A stretch of 64,000 bases of DNA from Geothermobacter ehrlichii (GTDB lineage: Bacteria; Desulfobacterota; Desulfuromonadia; Desulfuromonadales; Geothermobacteraceae). A program made the translations under genes and the position numbers. The notes below the pieces were generated by a model. It worked only from the letters and a program-made list of their open reading frames with translations, made no database searches and had not been told where the DNA came from. The DNA lies in contig NZ_VNIB01000004.1 in assembly GCF_008124615.1 (NCBI RefSeq), positions 1 through 64,000 on the forward strand, written 5' to 3'. This document shows positions 1 through 64,000 of this stretch, one piece after another (the first letter of the stretch is position 1; every line of letters starts with the position of its first letter).

Positions 1-32
1 TCACGAGTGTACTTCCTTCTCTTCGAAACCAT
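1..32 (-). CDS. Start of a putative IS3 OrfA transposase subunit (partial)
   Basis: The ATG lies at 32-30, seven bases after an AGGAGG ribosome site. Only ten codons are visible: MVSKRRKYTR, then a codon beginning GA (Asp or Glu). The KRRKYTRE-like start is typical of IS3-family OrfA helix-turn-helix proteins. It fits the IS end just upstream. Nothing more can be said from this window. Confidence 0.5.
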   Translation of the reverse strand, partial: MVSKRRKYTR

Positions 33-95
33 GCCAGTCCTCCTGACGCTGTTGTAGCAGCTTTTCGGACTGTCCACAATTTCGGGGGAAGGTCA
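1..95 (-). mobile_element. End of an IS3-family insertion sequence, cut by the window edge
   Basis: Read on the minus strand, the segment starts TGACCTTCCCCCGAAATTGT at base 95. This resembles the terminal inverted repeats of IS3-group elements as I remember them. An AGGAGG ribosome site and a short ORF that leaves the window follow. I did not see a target duplication, and the other end lies outside, so family assignment rests on the end sequence and the first residues of the ORF. Confidence 0.55.
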
Positions 96-173
96 AAGGA
101 CAAAAGGTCATTTCAGCAGCCATGCGGCAGCATTGGACCTCTCGCCCCGCACCCCGAACCTACTTACCCTGAA

Positions 174-731
174 TCAGGCCGCCGAACGGACCTCGTAATC
201 CTCCACCATCCGGCGGTAACGCTCGCTGAAATCTTCGGCGACTTCGGCTTCGGCCCGGTGGTAGGCCTCGAGCATGGCCGGCCGCACTTCGGCCGGCAGC
301 ACCCGTTCGGCCAGCGGATAGAGAATCGTATCCTCTTTCTCGATATGCCTGCGCAGCAGTTCGACATAGCCGTAGGCGTTCTCGGCCAGCACGGCCACCT
401 GGTCGGTCGCCCCGTCCAGCGCCTTCTGCGCCGCCGCTTCCATGCCGCGCACGAAAGCCCGCCCCTGGTCGTGTTCCATCAGCATGGCGGCGACCGGTGA
501 ATTCTGCTCCGGCATCCCGTTGGCGACCAGGGCGGTGAACAGGGTCGCCTCTTCCTTGGCGTGATGAAAACGGTCGGCATAATTACGAATGAAGTCGACC
601 GCGTCCAGGTAGAACCGCCAGTCGTCAAAGCGTCCCTGCTCCAGCAGCCGGGTGTTCTTCTCCACCAGGTCGATCATCCGCAGAATCAGCTTGTGCTCCT
701 CGACCATGACGGTCGTGACGTCGGCTTTCAT
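174..731 (-). CDS. Hemerythrin-like HHE cation-binding domain protein
   Basis: A soluble 185-residue protein expected to hold a di-iron centre in a four-helix bundle. Visible ligand motifs are EEHKLILRMIDL near the N-terminus, HHAKEEATLF, EHDQGRAF and RRHIEKEDTILYPL. The start is the ATG at 731, preceded by AGGAGGA; the longer upstream reading frame lacks a ribosome site. It is the last gene of a three-gene run with the CGCPG protein and the DUF1858-like protein. In YtfE/ScdA proteins, which repair Fe-S centres after nitric oxide damage, a small cysteine domain is fused to a hemerythrin domain. Here the parts appear as separate genes, so a nitrosative-stress role is a reasonable inference. 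Confidence 0.85.
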   Translation of the reverse strand: MKADVTTVMVEEHKLILRMIDLVEKNTRLLEQGRFDDWRFYLDAVDFIRNYADRFHHAKEEATLFTALVANGMPEQNSPVAAMLMEHDQGRAFVRGMEAAAQKALDGATDQVAVLAENAYGYVELLRRHIEKEDTILYPLAERVLPAEVRPAMLEAYHRAEAEVAEDFSERYRRMVEDYEVRSAA

Positions 732-733
732 GC

Positions 734-1192
734 TCAGTTCCTCCTCTCGCCGTCCACGCCGATCACCACCACCTCGAGCGGAATGTCCTTGCCGGAGGCC
801 TGCAGCGCCTGCTGCGCCATCATCGCCAGTCCGCGGCAACAGGGGACTTCCATGATGGTCACGGTCAGCGAACGGATATCGTTCTGTTTGAGCATGGCGG
901 TCAGCTTTTCGATGTAGGGGCTGGTGTCGTCCAGCTTCGGACAGGCGTTGACCAGCACCTTGCCTTTGATGAAATCGCGGTGGAATTCAGCGTAGGCAAA
1001 GGGCACGCAGTCGGCGGCGATCAGCAGGTCGGCGTTCTGCAGCCAGGGGGCGCTCGGCGGCACCAGGTGCAGCTGGGTCGGCCACTGGCGAAGTTCGGAC
1101 TGCAGACGGCCGGTCGACTCGGAGTTGGAGATTTCTTTCGCTTCAACGGTCCGGACCTGGGATCCGGGGCAGCCACAGGGAAGTTTGCTCAT
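734..1192 (-). CDS. CGCPG-motif iron-sulfur protein
   Basis: A 152-residue cytosolic protein. It opens with MSKLPCGCPGS and has further cysteines in AADCVPF, NACPKLDD and EVPCCRG, a pattern expected of a metal or Fe-S binding protein. The order PFAYAEFH, ACPKLDD, MEVPCCRGL recalls a conserved family of anaerobes usually annotated as iron-sulfur binding oxidoreductase, though there is no standard CxxCxxCxxxC ferredoxin motif here. The ATG at 1192 was chosen because the cysteine-rich start follows it. The stop lies two bases before the hemerythrin start, so the genes are probably co-transcribed. The biochemical reaction is unknown. Confidence 0.7.
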   Translation of the reverse strand: MSKLPCGCPGSQVRTVEAKEISNSESTGRLQSELRQWPTQLHLVPPSAPWLQNADLLIAADCVPFAYAEFHRDFIKGKVLVNACPKLDDTSPYIEKLTAMLKQNDIRSLTVTIMEVPCCRGLAMMAQQALQASGKDIPLEVVVIGVDGERRN

Positions 1193-1226
1193 GATCGATA
1201 CTCCTTTTTTCTTTCTTGTTTCAGGT

Positions 1227-1445
1227 TCAGGCCAAAGAATCGAGGTAGGCGTTGATTTCCCGTTCGATCCGCGCTTCGACCTCGTCGCCCAGCGCGTGAA
1301 TCGCAACCACATCCTTGAGCAGGCAGATGCCGACGCCGCAGTCGACGCAGCCGATTTCGTAGCGGTTGAGAATCTCGCCGATCTGCGGATGCTGCCTGAC
1401 CACGTTCTGGATTTGCTCTTCGCCGAGACTGTCTTTCAGCTTCAT
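1227..1445 (-). CDS. DUF1858-like small cysteine protein
   Basis: A 72-residue protein, first gene of the run with the CGCPG protein and hemerythrin. Its pattern, QHPQIGEILNRYEIGCVDCG, then a third cysteine and a closing INAYLDSLA, matches the hydrophobic-helix plus CxxC layout of DUF1858, which resembles the N-terminal domain of ScdA/YtfE. The start at 1445 has GGAGAA upstream. Expression probably starts from the FNR/DNR-type promoter around 1471-1520. A role in handling or sensing NO or damaged Fe-S centres is inferred from the neighbours only. Confidence 0.65.
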   Translation of the reverse strand: MKLKDSLGEEQIQNVVRQHPQIGEILNRYEIGCVDCGVGICLLKDVVAIHALGDEVEARIEREINAYLDSLA

Positions 1446-1470
1446 GGCTTTTGTTCTCCTTCGATGAGGT

Positions 1471-1520
1471 TGGCTCCAATCTAGCCGTCCTGCCAGCCAA
1501 AAAACATGATCTGGGTCAAA
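1471..1520 (-). promoter_or_regulatory. FNR/DNR-type box and promoter of the hemerythrin operon
   Basis: On the minus strand TTGACCCAGATCAT occupies 1519-1506, an imperfect match to the CRP/FNR-superfamily palindrome TTGATnnnnATCAA or TTGATnnnnGTCAA. A TAGATT -10 element lies at 1483-1478, giving a start near 1471. The box is therefore centred about 41.5 bases upstream of the start, the standard class II activator position. Which family member binds (FNR, DNR or HcpR) cannot be told from sequence. A second box with the same core lies at 4523. Confidence 0.6.
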
Positions 1521-1665
1521 TAACTGAGTTTTTTTGTCAAGTTTTATATCCGGCCGCCCGGATGCGGACGCCCCCCGCCAATTTCGGCAAAGTTGCCCCC
1601 TTGACCTCCTTCCCCGACCTGCACGACAATTGCCCCACCACGAATCTGCCGAAAAGGAACCATCC

Positions 1666-2586
1666 ATGCACCTCGACAACCTCTTCTGCATCGACCTCGA
1701 CCAACCCGCCCTGCGTGGCTTTCGCAAGTTCATCAGCGCCTGGTGCCTTCAGACGAACGGCAAGACCCTGGTGGTCGATCCCGGCCCGCTCTCGACCATC
1801 CCGCATCTGGTCACGGAACTGCGCCGACGCGGCATCGAGCGGGTCGACTACATTCTGCTGACCCATATCCATATCGATCACGCCGGCGGCACCGGCGCCC
1901 TGCTTCGGGAATTCCCCGGAGCGCAGGTGATCTGCCACCCGGACGGGGTGCGGCACATGGTCGCCCCGCAAAAACTCTGGGAAGGGTCACTGAAAGTCCT
2001 CGGCAGGACCGCCGAGGCCTACGGTGAGATCCAGCCGGTTCCGGCCGAAAATATCGGTTTTACCGGGAAGGTCGGGACCACCGGGATCGAGGTTCACCTC
2101 ACTCCCGGACACGCCCCGCACCACTGCTGCTACCTGGCCGGCGACCTGCTGTTCGCCGGCGAGGTTGCCGGGGTACGCAGCGAAGTCGCGGAGGGAATCT
2201 ACATGCGTCCGGCAACTCCGCCGCGCTTCATCCTGAAGGTCGCCCTCGATTCGGTTCAGCGGATGATCGATCTGCAACCGCGGCGGATGGTCTTCGCCCA
2301 TTACGGCCTGGTCGATGACGCGCTCACCCATCTGCGTATCGGTCACCGCCAGTTGCAACTCTGGGTCAGGGGAGCGGCCGCCGTCGCCGCCGGCGGACAG
2401 AACGATACCGCCGCTTTCATCGACTGGCTGCTGGAGCGGGACGAGATTTTCCGTAATATCGACCAGCTCGACGAGGATCTGCTGCAGCGCGAACGGGAAT
2501 TCATCGGCAACAGCTTTCGCGGCATGCGCGACTACGTCGCCGGCCTCAGCGAAACCGAGCGACAGGCGCTGCTGGCCGCCACATGA
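1666..2586 (+). CDS. Metallo-beta-lactamase fold hydrolase
   Basis: A 306-residue soluble enzyme with the signature zinc/iron motif LTHIHIDHAGG, followed by the later ligands in LTPGHAPHH and AGDLLFAGE, and a distal HYG. The product can be placed only in the glyoxalase II-like superfamily; the substrate is unknown. The C-terminal third (after about residue 230) is helical and may close over the active site. The ATG at 1666 follows AAAAGGAA. It is transcribed divergently from the hemerythrin operon across a 220-base gap, so it could share the FNR/DNR-type box there. Confidence 0.85.
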   Translation: MHLDNLFCIDLDQPALRGFRKFISAWCLQTNGKTLVVDPGPLSTIPHLVTELRRRGIERVDYILLTHIHIDHAGGTGALLREFPGAQVICHPDGVRHMVAPQKLWEGSLKVLGRTAEAYGEIQPVPAENIGFTGKVGTTGIEVHLTPGHAPHHCCYLAGDLLFAGEVAGVRSEVAEGIYMRPATPPRFILKVALDSVQRMIDLQPRRMVFAHYGLVDDALTHLRIGHRQLQLWVRGAAAVAAGGQNDTAAFIDWLLERDEIFRNIDQLDEDLLQREREFIGNSFRGMRDYVAGLSETERQALLAAT

Positions 2587-2748
2587 CTGGATGTGGAGTT
2601 CACCCTGGGGCTGCATGTCTGCGACGGCAAGGGCCCGGTAAAAGCATGCGCCCCACTTGCCCCCCACTCGATCTGCAACCCGCAAAGCGGGCTGCCCGAA
2701 CTGCAAGAACGTGAGTCCGTAAGGCGGGGAGAAAAACGCCCTCTCTCC

Positions 2749-3273
2749 CTACTTCACCACCCCGCACGCCATGCGTGCCCCGCCGCCGCCAAGTTTCTCC
2801 GGCTGGTCGGAGTAGTTGTCACCGCCGGCATGAATCATCAGCGAACGCCCCTGCAGATCCTCCAGCCTGAGCCGGGGAGCGAGTACCGGGGTGCCTGCCC
2901 GGCCATTGCTGTCAACAGTCAGAACCGGCAGATCGCCAAGATGGCCATCCCCCCAGGGAGGGCCGTGGTGACCAGTTCCGGCCGGATCATAATGACCGCC
3001 GGCAGCAAGAGCCGGAACCATCCGGCCGTCTTTTTCCTTCGGCTCACAGCTCGGATTCCGGTGGACATGAAGACCATGCTTCCCGGGTTCCAGGCCGTGC
3101 AGCCGCGGAGTGAAAACCACACCATAGGCTGTCTGCTCGGCGGTTACGGTTCCAACTGCCTGACCTATCCCGCCGGCATCAACCAGGTTCATCGAAATGA
3201 TGACCCCGGCAAAAGCACTACCGGCAACAGCCAGGAAGGCACCTGCCAGCATGATCACAAGTTTTGTCCGCAT
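2749..3273 (-). CDS. sodC: Copper-zinc superoxide dismutase, periplasmic
   Basis: A 174-residue precursor with a signal peptide (residues 1-22, ending GSAFA). Copper and zinc ligands are visible: H69 and H71 in LHVHRNPSC, bridging H94 in GGHYDP, a histidine near H103, H111 and D114 in GHLGD, and H148 in MIHAGGDN. C76 and C170 can form the conserved disulfide. It converts superoxide to peroxide in the periplasm, useful to an anaerobe meeting oxygen. It is convergent with the hydrolase gene and appears monocistronic; a weak hairpin follows the stop. Confidence 0.93.
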
Positions 3274-3327
3274 AACCAGTCCTCCGGCCGGAACTGATCC
3301 GACTTGCGTTCCGGCGGCAAAGCCCGA

Positions 3328-3354
3328 AGCAGTGAGTTCATCGCCGATTCAGGT
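3328..3354. repeat. Possible degenerate remnant of the 165-bp palindromic repeat
   Basis: The sequence CAGTGAGTTCAT followed by CGCC and GATTCAGGT joins pieces of the two terminal arms of the repeat described at 9596, 13526 and 33049, with the interior missing. It resembles the 48-bp short copy at 12338 but is more eroded. It lies in the gap upstream of sodC. Confidence 0.35.
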
Positions 3355-3482
3355 AAAAACGCAGCCTCTGCTGCCATTCTACCCCGATAACGGTTCCGGC
3401 GCACGAAGGGAGCGGTAGAATTGTAGAAGGAGCACGGAATGCTGAACACCGGGCGCCAGGAGGGAATTTCTTACAGCTTATG

Positions 3483-4487
3483 TCAATGCCCAAACCGATC
3501 GGCCAGCGGAATCAGCCGCTGAAAGTCCTGCGGAGTCAGACTGCTGTGCCAGTGTCCGCTGAGCATCCCGGTGGACACGCCTGCGGCAAACAACAGCAGA
3601 ACAACCAGGGCGAATCCCCAGCCGGGCAGCGAACGCTGCCAGAAAGACAGACGGACAGCCAGGGCCCCGGGCTGCGGGCAGACAGAAACGCAGTTCAGGC
3701 AGGCGGTACATTCCGGGGAGCGAATCACCTGCCTGTGCTGTACCGGAAGCTGCGCCGGGCAGGCCCGGCTGCAGGCGCCGCAGTCGATGCAGTGCAGTTC
3801 ACTGCGGCGGATCTTGAGCGGGCTGAGCATGCTCAGCAGACCGAGCAGAGCCCCGTAGGGACAGAGATAGCGGCACCAGAAATTCCGGTAGAAAACCGAC
3901 AGGACGGCCAGTCCCAGGATAATCGCCAGACTCAGCCCGGAGGGCCTGATGAAAAAATCGAGCATGCGCACATCGGCCACCGCCCAGTAGGGGGAAGCCA
4001 GAAATCCCCGCAAAACCGCCGCCGGCATGTCGATGATGATCAGCTTGAAGAAAAACAGCAGCAGGGCGTATTTCAGGGTCCGCAGAGGGATATCGAGCCA
4101 GCGCCAGATAACAAGATTACGCCCGCAGAGTTTTCTCCCCAGCTTCCAGAGCGCCTCCTCCAGGGTTCCAACCGGGCAGAGCCAGGAACAGAAGGACTTT
4201 TTCGCCAGCAGCGCCATGGCGAAAAAGGTCAGCAGCAGCACCAGCGCAGCCGGGTGGACGGTGTCGAATTCGCCATTCACCAGCCAGTGCTTGAGACTCA
4301 CCAGGGCACCAATGGGCAGAAAGCCCTCGACGCCGGGCGGCCGCCAGTAATCGGGCGTCTGGCCGAAACTGCGGTAGTGATGCACGAACAGGCTGAACTG
4401 GACGCCGAGAAACAGGCACCAGGCGAGAAACAGCCACTGAACCAGCGGACGCAAAACGGTGGTTTTTTTTAAAATCCTGATTTCCAT
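3483..4487 (-). CDS. NapH/NosR-type membrane polyferredoxin
   Basis: A 334-residue membrane protein with about five hydrophobic segments. Two CxxxCP motifs follow transmembrane helices (CSWLCPVG, CRYLCPYG). Two ferredoxin-type clusters come next (CIDCGACSRACP and CTACLNCVSVCP), and a last hydrophobic segment ends the protein. This is the layout of NapH, NosR and CcoG-like proteins, which pass electrons between the quinone pool and periplasmic or Fe-S acceptors. No partner oxidoreductase is adjacent, so the acceptor is unknown. The start codon is almost at the predicted transcription start of an FNR/DNR-type promoter, implying a leaderless or nearly leaderless mRNA. Confidence 0.85.
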   Translation of the reverse strand: MEIRILKKTTVLRPLVQWLFLAWCLFLGVQFSLFVHHYRSFGQTPDYWRPPGVEGFLPIGALVSLKHWLVNGEFDTVHPAALVLLLTFFAMALLAKKSFCSWLCPVGTLEEALWKLGRKLCGRNLVIWRWLDIPLRTLKYALLLFFFKLIIIDMPAAVLRGFLASPYWAVADVRMLDFFIRPSGLSLAIILGLAVLSVFYRNFWCRYLCPYGALLGLLSMLSPLKIRRSELHCIDCGACSRACPAQLPVQHRQVIRSPECTACLNCVSVCPQPGALAVRLSFWQRSLPGWGFALVVLLLFAAGVSTGMLSGHWHSSLTPQDFQRLIPLADRFGH

Positions 4488-4536
4488 AGAGGTAAGTCTA
4501 CCTCAACGACAGGCCGGATAACTTGACCCACATCAA
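4488..4536 (-). promoter_or_regulatory. FNR/DNR-type box and promoter of the polyferredoxin gene
   Basis: TTGACCCACATCAA at 4523-4536 is a near-perfect CRP/FNR-superfamily palindrome and shares its core with the box at 1506. On the minus strand a TAGACT -10 lies at 4500-4495. The predicted start is near 4488, again placing the box centre about 41.5 bases upstream. The ATG begins at 4487, so little or no 5' untranslated region is expected. Confidence 0.6.
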
Positions 4537-4766
4537 AAATCCGGCCGACCGAAGAGGTGTGTCCTGCCGTAACTGGGCCCAGTGGAGCAGCAGATGACTT
4601 CATCCGAACCGACCGTCACTCATTCTTGATCCGCCCCCTGGGCGGCTGCGGTTATTTTTTTCAGCCGCCGATTTTCGCCCTTTGCCGGCGTTCTGATTGC
4701 CGGCGGGGTGATGCCTCCGGCACCGCCTCTGGACCCGAATCTTCGAATCGGTTATGCTCCTGCGCC

Positions 4767-5753
4767 ATGAACAGCGCGCAGAGTTCACCGCGTCCCCTAC
4801 CCTGGCAGCCAAAAACCACACCGCTGATGCTGGCGCCCATGCAGGGGCTGACCAACCCGGCCCTGCGCTCGGTGATCATCCGCCAGAGCCGCCCGGACGT
4901 GGTCTTCACCGAATTCCTGCGCGTCAGTCCCGTCAGCCGCAAACGTTTTTCCCGCCGCGACCAGAAAGAGCTAGCGGCGATGCAGGAAGGCGTGCCGCTG
5001 GTGGTGCAGCTGGTCGGGCACGGAATCGGCCCCCTGATCGAGGCCGCGCGTATCGCCCAGGACGCCGGAGCCAGGCATCTCAATCTCAACCTCGGCTGTC
5101 CCTACGGCCGCATGACCACCGCCGCCACCGGTGGCGCCCTGCTGGCCAAACCTGAAGAGCTGGCGGAACTGCTGCCGGCCCTGCGCCGGGCCGTCGACGG
5201 CGACCTGTCGGTCAAAATCCGCTGCGGCTACAACGACCCGGGGCAGATTTTCGGGCTCCTCCCCCTGATCGAGGATGCCGGCGTCGACTGGCTGATTCTG
5301 CACCCGCGCACGGTGGTCCAGAAATACGCCGGCGCCGCCGATCACGCCATCACGGCGGAGGTGGTCCGCCGCACCCGCCTGCCCGTCATCGCCAACGGCG
5401 ACATCCGGGGAAAGGACGACGCCGAACGGGTCCTGAAGCTGACCGGCGCCGTCGGGCTGATGATCGGACGGGCGGCCATAGCCGATCCCCTCATTTTCAG
5501 CCGCCTGCGGGGAACGCTGCCCGCCGAAAGGACTCCGGAAACCCGGCTGCAGGAGCTGAAGAGTTTTTTGATGGAACTGCTGCCCCTCTATCAGCAGCGG
5601 TTCTGCGGTGAGAAACAGGTCCTGGACAAGATCAAGAATGTCCTCGTTTTCATCGAGGACCCGGAGCTTGCGCCGCTGGTCAAACAATTGAAAAAAAGCC
5701 GGCAGCTGCCGGCTTTTCTCGAGCGACTGGAAAGCTTTCAGCCGGCCGGTTGA
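4767..5753 (+). CDS. tRNA-dihydrouridine synthase, Dus family
   Basis: A 328-residue FMN enzyme that reduces uridines in the tRNA D-loop with NADPH. Visible family motifs are APMQGLTNPALR at the start of the TIM barrel, LNLGCPYGRM with the catalytic cysteine (C111), a GGALL turn, LHPRTVVQKY and VIANGDI. The GCPYGRM variant and overall length resemble the DusC branch more than DusB, but which uridine is modified cannot be decided. ATG 4767 was preferred because the family N-terminus (TPLMLAPMQG) begins 18 residues later; the upstream extension is proline/cysteine rich and unlike the family. Confidence 0.85.
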   Translation: MNSAQSSPRPLPWQPKTTPLMLAPMQGLTNPALRSVIIRQSRPDVVFTEFLRVSPVSRKRFSRRDQKELAAMQEGVPLVVQLVGHGIGPLIEAARIAQDAGARHLNLNLGCPYGRMTTAATGGALLAKPEELAELLPALRRAVDGDLSVKIRCGYNDPGQIFGLLPLIEDAGVDWLILHPRTVVQKYAGAADHAITAEVVRRTRLPVIANGDIRGKDDAERVLKLTGAVGLMIGRAAIADPLIFSRLRGTLPAERTPETRLQELKSFLMELLPLYQQRFCGEKQVLDKIKNVLVFIEDPELAPLVKQLKKSRQLPAFLERLESFQPAG

Positions 5754-5797
5754 CACGGGATCGACCGCCTGGAAAATCTGCGGGATTGGACGGAACC

Positions 5798-6913
5798 TCA
5801 TCCGAGAAAGGAATTGACCTCGGCCAGGGGCAGGCCGAAAGCTTCAGCCACCCCGGCGCAGACAACCTGCCCGTCGATGATATTGAGACCGGCCCTGAGG
5901 CCCCCATCCTCCCGTACGGCGCGTTGCCAGCCCTTGTCGGCCAGTTTCCTGGCGTAGGGGAGGGTGGCGTTGGTCAGGGCCAGAGTCGAGGTCAGCGGCA
6001 CTCCGCCCGGCATGTTGGCCACGCAGTAGTGGATGATGCCGTCGACCTCGTAGATGGGATCCTGATGGGTTGTCGGCCGGGATGTCTCGAAACAGCCTCC
6101 CTGGTCGATGGCCACATCGACCAGCACGGCCCCCTTTTTCATGGTCTTGAGCATGTCGCGGGTGATCAGCTTGGGCGCCTTGGCGCCGCGCAGCAGCACC
6201 GCTCCGATAACAGCGTCGGCTTCCCGCACCAGCTCGCGGATGGTGGCCGGCGACGACATGATGGGAAAGCAATTTTTCGGCATCACTTCGTCCAGGTGGC
6301 GCAACCGGGGCAGGCTGGCGTCGAGTAGATAGACCTTGGCCCCAAGGCCGCAGGCCATCAGCGCCGCCTGGGTGCCGACGGTACCGCCACCGATGACCAG
6401 GATGGTCGCCGGCGGCACGCCCGCTACGCCGCCGAGCAGCAGCCCACGCCCGCCCTGCGCCCGCTCCAGGTACTTGGCCGCTTCCTGGGCCGCCATGCGT
6501 CCCGCCACCTCGCTCATCGGTATCAGCAGCGGCAGGCCACCGTGCGCATCGGTCACCGTTTCGTAGGCGATGCAGACCGCCCTGCGCTCCATCATCGCCC
6601 GCGTCAGCTCCTCGCTGGCGGCGAAATGAAAATAGGTGAAAACGATCTGCCCCGGCCGGATCAGCGGATATTCCGACGGCTGCGGTTCCTTGACGTGCAT
6701 TACCATCTCGGCCCGGGCGTAGATCTCCGCCGCTTCGGCCACAATCTCCGCCCCGGCCTCGACATAGGCGCTGTCCGGAAAGCCCGACGCCAAACCGGCA
6801 TCCTTTTCGACCAGCACCTGGTGCCCACCTTCGCGCAGCGTCTCGACGCCGGCCGGCGTCATGCAGACACGGTTTTCGTTCGCCTTGATTTCCCTGAGAA
6901 TGCCGACAATCAT
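5798..6913 (-). CDS. ald: Alanine dehydrogenase
   Basis: A 371-residue NAD-dependent enzyme interconverting L-alanine and pyruvate plus ammonia. The start MIVGILREIKANENRV, the MHVKEPQPSEY substrate-site segment, FTYFHFAAS and the Rossmann motif VIGGGTVGTQAA are all diagnostic, and length matches the family. It is convergent with the Dus gene and divergent from an Lrp/AsnC gene across 131 bases, the arrangement seen where an AldR-type regulator controls ald in response to amino acids. Confidence 0.95.
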   Translation of the reverse strand: MIVGILREIKANENRVCMTPAGVETLREGGHQVLVEKDAGLASGFPDSAYVEAGAEIVAEAAEIYARAEMVMHVKEPQPSEYPLIRPGQIVFTYFHFAASEELTRAMMERRAVCIAYETVTDAHGGLPLLIPMSEVAGRMAAQEAAKYLERAQGGRGLLLGGVAGVPPATILVIGGGTVGTQAALMACGLGAKVYLLDASLPRLRHLDEVMPKNCFPIMSSPATIRELVREADAVIGAVLLRGAKAPKLITRDMLKTMKKGAVLVDVAIDQGGCFETSRPTTHQDPIYEVDGIIHYCVANMPGGVPLTSTLALTNATLPYARKLADKGWQRAVREDGGLRAGLNIIDGQVVCAGVAEAFGLPLAEVNSFLG

Positions 6914-6984
6914 CGCCGCCTCCCCCCTGTCTGTTTTTATCAAAAAGTTTACCAGGAAAATGCACAAATGTTCTTGCGTTTTCC

Positions 6985-7013
6985 TTGACGCCAACCCAGT
7001 GTGACGCAATAAT
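6985..7013 (+). promoter_or_regulatory. Promoter of the lrp-like gene in the ald divergent region
   Basis: TTGACG at 6985-6990 and AATAAT at 7008-7013 are separated by 17 bases, a good housekeeping promoter match. Transcription would begin near 7020, 25 bases before the ATG. The surrounding 131-base region is the likely binding site of the regulator itself. Confidence 0.5.
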
Positions 7014-7044
7014 CTTTTATACAAAGTAAATATTGAGCAATTTC

Positions 7045-7551
7045 ATGTCAGAAATCGAACTCGACTCCATAGATCGGGCAATCCTGCGGGCGCTGCAACG
7101 CAACGGCCGTCTCAGCAACGTCCAGCTCGCCGAACAGGTCGGCCTGTCGGAATCGGCCTGCCTGCGCCGGGTGCGCCAGCTCGAGGAAACGGGCGTCATC
7201 GACCGTTACGTCATGCTGGTCAATCCGCAGGCGATCGACCGCGACGGCACCGTCTTTGTCCGCATCACCCTCGACGGCCAGCAGGCGGAACGCCTGGCCG
7301 CCTTCGAAACCGCAGTGCGTCAGGTGTCCGAGGTGATGGAATGCTACCTGATCAGCGGCGACTTCGATTACCTGCTGCGCATCTGCGTCAGCAGCGCCAA
7401 CGACTACATGCGGATCCACGAAAAGCTGACCAGCCTGCCCGGCGTGCTGCGGGTGCAAAGCTCATTCGCCCTGCGTACCGTGCACCGCACCACGGAACTG
7501 CCGCTCGACGAGTCCTCCCCGCAACCTGCAAACGGGGCCGGAAACGGGTAG
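7045..7551 (+). CDS. Lrp/AsnC-family transcriptional regulator next to ald
   Basis: A 168-residue regulator with an N-terminal winged helix-turn-helix (IDRAILRALQRNGR, then VGLSESACLRRVRQLE) and a C-terminal RAM ligand-binding domain ending LPGVLRVQSSFALRTV. Divergent pairing with ald suggests that it senses alanine or a related amino acid and controls alanine dehydrogenase. The ATG at 7045 is used here; an in-frame TTG at 7033 is the alternative, and neither has a strong ribosome site. Confidence 0.9.
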   Translation: MSEIELDSIDRAILRALQRNGRLSNVQLAEQVGLSESACLRRVRQLEETGVIDRYVMLVNPQAIDRDGTVFVRITLDGQQAERLAAFETAVRQVSEVMECYLISGDFDYLLRICVSSANDYMRIHEKLTSLPGVLRVQSSFALRTVHRTTELPLDESSPQPANGAGNG

Positions 7552-7593
7552 AATGAAAACAGGAAAACCAACAGAAACAAAGGGAACCAGTAC

Positions 7594-8019
7594 ATGCGGC
7601 GCATACTGATTATCGATGACGACCCGCTCTTCCTCGACACTCTCCGGAAAAGCATCAACCAGGATTTCCCGGCCCTCGAGGTCATCACCCACAGCAACCC
7701 CGTCGCCGGTCTGCGCGACATCGGCCCCGATATCGACCTGCTTCTGATCGATCTCGAAATGCCTGGAATGGACGGCAGCAAGCTGCTGCACTATGCCAAG
7801 CATCGCGGGGTCGACAAGAGCCGGATCATAGTCCTGTCCGGCTGCGACGCCGAAGATTTGCATCGCATCTTTCCCATGGGAACCTGCCTGGCGGTGCTGA
7901 ACAAGCACGAGGCAAGACAGCGCCAGGTGCTGCGCATGGTGCTGGCCTCGATGCAGACCGGCGGCGGAAAAACACCGACCGGCAAACGCGCCGCCGACAA
8001 AAACAAGCAGCGGGTCTGA
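7594..8019 (+). CDS. Stand-alone response-regulator receiver protein
   Basis: A 141-residue single REC domain. The acidic pair is in LIIDDDPLF, the phosphoacceptor in LLIDLEMPGMDG, and the conserved serine in IIVLSGCDA; the usual lysine is in AVLNKHEA. There is no output domain, only a basic tail (TGKRAADKNKQ). No histidine kinase is adjacent, so its partner is elsewhere. Such proteins work as phosphorelay or chemotaxis-like carriers. Confidence 0.85.
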   Translation: MRRILIIDDDPLFLDTLRKSINQDFPALEVITHSNPVAGLRDIGPDIDLLLIDLEMPGMDGSKLLHYAKHRGVDKSRIIVLSGCDAEDLHRIFPMGTCLAVLNKHEARQRQVLRMVLASMQTGGGKTPTGKRAADKNKQRV

Positions 8020-8044
8020 AGTGTTCTCATGCCGGACGACGTGC

Positions 8045-8434
8045 TCAGCCCTCCTCCTCTGCCCACAGTGCCTCGATGCAGTCCATCTCCTCCTCACTGA
8101 AACCGAAATAGTGGGCGATTTCGTGCCACAGGGTTTCGCGCACCACCTGACGGACCGACAGCCCCGTGCAACGCGCCTCGTCCTCGATCGCCTCCTGATA
8201 GAGAAAGATCATGTCCGGACCGAGATCGATCTGGTCGTGCGTCCTAAGCGTCAGCGGCGTGCCGCGAAAATAGCCAAGCAGCTCGGCGGGATCGTCATAG
8301 CCGACTTCGGCCAGAGTTTCGGCATCGGCCCGGTCCTCGACCAGGATGACAAGGTTGAGCAGCCGCTCGGCATAGGGCGAAGGCAGGGCGGCAAGGGTCC
8401 GTTCCACCAGCCGTTCGAAATCCGCCCGCCTCAT
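8045..8434 (-). CDS. Small zincin-like metallopeptidase family protein
   Basis: A 129-residue protein of the minimal metallopeptidase family (DUF1025-like, MtfA/zincin fold). The zinc motif HEIAHYFGFSEEEM gives the HExxH pair and an acidic third ligand downstream. The upstream FYRG/DQIDLGPDMIFLYQ segment is typical of the family. No signal peptide; proteolytic activity and substrate are not established for most members. It is convergent with the receiver gene. Confidence 0.85.
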   Translation of the reverse strand: MRRADFERLVERTLAALPSPYAERLLNLVILVEDRADAETLAEVGYDDPAELLGYFRGTPLTLRTHDQIDLGPDMIFLYQEAIEDEARCTGLSVRQVVRETLWHEIAHYFGFSEEEMDCIEALWAEEEG

Positions 8435-8494
8435 CCGTCCATCCTTTCCATTCTGCCGTGAACCGACAGGGGAATCATGCTCTCTCGCCCCTCG

Positions 8495-9532
8495 TCAGCC
8501 GAAAACCCGGCTTTCCTGCTCCATCACCCGAATAAACGTCGTTCGCTTCGACAGCTCCCGCAGCGCCCCGGCCCCGACATAGGTGCAGGCCGAACGCAGA
8601 CCGCCGAGAATGTCAAGCACCGTCGACTCGATCGGACCGCGATAGGGCACTTCGACTACCTTCCCTTCGGATGAGCGGTAGTCGGCGACGCCGCCGGCGT
8701 ATTTTTCCATCGCCGTCGCCGAACTCATGCCGTAAAAGAGCTTGTACTGCCGGCCGCTGCGCTGCACCAGCTCGCCGCCGCTCTCGTCGTGACCGGCCAG
8801 CATGCCGCCAAGCATGACGAAATCGGCGCCGCCGCCAAAGGCCTTGGCGACATCGCCGGCGCAGGTGCAGCCGCCGTCGGAGATGATGCGTCCTCCCAGG
8901 CCATGGGCGGCGTCGGCGCATTCGATCACCGCCGAAAGTTGCGGATAGCCGACCCCGGTCTTCACCCGGGTGGTGCAGACCGAACCGGGACCGATGCCCA
9001 CCTTGACGATGTCAGCGCCGGTCAGCAGCAGCTCCTCGACCATCTCGCCGGTCACCACGTTGCCGGCGACGATGGTCCTGTCGGGATACTCCTGCCGCAC
9101 GCGGGCGACAAATTCGACAAAAGCCTCGGCGTAGCCGTTGGCAACATCGATGCAGATGAAATGTAGCTGCGGAAATTCCTGCAGAATGGAACGCAGCTGG
9201 GTGTAGTCCTCGTCCCGGGTGCCGGTGCTGACCATCACCCGCTCGCCGATCGCCTCGTCGCGGTCTTGCAGAAAGGCCCGCCAGGCGTCCAGGCCGTAGT
9301 GCTTGTGGATGGCGGTCAGCAGCCCGTGCCGGGCCAGCACCGTCGCCGCCTCGAAGGTGCCGACGGTGTCCATGTTGGAGGCGATGATGGGGACGCCCTT
9401 CCAGCGCCGCCGGCTGTGCAGAAAGGTGAATTCCCGCTCCAGGACCACCTCGGACCGGCTTTTCAGGGTCGAACGCTTGGGGCGGATGAGAACATCCTTG
9501 AATCCCAGCTTGACATCGGTTTCGACGCGCAT
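8495..9532 (-). CDS. guaC: GMP reductase
   Basis: A 345-residue TIM-barrel enzyme that deaminates GMP reductively to IMP with NADPH, returning guanine nucleotides to the adenine branch. The active-site loop [20 protein letters not shown] places the catalytic cysteine at residue 186, as in E. coli GuaC. ASNMDTVG and the substrate loop [14 protein letters not shown] are present. There is no CBS insert, which separates it from IMP dehydrogenase GuaB. Apparently monocistronic, with palindromic repeats in its upstream region. Confidence 0.93.
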
Positions 9533-9595
9533 GGCAGCCTCTCCCTCTTTTTCGTTGCCGGCCTACCGCGGGAGGGACGGCCGGACATCCATTGC

Positions 9596-9761
9596 ACCTG
9601 AATCGGTCAGCTCATTACCAGTGGACAGCTCACCTCAATTGACCTGTCTGCGTTTCCCAAAAATCACCGGCGAACCTATGGGGTGCGCCTAAGATTTTTG
9701 AAAAACACATTCAGGCCAGGCACATGCACTCTCCAGCCGGTATGAATTCACTGATTCAGGT
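9596..9761. repeat. 165-bp palindromic repeat, copy A
   Basis: It begins ACCTGAATCGGTCAGCTCAT and ends ATGAATTCACTGATTCAGGT, near-perfect inverted ends. The interior is itself an imperfect palindrome centred on AAAAATCACCGG and AAGATTTTTG. It is one of four near full-length copies (A, B, D, E) in the window with the same 164-166 bp length. The size, inverted ends and absence of any ORF of its own suggest a small non-autonomous mobile element or REP-like structure. Confidence 0.8.
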
Positions 9762-9885
9762 TACAGTCTGAATTTTACCAGTTTTCGCAGCAAATGGCGG
9801 ATGTGCGCACCAAGAATTGCCTTATCCGCCGGCCGGGCATTTTCCGCTTGTATCTTGGGCTTTCTGCCGGTAGAAGTTGAATTGG
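9762..9885. other. Spacer between repeat copies A and B
   Basis: I see no ORF with a ribosome site, no strong terminator and no recognisable RNA here. Together with copies A and B it makes up most of the 545-base gene-free gap between guaC and the acyl-CoA synthetase gene. Confidence 0.6.
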
Positions 9886-10049
9886 ATCCGAATCCGTGAG
9901 CTCATCACCGACGGACAGGACAAGCCATCAACCTGCCTGAGCTTCTCAAAAATCACCGGCGAACCTTCGGGCACGCCCAGGATTTTTGAATACCCATTCA
10001 GGCCAGGCACTTGCACTCTCCATTCGGCATGATACTTGTGGATTCAGGT
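9886..10049. repeat. 165-bp palindromic repeat, copy B
   Basis: The left arm is slightly eroded (ATCCGAATCCGTGAGCTCAT) and the right arm ends GATTCAGGT. The internal inverted pair is AAAAATCACCGG / CAGGATTTTTG. The right end lies 28 bases before the start codon of the acyl-CoA synthetase gene, so the hairpin would be in or next to that gene's 5' untranslated region. Confidence 0.78.
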
Positions 10050-10077
10050 CAAAAGAACAACCTGTCGGAGCCGAACC

Positions 10078-11979
10078 ATGCCGCAGACCTTTCGCTACGA
10101 AACCCTCTTCCACGTCTTTCTCAACACCTGCGAGAAACACGCCGACCGCGCCGCCTTCATCTACCGGGCCGACGGCCAGGAATTTCAGGTCAGCTACCGC
10201 AAGTTCTTCGAGGACGTCCTGCTGCTGACCCGGGCTTTCGCCGAAAAACATATCCGTAAAGGCACACGGGTGCTGCTGCTATCGGACAACCGCTACGGCT
10301 GGATCGTAACCGACATGGCACTGATGGCCCTGGGAGCGGTCAGCGTGCCGCGCGGCAGCGAAGTCCCCAGTCAGGAACTCGATTTCATCATGCGCCATTC
10401 CGGCTGCGAATTTTTGATCTGCGAAACCGACGAACTGCTCAAGAAGCATCAGGAAGTCATCGACCAGCTCCCGGATCTGAAGATCCGCTTCATCATCGCC
10501 TCGGAAAAGCGCCACAAGTTTCTGCGGCCGGTCTACGCCTACCAGGACCTGCTCGAGGACCGCACCATCACCGACGAGGATGTCGCCTGGTTCAAAGGGC
10601 TGGCCGACCAGCTTGGCCGTGACGACCTGGTGACCCTGGTCTACACCTCGGGCACTACCGGCACCCCCAAGGGAGTGCAGCTGCTGCACCGCAACCTGCT
10701 CTACCAGGTCGAGGAGTTGCCGAAGCTGATCAATCTCACCCACGAGGACCGCTGGCTGTCGATTCTACCCACCTGGCACATCTTTGAACGGGCGGTCGAG
10801 TACATCGCCATTGCCGCCGGCAGCTGTACCGTCTACTCGTCGCTGAAGACCTTCTCCGACGATTTGACCCGCTACCGGCCAACTCTGGTCGCCTCGGTGC
10901 CGCGGCTGTGGGAATCCCTCTACACCAAGGTCAACAACGCCCTGGAAAAACAGAGCCCGAGCAAAGCGCGCCTGTTCCTGGGACTGGTCGCCGTATCGGC
11001 CCGCTACCGCCGCTGCGCCCGTGAATTACGCGGCCACCTGCCGCGCTTTGCGCCGGTGCCCCTTCCGGTGCGCATCTGGCGCAAGCTGGCGGCCCTCGGC
11101 AACTGCGCACTGCTCTGGCCCCTCTACCGCCTGGCCCAGCGCAAGCTGAGCCTGGTGCAGGAAAAATTCGGCGGCCGGCTGCGCATCGCCATCAGTGGCG
11201 GCGGTGCCCTCCCTCCGTATCTCGACCAATGGCTCGACGCCATCGGCATCCGCATCGCCAACGCCTACGGCATGACCGAATGCGCACCGGGGATCGCCGG
11301 CCGCGGCCTGCATTGCGAAATCTTCGGTACCCTGGGGCCGCCCTTCCCGGGCACCGAAATCCGCATCGTCGACGAGGATGGAAACGAAGTTCCGCCCGGC
11401 CGGGAAGGCGAGGTGCAGGTGCGCGGGCCGCAGGTGATGCCGGGCTACTACAACAACGACGAGGAAAACCGCAAGTCCTTCACCGAGGACGGCTTCTTCA
11501 ACACCGGCGACCTGGGCAAGCTGACCCTGGGCGGCGAGCTGGTGCTGACCGGCCGCTCCAAGGAGATCATCGTTCTGGCCAGCGGCGAGAACATCGACCC
11601 GACCAACATCGAGGCGACCATCACCATGCTCCCCTTCGTCAGTGACGCGGTGCTGGTCGGACAGGATCAGAAGGGGCTGGGCGCCTTGATCGTTCCCGAC
11701 CGGGAAAAACTGAAGGAGTTCGTCGCCAGCAAGATTTCCAAAGTACTGAGCGAAACCGAGGATTTTCTGCACGACAAGCGGGTGGTCGAGCGCATCCGGC
11801 AGGAGATCAACCGCCTGCTGCAGCCGAAAAGAGGCTTCAAGCCCTACGAAAAGCTGCGCAACATCAGTTTTCTCGAGGATGAATTCAAGGTCGGCGAAGA
11901 GCTGACCAACACCCTGAAAAAGAAACGCCACGTCATCGAGCGCAAGTACCAGGACCTGGTCAAACGCCTGCTGAAATGA
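10078..11979 (+). CDS. Long-chain acyl-CoA synthetase (AMP-forming)
   Basis: A 633-residue ANL-superfamily enzyme activating fatty acids to acyl-CoA through an acyl-adenylate. The P-loop VYTSGTTGTPKGVQ, the A5 region NAYGMTECAPG, and FFNTGDLGKL with downstream GRSKEIIVLASGENIDP are present. The length and middle region (helical insertion after PRLWESLYTKV) match the FAA1/FadD15-like long-chain group. ATG 10078 sits just downstream of repeat copy B. Likely used to activate exogenous or recycled fatty acids. Confidence 0.92.
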   Translation: MPQTFRYETLFHVFLNTCEKHADRAAFIYRADGQEFQVSYRKFFEDVLLLTRAFAEKHIRKGTRVLLLSDNRYGWIVTDMALMALGAVSVPRGSEVPSQELDFIMRHSGCEFLICETDELLKKHQEVIDQLPDLKIRFIIASEKRHKFLRPVYAYQDLLEDRTITDEDVAWFKGLADQLGRDDLVTLVYTSGTTGTPKGVQLLHRNLLYQVEELPKLINLTHEDRWLSILPTWHIFERAVEYIAIAAGSCTVYSSLKTFSDDLTRYRPTLVASVPRLWESLYTKVNNALEKQSPSKARLFLGLVAVSARYRRCARELRGHLPRFAPVPLPVRIWRKLAALGNCALLWPLYRLAQRKLSLVQEKFGGRLRIAISGGGALPPYLDQWLDAIGIRIANAYGMTECAPGIAGRGLHCEIFGTLGPPFPGTEIRIVDEDGNEVPPGREGEVQVRGPQVMPGYYNNDEENRKSFTEDGFFNTGDLGKLTLGGELVLTGRSKEIIVLASGENIDPTNIEATITMLPFVSDAVLVGQDQKGLGALIVPDREKLKEFVASKISKVLSETEDFLHDKRVVERIRQEINRLLQPKRGFKPYEKLRNISFLEDEFKVGEELTNTLKKKRHVIERKYQDLVKRLLK

Positions 11980-12037
11980 ATCCGGGGCGGGGCCGGAAAA
12001 GACCTGTCCGGCCGTGCAACAGGACTGCGCTCCCTGT

Positions 12038-12043
12038 TATAAT
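12038..12043 (+). promoter_or_regulatory. -10 element before the 61-residue gene
   Basis: A perfect TATAAT lies at 12038-12043, giving a start near 12050. The -35 region (TGCAAC around 12015) is a poor match, so an activator or an extended element may compensate. It suggests that the small gene at 12096 has its own promoter, separate from the acyl-CoA synthetase gene. Confidence 0.45.
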
Positions 12044-12095
12044 AGGAGTAGACACTGGTCCGGCCTGTATTTACCGGACGGAAAGGAGGACATCC

Positions 12096-12281
12096 ATGGA
12101 TGTCTACACCTATGAGCACATTTGCGAAAGCCTGAAGTCGGGCAAGCGTCCGATGGTGATGAACACCGAGACTGGGGACAAGGGCGAGGTCTACCTCTGC
12201 GGCCACGGCTACTTCAACGTGCACGTCGGCGACGGCTCAGAAGTCTGGCCGAGCCATGACTGCAAGCAGCTCGAGGACTGA
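12096..12281 (+). CDS. Small conserved-looking protein of unknown function
   Basis: A 61-residue acidic soluble protein, start supported by GGAGGA six bases upstream. It reads as a compact beta-rich domain: VMNTETGDKGEVYLCGHGYFNVHVG, ending SHDCKQLED. Two cysteines and two histidines could bind metal, but there is no clear motif. It has its own probable promoter and a strong terminator directly after it, so it is an independent, probably well expressed unit. I do not recognise the family. Confidence 0.75.
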   Translation: MDVYTYEHICESLKSGKRPMVMNTETGDKGEVYLCGHGYFNVHVGDGSEVWPSHDCKQLED

Positions 12282-12306
12282 CAGTCCCGAATCCTGCTTC
12301 ATCCAG

Positions 12307-12336
12307 CCCCCGCATCGAACCGATGCGGGGTTTTTT
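12307..12336 (+). terminator. Rho-independent terminator of the 61-residue gene
   Basis: CCCCGCATCG, loop AAC, CGATGCGGGG (12308-12330) followed by TTTTTT. It is a strong, compact terminator. Confidence 0.9.
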
Positions 12337-12337
12337 C

Positions 12338-12385
12338 ACCTGAATCCGTGAGCTCATGCTGGATGGAGAGCGCACAGATTCAGGT
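12338..12385. repeat. Short 48-bp copy C of the palindromic repeat
   Basis: ACCTGAATCCGTGAGCTCAT is followed by GCTGGATGGAGAGCGCAC and AGATTCAGGT. Both outer arms are kept and the middle 117 bases are missing, as expected from a deletion between internal repeats. It is wedged between the terminator at 12307 and the stop codon of the next gene. Confidence 0.75.
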
Positions 12386-12386
12386 A

Positions 12387-13493
12387 TCAGCGGGACGACG
12401 CCACCAGCTGGTCGATCTGGTCGAAATCGAGCCGCATCTCGGCCAGTTCGCGCAGCAGGTCGAGTTTTTCCGTATCCTCGGGCGTCAGCTTGGAGACGTC
12501 GTCGGTGATCAGCTGGTAGAGCTCGGCGGTGGTGGTTCGGGTGGTGCGAAAGTAGGGGATGCCGCTGCGGTCGAGGATGAGCTGGGTGATGCGGTCGACC
12601 GGCTGCCGGCCGGGGATGACCAACCCGACGATCTTTTCCCGGTATTCGGGAATGGTGTAGAGATTGGCGATGGTCACCAGCAGTTCGTCGCGGCTGCTGG
12701 TGACGATGAGCAGGGAATCCTTCCTGAGCAGCTCGGCCACCCGGTGGGTCGAGGCGGCGCCGATCTGCACGTGGTGAATGATGCGCCCCAGATCGTCGTG
12801 GCAGCCGTGCAGCGGCAGGTCGAGCACCTTGGCGATGCGCCGCAAGGTCGGGTTGGCCAGAATCGGTTGGTAGTTGAAGCCGCCCAGCACCTGCAGCGGG
12901 ACGTCGCTGAAGGCGCGGCGCAGGTAGTCGAGGGTGCGCTCCCGCTTTTCCGCCACCAGCTTGTTGACCAGAATCGCCCGCACCGCGACCCCTTCCTTTT
13001 CGAACAGGGCACTCTGGGCCGCCACCCCGTCGACCACGTTGCCGACACCGCCGCCGGTCACCATCAGCACCGAAGCGCCGAGCATTGCAGCGATGCGGGC
13101 GTTGGACAGGCCGAGCACCGAACCGACGCCGGGATGCCCCGAGCCCTCGATCACCAGAAAATCACAGTCCCGGTCAAGCACCTCGAAAGCCTGCAGCAGC
13201 CGCTCGCGCAGCATGGCGGTGGAAACCCGACCGTCGATGACATCCCGCGTCATGCCCGGCGGCACCACCACCGGCGACAGGTAGCGCAAATGCGCCTCCA
13301 TACCGAAGACCCCGGCCATCAGGGCGGCATCCTTGTCGACGACAATCCCGCCGACATCAGTGGGCTTGGGCCCGAGCGGCTTGATAAAACCGACCCGGGC
13401 GTATTTTTTGCGCGCCAGATGCAACAGCGACAGGCAGACCGTGGTCTTGCCGATGTTCTGGCCGGTGGCGGCGACGAAAATCCTGCGGGCCAT
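12387..13493 (-). CDS. P-loop ATPase with DRTGG domain (CobQ / Pta N-terminal type)
   Basis: A 368-residue protein whose N-terminus (FVAATGQNIGKTTVCLSLL) is a dethiobiotin-synthetase/CobQ-type P-loop, with SPVVVPPGMTRDVI and VIEGSGHPGVGSV matching this class. The C-terminal part corresponds to the DRTGG domain found between the P-loop and catalytic parts of long phosphotransacetylases. No phosphotransacetylase catalytic domain follows, so a regulatory or sensing role is likelier than acetyl transfer. The ATG at 13493 starts the P-loop domain. Repeat copies flank the gene on both sides. Confidence 0.8.
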   Translation of the reverse strand: MARRIFVAATGQNIGKTTVCLSLLHLARKKYARVGFIKPLGPKPTDVGGIVVDKDAALMAGVFGMEAHLRYLSPVVVPPGMTRDVIDGRVSTAMLRERLLQAFEVLDRDCDFLVIEGSGHPGVGSVLGLSNARIAAMLGASVLMVTGGGVGNVVDGVAAQSALFEKEGVAVRAILVNKLVAEKRERTLDYLRRAFSDVPLQVLGGFNYQPILANPTLRRIAKVLDLPLHGCHDDLGRIIHHVQIGAASTHRVAELLRKDSLLIVTSSRDELLVTIANLYTIPEYREKIVGLVIPGRQPVDRITQLILDRSGIPYFRTTRTTTAELYQLITDDVSKLTPEDTEKLDLLRELAEMRLDFDQIDQLVASSR

Positions 13494-13525
13494 GAGCCAA
13501 CCTCTCCTGGGGTGGGGGAGTTGCA

Positions 13526-13690
13526 ACCTGAATCAGTGAGTTCATGCAGGATAGAGAGTGCACGTGCCTGGCCTGAATGGGTTTTCCAAAAATCTGAGGC
13601 GCACCCATAGGTTCGCCGGCGATTTTTGGAGAACGCAGGCAGGCCAGTTGATGTGTGCCATCTGCCGGCAATGAGCTCACTGATTCAGGT
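13526..13690. repeat. 165-bp palindromic repeat, copy D
   Basis: It starts ACCTGAATCAGTGAGTTCAT and ends ATGAGCTCACTGATTCAGGT. Internal arms CCAAAAATC and GATTTTTGG flank a GGCGCACCCATAGGTTCGCC core, and outer internal segments GTGCCTGGCCTG and CAGGCAGGCCAG also pair. The whole element could fold into one long hairpin. It sits between two divergently transcribed genes. Confidence 0.82.
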
Positions 13691-13778
13691 GCAGAATACC
13701 ACAGTTCGCCGGCCGCTTCAGACAAGAAGGGCCGCGCCCCTTTGCAGACGGCCTCTTCTCTGGCATAATCCGCCAGCC

Positions 13779-15638
<1,860 letters not shown>

Positions 15639-15705
15639 GAATTTTCAGCCGTGGATGAACACGGAAAGAGCCCTTGAACCTTTTAATCCACAGGAGTCAT
15701 ACCCC

Positions 15706-16899
15706 ATGGGCATTCTCGCCAATACCGTCAGTCTCTGCCAGTTTCGCGTCGTCGGCGAAAAGCCGTCCGGCGACCTGTTCGACTGGGCCGGCGAACGGCT
15801 GGCCGCCAACCGCTTTCAGTCGATCGACCGGGGAAGCGAAGAGCTCTCCGTCGGCTGGGTGCAGCTGGACGACCCGCAGCAGGCCGGTTTTGAACGTCCG
15901 AACAGCTATCGCCGCGACCACTGGCTCTGCTTTTCGCTGCGCCGCGACCAGCGCAAGGTTCCCGCCCGCCTGCTCAAGGAACACTACGAGCGGGCCGAAG
16001 CCGAATTCCTGCAGAACAATCCGGGCCTGAAGCGGGTGCCGAAGCAGAAAAAAGAAGAACTGCGCGAGGCGGTGAAGGCCTCCCTGCTCGCCCGCACCCT
16101 GCCGACACCGGCGGTCTACGATGCCGTCTGGGACACCGAAAGCGGACTGGTCAGCTTCACCAGCCTGGGAAGCAAACAGATCGAACTCTTCTGCGACCTG
16201 TTCAAGCAAACCTTCGAAGGGCTGCGACTGGTCGCCTTTCATCCCTACGCCCGCGCCGGCGCCGTGATTCCCGACCAACTTCGGCCGGCCCTGGAGACGG
16301 CCAACCGGGCGGAAACCGATACCGTCTCCGACCTGATGGAAAAGAACGCCTGGCTGGGCGAGGATTTTCTGCTCTGGCTGCTCGACCAGACCCTGCACGC
16401 CAGCGGCGAGTTCGCCGTCAGCCGGCCCGGCCCGGCGGTCGAAGGAGAAGGGTTCGTCGCCTACCTCAACGACCGGCTTGTGATCAGCGGCGCCTCGGAA
16501 AGCGGCGTGCAGAAGCTGGTTCTTTCCGGACCGCAGGACCGGTTCAGCGAAGCCTGTACCGCCCTGCTGGCGGGAAAGACCCTGCAGGAGGCGGTCATCT
16601 ACCTGGAGAAAGGCGAAGACGTCTGGAAGCTCAGCCTCAAGGCGCCCGCCTTCCATTTCGCCGGTCTGCGCGCTCCAGGGGTGCAGCTGGAAAAGGACGA
16701 CCTGACCGACCCCGACCTCGAGCGCGAGGCCCTCTTCTTTGAGCGCATGCACCTGCTGCAGAGCGGCCTGCAGCTCTTTGACAGCCTGCTGGCGCATTTT
16801 CTCGAGCAGCGCCTCGCCCCCGAATGGCCGGAGAGCCAGAAGGCGATCATGCAGCGGCTGCAGCAGGCGAACGAGCCGGCATCGCGCCAACCGCACTAG
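15706..16899 (+). CDS. rdgC: RdgC-like recombination-associated protein
   Basis: A 397-residue soluble protein. The N-terminal pattern (ANTVSLCQFRVVGE, later VGWVQLDDP and FSLRRDQRKVPARLLKEHY) follows RdgC, a DNA-binding ring protein that limits RecA activity. The protein is longer than E. coli RdgC (about 300 residues), mainly in the C-terminal half, so its exact role may differ. ATG 15706 has CAGGAG upstream. It directly follows uup on the same strand and probably shares its transcript. Confidence 0.72.
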   Translation: MGILANTVSLCQFRVVGEKPSGDLFDWAGERLAANRFQSIDRGSEELSVGWVQLDDPQQAGFERPNSYRRDHWLCFSLRRDQRKVPARLLKEHYERAEAEFLQNNPGLKRVPKQKKEELREAVKASLLARTLPTPAVYDAVWDTESGLVSFTSLGSKQIELFCDLFKQTFEGLRLVAFHPYARAGAVIPDQLRPALETANRAETDTVSDLMEKNAWLGEDFLLWLLDQTLHASGEFAVSRPGPAVEGEGFVAYLNDRLVISGASESGVQKLVLSGPQDRFSEACTALLAGKTLQEAVIYLEKGEDVWKLSLKAPAFHFAGLRAPGVQLEKDDLTDPDLEREALFFERMHLLQSGLQLFDSLLAHFLEQRLAPEWPESQKAIMQRLQQANEPASRQPH

Positions 16900-16973
16900 T
16901 TTTTTCAACTTCCGGCTAAAGCGGCCTGCCGCCAGCGTCGAAAAGAAAAGCAGGACCCTGACAGGGAGGGCGC

Positions 16974-17126
16974 ATGAGCCACCTGAAGGACATCTGCAAA
17001 CTGCTGGTCATCCTGGCGGTGCTGGCGGCCATCTTCTTCGGTATCTACAGGGTGGTGAAAAGCCAGGAGACCGCCAACCGCACCAAATACCGCCATCCCA
17101 TCCACCAGGTCGGCGGCCAGTGGTGA
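16974..17126 (+). CDS. Small single-pass membrane protein
   Basis: A 50-residue peptide, MSHLKDICKLLVILAVLAAI followed by FFGIYRVVKS and a polar tail ending HQVGGQW. Residues 8-26 form one hydrophobic helix; positive residues after it suggest N-out/C-in or a cytosolic tail. GGGAGGG lies four bases before the ATG. It follows the rdgC-like gene by 74 bases on the same strand. Family not recognised. Confidence 0.65.
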   Translation: MSHLKDICKLLVILAVLAAIFFGIYRVVKSQETANRTKYRHPIHQVGGQW

Positions 17127-17202
17127 CAGAACCGCTGCCGCCGGCTGGGCCTCTTCTTCATCCGGCAGCCGGCACGCACCGGCCGAAGCTCGCAGCGACA
17201 GG

Positions 17203-18435
17203 TCAGCCGACTGTCTTCCTGGCCGCCGGCAAAAGCCGGCAGAGAACCATCGCCAGCCCGGTCAGACCGGCCGAAGCGAGGTAGGCCGGCGCAAAAGATC
17301 CCAGATGGTCGGCCAGGACGCCTGCGCTGCCGGGACCGACCGTCTGCCCGGCGGCAAAGAAGAAGGTCACCAGCGAAAAGACCTTCGCCGCCCGCTGCAG
17401 TCCGAAATAGTCCCCCACCGCCGCCGCCATGATGGTCGGAATGGCAAAGGCCGCCAGACCATAGAGCAGAACGGAAAGAAAGAGCGCCGGCGTGCCGAGA
17501 CCGCTGCCTGCCAGCAGGTAGGCGCAGCTCTGGACGAGAAAGACCGCCGCCAGTCCTGCCCGCCGGCCGATCCGGTCGGAAAGAACGCCGAACAGAATGC
17601 CGGAAAAGATGCTGAGCAGCCCGACCCACGACCAGAAAAATCCCGCCTTCGTTTCGCTCAGTCCGTATTCCTCCACCATACTGCTGACGATGAAGGTGCC
17701 GTAGACCATGTAGGTGGCACCGAAGACCAGGTAGAGCCCTCCCAGCTTCAGCAGCAGCAGGCCACCGCCGGCCTTTTCAGCCGCCGGTCGGCCCGCACCA
17801 GCGGGCTCGGGGCGCCCTACCGGCTCCAGTCCCAGTTCTGACGGTGTGTTGCGCAACAGCCAGGCGGCCAGTAGCGCGATCAGGGCGGCGATCCCGCCGA
17901 GAACCAGCCACCCCACCCGCCATCCGGCGGCGCCGAAGGCCCGGTTGAGCAGAGGAACCAGAAACCCGGTCAGGATGATGGCCGAACCGTTGCCGGCGAT
18001 CATCAGCCCGGCCGCGCGACCACGGTGTGATCGGCGGAACCAGTGCGAAACCAGCACCATGGCCGGAATGTTGGCCAGTCCGCTGCCGAATCCGACCAGG
18101 GCGTAAAGGCAGAGAATCACCGCGAAATCACGACTCGCGCCCACGGCCAGCATGCAGGCGGCGATGAGCGCCAGGCCGGCGGTAATGGTGATCCGGGGAC
18201 GGAACTGATGCAGAAGCCTGGGGACCAGGGCGACGGACACCAGGTAACCGACAAAATTGCCGGTACTGATCAACCCCATGCGGTCATAGCCGAAACCGAG
18301 ATCGGCCCGCATGCCCGGCAGCAGCATGCCGTAGGCGAAACGGGCCAGACCGAGACAGGCGAAAAGCGTGAGATAGCCGGCCAGAACGATGGTCCAGCCG
18401 TAATGGGCTGAAAAACGCGGTGTTCGGCGTGACAT
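17203..18435 (-). CDS. Major facilitator superfamily transporter (YbfB/YjiJ type)
   Basis: A 410-residue inner-membrane carrier with twelve predicted helices and a central cytoplasmic loop near residue 200 (GLEPVGRPEPAGAGRPAAEK). GYLTLFACLGLARFAYGMLLPGM resembles the YbfB/YjiJ family, and GVLSDRIGRRAG is the loop 8-9 version of the MFS motif A. Substrate unknown. It is convergent with the upstream small membrane gene and divergent from the DjlA-like gene. Confidence 0.85.
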   Translation of the reverse strand: MSRRTPRFSAHYGWTIVLAGYLTLFACLGLARFAYGMLLPGMRADLGFGYDRMGLISTGNFVGYLVSVALVPRLLHQFRPRITITAGLALIAACMLAVGASRDFAVILCLYALVGFGSGLANIPAMVLVSHWFRRSHRGRAAGLMIAGNGSAIILTGFLVPLLNRAFGAAGWRVGWLVLGGIAALIALLAAWLLRNTPSELGLEPVGRPEPAGAGRPAAEKAGGGLLLLKLGGLYLVFGATYMVYGTFIVSSMVEEYGLSETKAGFFWSWVGLLSIFSGILFGVLSDRIGRRAGLAAVFLVQSCAYLLAGSGLGTPALFLSVLLYGLAAFAIPTIMAAAVGDYFGLQRAAKVFSLVTFFFAAGQTVGPGSAGVLADHLGSFAPAYLASAGLTGLAMVLCRLLPAARKTVG

Positions 18436-18542
18436 GCTAGACCTCCTCGCTGGGCACACCGGCATCCTAGCACGCTTTTCGCAGCGGCTCCAGCGTGCTA
18501 TAAAAGGCCTTTCGTCAATTCCGAACGGGGAGGACAGGAAAC

Positions 18543-19319
18543 ATGGGCTGGCTGGGAACCATCATCGGCAGCGGCATCGGCGCCGTAGTCGCCGGGCCGT
18601 TCGGCGCCATCATCGGTGCCGCCATCGGCGCTTCCATGAGCAACAGAAACCAGACGCCGCAGATTGAAGACAGTCAGCGCGGCGACTACGATCAAGCCCG
18701 GCAGCAGATGCTATTCTTCACCGCCGCCTTCTCCATGGTCGGCAAGCTGGCCAAGGCCGACGGCCGGGTCTGCGAAGACGAGATCGCCGCCATCCGCCGG
18801 GTAGCCAACGAGGTGATGGGACTGGACGACGCCACTCGCCGCTTCGCCATCGAGGTGATGAACCAGAGCAAGCACAGCCCGCAAAGCTTCGGCGACTATG
18901 CCCGCCAGTTCGGCGAGCTCTTCTGGCAGCAGCCGGAGATGTGCCGGTTCATGATGCAGTTTCTGTTTGAGGTCGCCATGGCCGACGGCCGGCTGCACCC
19001 GGAAGAGGAGCGCATGCTGCTCGAGGCCAAGGCCGCCTTCCGACTGTCCGACGCCGTCTACCAATCCCTTTACCAGCGCCATGTCGGCCACCAGGCGGTC
19101 AGTGAACTCGGACTGGCCGCCCACTACGAAGTGCTGGGCGTCTCCCCCGACATCAGCGACAGCGAACTGAAAAAGATCTACCGGCAGAAGGTCGCCGAAT
19201 ACCATCCCGACCGCATCGCCGGCAAGGGATTGCCGTCGGAATTCATCAAGTTCGCCAACGACCGGCTGGCCGAGATCAACACCGCCTACGAGGCCATCCG
19301 CAAGGCGCGGGGGATCTGA
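18543..19319 (+). CDS. DjlA-like TerB/J-domain co-chaperone
   Basis: A 258-residue protein with three parts. Residues 1-33 are a glycine-zipper membrane helix (GSGIGAVVAGPFGAIIGAAI). The middle TerB-like domain includes KLAKADGRVCEDEIAAIRRV and EVAMADGRLHPEEERML. A C-terminal J domain from about residue 190 carries the DnaK-stimulating motif in EYHPDRIAGKG. This is the arrangement of DjlA, an inner-membrane DnaK partner linked to envelope stress. The gene is followed by the asd leader region. Confidence 0.88.
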   Translation: MGWLGTIIGSGIGAVVAGPFGAIIGAAIGASMSNRNQTPQIEDSQRGDYDQARQQMLFFTAAFSMVGKLAKADGRVCEDEIAAIRRVANEVMGLDDATRRFAIEVMNQSKHSPQSFGDYARQFGELFWQQPEMCRFMMQFLFEVAMADGRLHPEEERMLLEAKAAFRLSDAVYQSLYQRHVGHQAVSELGLAAHYEVLGVSPDISDSELKKIYRQKVAEYHPDRIAGKGLPSEFIKFANDRLAEINTAYEAIRKARGI

Positions 19320-19330
19320 CCGATAAGGGC

Positions 19331-19360
19331 TTGACAAACGGGCTCTCTTTTCGGCAGACT
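19331..19360 (+). promoter_or_regulatory. Promoter of the asd leader
   Basis: A perfect TTGACA at 19331-19336 is followed after 18 bases by CAGACT (19355-19360), a weak -10. The predicted start falls on or within a base or two of the A of the leader-peptide ATG at 19367, which has no ribosome site, so the leader peptide would be translated from a leaderless mRNA. Confidence 0.5.
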
Positions 19361-19366
19361 CGCCCC

Positions 19367-19462
19367 ATGCTGACCGAATCCCTGACCAGCAAACGGACCA
19401 AGACCACTACCCGGAAAACCAGGCCGGGGCGGGCGATGGTCTGTGACCAGGGGATTGCGTAG
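19367..19462 (+). CDS. Candidate threonine/lysine-rich leader peptide of asd
   Basis: A 31-codon [23 protein letters not shown] and then [11 protein letters not shown]. Seven of the first 18 codons are threonine, including three in a row, and three more are lysine; both are end products of the pathway that Asd feeds. It begins at the predicted transcription start and ends 28 bases before a strong terminator-like hairpin preceding asd. This is the architecture of thr-type attenuation: stalling on scarce threonyl- or lysyl-tRNA would favour readthrough. The anti-terminator pairing is not obvious by eye, so the mechanism is inferred. Confidence 0.5.
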
Positions 19463-19489
19463 ACGCACATTCGACGCGCAACAAACCGA

Positions 19490-19522
19490 CGGCCACGGAT
19501 CATCGCGATCCGTGGCCGTTTT
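19490..19522 (+). terminator. Intrinsic terminator/attenuator between the leader peptide and asd
   Basis: CGGCCACGGATC, loop ATCGC, GATCCGTGGCCG, then TTTT: a perfect 12-bp stem and a short U-run, 57 bases upstream of the asd start. Two weaker hairpins precede it (TGGTC/GACCA around 19435-19448 inside the leader peptide, and TTGCG/CGCAA around 19455-19481), the sort of series seen in attenuators. It could alternatively simply terminate the upstream DjlA-like transcript. Confidence 0.65.
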
Positions 19523-19578
19523 ACGTTGACCGGCGGCCCGGACAGGAACCGCCAAGAAACCATCTCAAGGAGCGGACA

Positions 19579-20676
19579 ATGAACGTCGGATTTATCGGTT
19601 GGCGCGGCATGGTCGGATCGGTGCTCATGCAGCGCATGCAGGAAGAAAACGATTTCGCCGGAATCAATCCGGTCTTCTTCTCCACCTCCCAGGTCGGCCA
19701 GGAAGCTCCCTTCGATGCCGGCAAGCTGCTCGACGCGAAAGATGTCGACGAGCTGAAAAAACTCGACGTCATCGTCACCTGCCAGGGCGGCGACTACACC
19801 AAGGAAATCCACCCGCGATTGCGCGCTGCCGGCTGGAACGGCTACTGGATCGACGCCGCCAGCGCCCTGCGCATGGAAGAAAACGCCGTCATCATTCTCG
19901 ACCCGGTCAACCGGGATGTCATAGACGCCGCCCTTTCCGCCGGGCAGAAGGATTTCATCGGCGGCAACTGCACCGTCAGCCTGATGCTGATGGCCCTGGG
20001 CGGCCTGTTCCGCGCCGGGCTGGTCGAATGGCTCACTTCCATGACCTACCAGGCCGCCTCCGGCGCCGGGGCGCCGAACATGCGCGAACTGCTGGCGCAG
20101 ATGGGTCACCTGCACGCCAGCGTCGCCGACGAGCTGAAAGACCCGGCCTCGGCCATTCTGGAGATCGACCGCAAGGTGACCGCCGAACTGCAGGGAGACG
20201 CCATCCCGACCGACCATTTCGGCTTTCCCCTGGCCGGCAGCCTGCTGCCCTGGATCGACCGTGAAGTCGAGGACGGCCAGAGCCGGGAGGAGTGGAAGGG
20301 CTACGCCGAGACCAACAAGATCCTGCGCAGCGAAACACCAATCCCCATTGACGGCATCTGCGTGCGGGTCGGCGCCATGCGCTGCCACAGCCAGGCCCTG
20401 ACCATCAAGCTGACCAGGGATGTGCCGATCGCCGACATCGAAGATCTGCTCGCCAACGACAACGAATGGGCCGAACTGGTACCCAACACCAGGGAGGCGA
20501 CCCTTTCGCGACTGACTCCGGCCGCCGTCTCCGGCACCCTGAAGACCCCCGTCGGCCGGGTGCGCAAGATGAAGATGGGCCCACGGTACCTTTCCGCCTT
20601 CACCTGCGGCGACCAGCTGTTGTGGGGCGCCGCCGAACCGTTGCGGCGAATGGTGAGGATTCTGGTGGAAAAATAA
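19579..20676 (+). CDS. asd: Aspartate-semialdehyde dehydrogenase
   Basis: A 365-residue NADP-dependent enzyme making aspartate semialdehyde, the branch point to lysine/diaminopimelate, threonine and methionine. It opens [20 protein letters not shown], carries the catalytic cysteine C131 in [10 protein letters not shown], and ends [12 protein letters not shown], matching the long Gram-negative (E. coli type) Asd. AAGGAG precedes the ATG. It follows a candidate attenuator and is closed by a terminator at 20713. lysA, acting later in the same pathway, is at 42.3 kb under separate control. Confidence 0.96.
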
Positions 20677-20712
20677 CGTCGGCCGGAAGCGAATGCACGA
20701 GACTGCGTACTC

Positions 20713-20752
20713 AAAGGGGACAGGCTCCACGGGGGCACGTCCCCTTTTCTTT
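20713..20752 (+). terminator. Terminator of asd, GGGGACnGnCTCC family
   Basis: AAAGGGGAC and GTCCCCTTT (20713-20721 / 20739-20747) pair around a 17-base loop, followed by TCTTTG. The arm AGGGGACAGGCTCC recurs in related form near 21905, 27401 and 37345. Confidence 0.8.
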
Positions 20753-20809
20753 GACTTGTTTCATCTCCTGGCCTAGATTGGAGAACGGTTCCGGCATGGG
20801 GCCGGAACC
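20751..20809 (+). promoter_or_regulatory. selD promoter and 5' stabilising hairpin
   Basis: TTGACT (20751-20756) and TAGATT (20774-20779) have an ideal 17-base spacer, predicting a start near 20786. The next bases form a perfect 9-bp hairpin (GGTTCCGGC, loop ATGGG, GCCGGAACC, 20787-20809), so the selD mRNA would begin with a stem-loop. Such 5' hairpins often protect transcripts; specific regulation is possible but not shown. Confidence 0.55.
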
Positions 20810-20832
20810 GCAATCACGAATCAGGAGACTGC

Positions 20833-21885
20833 ATGCGCTTTTTCGGCAGAAAGAAAACCCTGACCGGGTTGGCCCGAACCTGCGGTTGAGCCGCCAAGAT
20901 CGGTCCGACGGTCCTGTCGGACGCCTTAGGCGGTCTGCCGCTTCCCGATGACCCCAACCTCCTGGTCGGCTTCGAATCGAGCGACGACGCGGCGGTCTAT
21001 CGGCTCAACGACGAACTGGCCCTGGTCAGCACGGTGGACTACATCACCCCGCCGGTGGACGACCCGGTCTGGTTCGGCCGCATCGCCGCCGCCAACGCCC
21101 TTTCGGACGTCTTCGCCATGGGGGGCAGGCCGGTCATCGCTCTGAACCTGGTCATGTTTCCGGAGAAAAAACTCGGCCCGGAGGTTCTGCGCGAAATCCT
21201 CCGCGGCGGTCTGGAAAAGGTGTCCGAGGCCGGAGCGGTCTTGGCCGGAGGTCATTCGACGGACAACGAGGAGCCGGTCTACGGACTGGCCGTCACCGGT
21301 GTGATCTCTCCGCAGCGGATTCTGACCAACTGCGGTGCCAGACCGGGGGACGCGCTGGTGCTGACAAAGCCCCTGGGGACAGGTGTACTCTTCAACGCCT
21401 GCCGGTCGAGAAGACTTCCCCGGCAGGAACTCGATCCGATACTGCCGCAGATCGCCGCCCTCAACGGCCCGGCCATGGAGATCGCCCTGAAGTACGACAT
21501 CCATGCCTGCACCGATGTCACCGGTTTCGGACTCGCCGGGCACAGCCTCGAGATGGCCAGAGGTTCCGGGCTGCTGATCGAACTGGAATATGCCGCCCTG
21601 CCGATTCATCCCAACGTGCTGGAGATGTACGCCAAAGGCGAGACCACCGGCAGCAACAAGCCCAACCGCAAGCTGACCGCCGGCTGGCTGGAGCTGGAGG
21701 CGCGGCTCACCGGCCCCCAGCAGGAGCTTCTTTTCGATCCGCAAACCTCCGGCGGCCTGCTTCTCGCCCTGCCGGCCGGCCAGGCCGACGCCCTGGTCGG
21801 CGACCTGCGTGCCGCAGGCGTCACCACCTCCCGCATCATCGGCCAGGCCGTCAAGGCGGAAACCGCCGGCGTCAGGGTGGTCTGA
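20833..21885 (+). CDS. selD: Selenophosphate synthetase containing selenocysteine
   Basis: A 350-residue enzyme making selenophosphate from selenide and ATP, the selenium donor for selenocysteine and selenouridine. An in-frame TGA at 20887-20889 must be read as selenocysteine (U19): the local sequence TCG-U-AAKIGPTVLSDAL aligns U19 with the catalytic cysteine of other SelD proteins (C17 in E. coli). A bSECIS-like hairpin follows directly. The rest is canonical (STVDYITPPVDDPVWFGRIAA, LAGGHSTDNEEP, TDVTGFGLAGH). ORF callers start it too late, after the TGA. ATG 20833 is preceded by AGGAGA. Confidence 0.92.
20890..20933 (+). promoter_or_regulatory. bSECIS element in selD
   Basis: Immediately after the UGA, CCGCC (20891-20895) pairs with GGCGG (20929-20933) and GTCCGAC (20903-20909) with GTCGGAC (20916-20922) around apical loop GGTCCT. 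The loop starts 21 bases after the UGA, in the window expected for SelB recognition, with G residues at the loop tip. All of it is coding sequence. Confidence 0.75.
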
Positions 21886-21904
21886 AATTCCGCAGACAGC
21901 AGAC

Positions 21905-21950
21905 AAAGAGGGGGACGGCTCCAGCAGGGAACCGCCCCCCTCTTTTCCTG
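21905..21950. terminator. Bidirectional terminator between selD and the signalling operon
   Basis: AAAGAGGGGGACGG and CCGCCCCCCTCTTT pair (one mismatch) around a CTCCAGCAGGGAA loop, with TTTTCC after it on the plus strand and an A-run before it, so it can serve both convergent transcripts. It belongs to the same GGGGACnGnCTCC hairpin family as 20713. Confidence 0.75.
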
Positions 21951-22007
21951 GATCGAACAGTTTTTGAAGTCTGGGCCCGGAAGTCCTCCCATGTCCCCGC
22001 CCACGAA

Positions 22008-23792
22008 TCAGCCGGATCTGCTGTCCTTCACCTCCCGGCAAATGCTTAAAAGCTGCTCCAGTGGCGCCGGTTTGCCCAGGTGGAATCCCTGTGCCTCCTC
22101 GCATTGCAGGCGCCTAACAAAGTCGAGTTGCTCAAGGGTTTCGATCCCTTCCGCCACAACCGACATACCCAGATGCTTGGCGAGGTCGACAATCGATTTG
22201 GCGATGGCCTCATCCCCCTTGTCCTTGCCGATGTTGCGTATGAACGAACTGTCAATCTTGAGTTTCTTCACCGGAAAGTTCTTCAGGTAGCTGAGCGACG
22301 AATATCCGGTACCAAAATCATCGATCGATACGCTGACCCCCAGCCTGGTGAGTTGTTTCAGCGTCCTGACCGTTTCGTCGACGTTGTGCATCAGGATACT
22401 TTCGGTCAGTTCGAGTTCGAGAAGTTCCGGCTCGATGAGCGTCTCCCTCAGCACGCCGGCAACCGTATCGACGAAATCCTTCTTTTTCATCTGGGCCCCG
22501 GAGATGTTCACTGCAACGGGAATGGCCGGGCAACCTGACGCCATCCAGGCATGCAGGTCACGGCAGGCCTGGCTCAGAACCCATGTCCCAACGGTCTCAA
22601 TCATCCCGATTTCTTCGAGGATGGGAATGAACTTCGCCGGCGAAACGGGCGGTCCATCCTCAGGCGTCCAGCGCAGCAAGGCTTCCATTCCGCTGATCTG
22701 GCCCGTCCTGACCGAAAACTTGGGCTGGTAATGGAGATGAAATTCCCGGTTTTCAAGGCCGCGCAGCAATCTGCTTTCGAAATTCAGGCGATCGAGGGCC
22801 CGTTCATTCATCTCCTTGGAAAAGAACTGGTAGGTATTGCCGCCATGTTCCTTGGCCTGATACATGGCGACATCGGCATGACGGATGAGGTCTTCAACAC
22901 TGGTGCCATCTGTTGGTGCCAACGAGATGCCAATACTCGCGGTCATATAGATTTCCCGGTCACCAAGCCGAATCGGTCTGCGAATCTCGCCGAGGATACG
23001 CCTGGCCACCAGTGCGGCATCCTCCTCCCTGGCGATAGAGGAAAGTACGACCACGAACTCGTCACCACCGAGACGCGCGACCGTATCGCTGCGCCGCAGA
23101 TTGTTGCTGAGCCGGTCGGCAATCTCCCTGAGGTACCCTCCCCCCTGAGCAAGACCGGTTTCGTTCATGTCGAGACAGTAACTGAGGCGTTCCGCGACCG
23201 ACTTGAGCAACGTGTCTCCGGCCGAATGCCCAAGGGTGTCGTTGATGATCTTGAACCGGTCGAGATCCAAAAAGAGCACGGCAAGAGACTGTTTTTGCCG
23301 CATGGCCAGGGCCAGCGACTGGCTAAGCCTGTCCTGCAGCAGGCTTCGGTTCGGCAGTCCGGTCAGGTGGTCGTACTGGGCGAGGTGGGCCAACCGTCGT
23401 TCGGAGCGGGCCCGTTCGATGGCATAGCGGATCGACCGTTCAAGCAGCGGAGCATTGAGCTGGCTTTTGACCAGGTAGTCGGACGCACCGGCCTCCATGG
23501 CTTCGAGGTCGATTTCCCGGTCACTCTGGCCTGTCAGAAAGATGATCGGAATCTCGCAGCCGCCGGCAACGGCCTCGCGCAGCAGTTCCAGTCCCGTCCG
23601 GGAGCCGAGACGGTAATCGAGCAGGCAGGCATCGGCTTCATTGCTCAAGAGCTTGCCGAGCGCCTCCTGATAGTCATACGACCAGTCGACGCGATAGGAT
23701 GTCCCAACGATGTCGCCAAGCAGGTCGCGAGCGATCAGAACATCGTCCTCGTCGTCATCGATGATCAAAATGCTGAGCAGCTGTTCACCCAT
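22008..23792 (-). CDS. Response regulator with GGDEF and EAL domains
   Basis: A 594-residue REC-GGDEF-EAL protein for cyclic-di-GMP control. The receiver phosphosite is D59 in CLLDYRLGS. GGDEF at 242-246 is intact with an inhibitory site RRSD at 233-236, so cyclase activity is plausible. The EAL domain (EALLRW at 370, DDFGTGYSSL, EGIET) keeps the usual catalytic residues, so phosphodiesterase activity is also plausible. Residues 203-224 are an unusual insertion before the GGDEF strand, apparently duplicating a helix (LLKSVAERL and LREIADRL). It is the last gene of a four-gene signalling operon. Confidence 0.93.
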   Translation of the reverse strand: MGEQLLSILIIDDDEDDVLIARDLLGDIVGTSYRVDWSYDYQEALGKLLSNEADACLLDYRLGSRTGLELLREAVAGGCEIPIIFLTGQSDREIDLEAMEAGASDYLVKSQLNAPLLERSIRYAIERARSERRLAHLAQYDHLTGLPNRSLLQDRLSQSLALAMRQKQSLAVLFLDLDRFKIINDTLGHSAGDTLLKSVAERLSYCLDMNETGLAQGGGYLREIADRLSNNLRRSDTVARLGGDEFVVVLSSIAREEDAALVARRILGEIRRPIRLGDREIYMTASIGISLAPTDGTSVEDLIRHADVAMYQAKEHGGNTYQFFSKEMNERALDRLNFESRLLRGLENREFHLHYQPKFSVRTGQISGMEALLRWTPEDGPPVSPAKFIPILEEIGMIETVGTWVLSQACRDLHAWMASGCPAIPVAVNISGAQMKKKDFVDTVAGVLRETLIEPELLELELTESILMHNVDETVRTLKQLTRLGVSVSIDDFGTGYSSLSYLKNFPVKKLKIDSSFIRNIGKDKGDEAIAKSIVDLAKHLGMSVVAEGIETLEQLDFVRRLQCEEAQGFHLGKPAPLEQLLSICREVKDSRSG

Positions 23793-24254
23793 TCATACTC
23801 CTTGCGAACCGGTCGGCAGGGCAACGATTTCGAACCAGTAACGGGAGAGGCTGCGCATCACTTCCACAAGGCCATCGAACGATACCGGCTTGGAGATGAA
23901 CGAATTGACACCGAGATCGTAGCTGCGCAGGATATCCTCCTCGGCCTTGCTGGTGGTCAGTACGACAATGGGAATGCGTCTCAGGTCGGAATCGGCCTTG
24001 ATTTCGGCCAGCGCCTCACGCCCGCTTTTGCGCGGCATGTTCAGGTCGAGCAAAATGAGCCCGGGACGTGGCGCCGCCCCCGGTTCCCGGTAGGCATTGC
24101 GGCGGTAGAGATAATCAAGAAGCTCCTCGCCATCTTCGACGAAACGGATCTCATTTTTCAGACGCGCCTCTTCCAGGGCCTCCTTGGCCATCAGGCGATC
24201 ATCCGGGTCATCGTCTGCCACCAGAATGATGATGGATTCTTTATGCTTGGTCAT
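23793..24254 (-). CDS. Rcp1-type single-domain response regulator
   Basis: A 153-residue receiver. It starts MTKHKESIIILVADDDPDDR, has the phosphosite in LILLDLNMPRKSG, VVLTTSK and SFISKPV, and the DDDPDD opening typical of regulators paired with phytochrome-like or PAS kinases. The start at 24254 overlaps the 3' end of the kinase gene, and the stop abuts the next regulator, so the genes are translationally coupled. It probably receives phosphate from the kinase upstream. Confidence 0.9.
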   Translation of the reverse strand: MTKHKESIIILVADDDPDDRLMAKEALEEARLKNEIRFVEDGEELLDYLYRRNAYREPGAAPRPGLILLDLNMPRKSGREALAEIKADSDLRRIPIVVLTTSKAEEDILRSYDLGVNSFISKPVSFDGLVEVMRSLSRYWFEIVALPTGSQGV

Positions 24255-26406
24255 GCTGCAAGGTCTCCTTGTCCTGGCGAACGGGCAACTCGACGATAAA
24301 GGTGGTACCAATGCCGACACGGCTTGAAGCGGTAATGGTACCGGCATGTCGCCGGACGATCTTCTGGCAGATGGCCAGACCGATACCCGAGCCCTCGTAG
24401 TCGGAGCGGCCGTGCAGGCGTTGAAAAACACCGAAAATCCGGTCGAGATACTTCTCCTCAAAACCGATACCGTTATCGCTGACGGTCAAACAGCACCAGC
24501 GTTCATACCCGCGCAGGAATTCCTCACCTGCGACGCGTATCTCCGGCGCAACCCCCTGGCGGTGAAACTTCAGCGCGTTGCCGAGCAGGTTCTGGAACAG
24601 CTGGCGCATCTGCAAGGGTTCCGCATCGATGGTTGGAAGCTCTCCTACCTCGATGGTCGCGTTCAGCTCGGTGGCCCGAACCTCGATATCCGAGATAACC
24701 TCGCCAACAACCCGATTCAGGTCCACCACCTCGAAGGGACGCGCCTTGGTCGTGACCCTTGAGAAACTGAGCAGGTCGGAAATCAACGTCTGCATGCGCA
24801 CCGAGGCATTCTGCATGCGCGCCAGATAGTCGCGCCCGGTTTCGTCAAGCCTGTCGGCGTATTTCGAAACCAGCCGGTCGCCAAAGGCGCTTATTTTGCG
24901 CAGGGGTTCCTGCAAATCGTGGGAGGCGACATAGGCGAACTCCTCCAGCTCCCGGTTGCTCTCTTCCAGCCTGTGGGCAAATTCGCGCAGTTCCATTTCC
25001 ACCTTTTTCTGCTGCGAAATATCCTGTCCGACCAGAACGAACCCCTGACCAGGCAGCGGGGCGCAGGAAAAGAGAACGGGCAGCGACTCGCCCGACGGGG
25101 TGGTGACCTCTATTTCACGGGCTACATGTCGGGTGTCGCCACAGGTTTCGGTCAACAATTTCCCTCCCGCCTCACCGAGCAGGTTTTCCACGGACTCTCC
25201 CTTCAGGGTTTCGCTATCCATGCCGAAAGTCATCGCCGCTGCGCTGTTGGCGCGCAGAACGGTCCCCCGCGGGTCGACCACCAGCAACGACTCGTGCATC
25301 GAATCGATAATGTTCTTCATCAAACGGCGCGATACAGTCGTCTTTCCAAGACTCTCTACCATCTGGTTGAAAGAGTGAATCAATTGCCCGACTTCCCCGC
25401 TTACGCGAGACTCCACCCGCACCGTCAAATCGCCGCCGGCCACCCTGGCTGCGGCCTTGCTGAGCTCGTCAATCGGCTGGGCCAACTTGCCGGCAAAAGA
25501 CCTTACTATGACCACGATCACGGCCAGAGCAAGGGCGCAGACCTGCAGGCTGCTTTTCACCAGACCAGCAAGCTGCTCCCGGTATTTGTCGAGCGGCGCA
25601 AAGACCAGCAGCGAAATATCCAGAGATTGAAGATACACCGTGGCGAAGCATCCCTCCGCTCCGAACAATCTGATCTTGCCCGACCGGCTCGCCCGTTTCC
25701 GATCCGGACGCATTGGTTCCGGGAGCTGCATGCTCCGGTCGACGGCACTTTTGAAGCCCTCTGGGAGCTCCAGGTGGAGCAGCCTGCCGCCGTAGTCGAA
25801 AAGCCCGACAAACCGTCCGGTCGCGTCGGCATATTCTTCGATCCCGGGCAACAGCTCGCGGATCGGAAATCCCGCCATAAGAGCGCCGTTGAAGCGGTCA
25901 GTAAAGTACTGGTAGATCCCCAGGATCATCAGTACCTGCGGGTCTTCCCGACCTTGATCGGGCAAGTGGATGCCGACCTGGACCTTGCCCGGATGCTGCC
26001 GGGCCGCCCGGAACAGGGCCGTATCGCCGAACCCGCCGGCTGCTTCGTCCTTCTGTCCATGAACAACCCGCAATACCTCGACGCCGTGGTCGTCGAGGAA
26101 GGAAAGCTGCGGAAATGTGACGCTGAAGTCGTCCAGATAGTCGATCAGCGCCAGTTCACGATAGGTCTTGTGAAAGTCGAGAACAGGCCGTCCCCTGCCG
26201 ATCTGGGACAGCGTCTGTCCGTGCTCCCTGAGACTCTCAAAGATCGTGCGGACAATCTGACGGGTGTCGATGTCCAACTCGTCCTGTTCCTGCCTGAGCA
26301 GGAACGAACTGACCTGAAGGTACCAGACCGCGAGCAGGACCACTGCCAGCAGCAGCAAAGCGAGGACGTGAGAGGCGAACAGCCTGGAACGTATCGACTG
26401 CAACAT
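24241..26406 (-). CDS. Membrane sensor histidine kinase (sensor-HAMP-PAS-HisKA-HATPase)
   Basis: A 721-residue kinase. Two transmembrane segments (about 9-31 and 285-305) enclose a large periplasmic sensor domain; then HAMP (LAQPIDELSKAAARVAGGDL), a PAS domain, the phosphohistidine motif YVASHDLQEPLRKI and ATP-binding boxes LLGNALKFH, DNGIGFEE and GSGIGLAICQK. The HisKA type with SHDLQEPL matches kinases using Rcp1-like partners, as found directly downstream. The upstream gene encodes a PstS-like binding protein that may present a ligand to the periplasmic domain. Confidence 0.92.
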   Translation of the reverse strand: MLQSIRSRLFASHVLALLLLAVVLLAVWYLQVSSFLLRQEQDELDIDTRQIVRTIFESLREHGQTLSQIGRGRPVLDFHKTYRELALIDYLDDFSVTFPQLSFLDDHGVEVLRVVHGQKDEAAGGFGDTALFRAARQHPGKVQVGIHLPDQGREDPQVLMILGIYQYFTDRFNGALMAGFPIRELLPGIEEYADATGRFVGLFDYGGRLLHLELPEGFKSAVDRSMQLPEPMRPDRKRASRSGKIRLFGAEGCFATVYLQSLDISLLVFAPLDKYREQLAGLVKSSLQVCALALAVIVVIVRSFAGKLAQPIDELSKAAARVAGGDLTVRVESRVSGEVGQLIHSFNQMVESLGKTTVSRRLMKNIIDSMHESLLVVDPRGTVLRANSAAAMTFGMDSETLKGESVENLLGEAGGKLLTETCGDTRHVAREIEVTTPSGESLPVLFSCAPLPGQGFVLVGQDISQQKKVEMELREFAHRLEESNRELEEFAYVASHDLQEPLRKISAFGDRLVSKYADRLDETGRDYLARMQNASVRMQTLISDLLSFSRVTTKARPFEVVDLNRVVGEVISDIEVRATELNATIEVGELPTIDAEPLQMRQLFQNLLGNALKFHRQGVAPEIRVAGEEFLRGYERWCCLTVSDNGIGFEEKYLDRIFGVFQRLHGRSDYEGSGIGLAICQKIVRRHAGTITASSRVGIGTTFIVELPVRQDKETLQHDQA

Positions 26407-26415
26407 CGTAGCCGG

Positions 26416-27219
26416 TCAGTCGATCGTCGCGATCACTCCAAAATGCTGCATCAGTCTGCGGGCCTCGGGGGTGAAAAGATAGCTCATGAAACCCAGGGCC
26501 GACTGTTTGACGCCGTCTTTCCAGATGATGCCGAAGGGGCTGGCCAAAGGGTACTGGCCACTGAGAACAGCACCCGCTTCCGGAGCGATACCGTTGAATT
26601 TCAGCACCTTCAGATTCGAATGAATGGCCATGGCCAGCGGCAGATAGCCGATGGTGTTTTCATGGGAGGAGAGGATCTCCACGGCTTCCGGCGTACTGTA
26701 GACTGTCTCTCCCACGAAAGTCAGGTCTCTGAACCCGGGAATCTTTTTTTCCAGAACCGAACGCGAAGAATCACCTTTTTCCCGATTGGCGACCAGAATC
26801 CTGGCGTCCGGACCGCCCAGCTCTTTCCAGTTCTGTATTTTCCCCGAGTAGATGGCGAGAATCTGCTCGGTCGTCAGGTTGTCGATGCCAGTCACGCTGC
26901 GATGAACGACAAAAACGACGGGGGAGTAGGCAAAAACCCGGTAATGGAGCCCATAGGCCTTCTCCTTCTCCTTGAGCGGCCGGGCGACACGACCGAGGTC
27001 GCAGTCTCCCCTGGCCGTGGCCTTGACCCCGCCGCTGCTGCCGATACTGTCCGGCACCTCGACCCTTACGCCGGGCATTTTCTGCTGATAGGCCGCGGCC
27101 AACCGCCGCAGCAGTTCCTGGCTGTCCCCGGTACCGGCTACGGTAACCGTTTCCGTCGCCATCGATGCCATCGGATCGAGAACAAGAACAAGACAGACCA
27201 AAAAGAACAGAAATCGCAT
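26416..27219 (-). CDS. PstS-like periplasmic substrate-binding protein
   Basis: A 267-residue secreted protein: signal peptide (about 1-21, ending SMATET), then a PBP-like domain with AGTGDSQELLRRL, SSGGVKATARGDCDLG, LTTEQILAIYSGKIQNWKELGG and GYLPLAMA, typical of the phosphate-binding PstS superfamily. It is nine bases upstream of the kinase gene and no ABC transporter genes are present. The likely role is sensory: delivering an anion ligand to the kinase. The true ligand need not be phosphate. Confidence 0.88.
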   Translation of the reverse strand: MRFLFFLVCLVLVLDPMASMATETVTVAGTGDSQELLRRLAAAYQQKMPGVRVEVPDSIGSSGGVKATARGDCDLGRVARPLKEKEKAYGLHYRVFAYSPVVFVVHRSVTGIDNLTTEQILAIYSGKIQNWKELGGPDARILVANREKGDSSRSVLEKKIPGFRDLTFVGETVYSTPEAVEILSSHENTIGYLPLAMAIHSNLKVLKFNGIAPEAGAVLSGQYPLASPFGIIWKDGVKQSALGFMSYLFTPEARRLMQHFGVIATID

Positions 27220-27453
27220 GATGAGTCACTCCTCGTGAAAGTTGGTAAAAAACAAAATCATTTTTGTAGGTATCTTATCGACGAAAGGCTTGCTGGGCTT
27301 TACCCGGAAGAAGATGACCGGTGAAGCATCTGCAGCGAGGGCCGTTGAGGTGAAATAGGCCGGCCTCAGATTGGTCTGAGCTTCTGCAGGCAGCGAATAA
27401 AAGAGAAGAACACGGCTCCGGCAGGTAACCGTCCCTCTTTTTGCTGCCGTTTT
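27220..27453. other. Gap between the signalling operon and the carbonic anhydrase-like gene
   Basis: I see no ORF with a ribosome site. It holds the promoter region of the four-gene signalling operon near 27220-27290 and, near the other end, hairpins that probably terminate the carbonic anhydrase-like gene (CTCAGA/TCTGAG at 27365-27380 and the family hairpin at 27401). Confidence 0.5.
27401..27442 (-). terminator. Terminator-like hairpin, GGGGACnGnCTCC family
   Basis: AGAGAAGAACACGGCTCC and GGTAACCGTCCCTCTTTTT are imperfectly complementary. On the minus strand the hairpin is followed by CTCTTTTATTC, suiting the carbonic anhydrase-like gene that ends 12 bases upstream. It is the most divergent member of the family. 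Confidence 0.55.
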
Positions 27454-28515
27454 TCAGGCCTCAGGAAGCAGACTGAGGGCGCGGGAGCGCCAGGAGAGGA
27501 CGGCTGTCAGCCGGTGCATCCGTTCGGCGAGGTGGGGATGGTGGGTCCGAATCACTTGCGAAGCGAAATCGGCCAGAAAACGGGACTTGAGCTCGGCCCG
27601 GGCCTGGTCGGGACCTATATCCTCATAAGGGACCGAGGCAAAAAGCAGAAAGCCGTCATCGGGTATTCTGCCTGCCTTCATGTTGTTTTCGATGATTCCG
27701 GCCGCCTTTCGGATCGGATCCGCCAGATCCGGGCTGTAAGGGCCGATGATCAATGCCAGGTTCGGGGTGTGGAGAAAATCGAAGCCCCGCCCCAGACAGA
27801 TCATCCATTCCCGATGTTCGATCTCGAGGGTCCGCCCCCTCTGACGCACCTTGGCCATCCAGTTCAGATTGCCCTGCAACAGACGGGTCAGATCCTTCTG
27901 CATCTGCCCGTTCATGTCGGGAAAAAGCTCTTCGACCCGACTCCGCAAATGGCCTGCCGCTCCGGAATCGATCCTCGACAGGTCCAGAACCCGGCCGTCT
28001 CGTCCGTGGATCAGCAGGGCGTCCTCGTCGGTCTCTAAGCCGCAGATGATCGGATAGACCGTCGCGTGGCTGGCACCGAAAATCCTCTCGGCCTGTTCCT
28101 TGATCCGCCCGGTAAAGTCAATGGCCGCTTGCGTGTTGTAGCCGAATCCGGCACAGCCCCTTTTTTCACTGCCCCGCGAAAAATGGTAGGTGATCAGGAG
28201 CAGCACCCTTTTTCCGGCGGCGATCTGACGGTGGATATGATTGGCCAGCACTTCCCCCAGATATGGCCATCCGAGATCGAACATGCCCCCCAGATTGCGG
28301 AAGGGCTGGATGATGCCCGGCGGTGTCTGGGTGACCACGGGGACATCGATGCGACCGTCCATGCACTTCAGGACAACGATCGCCGTGGGATGCCTGGCCT
28401 GATAATGTTCCCGGGCCAGACAGGCGTCGGGGCTGCGGAATTCCGCGGTGTGACGGTGGGCGAGATCCAGGAGCCAGTTGATGCGCTCTTCGATGGGACC
28501 GTGATGAACAGCCAT
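27454..28515 (-). CDS. CsoSCA-like carbonic anhydrase domain protein
   Basis: A 353-residue soluble protein. C51, D53 and R55 in LKCMDGRIDV match the CxDxR motif of beta-type carbonic anhydrases, and H111 with C121 (ITYHFSRGSEKRGCAGFG) can complete the zinc site. The wide H-C spacing (ten residues rather than three) is that of the carboxysomal enzyme CsoSCA, whose ligands are Cys173, His242 and Cys253. I therefore read it as a free-standing homologue of the CsoSCA catalytic domain. No carboxysome shell genes are nearby. GGAGG precedes the ATG. Activity is untested; it is an orphan gene by context. Confidence 0.65.
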   Translation of the reverse strand: MAVHHGPIEERINWLLDLAHRHTAEFRSPDACLAREHYQARHPTAIVVLKCMDGRIDVPVVTQTPPGIIQPFRNLGGMFDLGWPYLGEVLANHIHRQIAAGKRVLLLITYHFSRGSEKRGCAGFGYNTQAAIDFTGRIKEQAERIFGASHATVYPIICGLETDEDALLIHGRDGRVLDLSRIDSGAAGHLRSRVEELFPDMNGQMQKDLTRLLQGNLNWMAKVRQRGRTLEIEHREWMICLGRGFDFLHTPNLALIIGPYSPDLADPIRKAAGIIENNMKAGRIPDDGFLLFASVPYEDIGPDQARAELKSRFLADFASQVIRTHHPHLAERMHRLTAVLSWRSRALSLLPEA

Positions 28516-28655
28516 GGCATCCTCCTTTTGCGAGAGGGACGGCCGTTCTATAGAGTAGACCAGTGTTCTATAATTTTCCAGGACAAAACAGACCTGCCTC
28601 GCCCTCCCGCGCGGCCACGGAGCTCCTGAACGGGCGGGAACCTGGAACCGTCCGT

Positions 28656-29816
28656 TCAGGCGGCAAAATACCTACGCAGGCGCGTCGCGGCCTCTTCGAG
28701 CAGGGGCCAGGATTTGCAGAAGGTGAAACGAACCAGCCGCCGCCCCGCTTCGGGGTCGGCATAGAAGGGGCTGGCCGGAATGGCGGCCACTCCGGCCTTC
28801 TCCGGCAGGGCACGGCAGAAATCCCGGTCGTCGATAAAACCGCTGGCGGAGATATCCGCCATGACGAAGTAGGTGCCGGCCGGAACGAACGGCTTCAGGC
28901 CGGCCGCCGCCAGCGCCTGGCAGAGAAAGTCCCGCCGACGCCGGTAATCCTCGGCCAATTGCCGGTAGTAGTCGTCCTCGACGGCGAGGGCCTCGGCCGC
29001 CGCCGTCTGCAGCGGCGTCGCACCGCAGAAGGTGGCGAACTGCTTCGCCTTGTGCACGGCGTCGACCAGCGGCGCCGGGCCGACAGCCCAGCCGACCTTC
29101 CAGCCGGTGACGCTGAAGCTCTTGCCGAGACTGGAAACGGTCAGCACCCGTTCTGCCATACCCGGCAGGCTGGCGAGGGGGAGGTGCCGGGCTCCGTCGT
29201 AGCAGAGGTGCTCGTAGACCTCGTCGGTCACCACCAGCAGATCGTAGCGGCGGCAGAAAGCGGCGAGCAGCTCCAGTTCCTCGCGGCTGAAGACCTTGCC
29301 GGTCGGGTTGTGCGGGCTGTTGAGCAGCAGCATCCGGGTGCGAGGCGTCACCAGGGCTTCGAGCCGTTCGGGAGCAAGACGCCAGTCGGGAGGACGCAGA
29401 ACGAGGCTGCGGGCGATACCACCGGCAAAGGCAATGGCGGGCCGGTAGGAATCATAGGCCGGATCGAAGAGAATGACCTCGTCGCCGGGATCGAGCAGGC
29501 CGAGCATGGCGGCGAAGATCGCCTCGGTGGCGCCGACGCAGGCCAGAATCTCGCTTTCCGGGTCGAAATCGAGCCGGTAATGCCGCCGGTAGTACCCGGC
29601 CAGGGCCTGGCGCAGGGCCGACACCCCCGCTCCCGGCGCGTACTGGTTGCAATCGGCGGCAATCGCCCGCATCGCCGCCTGCTTGATGTCGTCGGGCGCT
29701 GAAAAATCGGGAAAACCCTGGCCGAGATTGATCGCCTGGTGGCGCTGGGCCAGGGCCGTCATTTCGGCGAAGATGGTCGGCGGCATCTGTGCCACCCGCC
29801 GGGCCGCGTAACGCAT
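28656..29816 (-). CDS. Class I/II PLP aminotransferase
   Basis: A 386-residue fold-type I enzyme. The segments INLGQGFPDFSAPDDIKQAA, LLNSPHNPTGKVFS, VVTDEVYEHLCYDG and the PLP lysine in SSLGKSFSVTGWKVGW resemble the kynurenine/glutamine transaminase K and methionine aminotransferase (YbdL) group. Substrates are probably methionine, glutamine or aromatic amino acids, but this is not decidable from sequence alone. The ATG at 29816 is preferred to an upstream in-frame start. Monocistronic. Confidence 0.88.
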   Translation of the reverse strand: MRYAARRVAQMPPTIFAEMTALAQRHQAINLGQGFPDFSAPDDIKQAAMRAIAADCNQYAPGAGVSALRQALAGYYRRHYRLDFDPESEILACVGATEAIFAAMLGLLDPGDEVILFDPAYDSYRPAIAFAGGIARSLVLRPPDWRLAPERLEALVTPRTRMLLLNSPHNPTGKVFSREELELLAAFCRRYDLLVVTDEVYEHLCYDGARHLPLASLPGMAERVLTVSSLGKSFSVTGWKVGWAVGPAPLVDAVHKAKQFATFCGATPLQTAAAEALAVEDDYYRQLAEDYRRRRDFLCQALAAAGLKPFVPAGTYFVMADISASGFIDDRDFCRALPEKAGVAAIPASPFYADPEAGRRLVRFTFCKSWPLLEEAATRLRRYFAA

Positions 29817-30356
29817 GGCATTCCTCCGTACAACCTGGGCTGAGTCCGGGCAGGGCATTGCATTCTAGCACCGTTCGGACGTCAGGCCTACCGGCACGAG
29901 CAACAGCCCGTCGAAGAAACAAAAGACTCAGGCTTGGCAAATGAACAATCTTCCCATTCGCAAACCTGGCCACTTTGCATCCAGATCTGACGATTCAAGA
30001 CCTGATCCCGGGCTCGCTGCGCTCACGCGGGCCAGATTGTTCGGAGGGGCCTCGACGGGGACGGCTGTTCGTAACGGGAACTGTTCCGTTGGGGCTGCGG
30101 CGGTGCGGCCTGGCCCATCGAGCGGCCTGCCGCTCGTTGGGATGCCTTTTCTGCCGAGGCGAAGAGCCGCCGTTTCTTGTTGATACGGCATTGCCACGCC
30201 CCACCAAACCAGTGCAACAGCAATGCCCGCCGCGGGCGAAGCTCTTTCTGCTTACTCTTTGGAGCGCCAAAGAGTAAGGCGCCGTCCGGGGGCGCAATCC
30301 CGGCCGAAGGGCAAAAAGCAAAAACCGGCGGTAAAGAACCGCCCCTGCTTCCCCCC
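29817..30356. other. 540-base non-coding, hairpin-rich region
   Basis: No gene is convincing: all frames are open only because of GC bias, with no ribosome sites. It contains several perfect palindromes: CGAGCGGC/GCCGCTCG near 30118, GCCCGC/GCGGGC near 30228, and CTTACTCTTTGG, loop AGCG, CCAAAGAGTAAG (30251-30278). The stretch 30000-30345 looks like an intergenic repeat or mobile non-coding unit, but there is no second copy in this window. Confidence 0.5.
30251..30278. repeat. Perfect 12-bp palindrome
   Basis: CTTACTCTTTGG and CCAAAGAGTAAG are separated by AGCG. No U-run follows, so it is not an ordinary terminator. It may be a REP-like structure or the end of the hairpin-rich unit. Confidence 0.7.
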
Positions 30357-32831
30357 TCAGTGTACGCCGCGCTCGTGCAGGTAAGGCGCATACCCGTCGC
30401 GGTCCTTCTCCTGGATGTGGTAGATCAGCCAGCCCTTGAGGAAATTGAAGACCTCGGCCGGCGCCAGGCGTTCGTCGTTGGCGAGCCGACGCTGGTAGTC
30501 CTGCACGGCGTCGACGAACTTCTGGTGCAGCTTGATGTGCGCATCCAGGTCCGGATAGCCGTACCGTCGCATCAGATCCTCTTCGTCGGAGAAGTGGCTG
30601 CGAGTGTAGTCGGCAAGGCCTTCGATGGCGTTTCTGACCGTCGCCTTGTCGCCACCGTTTTTCATCGATACGAAGAGCTGGTTGATCAGATCGAGCAGAC
30701 GCTTGTGCTGCTCGTCGACCATGCTGATGCCGGTGCTGTAATCCTCACTCCACTTGATCAGCTCCCTCCTCTTTCCGTCATCACCTGTCGCTGACGACTC
30801 GAAAGACTTGAGGGTGAACTGGCTGAGCATCTGTCGCAGGTGCGCGGCCTGACTCGCGAGTTCTTCGCTGGTCGCCGCGCTCTGCTCGGCGCTGGCGGTG
30901 TTGATCTGGGTCACCTTGTCGATCTGGTTCAGCCCTTCGTTGACCTGGACGATGCCCTCGGCCTGCTCGTTGCTGGCGCAGCTCACCTCGTCGAGCAGGT
31001 TCGACACCTCTGTGATCCGGGTGACGATTTCGTTCAGGGCCTCGGCGGTCTGGTTGGCGATCCGGGTGCCGCGCTCCGTCTTTTCCACCGCCCCCTCGAT
31101 CAGCTCCGCCGTCTCCCGGGCCGCCTTGGCGCTGCGCGCCGCCAGGTTGCGCACCTCTTCGGCGACCACGGCGAAGCCTTTGCCGTGCTGGCCGGCGCGG
31201 GCCGCCTCGACTGCGGCATTGAGCGCCAGCAGGTTGGTCTGGAAGGCGATCTCGTCGATCACCTTGATGATCTTCGAGATGCTCTCGCCGGCCTCGTTGA
31301 TTTCGCGCATCGAGGCGATCATCTCCTGCATCTGCGCGTTCCCCTTCTCGGCGACCTTCTGCGCCTCGTCGGAAAGGGTGTTGGCGCGACTGATGCGGAC
31401 CGAACTCTGCTTCACCTGGGAAGCCATCTCGTTCATCGAGACGGCCATTTCCTCGAGGCTGCTCGCCTGCTCGGTCGCCCCCTGGGAGAGGGACTGGCTG
31501 GTGTCGGCGATCTGCTCTGCGCTCGCCGCAATCTGGTCGCCGGTGACCTGGATCTGCACCAGCATGGCGTTGAGGCTCTCGTTCAGCCGCTTCAGGGCGC
31601 CGCGCACCACGTCCTGGCCGTCGCGCGGCTGGATATCGAAATCGAGATTGCCCCGCGCCAGCTTCTCCAGGTTGCCGACAATCTCGTTCTGCAGGCTGTC
31701 GGCGAAGGCGTCCATCGCCCGGCCGACCTCGCCGATCTCGTCATGCCGGGTCAGGTTGAGCCGGGTATGGAGATGGCCATTCTCGAGATTGCGGATCATC
31801 TCCACCAGTCTTTTCATCGGTCGGGCCAGACTGCGGGCCATCAGTGCGCCGAGCAGCAGCGCCCCCAGAATCCCGGCAATCACGGCGCTGATCGCCAGCA
31901 TCTGGCTGGTGCGGGCCGCCGCCTCGGCGGCATCCCGGCTGGCGACCGTCAGTTTCCGGTTCAGGGTCAGCAGCTCGTCGAGCGGTTTCATGACGGCCTC
32001 GAACGCCACCCGCTCGCTGCCAAAAGCGAGCTTGATCGCCTGGTTCATCTCGCCAAGGTCCTTGCGCACATAGGTCAGAACCCCGGAAAAAATGTCTTCG
32101 ATACCGGCCAGGGTCGGCTTGACCTTGGTTTCGAGCACTTGCCTGGCCTCGTCACGCTTGCCCTGCCGTATCAGGTCATTGATGGTTTCACCAAAACCGT
32201 GCAGCATCCGGTGCGGCTTGGTGAAGGCGGACAGAAGACGCTCGAACTCTGCATCATCGGTCATGTAGCTGCCAAGCCAGCGACCGAGGCCACACAGGCG
32301 CGGATCGAGCTGGCCGGTGAAGGGCCTGCCGCTCATGACCGCCTCTTCCAGCGTACGGACCCAGCTGACATGATCGAGCTGCCGGGCGACCAGCAGCGCC
32401 TCCAGTCCCTTCACATCGTCGAGCTGGATCTTGTCGATCAGGTTCTCGAGCTTCCGCCGTTCACCGTCCCAGGTGGCAAGTGCGGTCTTGATCTCTCCCC
32501 AGAGCTTCTCTTCTTCGGGGCTTCTGGGCAGGGCGTCAACGCGGCCGACAATCTGTTGCACTTTCCGCCTCACCTTCTGCAGGTTCTCCAGCTCGAACCG
32601 GCGCTCGGCGGCAGTCAGCGATGCGTTGACCATGGTTCGCTCGCTGGCCTTCAGGGCATTCATCGCCTCCATCAGCAGGCCCAGGTTCTGCGCGGCGGGA
32701 AGCCGGATGTCGCTGACCTCCCGCAATCGATCACGGGTATGGTGAATCCCATACCAGCCGACGCCGCCGACCAGGGCGCAGATCAGGGCAATACCGGCGA
32801 ACGAAGTGAGCAGCTTGCCAAACAGTTTCAT
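30357..32831 (-). CDS. Chemoreceptor with CZB sensor and C-terminal hemerythrin domain
   Basis: An 824-residue methyl-accepting protein. Transmembrane helices (about 8-30 and 312-335) flank a periplasmic part that contains a zinc-binding CZB-like motif ([24 protein letters not shown]). HAMP and the signalling domain follow, with the hairpin [20 protein letters not shown]. The last 130 residues are a bacteriohemerythrin: [19 protein letters not shown] and HIQEKD give the di-iron ligands. The hemerythrin end is cytoplasmic, as in DcrH oxygen receptors. Two metal sites on opposite sides of the membrane could sense two signals. It stands alone, without che genes. Confidence 0.93.
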
Positions 32832-33048
32832 GTTTCTCCTCCCTGGGCGTTGCTGAAGGCCGGAATTCGCAGGTAGCGTACACGGGTTGTGGCTTCAGGG
32901 GATCATATCGGGAGGAGTTTCAGGGAAGTTTAGGAGGAATTGAACAGTACGAGACGCGACGATCGACGGCCGTCACGCAAAAACGTCGGCAAGCCAGAAA
33001 CCAAAGCCTCCGGCGGCCGGCCGCTTGCCGCCGGGCTGCGAACCTTCA
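32832..33048. other. Upstream region of the chemoreceptor gene
   Basis: No ORF or strong hairpin is apparent. It probably carries the receptor promoter. It ends at repeat copy E. Confidence 0.5.
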
Positions 33049-33213
33049 ACCTGAATCCGTGAGTTTATGCAGGATGGAGGGTGCAAGCGCCTGACCTGCA
33101 AGAGTTTTTCAAAAATCGCAAGGTGCACCCATAGGTTCACCGGTGATTTTTGGAAAGCTCAGACAGGTCAATGACGTGTGCCATCCGCCAGTGATGAGCT
33201 CACGGATTCAGGT
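33049..33213. repeat. 165-bp palindromic repeat, copy E, overlapping the M48 protease gene
   Basis: It starts ACCTGAATCCGTGAGTTTAT and ends ATGAGCTCACGGATTCAGGT, with internal arms TTTTTCAAAAATCG and GTGATTTTTGGAAA. The right arm runs into the 3' end of the protease gene (stop at 33168), so the last 15 codons of that gene are repeat sequence. Confidence 0.82.
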
Positions 33214-34046
33214 TCAAGGCTCACGGCGGCGGCGAGTCGCCGCAGGTCGGCGCCCAGAGGCTGCCGGAAACCGGTCGGCAGCTGCTCAGTGGCGATCCAG
33301 ACTTCGATCTGACCGATCCGTTGTTCCGGCCAGGGGTGCGACGCCAGCAGGCGCGGCGGTCGCCGGCCCCCCTGACGCACCAGCCGCGCGAACAGGTCAG
33401 TGGCACCGGCAGCGTGGCCATAGCGCGCCACCAGCAGCTCGAGGGCGAACCGGTCGGCCGCCGACTCCTGCCGGCGCGAATAGCCGGCCTGCCAGGGAAG
33501 AAAGAGGCTGGAGACCAGGTCGGTGATATCCGAATTCTCGCCGAAGAGCATCACCGCCAGAACGGTTACCGCCAGGCCGCGCCCCAGCCGCCGCAGGTGA
33601 TCCCGGTGAGCGAAGTGCCCCAGTTCATGGGCCAGCACCATGGCCAGCTCGTTCTCCGAGGTGACCTCGCGCAAAAGACCGGCAAAAACGACAATGGTGT
33701 TGCCCGGCAAAGCCACGGCGTTGACTTCGGGAATCTCGGCCAGCAGCACCCGGAAAGACTGCCGCCGGAGGGGGGAATCGGCCGGCAGGGCCGCCAGCAA
33801 GGCGTCGAGGCGCTTTTGCAGGGCCGCCTCGTCCTTCGTCGGCATCCTCTTCAGGACCATATCCCCCAGCTGTTTCTGCACCGGCAGAGAGACATGATCC
33901 ACCACCAGGTCGACGGCCAGCCCGAGGCCGCCGAAAACCAGCAGGCAGAGCAGCACCAGCCCGCCGACCAGCCAGGCGAACTCGACCAGCGGGTGGGTTT
34001 TCGAGACGTTGACGTTTTCAGCGGGGAGTCTGGGGGTGAATTTCAT
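33168..34046 (-). CDS. M48-family membrane metalloprotease with repeat-derived C-terminus
   Basis: A 292-residue protein with one N-terminal membrane helix (about 24-48) and a zinc-protease domain. HELGHFAH (H140, E141, H144) and QESAADRFALELL supply the catalytic and third-ligand residues, as in HtpX/LoiP-type M48 enzymes. The C-terminal PESVSSSLADGTRH is read from the 165-bp repeat, which also supplies the stop codon. ATG 34046 is chosen; a TTG 15 bases upstream is possible. The catalytic part is complete, so it should be active. Confidence 0.88.
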   Translation of the reverse strand: MKFTPRLPAENVNVSKTHPLVEFAWLVGGLVLLCLLVFGGLGLAVDLVVDHVSLPVQKQLGDMVLKRMPTKDEAALQKRLDALLAALPADSPLRRQSFRVLLAEIPEVNAVALPGNTIVVFAGLLREVTSENELAMVLAHELGHFAHRDHLRRLGRGLAVTVLAVMLFGENSDITDLVSSLFLPWQAGYSRRQESAADRFALELLVARYGHAAGATDLFARLVRQGGRRPPRLLASHPWPEQRIGQIEVWIATEQLPTGFRQPLGADLRRLAAAVSLEPESVSSSLADGTRH

Positions 34047-34091
34047 CCGCCTGGTCAGCAATCATCAGAGAGGAACGATACGCCATCCGGA

Positions 34092-34225
34092 AAGAGAATG
34101 TATTCAACGCGGAGACGCCTGAGGGGCAGAGGCAGAAAGAAAAAGCACTATTTTTTCAGATTTTAAAAATCGCTTTTTCGGCTTGGCTCTGCGGCCTCTC
34201 CTTCTCTGCGCCTCTGCGTTAAAAA
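34092..34225. repeat. Intergenic palindrome of the AACGCGGAGACGC type
   Basis: The segment opens AACGCGGAGACGCCTGAGG and closes CTCTGCGCCTCTGCGTT, imperfect inverted ends around an AT-rich core (TTTTTCAGATTTTAAAAATC). A related, more eroded version is at 49120-49208, and a fragment (CAACGCCATAGACGCGGAGG) is at 52016. I recall similar AACGCAGAGGCGCAGAG palindromes in other Desulfuromonadia genomes. Confidence 0.55.
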
Positions 34226-34258
34226 GAATCTTCCAGGTCTTTCGACCGCAGCAGAGCT

Positions 34259-34735
34259 TCACCGGTTGAAGACGATCGCCGTACCGTAGGCGATGGCCTC
34301 GACGCTGCCGATGCTTTTCTTGCGGTTGGCGTTGCGACCGATGACGGCGGTTTCCAGACGCATGTTGATGATCATCCCGGCGCCCTTCTTGCGGGCTTCC
34401 TCTTTCATGCGCAGCACCGCCTCGCGCCGGGCACGGTCGACCAGCGATTCGTAGGATTTGACCCGGCCACCGAAGATGTTGCGCAGAATCGCCAGCAGGC
34501 GCTTGAAATAGTCGATGGAAATCACCGCGCTGCCGCTGACCAGAAATGAACGGCGCACCTTGCCCGGCGGAAAGGAACCTTCGGCGGTCACCACCGACAT
34601 CCGCACCAGCTCGGCTTCGCGCCTGCGGATGGAACGGTAGTGGCGCTTTTCGGCGATGGTTCCCGCGGTATAGCCCAGAGTCAGCAGCAGGAGTAAGGAG
34701 AACAGGTCGGGATAGCGGACGAACAGCTCCAGCAC
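34259..34735 (-). CDS. Membrane-anchored YbjQ/UPF0145-like protein
   Basis: A 158-residue protein: one transmembrane helix (about 10-27) then a YbjQ-type domain, whose hallmark is a pentamer-forming fold ending in GAGMIINMRLETAVI and AIAYGTAIVF. The start codon is GTG at 34735. It lies nine bases downstream of a second gene of the same family, so they form an operon and may co-assemble. YbjQ-like proteins have no settled function. Confidence 0.75.
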   Translation of the reverse strand: MLELFVRYPDLFSLLLLLTLGYTAGTIAEKRHYRSIRRREAELVRMSVVTAEGSFPPGKVRRSFLVSGSAVISIDYFKRLLAILRNIFGGRVKSYESLVDRARREAVLRMKEEARKKGAGMIINMRLETAVIGRNANRKKSIGSVEAIAYGTAIVFNR

Positions 34736-34744
34736 GACCGGCTC

Positions 34745-35059
34745 CTATTCGACCCGCACCGCGGTGCCGTAGGCGAAAAGCTCCGCCGCGCCCTGGGCCA
34801 CGCTCGAAGTGGCGAAACGGATGTTGACCACCGCGTTGGCTCCGAGCAGCCGGGCCTGCTCCGCCATACGCCTGGTCGCCTCTTCCCTGGCTTCCTGCAG
34901 CAGCTCGGTGTAGCCCTTCAGTTCGCCGCCGACCAGATTCTTCAGCCCGGCCATCAGGTCGCGGCCGAGATGCTTGGCGCGCACGGTGCTGCCCTGCACC
35001 AGGCCGAAATGCTCCACGATCTTCTTGCCGGGAACGGTGTTGACGTTGGTGAGAATCAT
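34745..35059 (-). CDS. YbjQ/UPF0145-family protein
   Basis: A 104-residue soluble protein of standard YbjQ length. MILTNVNTVPGKKIVEHFGL at the start, VRAKHLGRD in the middle and LGANAVVNIRF...AYGTAVRVE at the end are characteristic. It is the first gene of a two-gene operon with a membrane-anchored paralogue. Function unknown; heavy-metal binding has been suggested for the family by name only. Confidence 0.88.
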   Translation of the reverse strand: MILTNVNTVPGKKIVEHFGLVQGSTVRAKHLGRDLMAGLKNLVGGELKGYTELLQEAREEATRRMAEQARLLGANAVVNIRFATSSVAQGAAELFAYGTAVRVE

Positions 35060-35211
35060 GTCACGCCCTCCTGTGACGGGAATGGAATCGGACGATGCCA
35101 GCCATTATAGATTGTCCATTTTGTCCCGGCCATAAAAAACGGGAAAGGCCCCCCTTTGCCCCCCTTCCCCCTTGCCAGCCGGGCGTGTTTCGGTTACCAT
35201 GGGCCGCCTCT

Positions 35212-35288
35212 AGGCCAGTAGCACAATTGGCTAGTGCACCGGTCTCCAAAACCGGGGGTTGGGGGTTCGAGTCCCTCCTGGCCTGCCA
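35212..35288 (+). tRNA. tRNA-Trp (anticodon CCA)
   Basis: A full cloverleaf: acceptor AGGCCAG/CTGGCCT, D-arm GCAC/GTGC, anticodon stem CCGGT/ACCGG with loop CTCCAAA (anticodon CCA), T-arm with TTCGAGT, and an encoded CCA end. The anticodon arm and variable region closely resemble E. coli tRNA-Trp. With CCA it reads only UGG, leaving UGA free for stop or selenocysteine. It lies 67 bases upstream of thiI, whose product makes 4-thiouridine in tRNAs. Confidence 0.95.
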
Positions 35289-35355
35289 ATAATCACAAAG
35301 GGAGCGGGAACCCGCTCCCTTTTCCGTTGTCGCCCTCAACACGGGAGCAGGACCG

Positions 35356-36543
35356 ATGGACGCGCGCATCATCATCCATTACAGCGAAATCGCTACCAAG
35401 GGTAAGAACCGGGCCTATTTCGAAAACGCCCTGGTCAAACGGATCAGGCAGGCGGTCGGCGGTCAGGCCCAGGTCTACAAGCGTTACGGCCGCATCGTCT
35501 GCGTCCCCCACGATCATGCCGATCCGCAGCGCCTGCGCGACAACCTGAAGCGGGTGCCGGGCATCGCCCACTTTTCCATGGGGGTCGCCGCGCCGAAGGA
35601 TGTGGAGGCGATCAAGGAAAAGGCGGCGGAGCTGCTGCGGCAGTCCGAATTCGCCACCTTCGGCGTGCGCACCAACCGATCGGACAAGACCTTTCCGGTC
35701 AACTCCAACGAGATCAGCCGGCAGGTGGGAGGGTACCTTGCCGCCACCCTCGACAAGAAGGTCAACCTGACCAGGCCCGACCTCTGGCTCTTCATCGAGC
35801 TGACCCACCGGGAAACCCTGCTCTACAGCGAAAAGATCCCCGGTCCGGGCGGCCTGCCCGTCGGCGTCAGCGGCAAGGTGGTCGCCTCCCTGTCGGGCGG
35901 CATCGACAGCCCGGTGGCGGCCTGGATGATGATGAAACGCGGCTGCGAGATCATCTTCGGCCACATCCGCAACGAGACCCAGTTCGCCGGGGCGGCGGTG
36001 AGCAAGATCGAGAACCTGGTCTCGACCCTGGCCCGCAGTCAGCGCCGGGCCAAGCTCTACATCTTTCCCTTCGGCGACATCCAGCGCCATATCATCGCCT
36101 TCGTTCCCGCCAAGGAACGGATGATCGTCTACCGCCGCTGCATGATGCGCCTGCTCAACATGCTGGCCGAGCAGGAAGGCGCCGGCGCCATCGTCACCGG
36201 CGATTCCCTCGGCCAGGTCGCCTCCCAGACCCTGGACAACATGCGCTGCATCCAGGCGGCCTCCGAGCGGCCGGTCCTCGCCCCCCTGGTCGGCCTGAAC
36301 AAGGACGAGATCATCGCCATCGCCGAGCAGGTCGGCACCTACGAGGATTCGATCCAGCCCTATCCCGACTGCTGCTCGTTCATGATCGCTCCGCACCCGG
36401 AAACCCGGGCCAACCTAGAGGAGATCGAACGCTACGAGGCCAACATGCCGCAGCTTGACGAACTGCTGCGACAGTGCCTGGAGCAGGCCGAACTGCGCCT
36501 GTTCAGTCCGCGCGAGGACGACGCCGGCGACGGGGGAGATTAA
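35356..36543 (+). CDS. thiI: tRNA 4-thiouridine synthase ThiI (short form)
   Basis: A 395-residue enzyme that adenylates U8 of tRNA for sulfur insertion and, in many bacteria, helps thiamine thiazole synthesis. It has an N-terminal ferredoxin-like/THUMP region (IHYSEIATKGKNR to about residue 165) and a PP-loop ATPase (VASLSGGIDSPVAAW). The E. coli C-terminal rhodanese domain is missing, as in Gram-positive and archaeal forms, so persulfide must come from another protein. It directly follows tRNA-Trp and may share its transcript. Confidence 0.93.
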   Translation: MDARIIIHYSEIATKGKNRAYFENALVKRIRQAVGGQAQVYKRYGRIVCVPHDHADPQRLRDNLKRVPGIAHFSMGVAAPKDVEAIKEKAAELLRQSEFATFGVRTNRSDKTFPVNSNEISRQVGGYLAATLDKKVNLTRPDLWLFIELTHRETLLYSEKIPGPGGLPVGVSGKVVASLSGGIDSPVAAWMMMKRGCEIIFGHIRNETQFAGAAVSKIENLVSTLARSQRRAKLYIFPFGDIQRHIIAFVPAKERMIVYRRCMMRLLNMLAEQEGAGAIVTGDSLGQVASQTLDNMRCIQAASERPVLAPLVGLNKDEIIAIAEQVGTYEDSIQPYPDCCSFMIAPHPETRANLEEIERYEANMPQLDELLRQCLEQAELRLFSPREDDAGDGGD

Positions 36544-36646
36544 TTTACCCCTCTTGTCAGCACCCTCCGCGGTGGTAGGGTAGAAGAAGACCCGTCAACC
36601 CGCTACAAGCAACAGTCAGGCCGAAGCAGCCTGAGCGGAGGTTCCC

Positions 36647-37300
36647 ATGTCTCTCAAGGAAAAACTCGCCGCCCTGAAAACCGCGGCGGTGCAGAAAATG
36701 CCGCCCGAAGCCCTGCAGGTCATCCAGCGTGCCCGGCAACGGCTCGAAGAATCCGGTCTGGCCGGCAAGGCCAGAAAAGCCGGCGACAGGGCACCGGCCT
36801 TTTCGCTGCCCGACACCTCAGGCAACGTCCACGACCTGCAGGCCATGCTCACCCGGGGGCCGGTCGTTCTGGTCTTCTTCCGCGGCGGCTGGTGACCCTA
36901 CTGCGTCGCGGAGCTGGAAGCTCTGCAAGCCGTCTACGCCGACATTCGGGCGACCGGCGCCAACATGGTCGCCATCTCGCCCATGGTCGCCCATCACGCC
37001 AGAAAGACTGTCTCCGACCTGCAGCTCGCCTTTCCCCTGCTGCTCGACGCCGGCAACAGGGTCGCCGCCGACTTCGGCCTGGTGTTCACCCTGCCGGAGG
37101 AGCTGCGCGAGGTCTACCGGGGCTTCGGCATCGACCTGGAACGCTTCAACGGCACCCCGGACTGGACCCTGGCGATGCCGGCGCGCTACGTCATCGACAC
37201 GGATGGAACCATTCTCGCCGCCCAGGTCAATGCCGACTACACCGAACGCCCGGAGCCGGAAGAGACGCTGCAGCAGCTACGGCGAAGAAAGACCGACTGA
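36647..37300 (+). CDS. Peroxiredoxin-like selenoprotein (UxxC active site)
   Basis: A 217-residue AhpC/TSA-fold protein broken for standard ORF callers by an in-frame TGA at 36893-36895. Read through, the active site is FFRGGW-U-PYCVAELEAL, with selenocysteine U83 and resolving C86. Both flanks are in the same frame and continue one thioredoxin-like domain (DRAPAFSLPDTSG before, LQLAFPLLLDAGNRVAADFG and ARYVIDTDGTI after). A bSECIS-like hairpin follows the TGA. It likely reduces peroxides or disulfides. Together with selD it shows that the organism makes selenocysteine. GGAGG precedes the ATG. Confidence 0.9.
36896..36930 (+). promoter_or_regulatory. bSECIS element in the peroxiredoxin-like gene
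   Basis: GCGGAGC (36908-36914) pairs with GCTCTGC (36920-36926) around loop TGGAA; the loop starts 20 bases after the UGA, nearly the same spacing as in selD (21). Loop-tip guanines fit SelB recognition. Confidence 0.68.
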
Positions 37301-37344
37301 CTCGCCGGCAATACAAAAAAAATGGAATTATCGATGGTTAAAAA

Positions 37345-37377
37345 GCGGGGACAGCTTCCAAAAGGAGCTGTCCCCGC
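37345..37377 (-). terminator. Terminator of the 29-residue membrane peptide gene, GGGGACnGnCTCC family
   Basis: GCGGGGACAGCT, loop TCCAAAAGG, AGCTGTCCCCGC: a perfect 12-bp stem. On the minus strand TTTTTAACC follows, so it acts on the minus-strand transcript coming from 37607. A plus-strand U-run is absent. Confidence 0.75.
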
Positions 37378-37517
37378 CCCTACCTGCGTCAGCAGGCTGA
37401 AAAAATGGGCGGCGCGAACGCCGCCAGACAGGTGGAGATTTGTCCAAGGGACGGTTCGTCCTTCAGGCCGGACCGCCCCTTGGGACTGATTGAAAAAGAA
37501 CTGATCCGGAAACAGAA

Positions 37518-37607
37518 TCAGCGCTTTTTCAAAATCAGTCCAACGGCCTGGGCCACAACGAAGATGGAAATGTAGGCGGTCAGATGCAGCGCGAAGCTTT
37601 CCAACAT
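37518..37607 (-). CDS. 29-residue single-helix membrane peptide
   Basis: The ORF reads MLESFALHLTAYISIFVVAQ then AVGLILKKR. One hydrophobic helix fills residues 7-26 and two lysines and an arginine close it, a typical small membrane-protein design. The ribosome site AGGAGGAAGG five bases before the ATG is one of the strongest in the window, and a perfect terminator lies 140 bases downstream, so it is a self-contained gene. Size resembles subunits such as CydX or KdpF, but it has no partner here. Function unknown. Confidence 0.68.
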   Translation of the reverse strand: MLESFALHLTAYISIFVVAQAVGLILKKR

Positions 37608-37993
37608 GGTCCTTCCTCCTTTCGCAGTGTTGGTCCTGCCCGGCGCACATGCCAAAATCGAGCCATAACATATCGAGATTCAAAAGGATTTTCAAAACGC
37701 CCTTTTCCAACTTCCGTTCACTTCAGCAAAACAAGATCCTGTCAAAAAATTCTTCCGCCATTTCAGCATGTTGCGGACCAAAACCCATTTGACATCCGAC
37801 GTTGACGACCTCTCCGGCTTTTCAAACTTTTCACCCCAACCTCCTGTTATGACAGACAAAACAGAACCTTGCGGCATTTTTTCCAGCTCGCGGGTCAAAA
37901 GGTCACATCAGGTCGTGACTTCCCTCGTCCGACTTGCCGCCAGGCGGCCATGGATGCTACATTCCTGCGGCGACATCAGGGAGAGAGCCGACC
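37608..37993. other. Gap upstream of the RuBisCO-like gene
   Basis: 386 bases with no convincing ORF. It is AT-richer than the flanks (for example AAAATTCTTCCGCC and GACAAAACAGAACC), as expected of a divergent promoter region serving the 29-residue gene and the RuBisCO-like operon. No clear -35/-10 pair stands out. Confidence 0.5.
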
Positions 37994-39583
37994 ATGACCA
38001 CAGCTTCGGACCGCTTTTGGGTCGATTACAGGATCACCGTCCGCGACGGACGCTCCATCGAGGATCACGCCCGCGACATCTGCATCGAACAGACGGTGGA
38101 AGTGCCGCCGGAGGTCATCCCCGATACCCATGGTGAACTGGGCCTGATCGGCAGGGTCGAATCCTGTCGACCGGTGGTCGACCGCGCCAACGTCTGGCAG
38201 GTCCGGATCAGTTACCGGCTTGACGTGACGGGCTTTTCCCTGCCGCAACTGCTCAATGTCCTCTTCGGCAACATTTCGCTGAAAAACAACATCCTGGTCA
38301 GCGGCCTGCAATATCCGGAGGGACTGCTCGAACATCTGCCCGGGCCCCGTTTCGGCATCTCCGGATTGCGCCGGCTGCTGGGCGTTCATGGCCGAGCCCT
38401 GGCCTGCACGGCCATCAAACCCATGGGGCTGCCGATCGGAGACTTCGTCCGCATCGCCACCGAATTCGCCCGCGGCGGCGCCGACCTGATCAAGGATGAC
38501 CACGGCCTCGCCGACCAGCCCTTTCACCCCTTCGAAGAAAGGGTCGCCCGCTGCCAGGAAGCCATCGAAAGGGTCAACGCCCAGACCGGTCGCCGCTGTC
38601 TCTACTTTCCCATGGTGTCCGGCGGCTACGACCGCCTCGAAAAACAGCTGGCCTTCGCCGCCCGCGAGGGGGTTCGCGGCGTCATGGTCGGCCCCATGCT
38701 GATCGGGCTCGATTCGGTCCGCCACATCGCCCGCGAATACGGTCTGGCGGTCATGGCCCATCCGGCCCTGACCGGAACCTGTTTCCACGACCGCAGCCAC
38801 GGCATAACCCCGGCGGTGCTTCTGGGCACCCTCTTTCGCCTGGCCGGTGCCGACATTTCCATCTATCCCCACGCCGGCGGCCGCTTTCACCTGACCGCGG
38901 AGGAATGCCGCGAGCTGGCCGATGCCCTGCGCCGGCCCGAAGGCCGGCTGCAGCCCGCCTTCCCCTGCCCTGCCGGCGGCATGACCCTCGACCGGGTGCC
39001 GGAGCTGATCGATTTCTACGGACCGGACGTCATCCTGCTCATCGGCGGCGACATTCTGCGCCAGCGGGATATTGCCGGCGCAGTGGGCCGGTTCATGGAC
39101 CGGTTGCGCCAGTGCGGGCAGGAGGAACTGTCTCCCCCGGAATCCGGTCCGGCCGGAGCCTGCGAATGGCGGTCCGGAGCCGGTCCGGCCGGTCGGGTGG
39201 AGGAGATTCTGCGCTTTGCCGGCTATACCTGGAGCGATCGCCGGCGCCAGGCCTACAAGGCGGAAGACGAAGCCGATTTCAAGGGAGTCAGCCGGCAGGA
39301 ACTGACCGGCAAGTTCGGTGAACGAACCGCCTTCGATCTGCGCTATTTCGAGATCGAGCCCGGCGGCTGGTCAAGCCGGGAAAAACACGTGCACGAACAT
39401 GTCATCATCGGCGTCCGTGGCCGAGGGCTGCTCTGCAAGCAAACGAAGGAGATCCCCATCGGCATCAACGACGTCGCCTATATCGCGCCCCTCGAGGTAC
39501 ATCAGCTGCGCAATCCTGGTGACGAACCCTTCGGTTTTTATTGCATCGTCGATCACAAGCGCGACCGGCCCCAGCCGGCATGA
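37994..39583 (+). CDS. RuBisCO-like protein fused to a C-terminal cupin domain
   Basis: A 529-residue protein. Residues 1-130 match the RuBisCO large-chain N-domain (LPQLLNVLFGNISLKNNI). About 135-375 are the barrel, with K142 in TAIKPMGL, the carbamate-lysine motif K167-D168-D169, H256, AGGM at 327-330 and the phosphate-site GGDI at 351-354. Key changes argue against carboxylation: KPK is KPM, the third metal ligand (Glu204) is H170, and no loop-6 lysine is evident. It is therefore a form IV protein, probably an isomerase, enolase or decarboxylase-type enzyme on a sugar-acid phosphate. Residues about 435-525 are a cupin (EKHVHEHVIIGVRGRG, APLEVHQL) able to bind metal. The DUF1847 gene follows after 16 bases. 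Confidence 0.88.
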   Translation: MTTASDRFWVDYRITVRDGRSIEDHARDICIEQTVEVPPEVIPDTHGELGLIGRVESCRPVVDRANVWQVRISYRLDVTGFSLPQLLNVLFGNISLKNNILVSGLQYPEGLLEHLPGPRFGISGLRRLLGVHGRALACTAIKPMGLPIGDFVRIATEFARGGADLIKDDHGLADQPFHPFEERVARCQEAIERVNAQTGRRCLYFPMVSGGYDRLEKQLAFAAREGVRGVMVGPMLIGLDSVRHIAREYGLAVMAHPALTGTCFHDRSHGITPAVLLGTLFRLAGADISIYPHAGGRFHLTAEECRELADALRRPEGRLQPAFPCPAGGMTLDRVPELIDFYGPDVILLIGGDILRQRDIAGAVGRFMDRLRQCGQEELSPPESGPAGACEWRSGAGPAGRVEEILRFAGYTWSDRRRQAYKAEDEADFKGVSRQELTGKFGERTAFDLRYFEIEPGGWSSREKHVHEHVIIGVRGRGLLCKQTKEIPIGINDVAYIAPLEVHQLRNPGDEPFGFYCIVDHKRDRPQPA

Positions 39584-39599
39584 CCCAAAGGAGCAGACC

Positions 39600-40343
39600 A
39601 TGAGCGAGAAGAAAAATCTCACCCCATCCTGTGCCAACTGCAGCGCCATCTTTCAGAAACAGGGCGCGACCAACTGCTGGAGCGAGCCGGGGCAGGGCCC
39701 GGCCAGACCGGCCTACTGCCCTTCCGAACCCCATGCCGAGGCCATCGCCGAGGCCTTCGACCGTTACCGGGGGGACGATTTCGACGCCCGCCTGGCACGG
39801 GTCGCGGCCATAGTCGAGGGGCTCTGCTACCAGCCGGTTCCCGGCTCGGACGCGGTCAACGCCCGCTGGACCCGCGTCGAGGACACCATCGCCCTGTGCA
39901 AGCTGATGGGATTCAGAAAGATCGGCATCGCCACCTGCATCGGCATGCTGGAAGAAACCCGCCGCCTGTCCGACATCCTCACCGCCCAGGGGCTGGAGCC
40001 CTGCTCGGCCTGCTGCAAGGCGGGCAGCATCGACAAGCTCGACCTGGATCTGAAGGAGGAGGACAAGGTCCGTCCCGGCACCTTCGAGCCGGCCTGCAAC
40101 CCCATCGCCCAGGCGCGGATCTTCAACAGTGAAGGGACCGACATGAACATCATCATGGGGCTGTGCGTCGGCCACGACATGTTGTTCAGCAAGTACTCCG
40201 AGGCGCCCGTCACCACCCTGGTGGTCAAGGACCGGGTCACCGGCCACAATCCGGTCAGCGTGCTCTACGGCCAGAACTTCTACTACAAGCGGCTGCAGAA
40301 GCAGCCGGTTCTGCGCGACGAAGACCTGGAAACGGAGGACTGA
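39600..40343 (+). CDS. DUF1847 cysteine-rich protein, partner of the RuBisCO-like-cupin protein
   Basis: A 247-residue soluble protein rich in cysteines: CANCSAIFQ, TNCW, AYCPSEP, ATCIGMLEE, PCSACCKAGSIDK, ACNPIAQA and LCVGHDMLF. The pattern suggests one or more Fe-S or zinc sites and matches DUF1847, an uncharacterised family of anaerobes. AAAGGAG precedes the ATG, 16 bases after the RuBisCO-like stop, so it is surely co-transcribed. A redox or metal role alongside the neighbouring enzyme is an inference from the operon only. Confidence 0.82.
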   Translation: MSEKKNLTPSCANCSAIFQKQGATNCWSEPGQGPARPAYCPSEPHAEAIAEAFDRYRGDDFDARLARVAAIVEGLCYQPVPGSDAVNARWTRVEDTIALCKLMGFRKIGIATCIGMLEETRRLSDILTAQGLEPCSACCKAGSIDKLDLDLKEEDKVRPGTFEPACNPIAQARIFNSEGTDMNIIMGLCVGHDMLFSKYSEAPVTTLVVKDRVTGHNPVSVLYGQNFYYKRLQKQPVLRDEDLETED

Positions 40344-40354
40344 AGCGGCCCGAT

Positions 40355-41563
40355 TCAGCCCCGTCGGCGGCCGGCCGCCAGAAACCAGAGGGCGGCCAGC
40401 AGCTGCAGGCCGAGCAGCACCCCGAACCCCAGCCGGTATCCGGCCGGCCGATAGCCGCCGGTCGCCGTCACCGGCCACAGTCCGACCATCCAGCCAACCG
40501 CCCACTGGGCGGCGAAGGCGCCGACGAAGACCAGCAGGTTGAGGGCGGTGGTCGCCCGGCCGGAAAGAGACGGCGGAAAGCTCTGCCCCAGAACGGCGTA
40601 GGGCAGGATGCAGGTCGTGCCGAAAAAGCCGAACAGCAGCCAGAGCCAGACGGCGCTCGCCGGACCGGCGAACAGCAGGCCGAACTGCACCAGGGCGAAG
40701 CCGGACATCCCGGCAGCCGCTGTCGTCTGCGGTCCGATTCCCCGCCGCGCCAGCCGCTCGGCAAGCACGCCGAACGTGAAGTAGCCGAGCACCATCATCA
40801 CCGCCACCAGCAGCAGAACGCGGGCGACACCCGCCCGGTCGAACAGACCGACATCACGCAGCCAGGGACCGGACCAGAGACCGTAGAGGGAGAGATAGGC
40901 CGCCTGGCCGGCGACCGTCCAGGGGGTCAGCCGCCAGAAGGCGGCACTGGTAAACACCTGTCCCAGTCCCCGCAGCTGGCCGGCCAGAGTGTCGGAGCGG
41001 GCCGGCCGCTTCACCTCGGGAATCACCAGCCAGAGGATGACCGCCGCCAGCAGGGTCAGGCCGGCCAGCAGCAGAAAGACCCCCCGCCAGTCGGTCATCC
41101 CCAGCGCCATCTCCACCGGCACCGTCGCCGCCAAGGCCCCCAGACCGCCGGAAACCATCTGCACCCCGTTGGCCAGCGGCAGCCTCTCGGCGGGAAACCA
41201 GAGGACAAAAGCCTTGAACGCGGCCATCAGGCAGGCCGAAACGCCGATGCCGATCAGGCCGCGGCCAACCACCAGCCATTCCAGGCTCTGGGCGCGGGCG
41301 AAAACCAGGGCACCCAGGGCGGCGACCAGCAGCAGCAGGCTTTCCACCCGGCGCGGCCCGAAGCGGTCGAGCAGAATCCCCAGCGGCAGCTGAGACAGGG
41401 CGAAGGTGAGAAAGTAGGCCGAGGTGAGAAAGCCGAGACTCGCCGGCAAAAGCACCAGGTCGCGCGCCAGGTCGGGGGCGATGACGGCATTGACCGTCCG
41501 GTAGAGATAGGAAAGAAAGTAGCCGAAACCGAAAGGCAGAAAGAGTCGCAGGTAGAACATCAT
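40355..41563 (-). CDS. Major facilitator superfamily transporter
   Basis: A 402-residue carrier with twelve predicted helices. LGILLDRFGPRRVE is the loop 2-3 motif A and GVLAERLARRGIG its repeat. Substrate unknown. It is convergent with the DUF1847 gene (11 bases apart) and divergent from an Lrp-type regulator at 41685, so that regulator may control it. Start codons ATG ATG at 41563/41560 are both possible. Confidence 0.87.
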   Translation of the reverse strand: MMFYLRLFLPFGFGYFLSYLYRTVNAVIAPDLARDLVLLPASLGFLTSAYFLTFALSQLPLGILLDRFGPRRVESLLLLVAALGALVFARAQSLEWLVVGRGLIGIGVSACLMAAFKAFVLWFPAERLPLANGVQMVSGGLGALAATVPVEMALGMTDWRGVFLLLAGLTLLAAVILWLVIPEVKRPARSDTLAGQLRGLGQVFTSAAFWRLTPWTVAGQAAYLSLYGLWSGPWLRDVGLFDRAGVARVLLLVAVMMVLGYFTFGVLAERLARRGIGPQTTAAAGMSGFALVQFGLLFAGPASAVWLWLLFGFFGTTCILPYAVLGQSFPPSLSGRATTALNLLVFVGAFAAQWAVGWMVGLWPVTATGGYRPAGYRLGFGVLLGLQLLAALWFLAAGRRRG

Positions 41564-41645
41564 TCACGTCCCCGCCGTCATCCTCCCCCTTCCACGCGGC
41601 AAAAGGGGGCCGGCGCGTCATTGCGCCGGCGACGGACATTTATTG

Positions 41646-41675
41646 TTGACACCGCCAGTCACCAATGAATATCAT
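41646..41675 (+). promoter_or_regulatory. Promoter of the lrp-lysA unit, apparently leaderless
   Basis: TTGACA (41646-41651), an 18-base spacer and TATCAT (41670-41675) make a good promoter. Transcription should start near 41682, only about three bases before the ATG at 41685, where there is no ribosome site. Confidence 0.5.
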
Positions 41676-41684
41676 TCGAAGCAT

Positions 41685-42152
41685 ATGGATATCAAGCGAA
41701 CAATCGACGACATCGACTTTCAGATTCTAAACATTCTTCAAAAAAAGGCCCGGATTCCGAACGCCGAGGTCGCCCGACAGGTCGGCATGGCCCCTTCGGC
41801 GGTGCTGGAGCGCATCCGCAAGCTGGAAGAACGGGGCATCATCGAAGGCTACGAGGTGCGCCTCAACCCGGAGCCCTTCGGGCAGGGACTGGCCGCCTTC
41901 GTCCAGGTCGAGATCGACCCGGCGACGGCCAACGGCGACCTGGAAACCCGACTGGCCGAATTGCCCGGCGTCCAGGAGCTGCACCAGGTCGCCGGCGGCG
42001 ACGGCTACCTGCTGAAGATCCGGGCGGCCAACGCCCGCCAGCTGGGACAGGTGCTGCGTGACCGGCTGCTGACCATCCCCGGCGTCAGGAGTAGCCGCAC
42101 CCAGATCGTGCTGAACACGGTGAAGGAAACCCGGCGCATCGACCTGGGATGA
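41685..42152 (+). CDS. Lrp/AsnC-family regulator upstream of lysA
   Basis: A 155-residue regulator: helix-turn-helix region (DDIDFQILNILQKKARIPNA, VGMAPSAVLERIRKLEERG) and a RAM ligand-binding domain ending IPGVRSSRTQIVLNTVKETR. It is divergent from an MFS carrier and 105 bases upstream of lysA, so it may sense lysine or a related amino acid and control either neighbour. It is probably translated from a leaderless mRNA (see promoter). Confidence 0.9.
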   Translation: MDIKRTIDDIDFQILNILQKKARIPNAEVARQVGMAPSAVLERIRKLEERGIIEGYEVRLNPEPFGQGLAAFVQVEIDPATANGDLETRLAELPGVQELHQVAGGDGYLLKIRAANARQLGQVLRDRLLTIPGVRSSRTQIVLNTVKETRRIDLG

Positions 42153-42159
42153 AAAACCG

Positions 42160-42235
42160 GGAATCCAGAAGTCAGGAGCCAGAATCGCTTCAACAGATTT
42201 CTCCTGAATTCTGCCCCCTGAATTCCCAAACGACT
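42160..42235. repeat. Imperfect palindrome between lrp and lysA
   Basis: GAATCCAGAAGTCAGGAGCCAGAAT and the later CTCCTGAATTCTGCCCCCTGAATTC are inverted versions of one another. Similar GAATTCAGGAGTCAG palindromes are scattered in other bacterial genomes as I recall. It may attenuate transcription from lrp into lysA, but has no U-run. Confidence 0.5.
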
Positions 42236-42257
42236 TTCAAAGGAGACATTTACACCC

Positions 42258-43517
42258 ATGCCCATGTCAGACGCTTTCAAGCAGCGGCTCTTTCCCGAGC
42301 TGGAGCGGATCGCCGAGCACTTCGGCACGCCGTTCCACATCTATGACGAGGCCGGCATCCTCGATACCGGCGCCCGGCTGAAAGAGGCCTTCGCCGGCAT
42401 CGAGGGCTTTCAGGAATACTACGCCGTCAAGGCGCTGCCCAACCTGAAGATCCTGGAACTGATGAAGCGGATGGGCTTCGGCTTCGACTGCAGCTCCATT
42501 CCCGAGCTGGTCATGGCCCGACGGGTCGGCGCCGGACCGATGGAGATCATGTTCACCTCCAACAACACCGCGCCGCACGAGTTCACCGCCGCGGCGGCGG
42601 ACGGCGGCTGCATTCTCAACCTCGACGACATCTCCCTGATCGCCAAGGTGCCCGAGCCCTTTCCGGAGCTGATCTGCTTCCGCTACAATCCGGGCCCCCG
42701 CCGCACCGGCAACGTGATCATCGGCAACCCGGTCGAGGCCAAGTACGGCGTCACCCACAACCAGGTGGTCGACGCCTACCGGCAGGCCCGCGAGCGGGGC
42801 GCGAAGCGCTTCGGCCTGCACACAATGGTCGCCTCCAACGAGCTCGACTACACCTACATGGTCGAAACGGCCCGCATGATTCTCGAGGTGGCCGAACTGG
42901 TGATGAACGAGCTCGGCATCCGCTTCGAGTTCGTCAACATCGGCGGCGGCTTCGGCATCCCCTACCGCCCCGACGACAGCCCCCTCGACCTGGCGCGGAT
43001 GAGCCGGGAGATCACCGCCCTGTTCGACGACTTCCGGGCCCGGCACGGCCAGGCGCCACGAATGGTCATGGAGTCGGGCCGCTGGATGACCGGTCCGCAC
43101 GGGGTGCTGGTGACCCGGGCCATCAACCACAAGGACACCTACCGCCGCTATATCGGCGTCGACGCCTGCATGTCGAGTCTGATGCGGCCGGCCATCTACG
43201 GCGCCTATCATCACATCGACGTTCCCGGCGCCGAAGGCCGGCCGACCGAGGTGGTCGACGTGGTCGGCTCGCTGTGCGAGAACAACGACAAGTTCGCCGT
43301 CCAGCGGGAACTGCCACGCATCGAGGAGGGCGACCTGCTGGTGATCCACGACACCGGCGCCCACGGCCACGCCATGGGTTTCCAGTACAACGGCCGCCTG
43401 CGGCCGCAGGAGCTGCTGCTGCGCGCCGACGGCCGGGTCGAGCTGATTCGGCGGGCGGAAACCCTCGACGACTATCTCGCCACCCAGACCTTCGAGCCCA
43501 GAACCCTGGCTCTCTGA
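42258..43517 (+). CDS. lysA: Diaminopimelate decarboxylase
   Basis: A 419-residue fold-type III PLP enzyme, last step of lysine synthesis. EYYAVKALPN holds the PLP lysine, GGGFGIPY and MESGRWMTGPHGVLV the phosphate-binding and family motifs, and SLCENNDKFAVQRELP the cysteine-containing C-terminal site. The sequence is of the divergent LysA group with MPMSDAFKQRLFPELERIAE at the start rather than the E. coli type. AAAGGAG precedes it; ATG 42258 or 42264 may be used. Substrate specificity towards diaminopimelate is expected but carboxynorspermidine-type relatives exist. Confidence 0.88.
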   Translation: MPMSDAFKQRLFPELERIAEHFGTPFHIYDEAGILDTGARLKEAFAGIEGFQEYYAVKALPNLKILELMKRMGFGFDCSSIPELVMARRVGAGPMEIMFTSNNTAPHEFTAAAADGGCILNLDDISLIAKVPEPFPELICFRYNPGPRRTGNVIIGNPVEAKYGVTHNQVVDAYRQARERGAKRFGLHTMVASNELDYTYMVETARMILEVAELVMNELGIRFEFVNIGGGFGIPYRPDDSPLDLARMSREITALFDDFRARHGQAPRMVMESGRWMTGPHGVLVTRAINHKDTYRRYIGVDACMSSLMRPAIYGAYHHIDVPGAEGRPTEVVDVVGSLCENNDKFAVQRELPRIEEGDLLVIHDTGAHGHAMGFQYNGRLRPQELLLRADGRVELIRRAETLDDYLATQTFEPRTLAL

Positions 43518-43531
43518 GATCCGAAAGGAGC

Positions 43532-43562
43532 GGGGCCGGCCCGGCACCACCGGGCCGGCCCC
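43532..43562 (+). other. Very stable intercistronic hairpin after lysA
   Basis: GGGGCCGGCCCGG, loop CACCA, CCGGGCCGGCCCC: a perfect 13-bp GC-only stem, 15 bases after the lysA stop and 11 bases before the next ATG. It lacks a U-run, so it may be an mRNA-protecting or translation-dampening structure for the NfeD-like gene rather than a terminator. Confidence 0.7.
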
Positions 43563-43572
43563 GAACCGAACC

Positions 43573-43983
43573 ATGAAGCGACTGGCCGGCTGCCGCCGTC
43601 AGACCTTTGTCAAATACGCGCTGCTGCAGATCCCCGGCACCCTGCTGCTGGTGCTGGTCCTGCTGGTCATCGACCGCTTCACACCATTGCCGTCATCCTG
43701 GTTCTGGGGCATCCTGCTGCTCTGGCTGGCCAAGGAAGCTGTTCTCTTCCCCCTGACCTGGCGATCCTATCAATCGGAAACAGCCGGGGCGGAACCGCCT
43801 GTCGGCCGCACCGCCGAAGTCATCGTTCCCCTGGATCCGGAAGGCACGGTCAGGGTCGGAGGCGAGCTGTGGCAGGCCCGCTGCCGCGATGGCGGACGGA
43901 TCGGTACCGGAGAGCAGGTGCGGATTCTGGCGCGGGAAGGGATGATGCTGCAGGTGGAACGGAAGGAAGACTCAAGCCGCTGA
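43573..43983 (+). CDS. NfeD-like membrane protein
   Basis: A 136-residue protein with two transmembrane helices (about 20-37 and 43-62) and a C-terminal OB-fold region (GRTAEVIVPLDPEGTVRVGG...GTGEQVRIL...GMMLQVER), the layout of short NfeD proteins, which work with SPFH/stomatin membrane proteins. No SPFH gene is adjacent; the one in this window is at 57.1 kb. It has no clear ribosome site and lies just below the strong hairpin at 43532, so expression may depend on lysA translation. Confidence 0.78.
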   Translation: MKRLAGCRRQTFVKYALLQIPGTLLLVLVLLVIDRFTPLPSSWFWGILLLWLAKEAVLFPLTWRSYQSETAGAEPPVGRTAEVIVPLDPEGTVRVGGELWQARCRDGGRIGTGEQVRILAREGMMLQVERKEDSSR

Positions 43984-44022
43984 AAACGTAGTCGGCCCCG
44001 CTTGTTGTCGACAGTCCGATGC

Positions 44023-44433
44023 TCAGCCGGAACCGGCTTCCAGCCAGCGCCGCCAGCCGCCCAGGCAGCAGAATTCATGCAACTGTCCATCATTCAGCCT
44101 GCGACCGCCGACCAGGGCGTGCATCAGGCGCATCCGCAGCAGGGTCCGACCGAACCAGTCACGCATCTCGGACATTTCACCGACTAGCTCAACGACGGGA
44201 CAGGGTTCCCCCCCGGTCCCGGACAGGCGAAAAATGAGGGGTTCTCCCGGCCTGAGCCGCCGAACCGTTTCCGGCCCTTCCCTCAGGCCAAGGGTCATCA
44301 CCGGCCTGTCGTCACAGACCAGCCCGTACCAGATTACCCTGAACATTCCCGCTCCCTCCGCGAGGGAGGATCGGAGACTGCCGACAGGCCGGGACGGCTT
44401 CAGTCGAACACGATCGAGATCCATGTCCTTCAT
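44023..44433 (-). CDS. Unrecognised protein of 136 residues
   Basis: A soluble, arginine-rich protein (MFRVIWYGLVCDDRPVMTLG, VRRLRPGEPLIFRLSGTGG) ending in a basic helix with FCCLGGWRRWLEAGSG. No known motif is evident. Two in-frame starts exist (44433 and 44424). A weak FNR/DNR-like half-palindrome (44460-44473) shares the core TGATCTGGGTC with the boxes at 1506 and 4523 and is correctly placed for the second start, suggesting co-regulation with stress genes. Low-confidence gene. Confidence 0.5.
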   Translation of the reverse strand: MKDMDLDRVRLKPSRPVGSLRSSLAEGAGMFRVIWYGLVCDDRPVMTLGLREGPETVRRLRPGEPLIFRLSGTGGEPCPVVELVGEMSEMRDWFGRTLLRMRLMHALVGGRRLNDGQLHEFCCLGGWRRWLEAGSG

Positions 44434-44459
44434 TGAACCATTTTTCCGCTGTTTGGCAA

Positions 44460-44473
44460 GCGACCCAGATCAA
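44460..44473 (-). promoter_or_regulatory. Weak FNR/DNR-like box
   Basis: On the minus strand TTGATCTGGGTCGC: a perfect left half-site and a degenerate right half. A TTCAAT (44437-44432) could serve as -10, predicting a start at about 44425, next to the ATG at 44424. Plausible only because the other two boxes in the window share the core. Confidence 0.35.
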
Positions 44474-44643
44474 CGGATTCGATAGCCGTTGCAGTTCCAT
44501 CTGCCACGTTGCCAACGTCGATCTGGTGCTCGACATGGCTGTTGCCACGCTTGCACCCGAATCGGCCGGGCGCTTCGCGGCTTGACCTGTACCGGCCCCC
44601 TCGGCCCGCAAAACAGGCGGTGGGCCTGAGGCGGGGAAGATTC

Positions 44644-44672
44644 TTGACAATTTTTCTGTATTTTAGCAGAAT
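44644..44672 (+). promoter_or_regulatory. Promoter and candidate auto-operator of the rrf2-cysK-larE operon
   Basis: TTGACA (44644-44649), a 17-base spacer and CAGAAT (44667-44672). An inverted repeat TTCTG (44654-44658) / CAGAA (44667-44671) covers the spacer and -10, where an Rrf2 protein would block polymerase. Auto-repression is inferred. Confidence 0.55.
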
Positions 44673-44703
44673 CGCTTTATCCGAATTAAGGAGATATTAG
44701 CCG

Positions 44704-45171
44704 ATGAAACTTTCCACCAAGAGCCGCTACGGCTTGCGGGCGATCTTCGACATGGCCTACCACTCGGGCAACTTTCCCGCCCAGATCAAGGACATCTCAC
44801 GGCGGCAGAACATATCCCCCCGCTACCTGGAGCAGATCTTCCAGGACCTGAAACGGGCGGGACTGCTCAAGAGCCGCCGCGGCCCCCAGGGGGGCTACAC
44901 CCTGGCCCGCGACCCGGCCGACATCACCGTCAAGGATGTCATCGAGGCCGCCGAAGGCGAGGTTTTTCTCGTCGCCTGCACCGCCCGGGAGAAGAGTTGT
45001 GCCGCCAACTGTGAATTCGACCAAAACTGCGTCACGCAGAAAATCTGGGAAGAGGCCAACAAGAGGCTGAACACGTATTTTTCCTCGGTTTCGCTGAAGG
45101 ACATGTGCGACATGGCGCGCGAGATGGGCATCGAAAAGGAACTCGACCATCGCTACATGTATTTCATCTGA
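44704..45171 (+). CDS. Rrf2-family regulator (IscR/CymR type)
   Basis: A 155-residue winged-helix protein: MKLSTKSRYGLRAIFDMAYH, then SRRQNISPRYLEQIFQDLKR and GPQGGYTLAR. Cysteines C92, C99, C103 and C109 lie where IscR (C92, C98, C104) binds its Fe-S cluster, so cluster sensing is likely. It leads an operon with cysK and larE, which recalls CymR/CysK control of cysteine metabolism. AAGGAG precedes the ATG. Confidence 0.9.
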   Translation: MKLSTKSRYGLRAIFDMAYHSGNFPAQIKDISRRQNISPRYLEQIFQDLKRAGLLKSRRGPQGGYTLARDPADITVKDVIEAAEGEVFLVACTAREKSCAANCEFDQNCVTQKIWEEANKRLNTYFSSVSLKDMCDMAREMGIEKELDHRYMYFI

Positions 45172-45187
45172 AACGGCGAAAAGACCC

Positions 45188-46099
<912 letters not shown>

Positions 46100-46121
46100 C
46101 GCCGGACCAAGGACGTACAAC

Positions 46122-46934
46122 GTGAACGACACAACTCTCAACAGCAAATTCGACCGGCTGAAGTCGATTCTCGAAGAACTCGGATCGGTGGTCATCGCCT
46201 TTTCCGGCGGCGTCGATTCGACCTTTCTGCTCAAGGTCGCCATCGACACCCTCGGAACCGACAGGGTGCTGGCGCTGACCGCCACCTCGCCCACCTATCC
46301 GCAGTTCGAATTCGAACAGGCCTGCCGGCTGGCCGCCGATTTCGGCGCCCGCCAGCTGGTGGTCGAAAGCAACGAACTGGAGATTCCCGGCTTCGCGCAG
46401 AATCACCGCCGGCGCTGCTACCACTGCAAGCACGAGCTCTTTTCCATCTGCCGCGACAAGGCGCGGCAGCTCGGCTACAGGGCCGTCCTCGACGGCTCCA
46501 ACCGGGACGACCTGAACGACCACCGCCCCGGGCGGGACGCCGCCGCCGAACTTGAGGTGCGCTCGCCGCTGCTCGAAGCCGGCCTCGGCAAGGAGGATAT
46601 CCGTACCCTGAGCCGCCGGCTGGGATTGCCGACCGCCGACAAGCAGGCCTTCGCCTGTCTTTCGTCCCGCTTTCCCTACGGCACCGAAATCACCGCCGAA
46701 CGGCTGCGGCAGGTCGACCGCTGTGAAACCTTTCTGCGTGAAAAGGGCTTTCGCAACTACCGGGTGCGCTACCACGACAGCGTCGCCCGCATCGAGGTGG
46801 CTGCGGATGAAATCGGCCACTTCTTCGACGAGGCCCTGCGCCAGGCGGTGACCGCTGAATTCAGGGCCGCCGGATTCACCTATGTCGCCCTCGACCTGCA
46901 AGGATACCGCACCGGCAGCATGAACGAGGTCTGA
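46122..46934 (+). CDS. larE: LarE-type ATP-dependent sacrificial sulfur transferase
   Basis: A 270-residue PP-loop protein, GTG start at 46122. SGGVDST (28-34) binds ATP; RRCYHCKHELF and C179 in FACLSSRFPYG match LarE, whose single cysteine (C176 in Lactobacillus) donates sulfur to the nickel-pincer nucleotide. No larA, larB or larC is in this window, so it could serve another thiolation. Co-transcription with cysK supplies cysteine and fits a sulfur-donor role. Confidence 0.85.
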   Translation: MNDTTLNSKFDRLKSILEELGSVVIAFSGGVDSTFLLKVAIDTLGTDRVLALTATSPTYPQFEFEQACRLAADFGARQLVVESNELEIPGFAQNHRRRCYHCKHELFSICRDKARQLGYRAVLDGSNRDDLNDHRPGRDAAAELEVRSPLLEAGLGKEDIRTLSRRLGLPTADKQAFACLSSRFPYGTEITAERLRQVDRCETFLREKGFRNYRVRYHDSVARIEVAADEIGHFFDEALRQAVTAEFRAAGFTYVALDLQGYRTGSMNEV

Positions 46935-47163
46935 TTCCTTTTACCGGGCGGAAGCGGCAAGCCGAAGGCACAAACAGCCGGGTTGCCTCATCGGAAGCTG
47001 CAAGGATTTGATTTTTGCCTGTCCGAGCCGTTTGGTTCGCTGCCTTGAATGGACAGGGGCTGCATGATGACACGAGTATTCGAATAGAAAGCCGCGGCGG
47101 GTCCGCGCAGGTCACCGCATGGTGGGCGGGGGGAGAAGGATCCGCGAGGCCACAGGAGGAAAC
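46935..47163. other. Gap after larE
   Basis: 228 bases with no recognisable ORF or strong terminator. The promoter for the next two genes presumably lies here; no clear boxes are visible. Confidence 0.5.
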
Positions 47164-47589
47164 ATGAACCGGAGCGCCGCCCTTTTCGCGACCACCTTCA
47201 CCGCCGGGCTGCTCGGAGGGCTGATCAACAGCCTCGCCGCCCATTACGCCGGGGCCTGGGGGCTGACCGCCATGCTCGGCGTCAACCTGCATCCCCCGCT
47301 GACCGCCCAGTGGCTCTATCCCCGGCTGGTCTGGGGCGGCATCTGGGGCCTGGCCTACTTCTTCACCATCGGCCGTCCCCGCACCCGCCGGCACTGGGTG
47401 CGCAAGGGAATCTGGGTCAGCCTGCTGCCGAGCGCCGTCCAGCTCTTCATCATCTTTCCCAACAACACCCCGCACGGCATGTTCGGCCTCGGGCTGGGAC
47501 CGCTCACCCCGCTGGTGGTGATCATCCTCAACGCCATCTGGGGCCTGTTCACCGGCATCTTCACCCGCGCGTTCTGGGGCCGGGGATGA
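47164..47589 (+). CDS. Four-helix membrane protein of unknown function
   Basis: A 141-residue integral membrane protein with about four helices, including TAGLLGGLINSLAAHYAG, WGGIWGLAYFFTIG, SLLPSAVQLFIIFP and LVVIILNAIWGLFTGIF. The last two helices and a central ligand-poor loop resemble small inner-membrane YagU-like proteins. CAGGAGG precedes the ATG. Its stop overlaps the next start by four bases (ATGA). Function unknown. Confidence 0.75.
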   Translation: MNRSAALFATTFTAGLLGGLINSLAAHYAGAWGLTAMLGVNLHPPLTAQWLYPRLVWGGIWGLAYFFTIGRPRTRRHWVRKGIWVSLLPSAVQLFIIFPNNTPHGMFGLGLGPLTPLVVIILNAIWGLFTGIFTRAFWGRG

Positions 47590-48071
47590 GATCCCTGCTC
47601 CACCTGTGGCTGGCGCTTCTGCTGCTGGCCACGCCGGCTGCGGCCGCAACATACGGCAAGGTGACCTGGATCTACGACGGCGACACCCTGAAGGTGGCCG
47701 GCGTCGGCAAGGTCCGCCTGCTCGGCATCGACGCCCCCGAACACGAGGATTCAGACCGTGACCGCTTCTACCGTCGCTGGGGAATCGCCCCGGCAAGGCT
47801 GCGCCGGATCGCGACCGAGAATCTGCGCTTCCAGATCCGGACCGTGAAGGGAAAAATCGTTACCCTGCGTTTCGACCGCGAAATGCGGGACAGGTACGGC
47901 CGCACCCTCGCCTATGTCTTTCTGCCCGACGGCCGCATGCTGAACCGGGTACTGCTGCAAAAGGGCTACGCCAGCGTCTTTCGCCGCTTTGAGTTCGCCC
48001 GCAAGCAGGAGTTCCTGCGGCTGGAACAGAACGCAAGACAAAGGGGCGTCGGCCTCTGGGCCCGCCCCTGA
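47586..48071 (+). CDS. Secreted thermonuclease-like SNase
   Basis: A 161-residue protein with a signal peptide (about 1-21, ending AAAA). IYDGDTLKV, KVRLLGIDAPE, the basic RYGRTLAYVF and a C-terminal GVGLWARP are hallmarks of Staphylococcal-nuclease folds: Asp, Arg, Glu and a second Arg of the active site are all present. It should cut DNA or RNA outside the cytoplasm with calcium. Translationally coupled to the upstream membrane gene. Confidence 0.88.
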   Translation: MRSLLHLWLALLLLATPAAAATYGKVTWIYDGDTLKVAGVGKVRLLGIDAPEHEDSDRDRFYRRWGIAPARLRRIATENLRFQIRTVKGKIVTLRFDREMRDRYGRTLAYVFLPDGRMLNRVLLQKGYASVFRRFEFARKQEFLRLEQNARQRGVGLWARP

Positions 48072-48093
48072 AAATATCGCCCTCCTGACCTTG

Positions 48094-48279
48094 TCACGGT
48101 GCATACCGTTGCCGCTGATGGTTCTCACAACTGTGCCGTCGTACGCATTCGGGCCACTCCGGCCCGGTCTGCGCATACACGGCGCATTGCCGCTGCCGCC
48201 AGCTCTTGGGCGTTTCGTACCCCAGCCGCGTCCAGCCGTCGGCAGAGCAGCCCGCCGGCAACAGCATCGGCACCAGCAA
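48094..48279 (-). CDS. Small lipoprotein-like ORF
   Basis: The reading MLLPAGCSADGWTRLGYETP has a lipobox (LPAGC) and continues to a cysteine-rich C-terminus (RQCAVYAQ, PECVRRHSCENH), 61 residues. Upstream in frame the arginine-rich stretch RFRWRPLLLLVP looks like the true signal peptide, but it has no start codon; only TTG at 48279 or GTG at 48273 are available. Either the start is unusual or there is a frameshift near 48300. It lies directly behind the SDR gene and may be translated from the same mRNA. Confidence 0.5.
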   Translation of the reverse strand: MLVPMLLPAGCSADGWTRLGYETPKSWRQRQCAVYAQTGPEWPECVRRHSCENHQRQRYAP

Positions 48280-48304
48280 TAGAAGCGGCCGCCAGCGGAA
48301 CCTT

Positions 48305-49057
48305 TCACTCCTCCCGGTGCACCATCGTCGCGCCCCAGCTCTGGTCGGTCGGCATCACCTCGAGCTGGTTGATGTTGACATGCTCCGGAAGCGAGGCGCA
48401 CCAGAAGACACATTCGGCGATATCCTCGGCGCTCAAAGCCCGCGCGCCCCGGTAGACGGCCGCCGCCCGCGCCTCGTCCCCCTTGAAGCGCACCTGCGAA
48501 AACTCGGTCTCCGCCATCCCCGGCGCAATACAGGTGGCGCGCACGCCGGTGCCGTGCAGGTCGGTGCGCAGATTGCGGGTGAACTGCAGGACGAAGGCCT
48601 TGGTCGCCCCGTAGACGTTGCCGCCGGCGTAGGGCCAGGAACCGGCGATGGAGCCGATGTTGATGACATGCCCGCGGCGACGCGCGACCATGCCGCCCAG
48701 CAGGGCGTGGGTGCAGTAGACCAGCCCCTTGATGTTGGTGTCGATCATCCGCTCCCAGTCCTCCAGGTCGACCTGCCAGGCCGGCTCCAGCCCGAGGGCG
48801 AGGCCGGCGTTGTTGACCAGGATGTCGACCCCGGCGAATTCGGCCGGCAGACCTTCGATCGCCGCCCGGACCGCCGCGTTGTCACGCACGTCCAGCATAA
48901 CCAGGTGCACCGGCACATCGCCCAGCTCTTCGCGCAGCCGCTCGAGCTTCTCCAGGCGCCTGGCCGCCAGAACCAGGCGATCGCCGGCCGCCGCAAAACG
49001 CCGGGCGCAGGCGGCGCCGAAACCGGCCGAGGCGCCGGTGATGAAGATGGTTCGCAT
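48305..49057 (-). CDS. Short-chain dehydrogenase/reductase (YdfG type)
   Basis: A 250-residue classical SDR. TGASAGFGAACARRF is the cofactor loop (with AARRLEKL suggesting NADP), NNAGLALGLEP, the serine at NIGSIAGSW and YGATKAFV complete the catalytic Ser-Tyr-Lys set. The final EVMPTDQSWGATMVHREE resembles YdfG/malonic-semialdehyde reductase proteins. Natural substrate unknown. GGAGG precedes the ATG. Confidence 0.9.
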   Translation of the reverse strand: MRTIFITGASAGFGAACARRFAAAGDRLVLAARRLEKLERLREELGDVPVHLVMLDVRDNAAVRAAIEGLPAEFAGVDILVNNAGLALGLEPAWQVDLEDWERMIDTNIKGLVYCTHALLGGMVARRRGHVINIGSIAGSWPYAGGNVYGATKAFVLQFTRNLRTDLHGTGVRATCIAPGMAETEFSQVRFKGDEARAAAVYRGARALSAEDIAECVFWCASLPEHVNINQLEVMPTDQSWGATMVHREE

Positions 49058-49119
49058 GACGAGACCTCCTTTATGGGTTTCATTCAGAAAATCTGGCTCA
49101 CGCCCGTTCGCTGCCGCTC

Positions 49120-49208
49120 ACTCAAGACGCAGAGCCACAGAAAGCGCTTGGCTCTTGCCCTTCCCAAAAATTCTCGACCAGGGTTTTCTCTGTGTCTCTG
49201 TGCGAGAT
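49120..49208. repeat. Degenerate AACGC(A/G)GAG-type palindrome
   Basis: AGACGCAGAGCCACAGAAAGCGC and TTTTCTCTGTGTCTCTGTGCGAG are inverted and match the unit at 34092. It separates the SDR and aconitase genes. Confidence 0.45.
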
Positions 49209-49224
49209 ATGATGTATTCGCGAA

Positions 49225-51885
<2,661 letters not shown>

Positions 51886-52040
51886 GGCTTCTCTCCTGGA
51901 CAGTGGGCTGTTTTTCTTTTCATTTTACCAGACGTGGACGGGAGCCAGCGCTTGTCTTTCAGCGGAATTTCCTGCAAGCTTAGCAGGATATTGCACAGGC
52001 GCCAGGAGTGTTTTCAACGCCATAGACGCGGAGGGAACAG

Positions 52041-53165
52041 ATGCTCGAAACCATCCGGCAGATCTTCACCGAAACCTTTCTCGGCATCCCCTTAAGCCGC
52101 TTCGCCATGGCCATGGGCATGCTGTTCGTCGGCCTGCTGGCCAAGAAACTGGTCGGCCAGTTCTTCATCCGCGTCCTCTTCCCGCTGGCCGGACGCACCC
52201 GCGGAGATTACGACAACCGGGCCCTGGCCGCCCTGCGCAAGCCGGCGGAACTGCTCGTCTTCATCGGTGGCCTCGCTCTGGCCTTCGAGCTGCTGCGTCT
52301 GCCGACCGAGCCGGTCAACCTCGCCTTCGGCGGCGAGGCGCTGGTCAGGATCCTGGTTACCTTCAGCATCGCCTGGGCGCTGTTCAATCTGGTCGACGTC
52401 ATCGATCTGCTGCTCAGGAGCTGGTCGGGCAAGACCGAGACCGACCTCGACGACCAGCTCGCCCCCTTCATCCGCAAGGCGCTGCGGGTGTTCATCGTCG
52501 CCATGGCGGTGCTGATGGTCATCCAGAACCTCGGCTATTCCATCTCCGGCCTGCTCGCCTCCCTCGGCATCGGCGGCCTCGCCGTCGCCCTGGCCGCCAG
52601 GGACACTCTGGCCAACGTCTTCGGCTCGATCATGATCCTGCTCGACCGCCCCTTCCGCCTGGGCGACTGGATCAAAACCGGCGACCTGGAGGGGACGGTG
52701 GAGGAGGTCGGCTTCCGCTCGACCAAGATCCGCACCTTCGCCAAGACCCTGATTTCGGTTCCCAACTCGGTGATCGCCAACCAGGCGATCAACAACTACT
52801 CGCGCATGCCGAAAAGGCGGATCAAGCTGACCGTCGGCCTGACCTACGACACCGGCCCGGAGCGGATGCGGCAGGCGGTCGAGGGCATCCGCGAGCTGCT
52901 GCGCACCCATCCGGCCATCGACCAGGATTTCTGGCTGGTCAACTTCACCGACTTCGGCCCGTCGTCCCTCGACATCATGGTCTACTGCTTCACCAGAACC
53001 ACCGTCTGGGGCGAATACCTCGACGCCCGCCAGGACCTCTGCTTGAAGATCATGGAACTGCTGGAGGAGATGGGGCTGGAGATCGCCTTCCCCAGCCGCA
53101 CAATCTACCTGCAGCACAAGGAGGGCGACATGGAGCCGGCGACGGCAGAGGAAAGGGGTCGCTGA
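52041..53165 (+). CDS. MscS-family mechanosensitive channel
   Basis: A 374-residue membrane protein: three to four helices in residues 1-155, the pore-lining helix GLLASLGIGGLAVALAARDT, then the MscS beta-domain (LDRPFRLGDWIKTGDLEGTV, ISVPNSVIANQAINNYSR) and an alpha/beta C-terminal domain. It releases solutes on hypo-osmotic shock. It is closed by the shared terminator at 53186. Confidence 0.92.
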   Translation: MLETIRQIFTETFLGIPLSRFAMAMGMLFVGLLAKKLVGQFFIRVLFPLAGRTRGDYDNRALAALRKPAELLVFIGGLALAFELLRLPTEPVNLAFGGEALVRILVTFSIAWALFNLVDVIDLLLRSWSGKTETDLDDQLAPFIRKALRVFIVAMAVLMVIQNLGYSISGLLASLGIGGLAVALAARDTLANVFGSIMILLDRPFRLGDWIKTGDLEGTVEEVGFRSTKIRTFAKTLISVPNSVIANQAINNYSRMPKRRIKLTVGLTYDTGPERMRQAVEGIRELLRTHPAIDQDFWLVNFTDFGPSSLDIMVYCFTRTTVWGEYLDARQDLCLKIMELLEEMGLEIAFPSRTIYLQHKEGDMEPATAEERGR

Positions 53166-53185
53166 CCTTCCCCGCCGGAAAAGCG

Positions 53186-53221
53186 AAAGGGGCGAAACCG
53201 CGTTGCCGGCTTCGCCCCTTT
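53186..53221. terminator. Bidirectional terminator between mscS-like and hsp20 genes
   Basis: AAAGGGGCGAA (53186-53196) and TTCGCCCCTTT (53211-53221) pair around a 14-base loop; the A-run on one side and T-run on the other serve both convergent genes. Confidence 0.85.
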
Positions 53222-53225
53222 GTCC

Positions 53226-53660
53226 TCAATCCGCCTCGACCGTGATCTGTTTCGCCTCCCCCGGTGGCTGCTTGGGCAGAACCACCCGCAGCACGCCCAG
53301 TTCGCAGCGGGCGGAGATGCCCGACTCGTCGATACCCGACGGCAGGATGAAAGAGCGCTCGAAGGGGCCGTAGTTGCCCTCGATGCGCTGGTAGCCCTCG
53401 GTCTGCACGAAAGGCCGCTCACCGGAGACGACCAGGTTGTGGCCCTCTATCCTGACGTCGATGGCGTCCTGGGTGACACCCGGCAGCTCGAGGTTGATGA
53501 CGATCTGCCGCTCGTTCTCGCAGATGTCAGCCACCGGCTGCCAGACACGCTCCTCGGCCGGCTCGTCTTCGAGCTGCTCCCGGCTGGCGTCGAGCAGGCG
53601 ATCCATACGCCTCCGGATGTCCTCCAGCTCGGGCAGCGGGTTCCATTTGACCATCGGCAT
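53226..53660 (-). CDS. Small heat-shock protein Hsp20
   Basis: A 144-residue alpha-crystallin-type chaperone. The core runs from PVADICENERQIVINLELPG to the ELGVLRVVLPKQPP tip, which contains the conserved A-x-x-x-G-V-L-like end. It should hold unfolding proteins in oligomers. It lies 86 bases downstream of the Lon-like gene on the same strand, so it completes an operon with the SPFH protein and protease. Confidence 0.92.
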   Translation of the reverse strand: MPMVKWNPLPELEDIRRRMDRLLDASREQLEDEPAEERVWQPVADICENERQIVINLELPGVTQDAIDVRIEGHNLVVSGERPFVQTEGYQRIEGNYGPFERSFILPSGIDESGISARCELGVLRVVLPKQPPGEAKQITVEAD

Positions 53661-53745
53661 GGCAATCCTCCCGGCAACGGAAAAATCGATCGACAGGGGC
53701 CGATTATCGCCCAATTCGCCCCCTTTGCCAAGCCGACAGCAAACG

Positions 53746-56700
53746 TCATGGATGCTGGCCGGCGGCGTCCTGCCGCATGTCGGAGAAGACGGCATGCAGA
53801 CTGAGGTCCCTGTCGCCCGGCTCGCCGAGGTAGTCGCGGATGGCCCGCATCCGCCGCGCGATCTCGGCCTCGGTCTGGTCGCGCAGCTGCCGCAATGCCT
53901 GCCGCAGCTGCTCCTCGCAGCGCGGATGGGGCACGCCGTGCGCCCGGTCGAGTTCGAGCCGGATCCGTTCGCCGACCAGCTCCTGCAGCCGGCGCCGGCT
54001 GTCGTCGCCGAAGAAGAAGACCTCCGGCACCAGGGCCGAAAAACTGGCCACCCCCTGGATGTCGCGCCCCTCGACCCGGTAGGCCTCCAGCAGTTCCGGC
54101 TCGAAATCGCGGTAGTTGGCCAGGGGCACATACATGCGCGGCAGGTACTGCAGCACCTTTTCCGCCTTCTTGTGGTGGCCGCCGATGATGACCGACGCGC
54201 CGACCTCGCCGGGCCGCGCCCCCTTGGTCCAGGGTGCGCCGGTAATGCCGAAGTCGTTGAGCACCGGCAGGTTGAGCAGCACCGACAGGGTGTTGATGGC
54301 CAGGGCGAAGCCGGCCGAAGGCCCGCCGACGCTGTAGGAGGCGGTCAGCAGCTGGTGGTGGATGGTGTAGCCGTCGAGATATTCGCCCAGCACCCGCGAC
54401 ACGTTGAACTCGGGGCAGAGCTGCTGCAGGTAGTTCTCCACCAGGGTCAGGGCCTCCTGGGCGCTCTGCCGGGTCATCTGCACCGCCAGATCGAGTTCGG
54501 CCGCCCCGGGAGCGGTGGTCGACACGGCGCCGGTAACCACGATCTTCTCGGCGAAGACCCGGTAGACCAGGGAGGTGGCGATCGGCAGCAGCACGCCGCT
54601 GGTGTCGTTGGCCCCGACGCCGACCACGAAGCCGACCTGCGGCACCTCCGACAGCTCGGTTTCGAGAAACTTGTCGAGATCCTGCTTCCCCTTGCGGGTC
54701 GGACTTCCCGCCAGCTGCTGCCGGGCGCTCTGCAGGTGCCAGAGGCTGACCGGGTAGTCCTTCTCCTCGAGCAGGTGCAGAAAACGCTGCGCGATCCGGT
54801 CGAGATGCCGCAGCAGCTCCTCCTCGCCCTGCCGCGCCTTGAGGGCCAGGGCGCTGTCGCCGGCGGCCCCCTCGAGCAGTCCAAGCAGAATCTTGTAGTT
54901 GAAGCGGACGAAGCGCGCCCGCTCCTCCATGCTGCCGTCGACGGCCTGCCGCAGCTTCTGCAGCACCTCGATCTCGGTCGCCCGCAGGCTGCGCACCTTT
55001 TCGGCAAAGGCGGTAAAATCGGCCGGCGTCTCGCACAGGCCGCGGGCGGTGCGCACCAGATCGACGTGATCGAGCCCCTCCACCAGCGGGATGCCGGCCA
55101 GCTCCTTGCGGATGATGCGCAGGGCGTCCTCGTCGCGCAGATGGCCGGTGACGTTGAGCACCTTCAGCCGTTTTGAGCGGATCAGCGCCGGATCGAGGAT
55201 GTCGAGCCGGTTGGTGGTCAGCACGGTGAAAACCCGGTTCAGCGGCGTCTCGCCGTCGATGATGGAGAGGAACTTGTTGGTCACCTTGTCGTAGGGACTG
55301 CCTCCCTGCGGGGAACGGCGCGGCGCCACGGCGTCCCCCTCGTCGAAGAAGACCATGGCCGGCGACAGCATCTTGGCGATGTCGTAGACCCGCTCGAGGT
55401 TGGCGACCATCCCCTCCAGGGGGGTCATCGGATCGACCAGGTCGTTCAGCTGCACGGCCAGATCCTGCACCTCGAGATTGTCGCCGAGCCAGGCCTGCAC
55501 CATGTAGGTCTTGCCCGATCCGGGCGGTCCGGTCAGCACCACGCCCTTCTCCTCGCTGACATTGTAGTAGAGGGCGTTGTTGGCCATCTCGGAGAACTCG
55601 TTCTTGATCTGGCCGATGTATTCCGACCACTTGACGGAGCGATCCATCTTGCCGACGACCTTGTTGTAGATGGCGCCGTGGACGTTGCGCGCCACCGCCT
55701 TCAGCGCGTCGCGCACCAGGAACTGGTCGTCGAGGTACTCGGGCTCGAAACCGCCGTTGAGGCTGATCACCGAACCGATCAGCCTGCGGACATAGGCCGG
55801 AGTCATGCGCAGGCTGCGCCCGCGGAAGATGGGGGCCAGCAGCTCCACCGTCCGGTCGAGATCCGTCTCCGACAGCAGACGCCGGGCCGGCGCCGATTCC
55901 TCGCCGAAGGTGAAATTGTGGCGTCGCAGCTCCATGCGCACCACTTCCCGCAGGTTCTCCGGCGTCTGCCAGTATTCGTCGATGTCGATGACCAGGCCGC
56001 CCTCGACGAAACGCCGGTAGATGGTCGGATCGAGCGACTCGGGCTGGTCGGTGGTGGCGATGACCAGGCAATCGCGGCGGCCGTGGGCGATTTCATCGAG
56101 AATGATGTTGGCGGCGTCGACCAGGGTCGACTGCTGCGCCTTCACCGGGCTGGTCTGGTCGGGACGGCCGAAGGCGCTGTGCGCCTCCTCCAGGTGCCGG
56201 ATACAGAGCCGCCACGGATCGCCCATCGCCTTGCGCAGGTAGTTGCCCGGCTCGCCGGCCCAGGCGGTCTGGTAGTCGTTGGGAGTGATCATGGCGTAGT
56301 CGACCAGCACCCCTTCTTCCGCCAGGGTCGAAAGCGCCCGGCTGATCCGTTTGCGGTAGAGATACTTGACCAGCGGCAGGCGGGAAAGGAAGCGCAGCAG
56401 TTCGACCTTGCGGTGCCGCTCGATGGCCACCGCCAGCTCGAAGTCGACATCCTCCAGCCGGGCCCAGACCGGCTGGTCGGCCATGACCTCCTCCTTCTTC
56501 GCCTTGAGGTCGACCACCGGCCTCGCCTCCTTGCGGAAGATCGCCTGCTCCATCGCCTCCTGCACGGTGACGCTCTTGCCGCTGCCGGAGGGGCCGATCA
56601 CCAGCACCAGTGGATTGCGCGGCACCGACGGATCCTCGCTGTACTCCTTGAGCACGTGCACGTGATAGATCTTTTCGAACAGCTCCCGCAGCGCCGGAGG

Positions 56701-57084
56701 CACGTAGATGTCAGCGGTCAGCTCCTCGAGTCGGTGCCGCAGGTAGCGGTAGTCGTGCAGATCGAGTTCCCGCTCGAGGATCTTCGCCCAGGTGGCGGCG
56801 GCATTCTGCGAACCGGAGACCTCGATGCGCCGCCGCCAGTCGGAGAGCTTTTCCGGATCGCGCAAATGGACGAAGCGCCGCTCGCGCGGCCAGAAGGTGC
56901 GTCGCCACCAGTCGGCCAGCAGACGGAAGAGAGAATGCGAGGGGTGGAACTGGCGCAGGCGGCGCAGGACGAAAAGGCGGGTTTCGAAACTCCAGTGACC
57001 GATCAGCTCCTCGATCTGCCGGATGCGCGTCTCGGACAGCTTGACGTAGACCGGACTGCGGGTCTTGCGGAAGCGTCCCATCAC
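53746..57084 (-). CDS. Tandem-AAA+ ATPase with C-terminal Lon-type protease domain
   Basis: A 1112-residue soluble protein. Residues 1-140 are a basic helical N-region. AAA domain 1 has Walker A GPSGSGKS (164-171) and an odd Walker B in CIRHLEEA. AAA domain 2 has GPPGSGKT (519-526) and FFDEGDAV (579-586), sensor TTN. A helical linker leads to a Lon (S16) protease domain: catalytic Ser923 in GGPSAGFAL, with the partner lysine probably among K972/K973/K976 in GGHHKKAEK. A six- to seven-residue insertion (around TKGARPGEVG) precedes that strand compared with Lon, so the dyad needs checking. Its start overlaps the SPFH gene stop (ATGA), and Hsp20 follows. No Lon N-domain is present. Confidence 0.85.
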   Translation of the reverse strand: MMGRFRKTRSPVYVKLSETRIRQIEELIGHWSFETRLFVLRRLRQFHPSHSLFRLLADWWRRTFWPRERRFVHLRDPEKLSDWRRRIEVSGSQNAAATWAKILERELDLHDYRYLRHRLEELTADIYVPPALRELFEKIYHVHVLKEYSEDPSVPRNPLVLVIGPSGSGKSVTVQEAMEQAIFRKEARPVVDLKAKKEEVMADQPVWARLEDVDFELAVAIERHRKVELLRFLSRLPLVKYLYRKRISRALSTLAEEGVLVDYAMITPNDYQTAWAGEPGNYLRKAMGDPWRLCIRHLEEAHSAFGRPDQTSPVKAQQSTLVDAANIILDEIAHGRRDCLVIATTDQPESLDPTIYRRFVEGGLVIDIDEYWQTPENLREVVRMELRRHNFTFGEESAPARRLLSETDLDRTVELLAPIFRGRSLRMTPAYVRRLIGSVISLNGGFEPEYLDDQFLVRDALKAVARNVHGAIYNKVVGKMDRSVKWSEYIGQIKNEFSEMANNALYYNVSEEKGVVLTGPPGSGKTYMVQAWLGDNLEVQDLAVQLNDLVDPMTPLEGMVANLERVYDIAKMLSPAMVFFDEGDAVAPRRSPQGGSPYDKVTNKFLSIIDGETPLNRVFTVLTTNRLDILDPALIRSKRLKVLNVTGHLRDEDALRIIRKELAGIPLVEGLDHVDLVRTARGLCETPADFTAFAEKVRSLRATEIEVLQKLRQAVDGSMEERARFVRFNYKILLGLLEGAAGDSALALKARQGEEELLRHLDRIAQRFLHLLEEKDYPVSLWHLQSARQQLAGSPTRKGKQDLDKFLETELSEVPQVGFVVGVGANDTSGVLLPIATSLVYRVFAEKIVVTGAVSTTAPGAAELDLAVQMTRQSAQEALTLVENYLQQLCPEFNVSRVLGEYLDGYTIHHQLLTASYSVGGPSAGFALAINTLSVLLNLPVLNDFGITGAPWTKGARPGEVGASVIIGGHHKKAEKVLQYLPRMYVPLANYRDFEPELLEAYRVEGRDIQGVASFSALVPEVFFFGDDSRRRLQELVGERIRLELDRAHGVPHPRCEEQLRQALRQLRDQTEAEIARRMRAIRDYLGEPGDRDLSLHAVFSDMRQDAAGQHP

Positions 57085-58019
57085 TCACCCTTGCCGCCGG
57101 CAGCTGGCGCCGCCGGCGGCGGCAGCGCCAGCGACGGCGTGAAGTTCGCGTTGTTGAGTACGAAGGTGTTCTGCCCGGTCTGGTTCTTCTCGTAGGCCGT
57201 GGCCCACTTCTGCTGGTTGAGAAAGGCGAACAGGGCGGCGGTGTCCTTCTCCTGGAGCCCGAGACTGTCGCGCATCTGCCGGATCGCCTCGGAATAGGCG
57301 GCGTAGAGCTTGCGGGTGCGACTCGCCTCCTGGTCGGCGGCGTAGTTCTCCGCCTCGGCGATCAGCTCCCGCCGCTTCTTCTCCTCACTGGCCTGGGCCA
57401 GCTTCTCGCCGAAGCGGGTGTCACGCAGCACGAAGGAAACCACCTCGATGCCGTATTTCTCCTCCAGGGTCGGTCCGCCGCGGTTGATGGCCCGTTCCTT
57501 GAGCGCCCGGAAGATCTCTTCCTTGATCCGTTCCCGGCTCGAAATCAGGTCATCGACCGGATGTCCCTGCATGACGTCCTTGACGATGCCGTCGAAATCG
57601 GTCTGCAGCAGCACCTGCGCCGTCTTGTTCTCAATCCCCCAGCGCTCGAGGTCACGAATCCGGTAGGTGAGCATGGCGCTGGTCCACAGCGCCACGTTCC
57701 CCCGCGAGATGATCCGCTGAGGCTCCGCCGTGCCGCCAAGGTAGAGCTCCTGGTTCATCAGCGGCACTTCCAGTTCGATGCGGGTGAAAAAGGGCAGCCG
57801 CCCGTGCCAGCCGACCTCGCTCACCACCCGACGCTCGCCGGAAAGGTCCTCGAGGATCACGGCGTAGTTGCGGCGCACCTTGTAGAAGGTTCGGGTGGCG
57901 TAGACCAGGGCGAAAAGACCGTAGAGCACCACACCGAGAAAAAGGAGCAAAAGGCCCTGTTTCAGATATCGCTTCACCCGGACCCGCTGCAAGAAGCGGT
58001 AGCGCTGTTCCTCCTGCAC
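57081..58019 (-). CDS. SPFH/band-7 membrane protein (HflC/stomatin-like)
   Basis: A 312-residue protein, GTG start at 58019 supported by GGGGAGG seven bases upstream; the apparent upstream extension is cysteine/arginine-rich and lacks a ribosome site. One transmembrane helix (22-41, GLLLLFLGVVLYGLFALVY) is followed by the SPFH domain (VILEDLSGERRVVSEVGWHG...YLGGTAEPQRIISRGNVALW) and a charged coiled coil (KLAQASEEKKRRELIAEAEN). This is the HflC/HflK topology. It overlaps the Lon-like gene by four bases, so translation is coupled: membrane scaffold plus protease, an HflKC-FtsH analogue by inference. Confidence 0.85.
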   Translation of the reverse strand: MQEEQRYRFLQRVRVKRYLKQGLLLLFLGVVLYGLFALVYATRTFYKVRRNYAVILEDLSGERRVVSEVGWHGRLPFFTRIELEVPLMNQELYLGGTAEPQRIISRGNVALWTSAMLTYRIRDLERWGIENKTAQVLLQTDFDGIVKDVMQGHPVDDLISSRERIKEEIFRALKERAINRGGPTLEEKYGIEVVSFVLRDTRFGEKLAQASEEKKRRELIAEAENYAADQEASRTRKLYAAYSEAIRQMRDSLGLQEKDTAALFAFLNQQKWATAYEKNQTGQNTFVLNNANFTPSLALPPPAAPAAGGKGE

Positions 58020-58264
58020 GTCATCACCTCCCCGACATTTGAAAAAAATTATAACACCTTTATGGCCGCCTTCCCTCCCGCACCGAAAAAGGAGTGCCCG
58101 CCAACCGGCAAACCAACATCCGGGGACTGTCTTGCGGCTGGCGCCGCCCGGCGCGTGACGTCTTCGACAACCACACAAAACATCGTTATGGAATTGCCGG
58201 TTCAAAGCAGATTGCAGCTGTGCTAATGTGAAGCGACCACTCCCTCGACCACACAGGAGGAGCC
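58020..58264. other. Divergent promoter region of SPFH operon and DUF362 gene
   Basis: 245 bases, no ORF with ribosome site. AT-rich around 58040-58060 (GAAAAAAATTATAACACC). This probably contains the SPFH operon promoter. Confidence 0.5.
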
Positions 58265-59392
58265 ATGTCCAGCACGGTTTACTTCGCCAACATTCGCGCC
58301 GGCTACCGGGAAAACCTGTTTGACAAGCTTGAGCGGCTGCTCGAAACCGCCGGCTGCGGCGAACGGGTCAGCCGCGGAGACCTGATTGCCGTCAAGGTCC
58401 ATTTCGGAGAGAAGGGCGGCCACGCCTACATCCGGCCGACCTTTCTGCGCCGCATCGTCGACACGGTCAGAAAATGCGGCGGCACACCCTTTCTGACCGA
58501 TTCGTGCACCCTCTATCCGGGAGAACGCAAAGAGGCGGTTTCGGCCCTGAAGTGCGCCATCGAAAACGGTTTCGACTTCGCCGTGGTCGGCGCGCCACTG
58601 ATCATGTGCGACGGGCTGCGCGGCCACAGCGCCCGCAAGGTGGCGATCGAGGGCGAGCTGCTCAGGGAGGCGGACATCGCCAGCGGCATCCTCGACGCCG
58701 ACGGTATGCTGGTGGTCAGCCATTTCAAATGCCACGAACTGACCGGCTTCGGCGGCGCCATCAAGAATCTCGGCATGGGCTGCTCGAGCCGCAGCGGCAA
58801 AATGGAACAGCACTGCAATCTGGCCCCGACGGTGAAGGAAGAGGCATGCGTCTCCTGCGGCGCCTGCATCCGGGGCTGCGCCCACGAGGCGATTCGTTCG
58901 ATCAAGGGCAAGGCGCGCATCGACGCCGACAAATGCGTCGGCTGCGCCCGCTGCATCACCGTCTGTCCGGAGACGGCCATCCGCGTCAACTGGGGTTCGG
59001 AATCGGCCACCGTCATGCGCAAGATGGCTGAATACGCCCTGGCGGCCGTGCAGGACAAGCGCGACAAGACCCTCTACATCAACTTCGTCACCCAGGTCTC
59101 ACCCCTGTGCGACTGTTACGGGCATACGGACGCCCCCATCGTCCCCGACCAGGGCATCCTGATAAGCGACGACCCGGTGGCCCTCGACCAGGCCTGTGCC
59201 GACCTGGTCAACCAGGCCGAGGCCCTGCCGGGCACGGCCCTGAGCTGCAACCTGAAACCGGGAGAGGACAAGTTCCGCGGCCTGCATCCGGAGATCGACT
59301 GGGAAATCACCCTCGAACACGCCGAAAAGGTGGGGCTGGGACAGCGCGCCTACAGGCTGGAGCAGCTGGCGCCCAAGGGAAAGGACTGGTAA
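58265..59392 (+). CDS. DUF362 domain protein with two ferredoxin clusters
   Basis: A 375-residue soluble protein. The DUF362 domain (about 1-180) includes DLIAVKVHFGEKGGHAYIRP, SDSCTLYP-type segments and GGAIKNLGMGCSSR. A double [4Fe-4S] insert follows: CVSCGACIRGCAHEAI and CVGCARCITVCPETAI. A C-terminal part (NFVTQVSPLCDCYGHTDAP) closes it. DUF362 proteins are widespread in anaerobes, presumed to couple electron transfer to an unknown substrate. GGAGG precedes the ATG. Confidence 0.88.
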   Translation: MSSTVYFANIRAGYRENLFDKLERLLETAGCGERVSRGDLIAVKVHFGEKGGHAYIRPTFLRRIVDTVRKCGGTPFLTDSCTLYPGERKEAVSALKCAIENGFDFAVVGAPLIMCDGLRGHSARKVAIEGELLREADIASGILDADGMLVVSHFKCHELTGFGGAIKNLGMGCSSRSGKMEQHCNLAPTVKEEACVSCGACIRGCAHEAIRSIKGKARIDADKCVGCARCITVCPETAIRVNWGSESATVMRKMAEYALAAVQDKRDKTLYINFVTQVSPLCDCYGHTDAPIVPDQGILISDDPVALDQACADLVNQAEALPGTALSCNLKPGEDKFRGLHPEIDWEITLEHAEKVGLGQRAYRLEQLAPKGKDW

Positions 59393-59434
59393 GGGGATTG
59401 GAGAACGGACCCGACCTGCCGGTGACGCCGGAGC

Positions 59435-60649
59435 TCAGCGCTGGCACAGACGTTCGGCCAGCCGGGCGATGTCGTCGCCCGCCGGGCCGGAGAATCCCAG
59501 CAGCGGCAACAGCCGCCAGCCTTCGGCGCCGCGCACCACCAGCACGGCGCGCGGCCGGCCTGAGAAGTGGGCCAGCAGCGCCAGGATGAAAAGAATGCAG
59601 CCCGCCCAGACCAGCGGCTCTCCCGGATCGCGGGAAAACTGGAAACCGGCGTAGGGCCGGCCGTCCCGGTCCCGGTTGTAGGCCGTCTGGTAGATGGCGA
59701 CACCGCGGTGGACCAGGGGATGGTTGACCGCGATCGTCCCCTGCCGCACCAGCTTCCCCCCTTCCAGGATCGACACCCGGCTGCGGTACTGCTTGAGCAC
59801 GGGATCGCGAAACGCCAGCGGATAGAGGACGTAACCGGCGACCCGGTTGTCGGGGTTCCGCACGCCGGCGGTAACGACGTAGTCGCGCAGGAAGCGATCG
59901 TGCCGGTAGATCTTCAGGGTCAGGGTCTGGCTGAAGGGATCGAAACGCGCCACCTCGGCGCGGTAACCGGCGACCGGCAACTCCAGGGATTCTCCCTCCC
60001 GGGTGGTGTACTCGCGCACCACGCCGCCGGTGGCCGGATCGATGAGGCCGATCCGCAGATCGATGGGATAGAAGACGAGATCGGCTGCATCGAGACGCAA
60101 GGTGAAGCCGAGGGGACGGTCCCGCTGCAGATCCCAGTCGAAGGCGACGGAGCTGCTGTCGCCGACGTAGATATTGAGGGTGGCGACATAGCCGAGACCG
60201 CCGATCAGGGCGCCGGCCATCACCACCAGCAGCGCCCCGTGCACCGCCAGCACGGCGAAGCGCCGCCAGCGTCCCCGCCAGCCCAGGAGCCGCTCGTTCC
60301 GCACCTGCGTTCGATACCCCGCCGCCGCCAGCGCCGCCGCCAGCTCTTCCGCCGTCGCGGCGGGCAGCGGCACGCCCCGTTCCGTCGCCGGCGACAAGGC
60401 GAAAAACCGCTCCGACTCGGCAAACCGGCGGCGCAGCAGGCGCAGCGAACAGACCGTCAGGTTGAGCGCCAGCAGGCCAAGCAGCAGGCGGAACCAGGGC
60501 GTCTGATAGAAGAGCTCGTAGCGCAGCACCGGCAGTTCGCTGTCGCGCGAAGGCCAGATGGTGCCGAAAACGGCGACCGTCGCCAGGCCTAGGAGCAGAA
60601 CCATGGTCAGTTTGAGCGAGGCGAGGCTGTCGAGCAGGCGTTTGAGCAT
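59435..60649 (-). CDS. Cytochrome c biogenesis protein ResB
   Basis: A 404-residue membrane protein. Helices near the N-terminus (LKLTMVLLLGLATVAVFG, PWFRLLLGLLALNLTVCSLR), a third around residue 135 and one near the C-terminus enclose a large periplasmic domain with FRDPVLKQYRSRVSI and VNHPLVHRGVAIYQTAYNRD, typical ResB. With ResC/CcsA (not in this window) it delivers haem for c-type cytochromes, which this group of bacteria has in abundance. ATG 60649 begins the family sequence. Confidence 0.88.
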   Translation of the reverse strand: MLKRLLDSLASLKLTMVLLLGLATVAVFGTIWPSRDSELPVLRYELFYQTPWFRLLLGLLALNLTVCSLRLLRRRFAESERFFALSPATERGVPLPAATAEELAAALAAAGYRTQVRNERLLGWRGRWRRFAVLAVHGALLVVMAGALIGGLGYVATLNIYVGDSSSVAFDWDLQRDRPLGFTLRLDAADLVFYPIDLRIGLIDPATGGVVREYTTREGESLELPVAGYRAEVARFDPFSQTLTLKIYRHDRFLRDYVVTAGVRNPDNRVAGYVLYPLAFRDPVLKQYRSRVSILEGGKLVRQGTIAVNHPLVHRGVAIYQTAYNRDRDGRPYAGFQFSRDPGEPLVWAGCILFILALLAHFSGRPRAVLVVRGAEGWRLLPLLGFSGPAGDDIARLAERLCQR

Positions 60650-60808
60650 CGAATGGCTGTCGAAAAGTGAAGGCTGTGCTATAAACAGTCTGTTGAAAGT
60701 CCAGCCCCCCTGGGGTGGCAAGACGGCAGTTGTGTCGCAGACAGCCTGATTTTCGCCGGATTCTAGCATCCGGCCCAGCAGGAAACAACCGGAAGGAGTG
60801 TTCAGACC

Positions 60809-61198
60809 ATGGAAATGAAGATCAGTTTTCCCGGCGGCGTCGCCGTCCAGGCCGAGTACAAGGGATTCACCGTGCTCAGCGACCAGCCGGAGAGCAACGG
60901 CGGCCGGAACCAGGCCCCCTCCCCCTTCGACCTGTTCCTGGCCAGCATCGGCCAGTGCGCCGGTTTTTTCGCCCTGCGTTTCTGCCAGCAGCGGCAGATC
61001 GCCACCGACGGCCTGCACCTGACTCTGAAGACCGAGCGCGACCCAGAACGCAAACGGCTGGAAAAGATCGCCATCACCATCCATCTGCCGGACGGCTTTC
61101 CGGACAAGTACCGCCAGGCCATCATCAAGGCAACCGACCAGTGCGCGGTCAAGCGGGCCATCCTCGATCCGCCCGCCTTCGAGGTGGTCACCGAGTAA
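60809..61198 (+). CDS. OsmC-family peroxide/disulfide-reductase-like protein
   Basis: A 129-residue protein: SPFDLFLASIGQCAGFFALRFC holds the first active cysteine, and KATDQCAVKRAI the second, the pair of OsmC/YhfA-like hydroperoxide reductases. The family detoxifies organic peroxides. AAGGAG lies upstream of ATG 60809 (an in-frame ATG at 60815 also exists). It overlaps the convergent DUF4911 gene by 11 bases. Confidence 0.9.
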   Translation: MEMKISFPGGVAVQAEYKGFTVLSDQPESNGGRNQAPSPFDLFLASIGQCAGFFALRFCQQRQIATDGLHLTLKTERDPERKRLEKIAITIHLPDGFPDKYRQAIIKATDQCAVKRAILDPPAFEVVTE

Positions 61199-61499
61199 GT
61201 TCCTCTGCCGGCTTGCCCACAGCCCCGACTGCAAACGGCGCCGGCACCCTGTCGGCGCCGAACTCCCGCCGCAGCACCTCCAGCAGGCGGGCGGCCAGCG
61301 CCCCCTGCGACGGTGGATAGCTGAACTCGATCACCGCCGGCCCGGCATCGATGGTGCGGATGAAGCCGACACCGTCGTACGCCTCGAGCAGAAAACGGAT
61401 ACCGGCGATCCGGCTCCTGTCGACCCGCAGATAGCAGCGCGCGAATTCCCGATCGCCGCCACTCGTTTCCCGGTTCTTTTCCCTTGACCTGCGCACCAT
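61188..61499 (-). CDS. DUF4911-type small protein
   Basis: A 103-residue protein with CYLRVDRSRIAGIRFLLEAYDG and GFIRTIDAGPAVIEF, the core pattern of DUF4911, found in Desulfuromonadia and relatives. No cofactor motif; function unknown. Stop overlaps the convergent OsmC stop region. Upstream lies the repeat-rich gap 61500-61866. Confidence 0.75.
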   Translation of the reverse strand: MVRRSREKNRETSGGDREFARCYLRVDRSRIAGIRFLLEAYDGVGFIRTIDAGPAVIEFSYPPSQGALAARLLEVLRREFGADRVPAPFAVGAVGKPAEELTR

Positions 61500-61524
61500 C
61501 TATCGTTATTTTTGCTGAAGTTTT

Positions 61525-61758
61525 TTAGCCTGAATAAAAATCCGGACCAACGCCACCCGGGCAGGGTGCTGAAAATGGCATGAGGGCAGGCGAGACAAGG
61601 CGAAAACAGCCGAAAAAGCGCAGTTTACCAAACCGGCAAATGAGCATTTGGAGGCTGTTTTCAACGTCGTATCGCCAACCGCAATAGTTTTTCATCAACC
61701 TGCCTAGATTCGGCCCAGGATTCAACCGACTTGCTCGCGGTATCTCTTTTTCAGCCAT
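61525..61758 (-). CDS. Doubtful ORF disrupted by an intergenic repeat
   Basis: A perfect GGAGGAGG ribosome site precedes ATG 61758, and the first codons read MAEKEIPRASRLNPGPNLGR. From about codon 21 on the ORF enters the inverted-repeat element at 61561-61690 and becomes unlike a protein. It may be the start of a gene truncated by the element, or only a chance ORF. Confidence 0.25.
   Translation of the reverse strand: MAEKEIPRASRLNPGPNLGRLMKNYCGWRYDVENSLQMLICRFGKLRFFGCFRLVSPALMPFSAPCPGGVGPDFYSG
61561..61690. repeat. Intergenic inverted-repeat element
   Basis: Inside a stretch beginning GCAGGGTGCTGAAAATGGCA and ending near CGCCAACCGCAATAG, GAAAACAGCC (61602-61611) and GGCTGTTTTC (61653-61662) form outer arms and CCAAA/TTTGG pair inside. 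I recall a similar GCAGGGTGCTGAAAATGGCATGAGGGCAG stretch as an intergenic repeat in Desulfuromonadia. No other copy is in this window. Confidence 0.5.
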
Positions 61759-61811
61759 GAAACCTCCTCCAGAGCTGGCTGGTTCCCCAAAAAAAGAGAT
61801 CACCTGGCGAC

Positions 61812-61843
61812 CCCCCGATTCTCCCCAATCGGGGGATTTTTTT
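61812..61843 (+). terminator. Terminator-like hairpin before the nudC stop
   Basis: CCCCCGATT, loop CTCCCC, AATCGGGGG then ATTTTTTT. The U-run is on the plus strand; no plus-strand gene lies close upstream. On the minus strand a second T-run follows 15 bases later, so it may end nudC transcripts. Confidence 0.7.
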
Positions 61844-61866
61844 GTCTGCCTCGAAAGCGGCCGTCG

Positions 61867-62736
61867 TCAGCCGCCGACAGAAGGCAGGCAGGTATCGAGA
61901 ATGTAACGGGCGATGGAGCGCTTCGGCGGCAGAACGGGCAGCCGGTCGACGTCGAACCAGCGCGCGTCCTCCAGCTCGTTTCGGTCGACCCGCAGTTCGC
62001 CCGCGGTCCAGTCGGCGACAAAACCGACCATCAGCTGGCTCGGGAAGGGCCAGGACTGGCTGCCGACATAGCGTATGTTCGCCACTCGTACGCCGGTCTC
62101 CTCGGCCACCTCGCGCATCACCGCCTCCTCCAGGCACTCCCCGACATCGACAAAGCCGGCCACCAGGCTGTAGCGGCCCGGCGCCCAGTCAGCCTTGCGC
62201 GTCAGCAGCACCTGGTTCGCCCGGCGCACCAGCACGATGACGCAGGGCGCTACCTGCGGAAAACGGACATCGCCGCACGCCGGGCACGACCGGCCCCATT
62301 CGCCGGGCAGAAAACAGGTTTCGCCGCCGCAGCCACCACAGAACCGGCTGGTCTTCAGCCAGCGCGCCAGCTGCATGCCCACCCCGCCGAGGCTGAGCAG
62401 GTCGAGGGGCAAACGGGGATCGGAGGCTAGCAGCGACTGCGCCTGCAGTCCGGCGGGCAGCTCCACGGAACCGGAGAGCACCCGCAAACGGCAGGGACTG
62501 TCGTCCCAGTAGCCGATGAAACGGTCGGGGGCAACACCCTGCGGCACGGCGTCGTCCCCTGCCGGCAGATGGGAATCGGCGACCGAAACGACCATGGCGC
62601 CACGCTGCAAAACCAGCAGCCGGCCCGGCCCGCCGGGATCGGCGTCGGGCGGCGCCAGGTGAAAGCGCCGCTGCAGGCAGCTGCGGTTGAAGGGCAGGTG
62701 CAGGGGAGACGGATAACGGTCGGGCAGCATGGGCAC
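61867..62736 (-). CDS. nudC: NADH pyrophosphatase / RNA decapping NudC
   Basis: A 289-residue Nudix enzyme. A four-cysteine zinc ribbon (CGGCGG...CPACG) is followed by the Nudix box GFVDVGECLEEAVMREVAEE and the NudC signature SQSWPFPSQLM. It cuts NAD(H) and removes NAD caps from RNA. Length and domain order match the family. Start ATG 62736 or 62730. It is 14 bases downstream of the ABC permease gene. Confidence 0.93.
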   Translation of the reverse strand: MPMLPDRYPSPLHLPFNRSCLQRRFHLAPPDADPGGPGRLLVLQRGAMVVSVADSHLPAGDDAVPQGVAPDRFIGYWDDSPCRLRVLSGSVELPAGLQAQSLLASDPRLPLDLLSLGGVGMQLARWLKTSRFCGGCGGETCFLPGEWGRSCPACGDVRFPQVAPCVIVLVRRANQVLLTRKADWAPGRYSLVAGFVDVGECLEEAVMREVAEETGVRVANIRYVGSQSWPFPSQLMVGFVADWTAGELRVDRNELEDARWFDVDRLPVLPPKRSIARYILDTCLPSVGG

Positions 62737-62750
62737 AGTCCGCTCGATGG

Positions 62751-63968
62751 CTAGATGTGGCGCAGGGCTTCCACCGGCTCCAGCTTCGAGGCACGCCAGG
62801 CCGGCAGCAGCCCCGCCAGAAAAGCCGTCGTCAGGGTGACCAGGTTGGCCAGCAGCACGTCCTCACCACGCAGCACCGCGTGCAGCACATGGCTGGTTGC
62901 GAAATAGCGGTTGGCGCTGGTCAGGGCGGTCAGGTCGATGCCGTAACGCCCCAGGTAGAGGCAGGCCAGGGCGCCGGCCAGGCTGCCGAGCAGGCCGCCA
63001 AACAGGCCCAGCAGCAGGGTCTCGCCCAGTACCAGCCGGACGATGCCGCCGGGACGCAGACCGAGGGCGGCGATGATGCCGAATTCCCGGTAACGCTCGT
63101 AGACCGACATGGTCATGGTGTTGGCAATGCCGAGCGCGACGATGAAGAAGATGATGAGCATCAGCAGGTTCATGGTGCCGTCGTTCAGTTCGATCAGCTG
63201 GGCGACATCGACGGCCAGATCCCGCCAGCCGTCAACCCGGTAGCGGGCGGCGTCGAGCCGGGCGGCGAGCCGGTCGACCCAGAGCCCTTCCTCCCCCTCC
63301 GGCGTCAGGACCGCCAGCTCGCTCACCAGGCCGTTGCCGCCGACCAGTTTCTGCGCCGATGGCAGCGGGATGAAGAGCTGGCCGCGGTTGAAACTGGCCA
63401 GGTCGGTGCGGAAGACACCGTCGACGACAAAGCGGCGGGCGGCGGGCCGTCCGAAGAGGGTGCGCACCATCAGGTTCACCTCGTCGCCGAGCTTGACCCC
63501 GAGACTGGCGGCCAGCTGTTCGCCGATGAGCAGACTTTCCGGTCCGGCCAGGTAGTCGCCCCGCACCAGCCGCCGGGCAACGATGGTCAGCCGCCGCTCC
63601 CGCTCCGGGTCGACGCCGGACAGAACGACGGAGGCGCTGCCGGCGGGACCGATTGCCAGCGCCGGCACCTTCAGCCGCGGTGCGACGACAAGCCCCTCCG
63701 CCGCCAGACGCTTCTGCAGGCCGGCGGCGTCCGGCAGCGGCTTCAATGCCATGCTGTTGGGCTGGTAGCCGGCAGCATGCACCTGCAGCGAGCCGAGATC
63801 AAGCCGGACGGTGCTGGCCACCATCTCCCGGTGCAGCCCCGTCTTCAGGGCAACAAAGATAACCAGGCAGGCCAGGCCGAAGCCTATGGCACCGGCGGTC
63901 AGCAGCGACCGCCGCGGCTGCCGGGCCAGGCCGCGAACGGCCATGCGCAACAGCAAGCCCCCCATCAT
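62751..63968 (-). CDS. FtsX/MacB-family ABC transporter permease
   Basis: A 405-residue permease: helix near the N-terminus (SLLTAGAIGFGLACLVIFVAL), a long periplasmic MacB_PCD domain, then three helices (LLMLIIFFIVALGIANTMTM, VLGETLLLGLFGGLLGSLAG, LVTLTTAFLAGLLPAWRASK) ending PVEALRHI, the typical FtsX tail. Works with an ATPase, presumably upstream (outside the window), in lipoprotein release, toxin export or cell-envelope signalling. ATGATG start overlaps the preceding stop. Confidence 0.88.
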   Translation of the reverse strand: MMGGLLLRMAVRGLARQPRRSLLTAGAIGFGLACLVIFVALKTGLHREMVASTVRLDLGSLQVHAAGYQPNSMALKPLPDAAGLQKRLAAEGLVVAPRLKVPALAIGPAGSASVVLSGVDPERERRLTIVARRLVRGDYLAGPESLLIGEQLAASLGVKLGDEVNLMVRTLFGRPAARRFVVDGVFRTDLASFNRGQLFIPLPSAQKLVGGNGLVSELAVLTPEGEEGLWVDRLAARLDAARYRVDGWRDLAVDVAQLIELNDGTMNLLMLIIFFIVALGIANTMTMSVYERYREFGIIAALGLRPGGIVRLVLGETLLLGLFGGLLGSLAGALACLYLGRYGIDLTALTSANRYFATSHVLHAVLRGEDVLLANLVTLTTAFLAGLLPAWRASKLEPVEALRHI

Positions 63969-64000
63969 TCGCCAACTCCGGGTCGGCGGGCGGTGAAGAA
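63965..64000 (-). CDS. 3' end of an upstream gene (partial)
   Basis: Eleven codons, FFTARRPGVGE, and a TGA that overlaps the permease ATG. In ABC transporter operons of this type the preceding gene is usually a second permease or a periplasmic adaptor, but nothing in these residues decides it. Confidence 0.6.
   Translation of the reverse strand, partial: FFTARRPGVGE

Follow-up and report, generated by a model that had tools for sequence, protein, structure and literature searches.

A conserved gene pair of an SPFH membrane protein and a tandem-AAA protease with a Lon-type peptidase domain in Geothermobacter ehrlichii and its relatives

In Geothermobacter ehrlichii, a gene for an SPFH membrane protein is followed directly by a gene for a protease with two AAA modules and a C-terminal S16 (Lon-type) peptidase domain (positions 53746-58019, minus strand, of the window, the 64,000-nucleotide stretch of contig NZ_VNIB01000004.1 that was analysed). 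The conserved unit is strictly this pair of genes, and it is fixed in many sulfur- and metal-respiring bacteria. By analogy with FtsH-HflKC, the reading favoured on balance is that the pair would form a dedicated two-component system made from other parts, in which the SPFH protein tethers a p97-like, ATP-dependent protease to the inner membrane.

Results

The SPFH gene (57081..58019, minus strand; 312 aa, GTG start) encodes a Band_7/SPFH domain (E = 1.1e-17; 65.1 bits, passing the gathering score of 23.6). The protease gene (53746..57081, minus strand) encodes 1111 aa from an ATG start, with an alternative GTG start at 57084; the ATG falls at the position of the conserved Met1 in aligned relatives. 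An Hsp20 gene (53226..53660, minus strand; 144 aa; HSP20, E = 2.1e-18) follows downstream. The three genes, their strand and their order were re-derived from the sequence and are as an earlier, preliminary description of this DNA had them, with some details revised: the junction described as a four-base ATGA overlap reads GAGTGATGGG, where the ATG start gives an overlap of one base (TGATG) and the upstream GTG an overlap of four (GTGA), the gap between the protease and Hsp20 genes is 85 nt instead of 86, and the expected catalytic serine, numbered 923 before, is Ser922 when counted from the ATG. Upstream of the SPFH gene lies an extended -10 promoter-like element, TGTTATAAT (58048..58056, minus strand), also present in five relatives; TGnTATAAT occurred in 6/76 upstream regions, with 0.6 expected from shuffles. 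Strict sigma32, CIRCE and sigma54 patterns were found in 0/76 upstream regions (up to 250 nt), a search of low power with 0.0 expected by chance, and the suggested link to heat shock found no support in this weak test of sigma32 and CIRCE sites.

A contig scan with two family-specific peptides gave 80 named loci (80 of 121 relatives), which carry the names of Desulfuromonas-, Geobacter- or Desulfobacter-type organisms, 'Deltaproteobacteria', 'Proteobacteria' or 'bacterium'; named and unnamed sets share organisms and are not independent. An SPFH ortholog was directly upstream of the protease in 79/80 named loci, at intergenic distances of -71 to +202 nt, and the contig of the 80th starts within the protease gene. 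Across a sample of the phylum, the same 11/395 genomes had both protease and SPFH protein, adjacent by coordinates in 11/11, and 384/395 had neither at the thresholds used, while in a sample of the order (136 genomes) the protease was found in 39, the SPFH protein in 38 and both in 37; these genome searches scored the best few candidates per genome, and a weak second copy may be missed. The protease is thus not regularly found without its SPFH gene, and the pairing is far above chance. Hosts include Geothermobacter hydrogeniphilus, Malonomonas rubra, Desulfobacter latus, Desulfocicer vacuolatum and Desulfosediminicola flagellatus. Protease and SPFH distances co-vary (r = 0.92 over 75 loci; same nearest neighbour in 49/75), a correlation that common descent alone would also yield, and tight operon pairing is no proof of a complex.

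Apart from the pair, clustering of flanking open reading frames placed every other neighbour family in at most 11 loci. Co-transcription could be accidental, of an SPFH protein that acts on its own and an atypical Lon-like ATPase, and the host does possess other SPFH and Lon proteins (two further SPFH genes side by side in an hflK-hflC-like arrangement, and three strong Lon_C matches). Because the relatives found keep the pair strictly but vary in their other neighbours, such ordinary neighbours are strongly disfavoured, and we regard this explanation as very improbable. With those further SPFH genes and Lon_C matches in the same genome, the pair is an addition, not a replacement. Hsp20 had been proposed as a third component, but homologues (tblastn) occurred in just 3/80 named loci, 65 of the 80 extending 1 kb or more downstream, and in 5/29 order relatives (flank of at most 1.5 kb), counted by homology to the Hsp20 of the window so that very divergent forms may be missed. 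On this occurrence Hsp20 was rejected as a component, and it is a lineage-specific neighbour outside the conserved unit. A defence system was also rejected, as every PADLOC match was to a model that contains an AAA module (IetA four times, TRIP13 twice, mad8, MkoA), with no match for SPFH or Hsp20. No phage or plasmid record had one place covering 80% of the protease.

The SPFH protein has a conserved basic N-terminal tail, predicted to be cytosolic (residues 9-21; 57957..57995, minus strand; R12 invariant in 78/78), a single predicted transmembrane helix (residues 23-41; 57897..57953, minus strand; Y33 and Y40 invariant in 78/78) and a conserved C-terminal tail, LFxFLNQQKWATAYEKNQ.GQNTFVLN (residues 263-289; 57153..57233, minus strand). 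In its predicted fold it appears closest to HflK/C and the prohibitins: the monomer model matched HflK/C (7vhq) at E = 5e-14, prohibitin at Z 15.0 (rmsd 5.4 over 198) and stomatin SPFH domains at Z 13-14 (rmsd 1.8-2.3 over 106-113 residues). By sequence profile it seems nearer QmcA (hhalign E = 6.6e-7) than HflC (6.6e-4) or HflK (0.019); it fell far short of the HflC model TIGR01932 (23.7 bits, cut-off 134.4), and the HflK model was absent among the three models matched.

Which way the SPFH protein is inserted determines where a cage would stand. The N-flank of the helix was more basic than the C-flank in 65/78 sequences by net charge and in 71/78 by Lys+Arg count, and the region after the helix was also basic (mean net charge +2.5). 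Among the E. coli controls, net charge called HflC correctly (2 vs 0) and tied for HflK (2 vs 2), and the Lys+Arg count would miscall both, so the topology call is weak, with both flanks basic and the controls partly miscalled. A reversed, QmcA-like topology would have the cage protrude into the cytoplasm and enclose the AAA-AAA-S16 hexamer. The nearness of the profile to QmcA, the basic region after the helix, the weakness of the charge rule on E. coli HflK and the cytoplasmic cage of QmcA-YbbJ, as given in the accessible part of its description (PMC13086221), all speak for that arrangement; however, the basic N-tail of about 20 residues and the net charge of the N-flank favour an N-in topology, and E. 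coli QmcA, unlike the SPFH protein, has Met alone ahead of its helix. We consider a cytosolic cage unlikely, though deserving of serious attention.

With the N-terminus inside, the SPFH cage would be periplasmic and just about 20 residues per subunit would face the protease, a point against the favoured reading. The basic N-tail is a candidate docking site. The C-terminal tail may act as a cage cap. It could instead be a substrate, with the peptidase cleaving the tail, controlling cage assembly in the manner of PH1510-PH1511 and carrying out general proteolysis only secondarily. The good conservation of the tail (mean entropy 0.73 bits) speaks for this. Available excerpts of two papers describe a Pyrococcus serine protease, the operon partner of stomatin, that cuts the C-terminus of stomatin (PMC10153343, PMC13086221). 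An N-in topology would nevertheless put the tail in the periplasm, beyond reach of a cytosolic protease, and its alignment with the C-terminal part of HflC offers another reason for conservation; processing of the partner is accordingly quite improbable in our estimate.

Two AAA modules, as first described, were recovered as PF00004 matches in two stretches of the protease, with the AAA1 match present in 23/24 members. AAA1 (residues 120-480; 55642..56724, minus strand) has the invariant Walker A motif GxSGSGKS/T, an invariant R356/R357 and a Walker B ending in Glu-Glu, and this alteration, already noted, is invariant (E298-E299 for D-E in 76/76). AAA2 (residues 481-720; 54922..55641, minus strand) is of FtsH/Cdc48/Rpt type with complete Walker A and B (D580/E581 invariant in 76/76), sensor-1 N624 and R635/R638. 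The Walker A lysines of both modules, K169 and K524, are invariant in 76/76. AAA1 carries the motif A(L/W)(A/S)GEPGN at its presumed pore loop (assigned by eye); the strength of substrate threading is uncertain, since the residue at the presumed pore loops is aliphatic in 67/76 for AAA2 and Leu in 49/76 for AAA1.

AAA2 is clearly a classical AAA module (p97/FtsH-like). Its profile scored 75.5 bits against E. coli FtsH, 62.8 against an FtsH-like protein of the host, 6.4 against E. coli Lon and 5.1 against one host Lon (these two served as the Lon references, the frames taken from two other host Lon loci being evidently not Lon), and its fold matched Rpt, Msp1 and p97 (Z 19-22 over about 250 residues). 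For the tandem modules, p97/Cdc48 was the best Foldseek match (E = 6e-19, spanning 600-700 columns), and NVL, Rix7 and p97 chains aligned across the two (about 480-500 residues, Z 19-21, rmsd 9.6-10.3); whole-model TM-scores to p97 were low (TMq 0.17-0.26), and the protease scored far below the cut-off of the CDC48 family model (81.4 bits, cut-off 802.65). AAA1 is probably classical too, though its profile shows just a weak preference for FtsH (8.1 bits) over Lon (0.6), a PDB profile search gave P-loop matches only, and the fold comparison barely tests this module. The earlier label of a 'Lon-type' enzyme suits the last third, the S16 domain, and fails for AAA2, FtsH-like by profile; since that module is classical, to speak of a 'Lon-type double ring' is to understate what the enzyme is. 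Nor is it a Lon that has gained a further AAA module, AAA2 being FtsH-like (75.5 vs 6.4 bits) and the C-terminal domain alone Lon-type. Also rejected was a zinc protease (M41, FtsH-type), with HExxH in 0/76.

The S16 domain (residues 775-1040; 53962..54759, minus strand), proposed before, matched PF05362 in 24/24 members scanned. The expected catalytic serine, Ser922 (GGPSAG; codon 54316..54318, minus strand), and lysine, Lys972 (GGHxKK; codon 54166..54168, minus strand), are each invariant in 76/76, and the dyad is thus not destroyed. With the Ser-Lys pair kept and the protease not regularly SPFH-free, the membrane-protease model of the preliminary description survives. Lys972 stands four residues past GG, the same as K722 in E. 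coli Lon, and 49 residues separate it from Ser922, 7 more than the 42 in E. coli Lon. For the Lon family (S16), the accessible portion of a published account gives Ser and Lys as exactly 42 residues apart and an HCLR-clade Lon AAA+ module as preceding the protease domain (PMC9569914); by profile and fold comparison, the protease described here has no such module ahead of its S16 domain. In the PDB, the S16 profile matched Lon protease domains (best E = 7e-7), and the single stretch to pass the NCBIfam lon model was residues 804-948. No Lon chain was among the matches listed in the Foldseek and VIA fold searches, which the AAA modules filled; with the N-terminal half of the domain (798-865, 906-921) poorly predicted (pLDDT under 50), this is neither for nor against S16. 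The sequence matches indicate an S16 proteolytic domain with a Ser-Lys dyad at the expected catalytic positions.

LonA has a LON N-domain, and LonB has a membrane anchor inside its AAA module. In the protease no LON N-domain was found in the best 25 of 38 Pfam matches (that is, none better than about E = 0.016), the N-region profile scored 0.2 bits against E. coli Lon, and a search for a transmembrane segment found no 19-residue stretch above a mean hydropathy of 2.07 in 76 sequences, the top ones lying in the S16 core. Residues 1-45 (56947..57081, minus strand) are a candidate ribbon-helix-helix (RHH) domain on moderate evidence. The predicted structure has a beta-alpha-alpha arrangement at residues 11-44; the N-terminal profile aligned to 30 RHH proteins over 33 columns with a score of 14.4, reached by 10/400 column shuffles, 0 of these with 30 or more columns; and 35/76 N-termini exceeded the shuffled 95th percentile with an RHH HMM. 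A CdrS regulator model was matched by 2/28 members (best E = 0.0063), matches that are unspecific because the same scan matched an unrelated DinG-type model in 5/28 (best E = 0.004).

Were such a domain to bind DNA or a regulator, the pair could couple a membrane signal to the turnover of DNA-associated substrates. The structural arrangement, profile score, HMM results and CdrS matches lend themselves to this, but no RHH family was found in Pfam up to E = 10, except for one member matching HicB_lk_antitox at E = 0.12, and none by PDB profile search of the N-region. The would-be DNA-facing positions are, in our reading, variable, and RHH folds may merely dimerise. A membrane-linked regulator is therefore an explanation we find distinctly unlikely.

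Discussion

In the favoured arrangement, the SPFH subunit would oligomerise in the inner membrane as HflK/C does, the N-terminus lying in the cytosol and the cage, by prediction, in the periplasm. The short conserved basic tails in the cytosol, possibly together with the transmembrane segments, would hold a soluble AAA-AAA-S16 hexamer at the cytosolic membrane face, where substrates would be pulled out and unfolded by the two AAA rings and then degraded by the Lon-type Ser-Lys domain. The working would be like that of FtsH-HflKC, but with the membrane part in the SPFH protein, a p97-like motor and an S16 blade in place of a zinc protease.

With FtsH-HflKC and the m-AAA protease-prohibitin system the pair has in common an SPFH protein, similar in fold to HflK/C and prohibitin and presumed to assemble, and an AAA protease, driven by ATP and presumably membrane-associated, with an FtsH-like AAA2. 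FtsH differs in its M41 zinc site, whereas the protease of the pair has an S16 Ser-Lys peptidase, two AAA modules and no evident transmembrane segment, and one SPFH gene rather than two is fixed beside it. The Lon proteases (LonA, LonB, LonBA, LonC) share the S16 C-domain, the GPSAG serine and the position of the lysine, and LonA also the Pro ahead of the catalytic Ser; they differ in their HCLR-clade AAA module, as against a classical tandem AAA, in the LON N-domain, not found here, and in spacing (42 vs 49 residues). The type II AAA proteins (p97/Cdc48, also NVL and Rix7) resemble the protease in their tandem modules and by Foldseek, but it has a fused S16 peptidase, a Glu-Glu Walker B in AAA1 and a sub-cut-off CDC48 score. 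The operons of PH1510-PH1511 and NfeD1b-SPFH likewise join a serine protease gene and an SPFH gene, as far as the accessible text describes them (PMC2636767), though their protease is a ClpP-like membrane enzyme and not an AAA machine. An AAA-AAA-Lon_C row is absent from the available part of a 2008 survey of Lon architectures (PMC2605481), whose Pfam labels do not tell the AAA clades apart, and, in keeping with the preliminary description, no complex of this composition was found in the open-access literature searched, within the portions of it that were accessible.

The protease of the pair puts an FtsH/p97-type AAA motor ahead of an S16 peptidase. More broadly, and with slightly less than even confidence, it may be proposed that the pair represents a third kind of bacterial membrane-associated AAA+ protease beside FtsH and the LonB/LonBA type, in which a p97-like tandem-AAA unfoldase and a Lon-type peptidase would have an obligate SPFH tether and an RHH-like head through which regulatory or DNA-bound substrates might reach the membrane. 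To our knowledge, the control of AAA proteases by SPFH cages is an open question that has mostly been studied on FtsH-HflKC and prohibitin. With its two adjacent genes, the pair has the look of a membrane quality-control machine so far undescribed and of an independent solution that uses different parts, and it would offer a simple two-protein system in which to ask what an SPFH partner does for its protease.

Genomic context and distribution of the SPFH-protease pair

The SPFH membrane-protein gene (57081-58019, minus strand, GTG start) is followed on the same strand by the gene for a 1111-residue AAA-AAA-S16 protease (53746-57081) and by an Hsp20 gene (53226-53660), with 85 nt, rather than the 86 bases given in the preliminary description, between the latter two. 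The SPFH-protease junction reads GAGTGATGGG. The overlap described there as four bases (ATGA) exists, but comprises one base common to the SPFH stop and the protease start with the ATG start, which aligns with the invariant Met1 of 76 aligned orthologs, and four only with an alternative GTG. Against its own genome, the protease returned one full-length match, the other two matches being partial. The flanking genes encode a divergent DUF362/4Fe-4S ferredoxin-like protein (58265-59392, plus strand), a homologue of which sits close to the operon at seven named loci (L033-L038, L040), and an MscS-type mechanosensitive channel (52041-53165, plus strand) convergent with the Hsp20 gene.

Among 136 genomes of the Desulfuromonadales, the protease was found in 39 (22 of 53 genera), the SPFH protein in 38, and both in 37. 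The protease matches in the two protease-only genomes (G078, G132) are all fragments that start within a contig's first bases; the single SPFH-only genome (G025) is 73% complete. The two genes adjoin in each of the 29 order relatives, out of 38 with a match, for which loci were returned. Two family-specific peptides, used to scan a collection of 84,980 species genomes, yielded 121 relatives. In 79 of the 80 that were kept, the SPFH gene lies directly upstream of the protease; the contig of the remaining one (L111) starts inside the protease. Intergenic distances ranged from -71 to +202 nt across the named loci. In nine of the 79 (e.g., L035, L036, L061), the SPFH frame reaches 71 nt into the protease gene, an overlap exceeding that in the window and suggestive of translational coupling.

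In an evenly drawn sample of 395 Desulfobacterota genomes, profiles for the whole protease (E 1e-50), its S16 part (1e-10), its AAA1 part (1e-10), and the SPFH protein (1e-15) all matched an identical set of 11 genomes; the remaining 384 matched none of the four. By coordinates, both genes lie side by side in all 11. Because the four profiles coincide and no AAA1-only, S16-only, or SPFH-only cousins occurred in this sample at these thresholds, the family is discrete. Protease homologues without the SPFH gene, which had been named as a weakness for a membrane-protease model, were sought at both scales and the pairing held: the two genes form a genuine, discrete, and deeply conserved system.

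The same did not extend to Hsp20, previously placed in the unit. Homologues were present in only 3 of the 80 named loci (one 1.3 kb away; 65 have at least 1 kb downstream) and 5 of the 29 order relatives, and Hsp20 is therefore a local addition. Flanking ORFs of at least 90 residues were clustered over flanks of 6 kb at most, and frequently less; no neighbor family beyond the pair occurred in more than 11 loci. In nine loci (L077, L081, L082, L083, L084, L086, L092, L101, L102), a cluster containing a FloA-like gene lies downstream of the protease on the opposite strand, convergent with the operon (Pfam FloA E=9e-159 for the L102 member, the one scanned); these clusters also include an NfeD-like gene in seven loci and an NfeD1b-like gene in six (one member of each scanned), placing a second SPFH-linked gene set next door.

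Domain structure of the protease

Pfam AAA was found at both AAA sites. The AAA2 profile (residues 481-720) scored 75.5 bits against E. coli FtsH, 62.8 against an FtsH-like host protein, and 6.4 against E. coli Lon, and the best phmmer matches of the protease in the PDB were p97/Cdc48, mainly over AAA2. The AlphaFold2 model (mean pLDDT 77, pTM 0.57) also matched p97/Cdc48 (Foldseek E=6e-19, 600-700 columns), though with a TMq of only 0.17-0.26 and an rmsd >10 Angstrom. Modeled AAA2 resembles Rpt subunits (Z 22.2, rmsd 3.4, 257 residues), as well as Msp1 and p97, and NVL, Rix7, and p97 chains align across both modules (p97 9yrc_B: 485 residues, Z 19.4, rmsd 9.9). The clade of AAA1 (120-480) is less sure than that of AAA2; its profile scored 8.1 bits against E. 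coli FtsH and 0.6 against Lon, and its matches among PDB sequences were P-loop matches only. The altered Walker B reported for AAA1 is a Glu-Glu, accompanied by Asp at the presumed sensor 1 in 75 of 76 sequences and invariant R356/R357, while in AAA2 the Walker A and B motifs are complete and N624, R635, and R638 are invariant. From these residues, both modules probably bind nucleotide, and AAA2 would be the better candidate for hydrolysis. Neither an HExxH motif nor a convincing transmembrane segment was found in the protease.

The S16-type C-domain (775-1040) was recovered as described. Pfam Lon_C matched the whole protease weakly at 805-949 (19.2 bits, under the 21.1 cut-off), but passed in the genome search (22.1 bits) and with the domain scanned alone (24.3 bits), a scan in which 24 of 24 members matched. 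Against the PDB, the S16 profile matched Lon protease domains; the top two entries, 1xhk (E=7e-7) and 1z0b, are deposited under the name protease La homologue, and we take them to be archaeal LonB domains. All 76 sequences have Ser922 (GGPSAG) and Lys972 (four residues after GG) at the catalytic positions, so the dyad, whose possible loss had been raised, appears intact. Passages of one study name 1z0w as AfLonB and place exactly 42 residues between Ser and Lys in LonA and LonB (PMC9569914); E. coli Lon (S679/K722) fits this spacing, whereas 49 residues separate Ser922 and Lys972.

The protease N-terminus, described as a basic region in place of the Lon N-domain, may be more specific: residues 1-45 are predicted as beta-alpha-alpha (strand 11-15, helices 17-28 and 32-44) and constitute a candidate ribbon-helix-helix (RHH) domain. 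Aligned with a profile of 30 RHH proteins, it scored 14.4 over 33 columns (hhalign), a value reached by 10 of 400 column shuffles (mean 9.1, sd 2.1), none with at least 30 columns; an HTH control scored 11.8 over 13 columns. With an RHH HMM, 35 of 76 N-termini exceeded the 95th percentile of shuffled sequences, the top score being 17.0 bits and the shuffled maximum 9.4. Pfam and PDB profile searches found no RHH in the N-terminus, and in NCBIfam the model for the CdrS regulator, presumably an RHH protein, matched 2 of 28 (best E=0.0063) and an unrelated DinG-type model 5 of 28 (best E=0.004).

The SPFH protein

The Band_7 match of the SPFH protein is clear, and its model (pLDDT 74, pTM 0.53; residues 278-312 under 50) matches HflK/C (7vhq, E=5e-14), prohibitins, and stomatin. 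By sequence, it is nearer to QmcA (hhalign E 6.6e-7, 92%) than to HflC (6.6e-4, 27%) or HflK (0.019, 2.5%); identity as an HflC equivalog was ruled out (23.7 vs 134.4 bits). A basic tail precedes one predicted helix (23-41). Of 78 orthologs, 65 have an N-flank of this helix that is more basic than the C-flank by net charge, a measure that calls E. coli HflC and QmcA correctly and ties for HflK, and 71 (4 ties) by Lys+Arg count, by which E. coli HflC and HflK would be miscalled. The more basic N-flank points to an N-in topology, with the SPFH domain presumably periplasmic. Tail residues 9-17 are better kept than 18-41 (mean entropy 1.46 vs 1.90 bits), R12 being invariant, and the C-terminal tail (263-289) averages 0.73 bits. 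In the L041 SPFH gene (from 5070), an in-frame TAA removes the last, variable residues just past the conserved C-terminal tail, and its product is probably still functional.

Proposed role of the pair

The host genome encodes three further SPFH proteins, two from neighboring genes that look like hflK-hflC, and has three strong and two further weak Lon_C matches besides this enzyme (all named by position and score); the pair is therefore an addition to the host's standard set. Alongside the observed pairing, domain identities, and invariant residues at catalytic positions, the most likely arrangement is an SPFH-tethered double-ring protease at the cytosolic face, the assembly, topology, activity, and substrates of which we infer. 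The SPFH protein would gather within the membrane, its cytosolic tails holding the protease in place, to give a functional analogue of FtsH-HflKC; there the membrane part is in the protease, whereas here it would have shifted to the SPFH partner.

As the preliminary description held, no complex of this make-up was met in the open-access literature searched, nor was the domain combination. A 2009 study of 497 genomes with 12 SPFH subfamilies reported, for subgroups without NfeD neighbors, no accompanying genes identifiably conserved with those of other SPFH members; no Lon-like partner is mentioned in the passages seen, and words beginning Desulfo or Geobacter are absent from its text (PMC2636767). 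The portion seen of the table in a 2008 survey of Lon architectures, which covered only two deltaproteobacterial genomes, has no AAA-AAA-Lon_C row (PMC2605481). Pending biochemistry, the pair is best seen as a new variation on the theme of SPFH-linked AAA proteases, and not as a novel type of biology.
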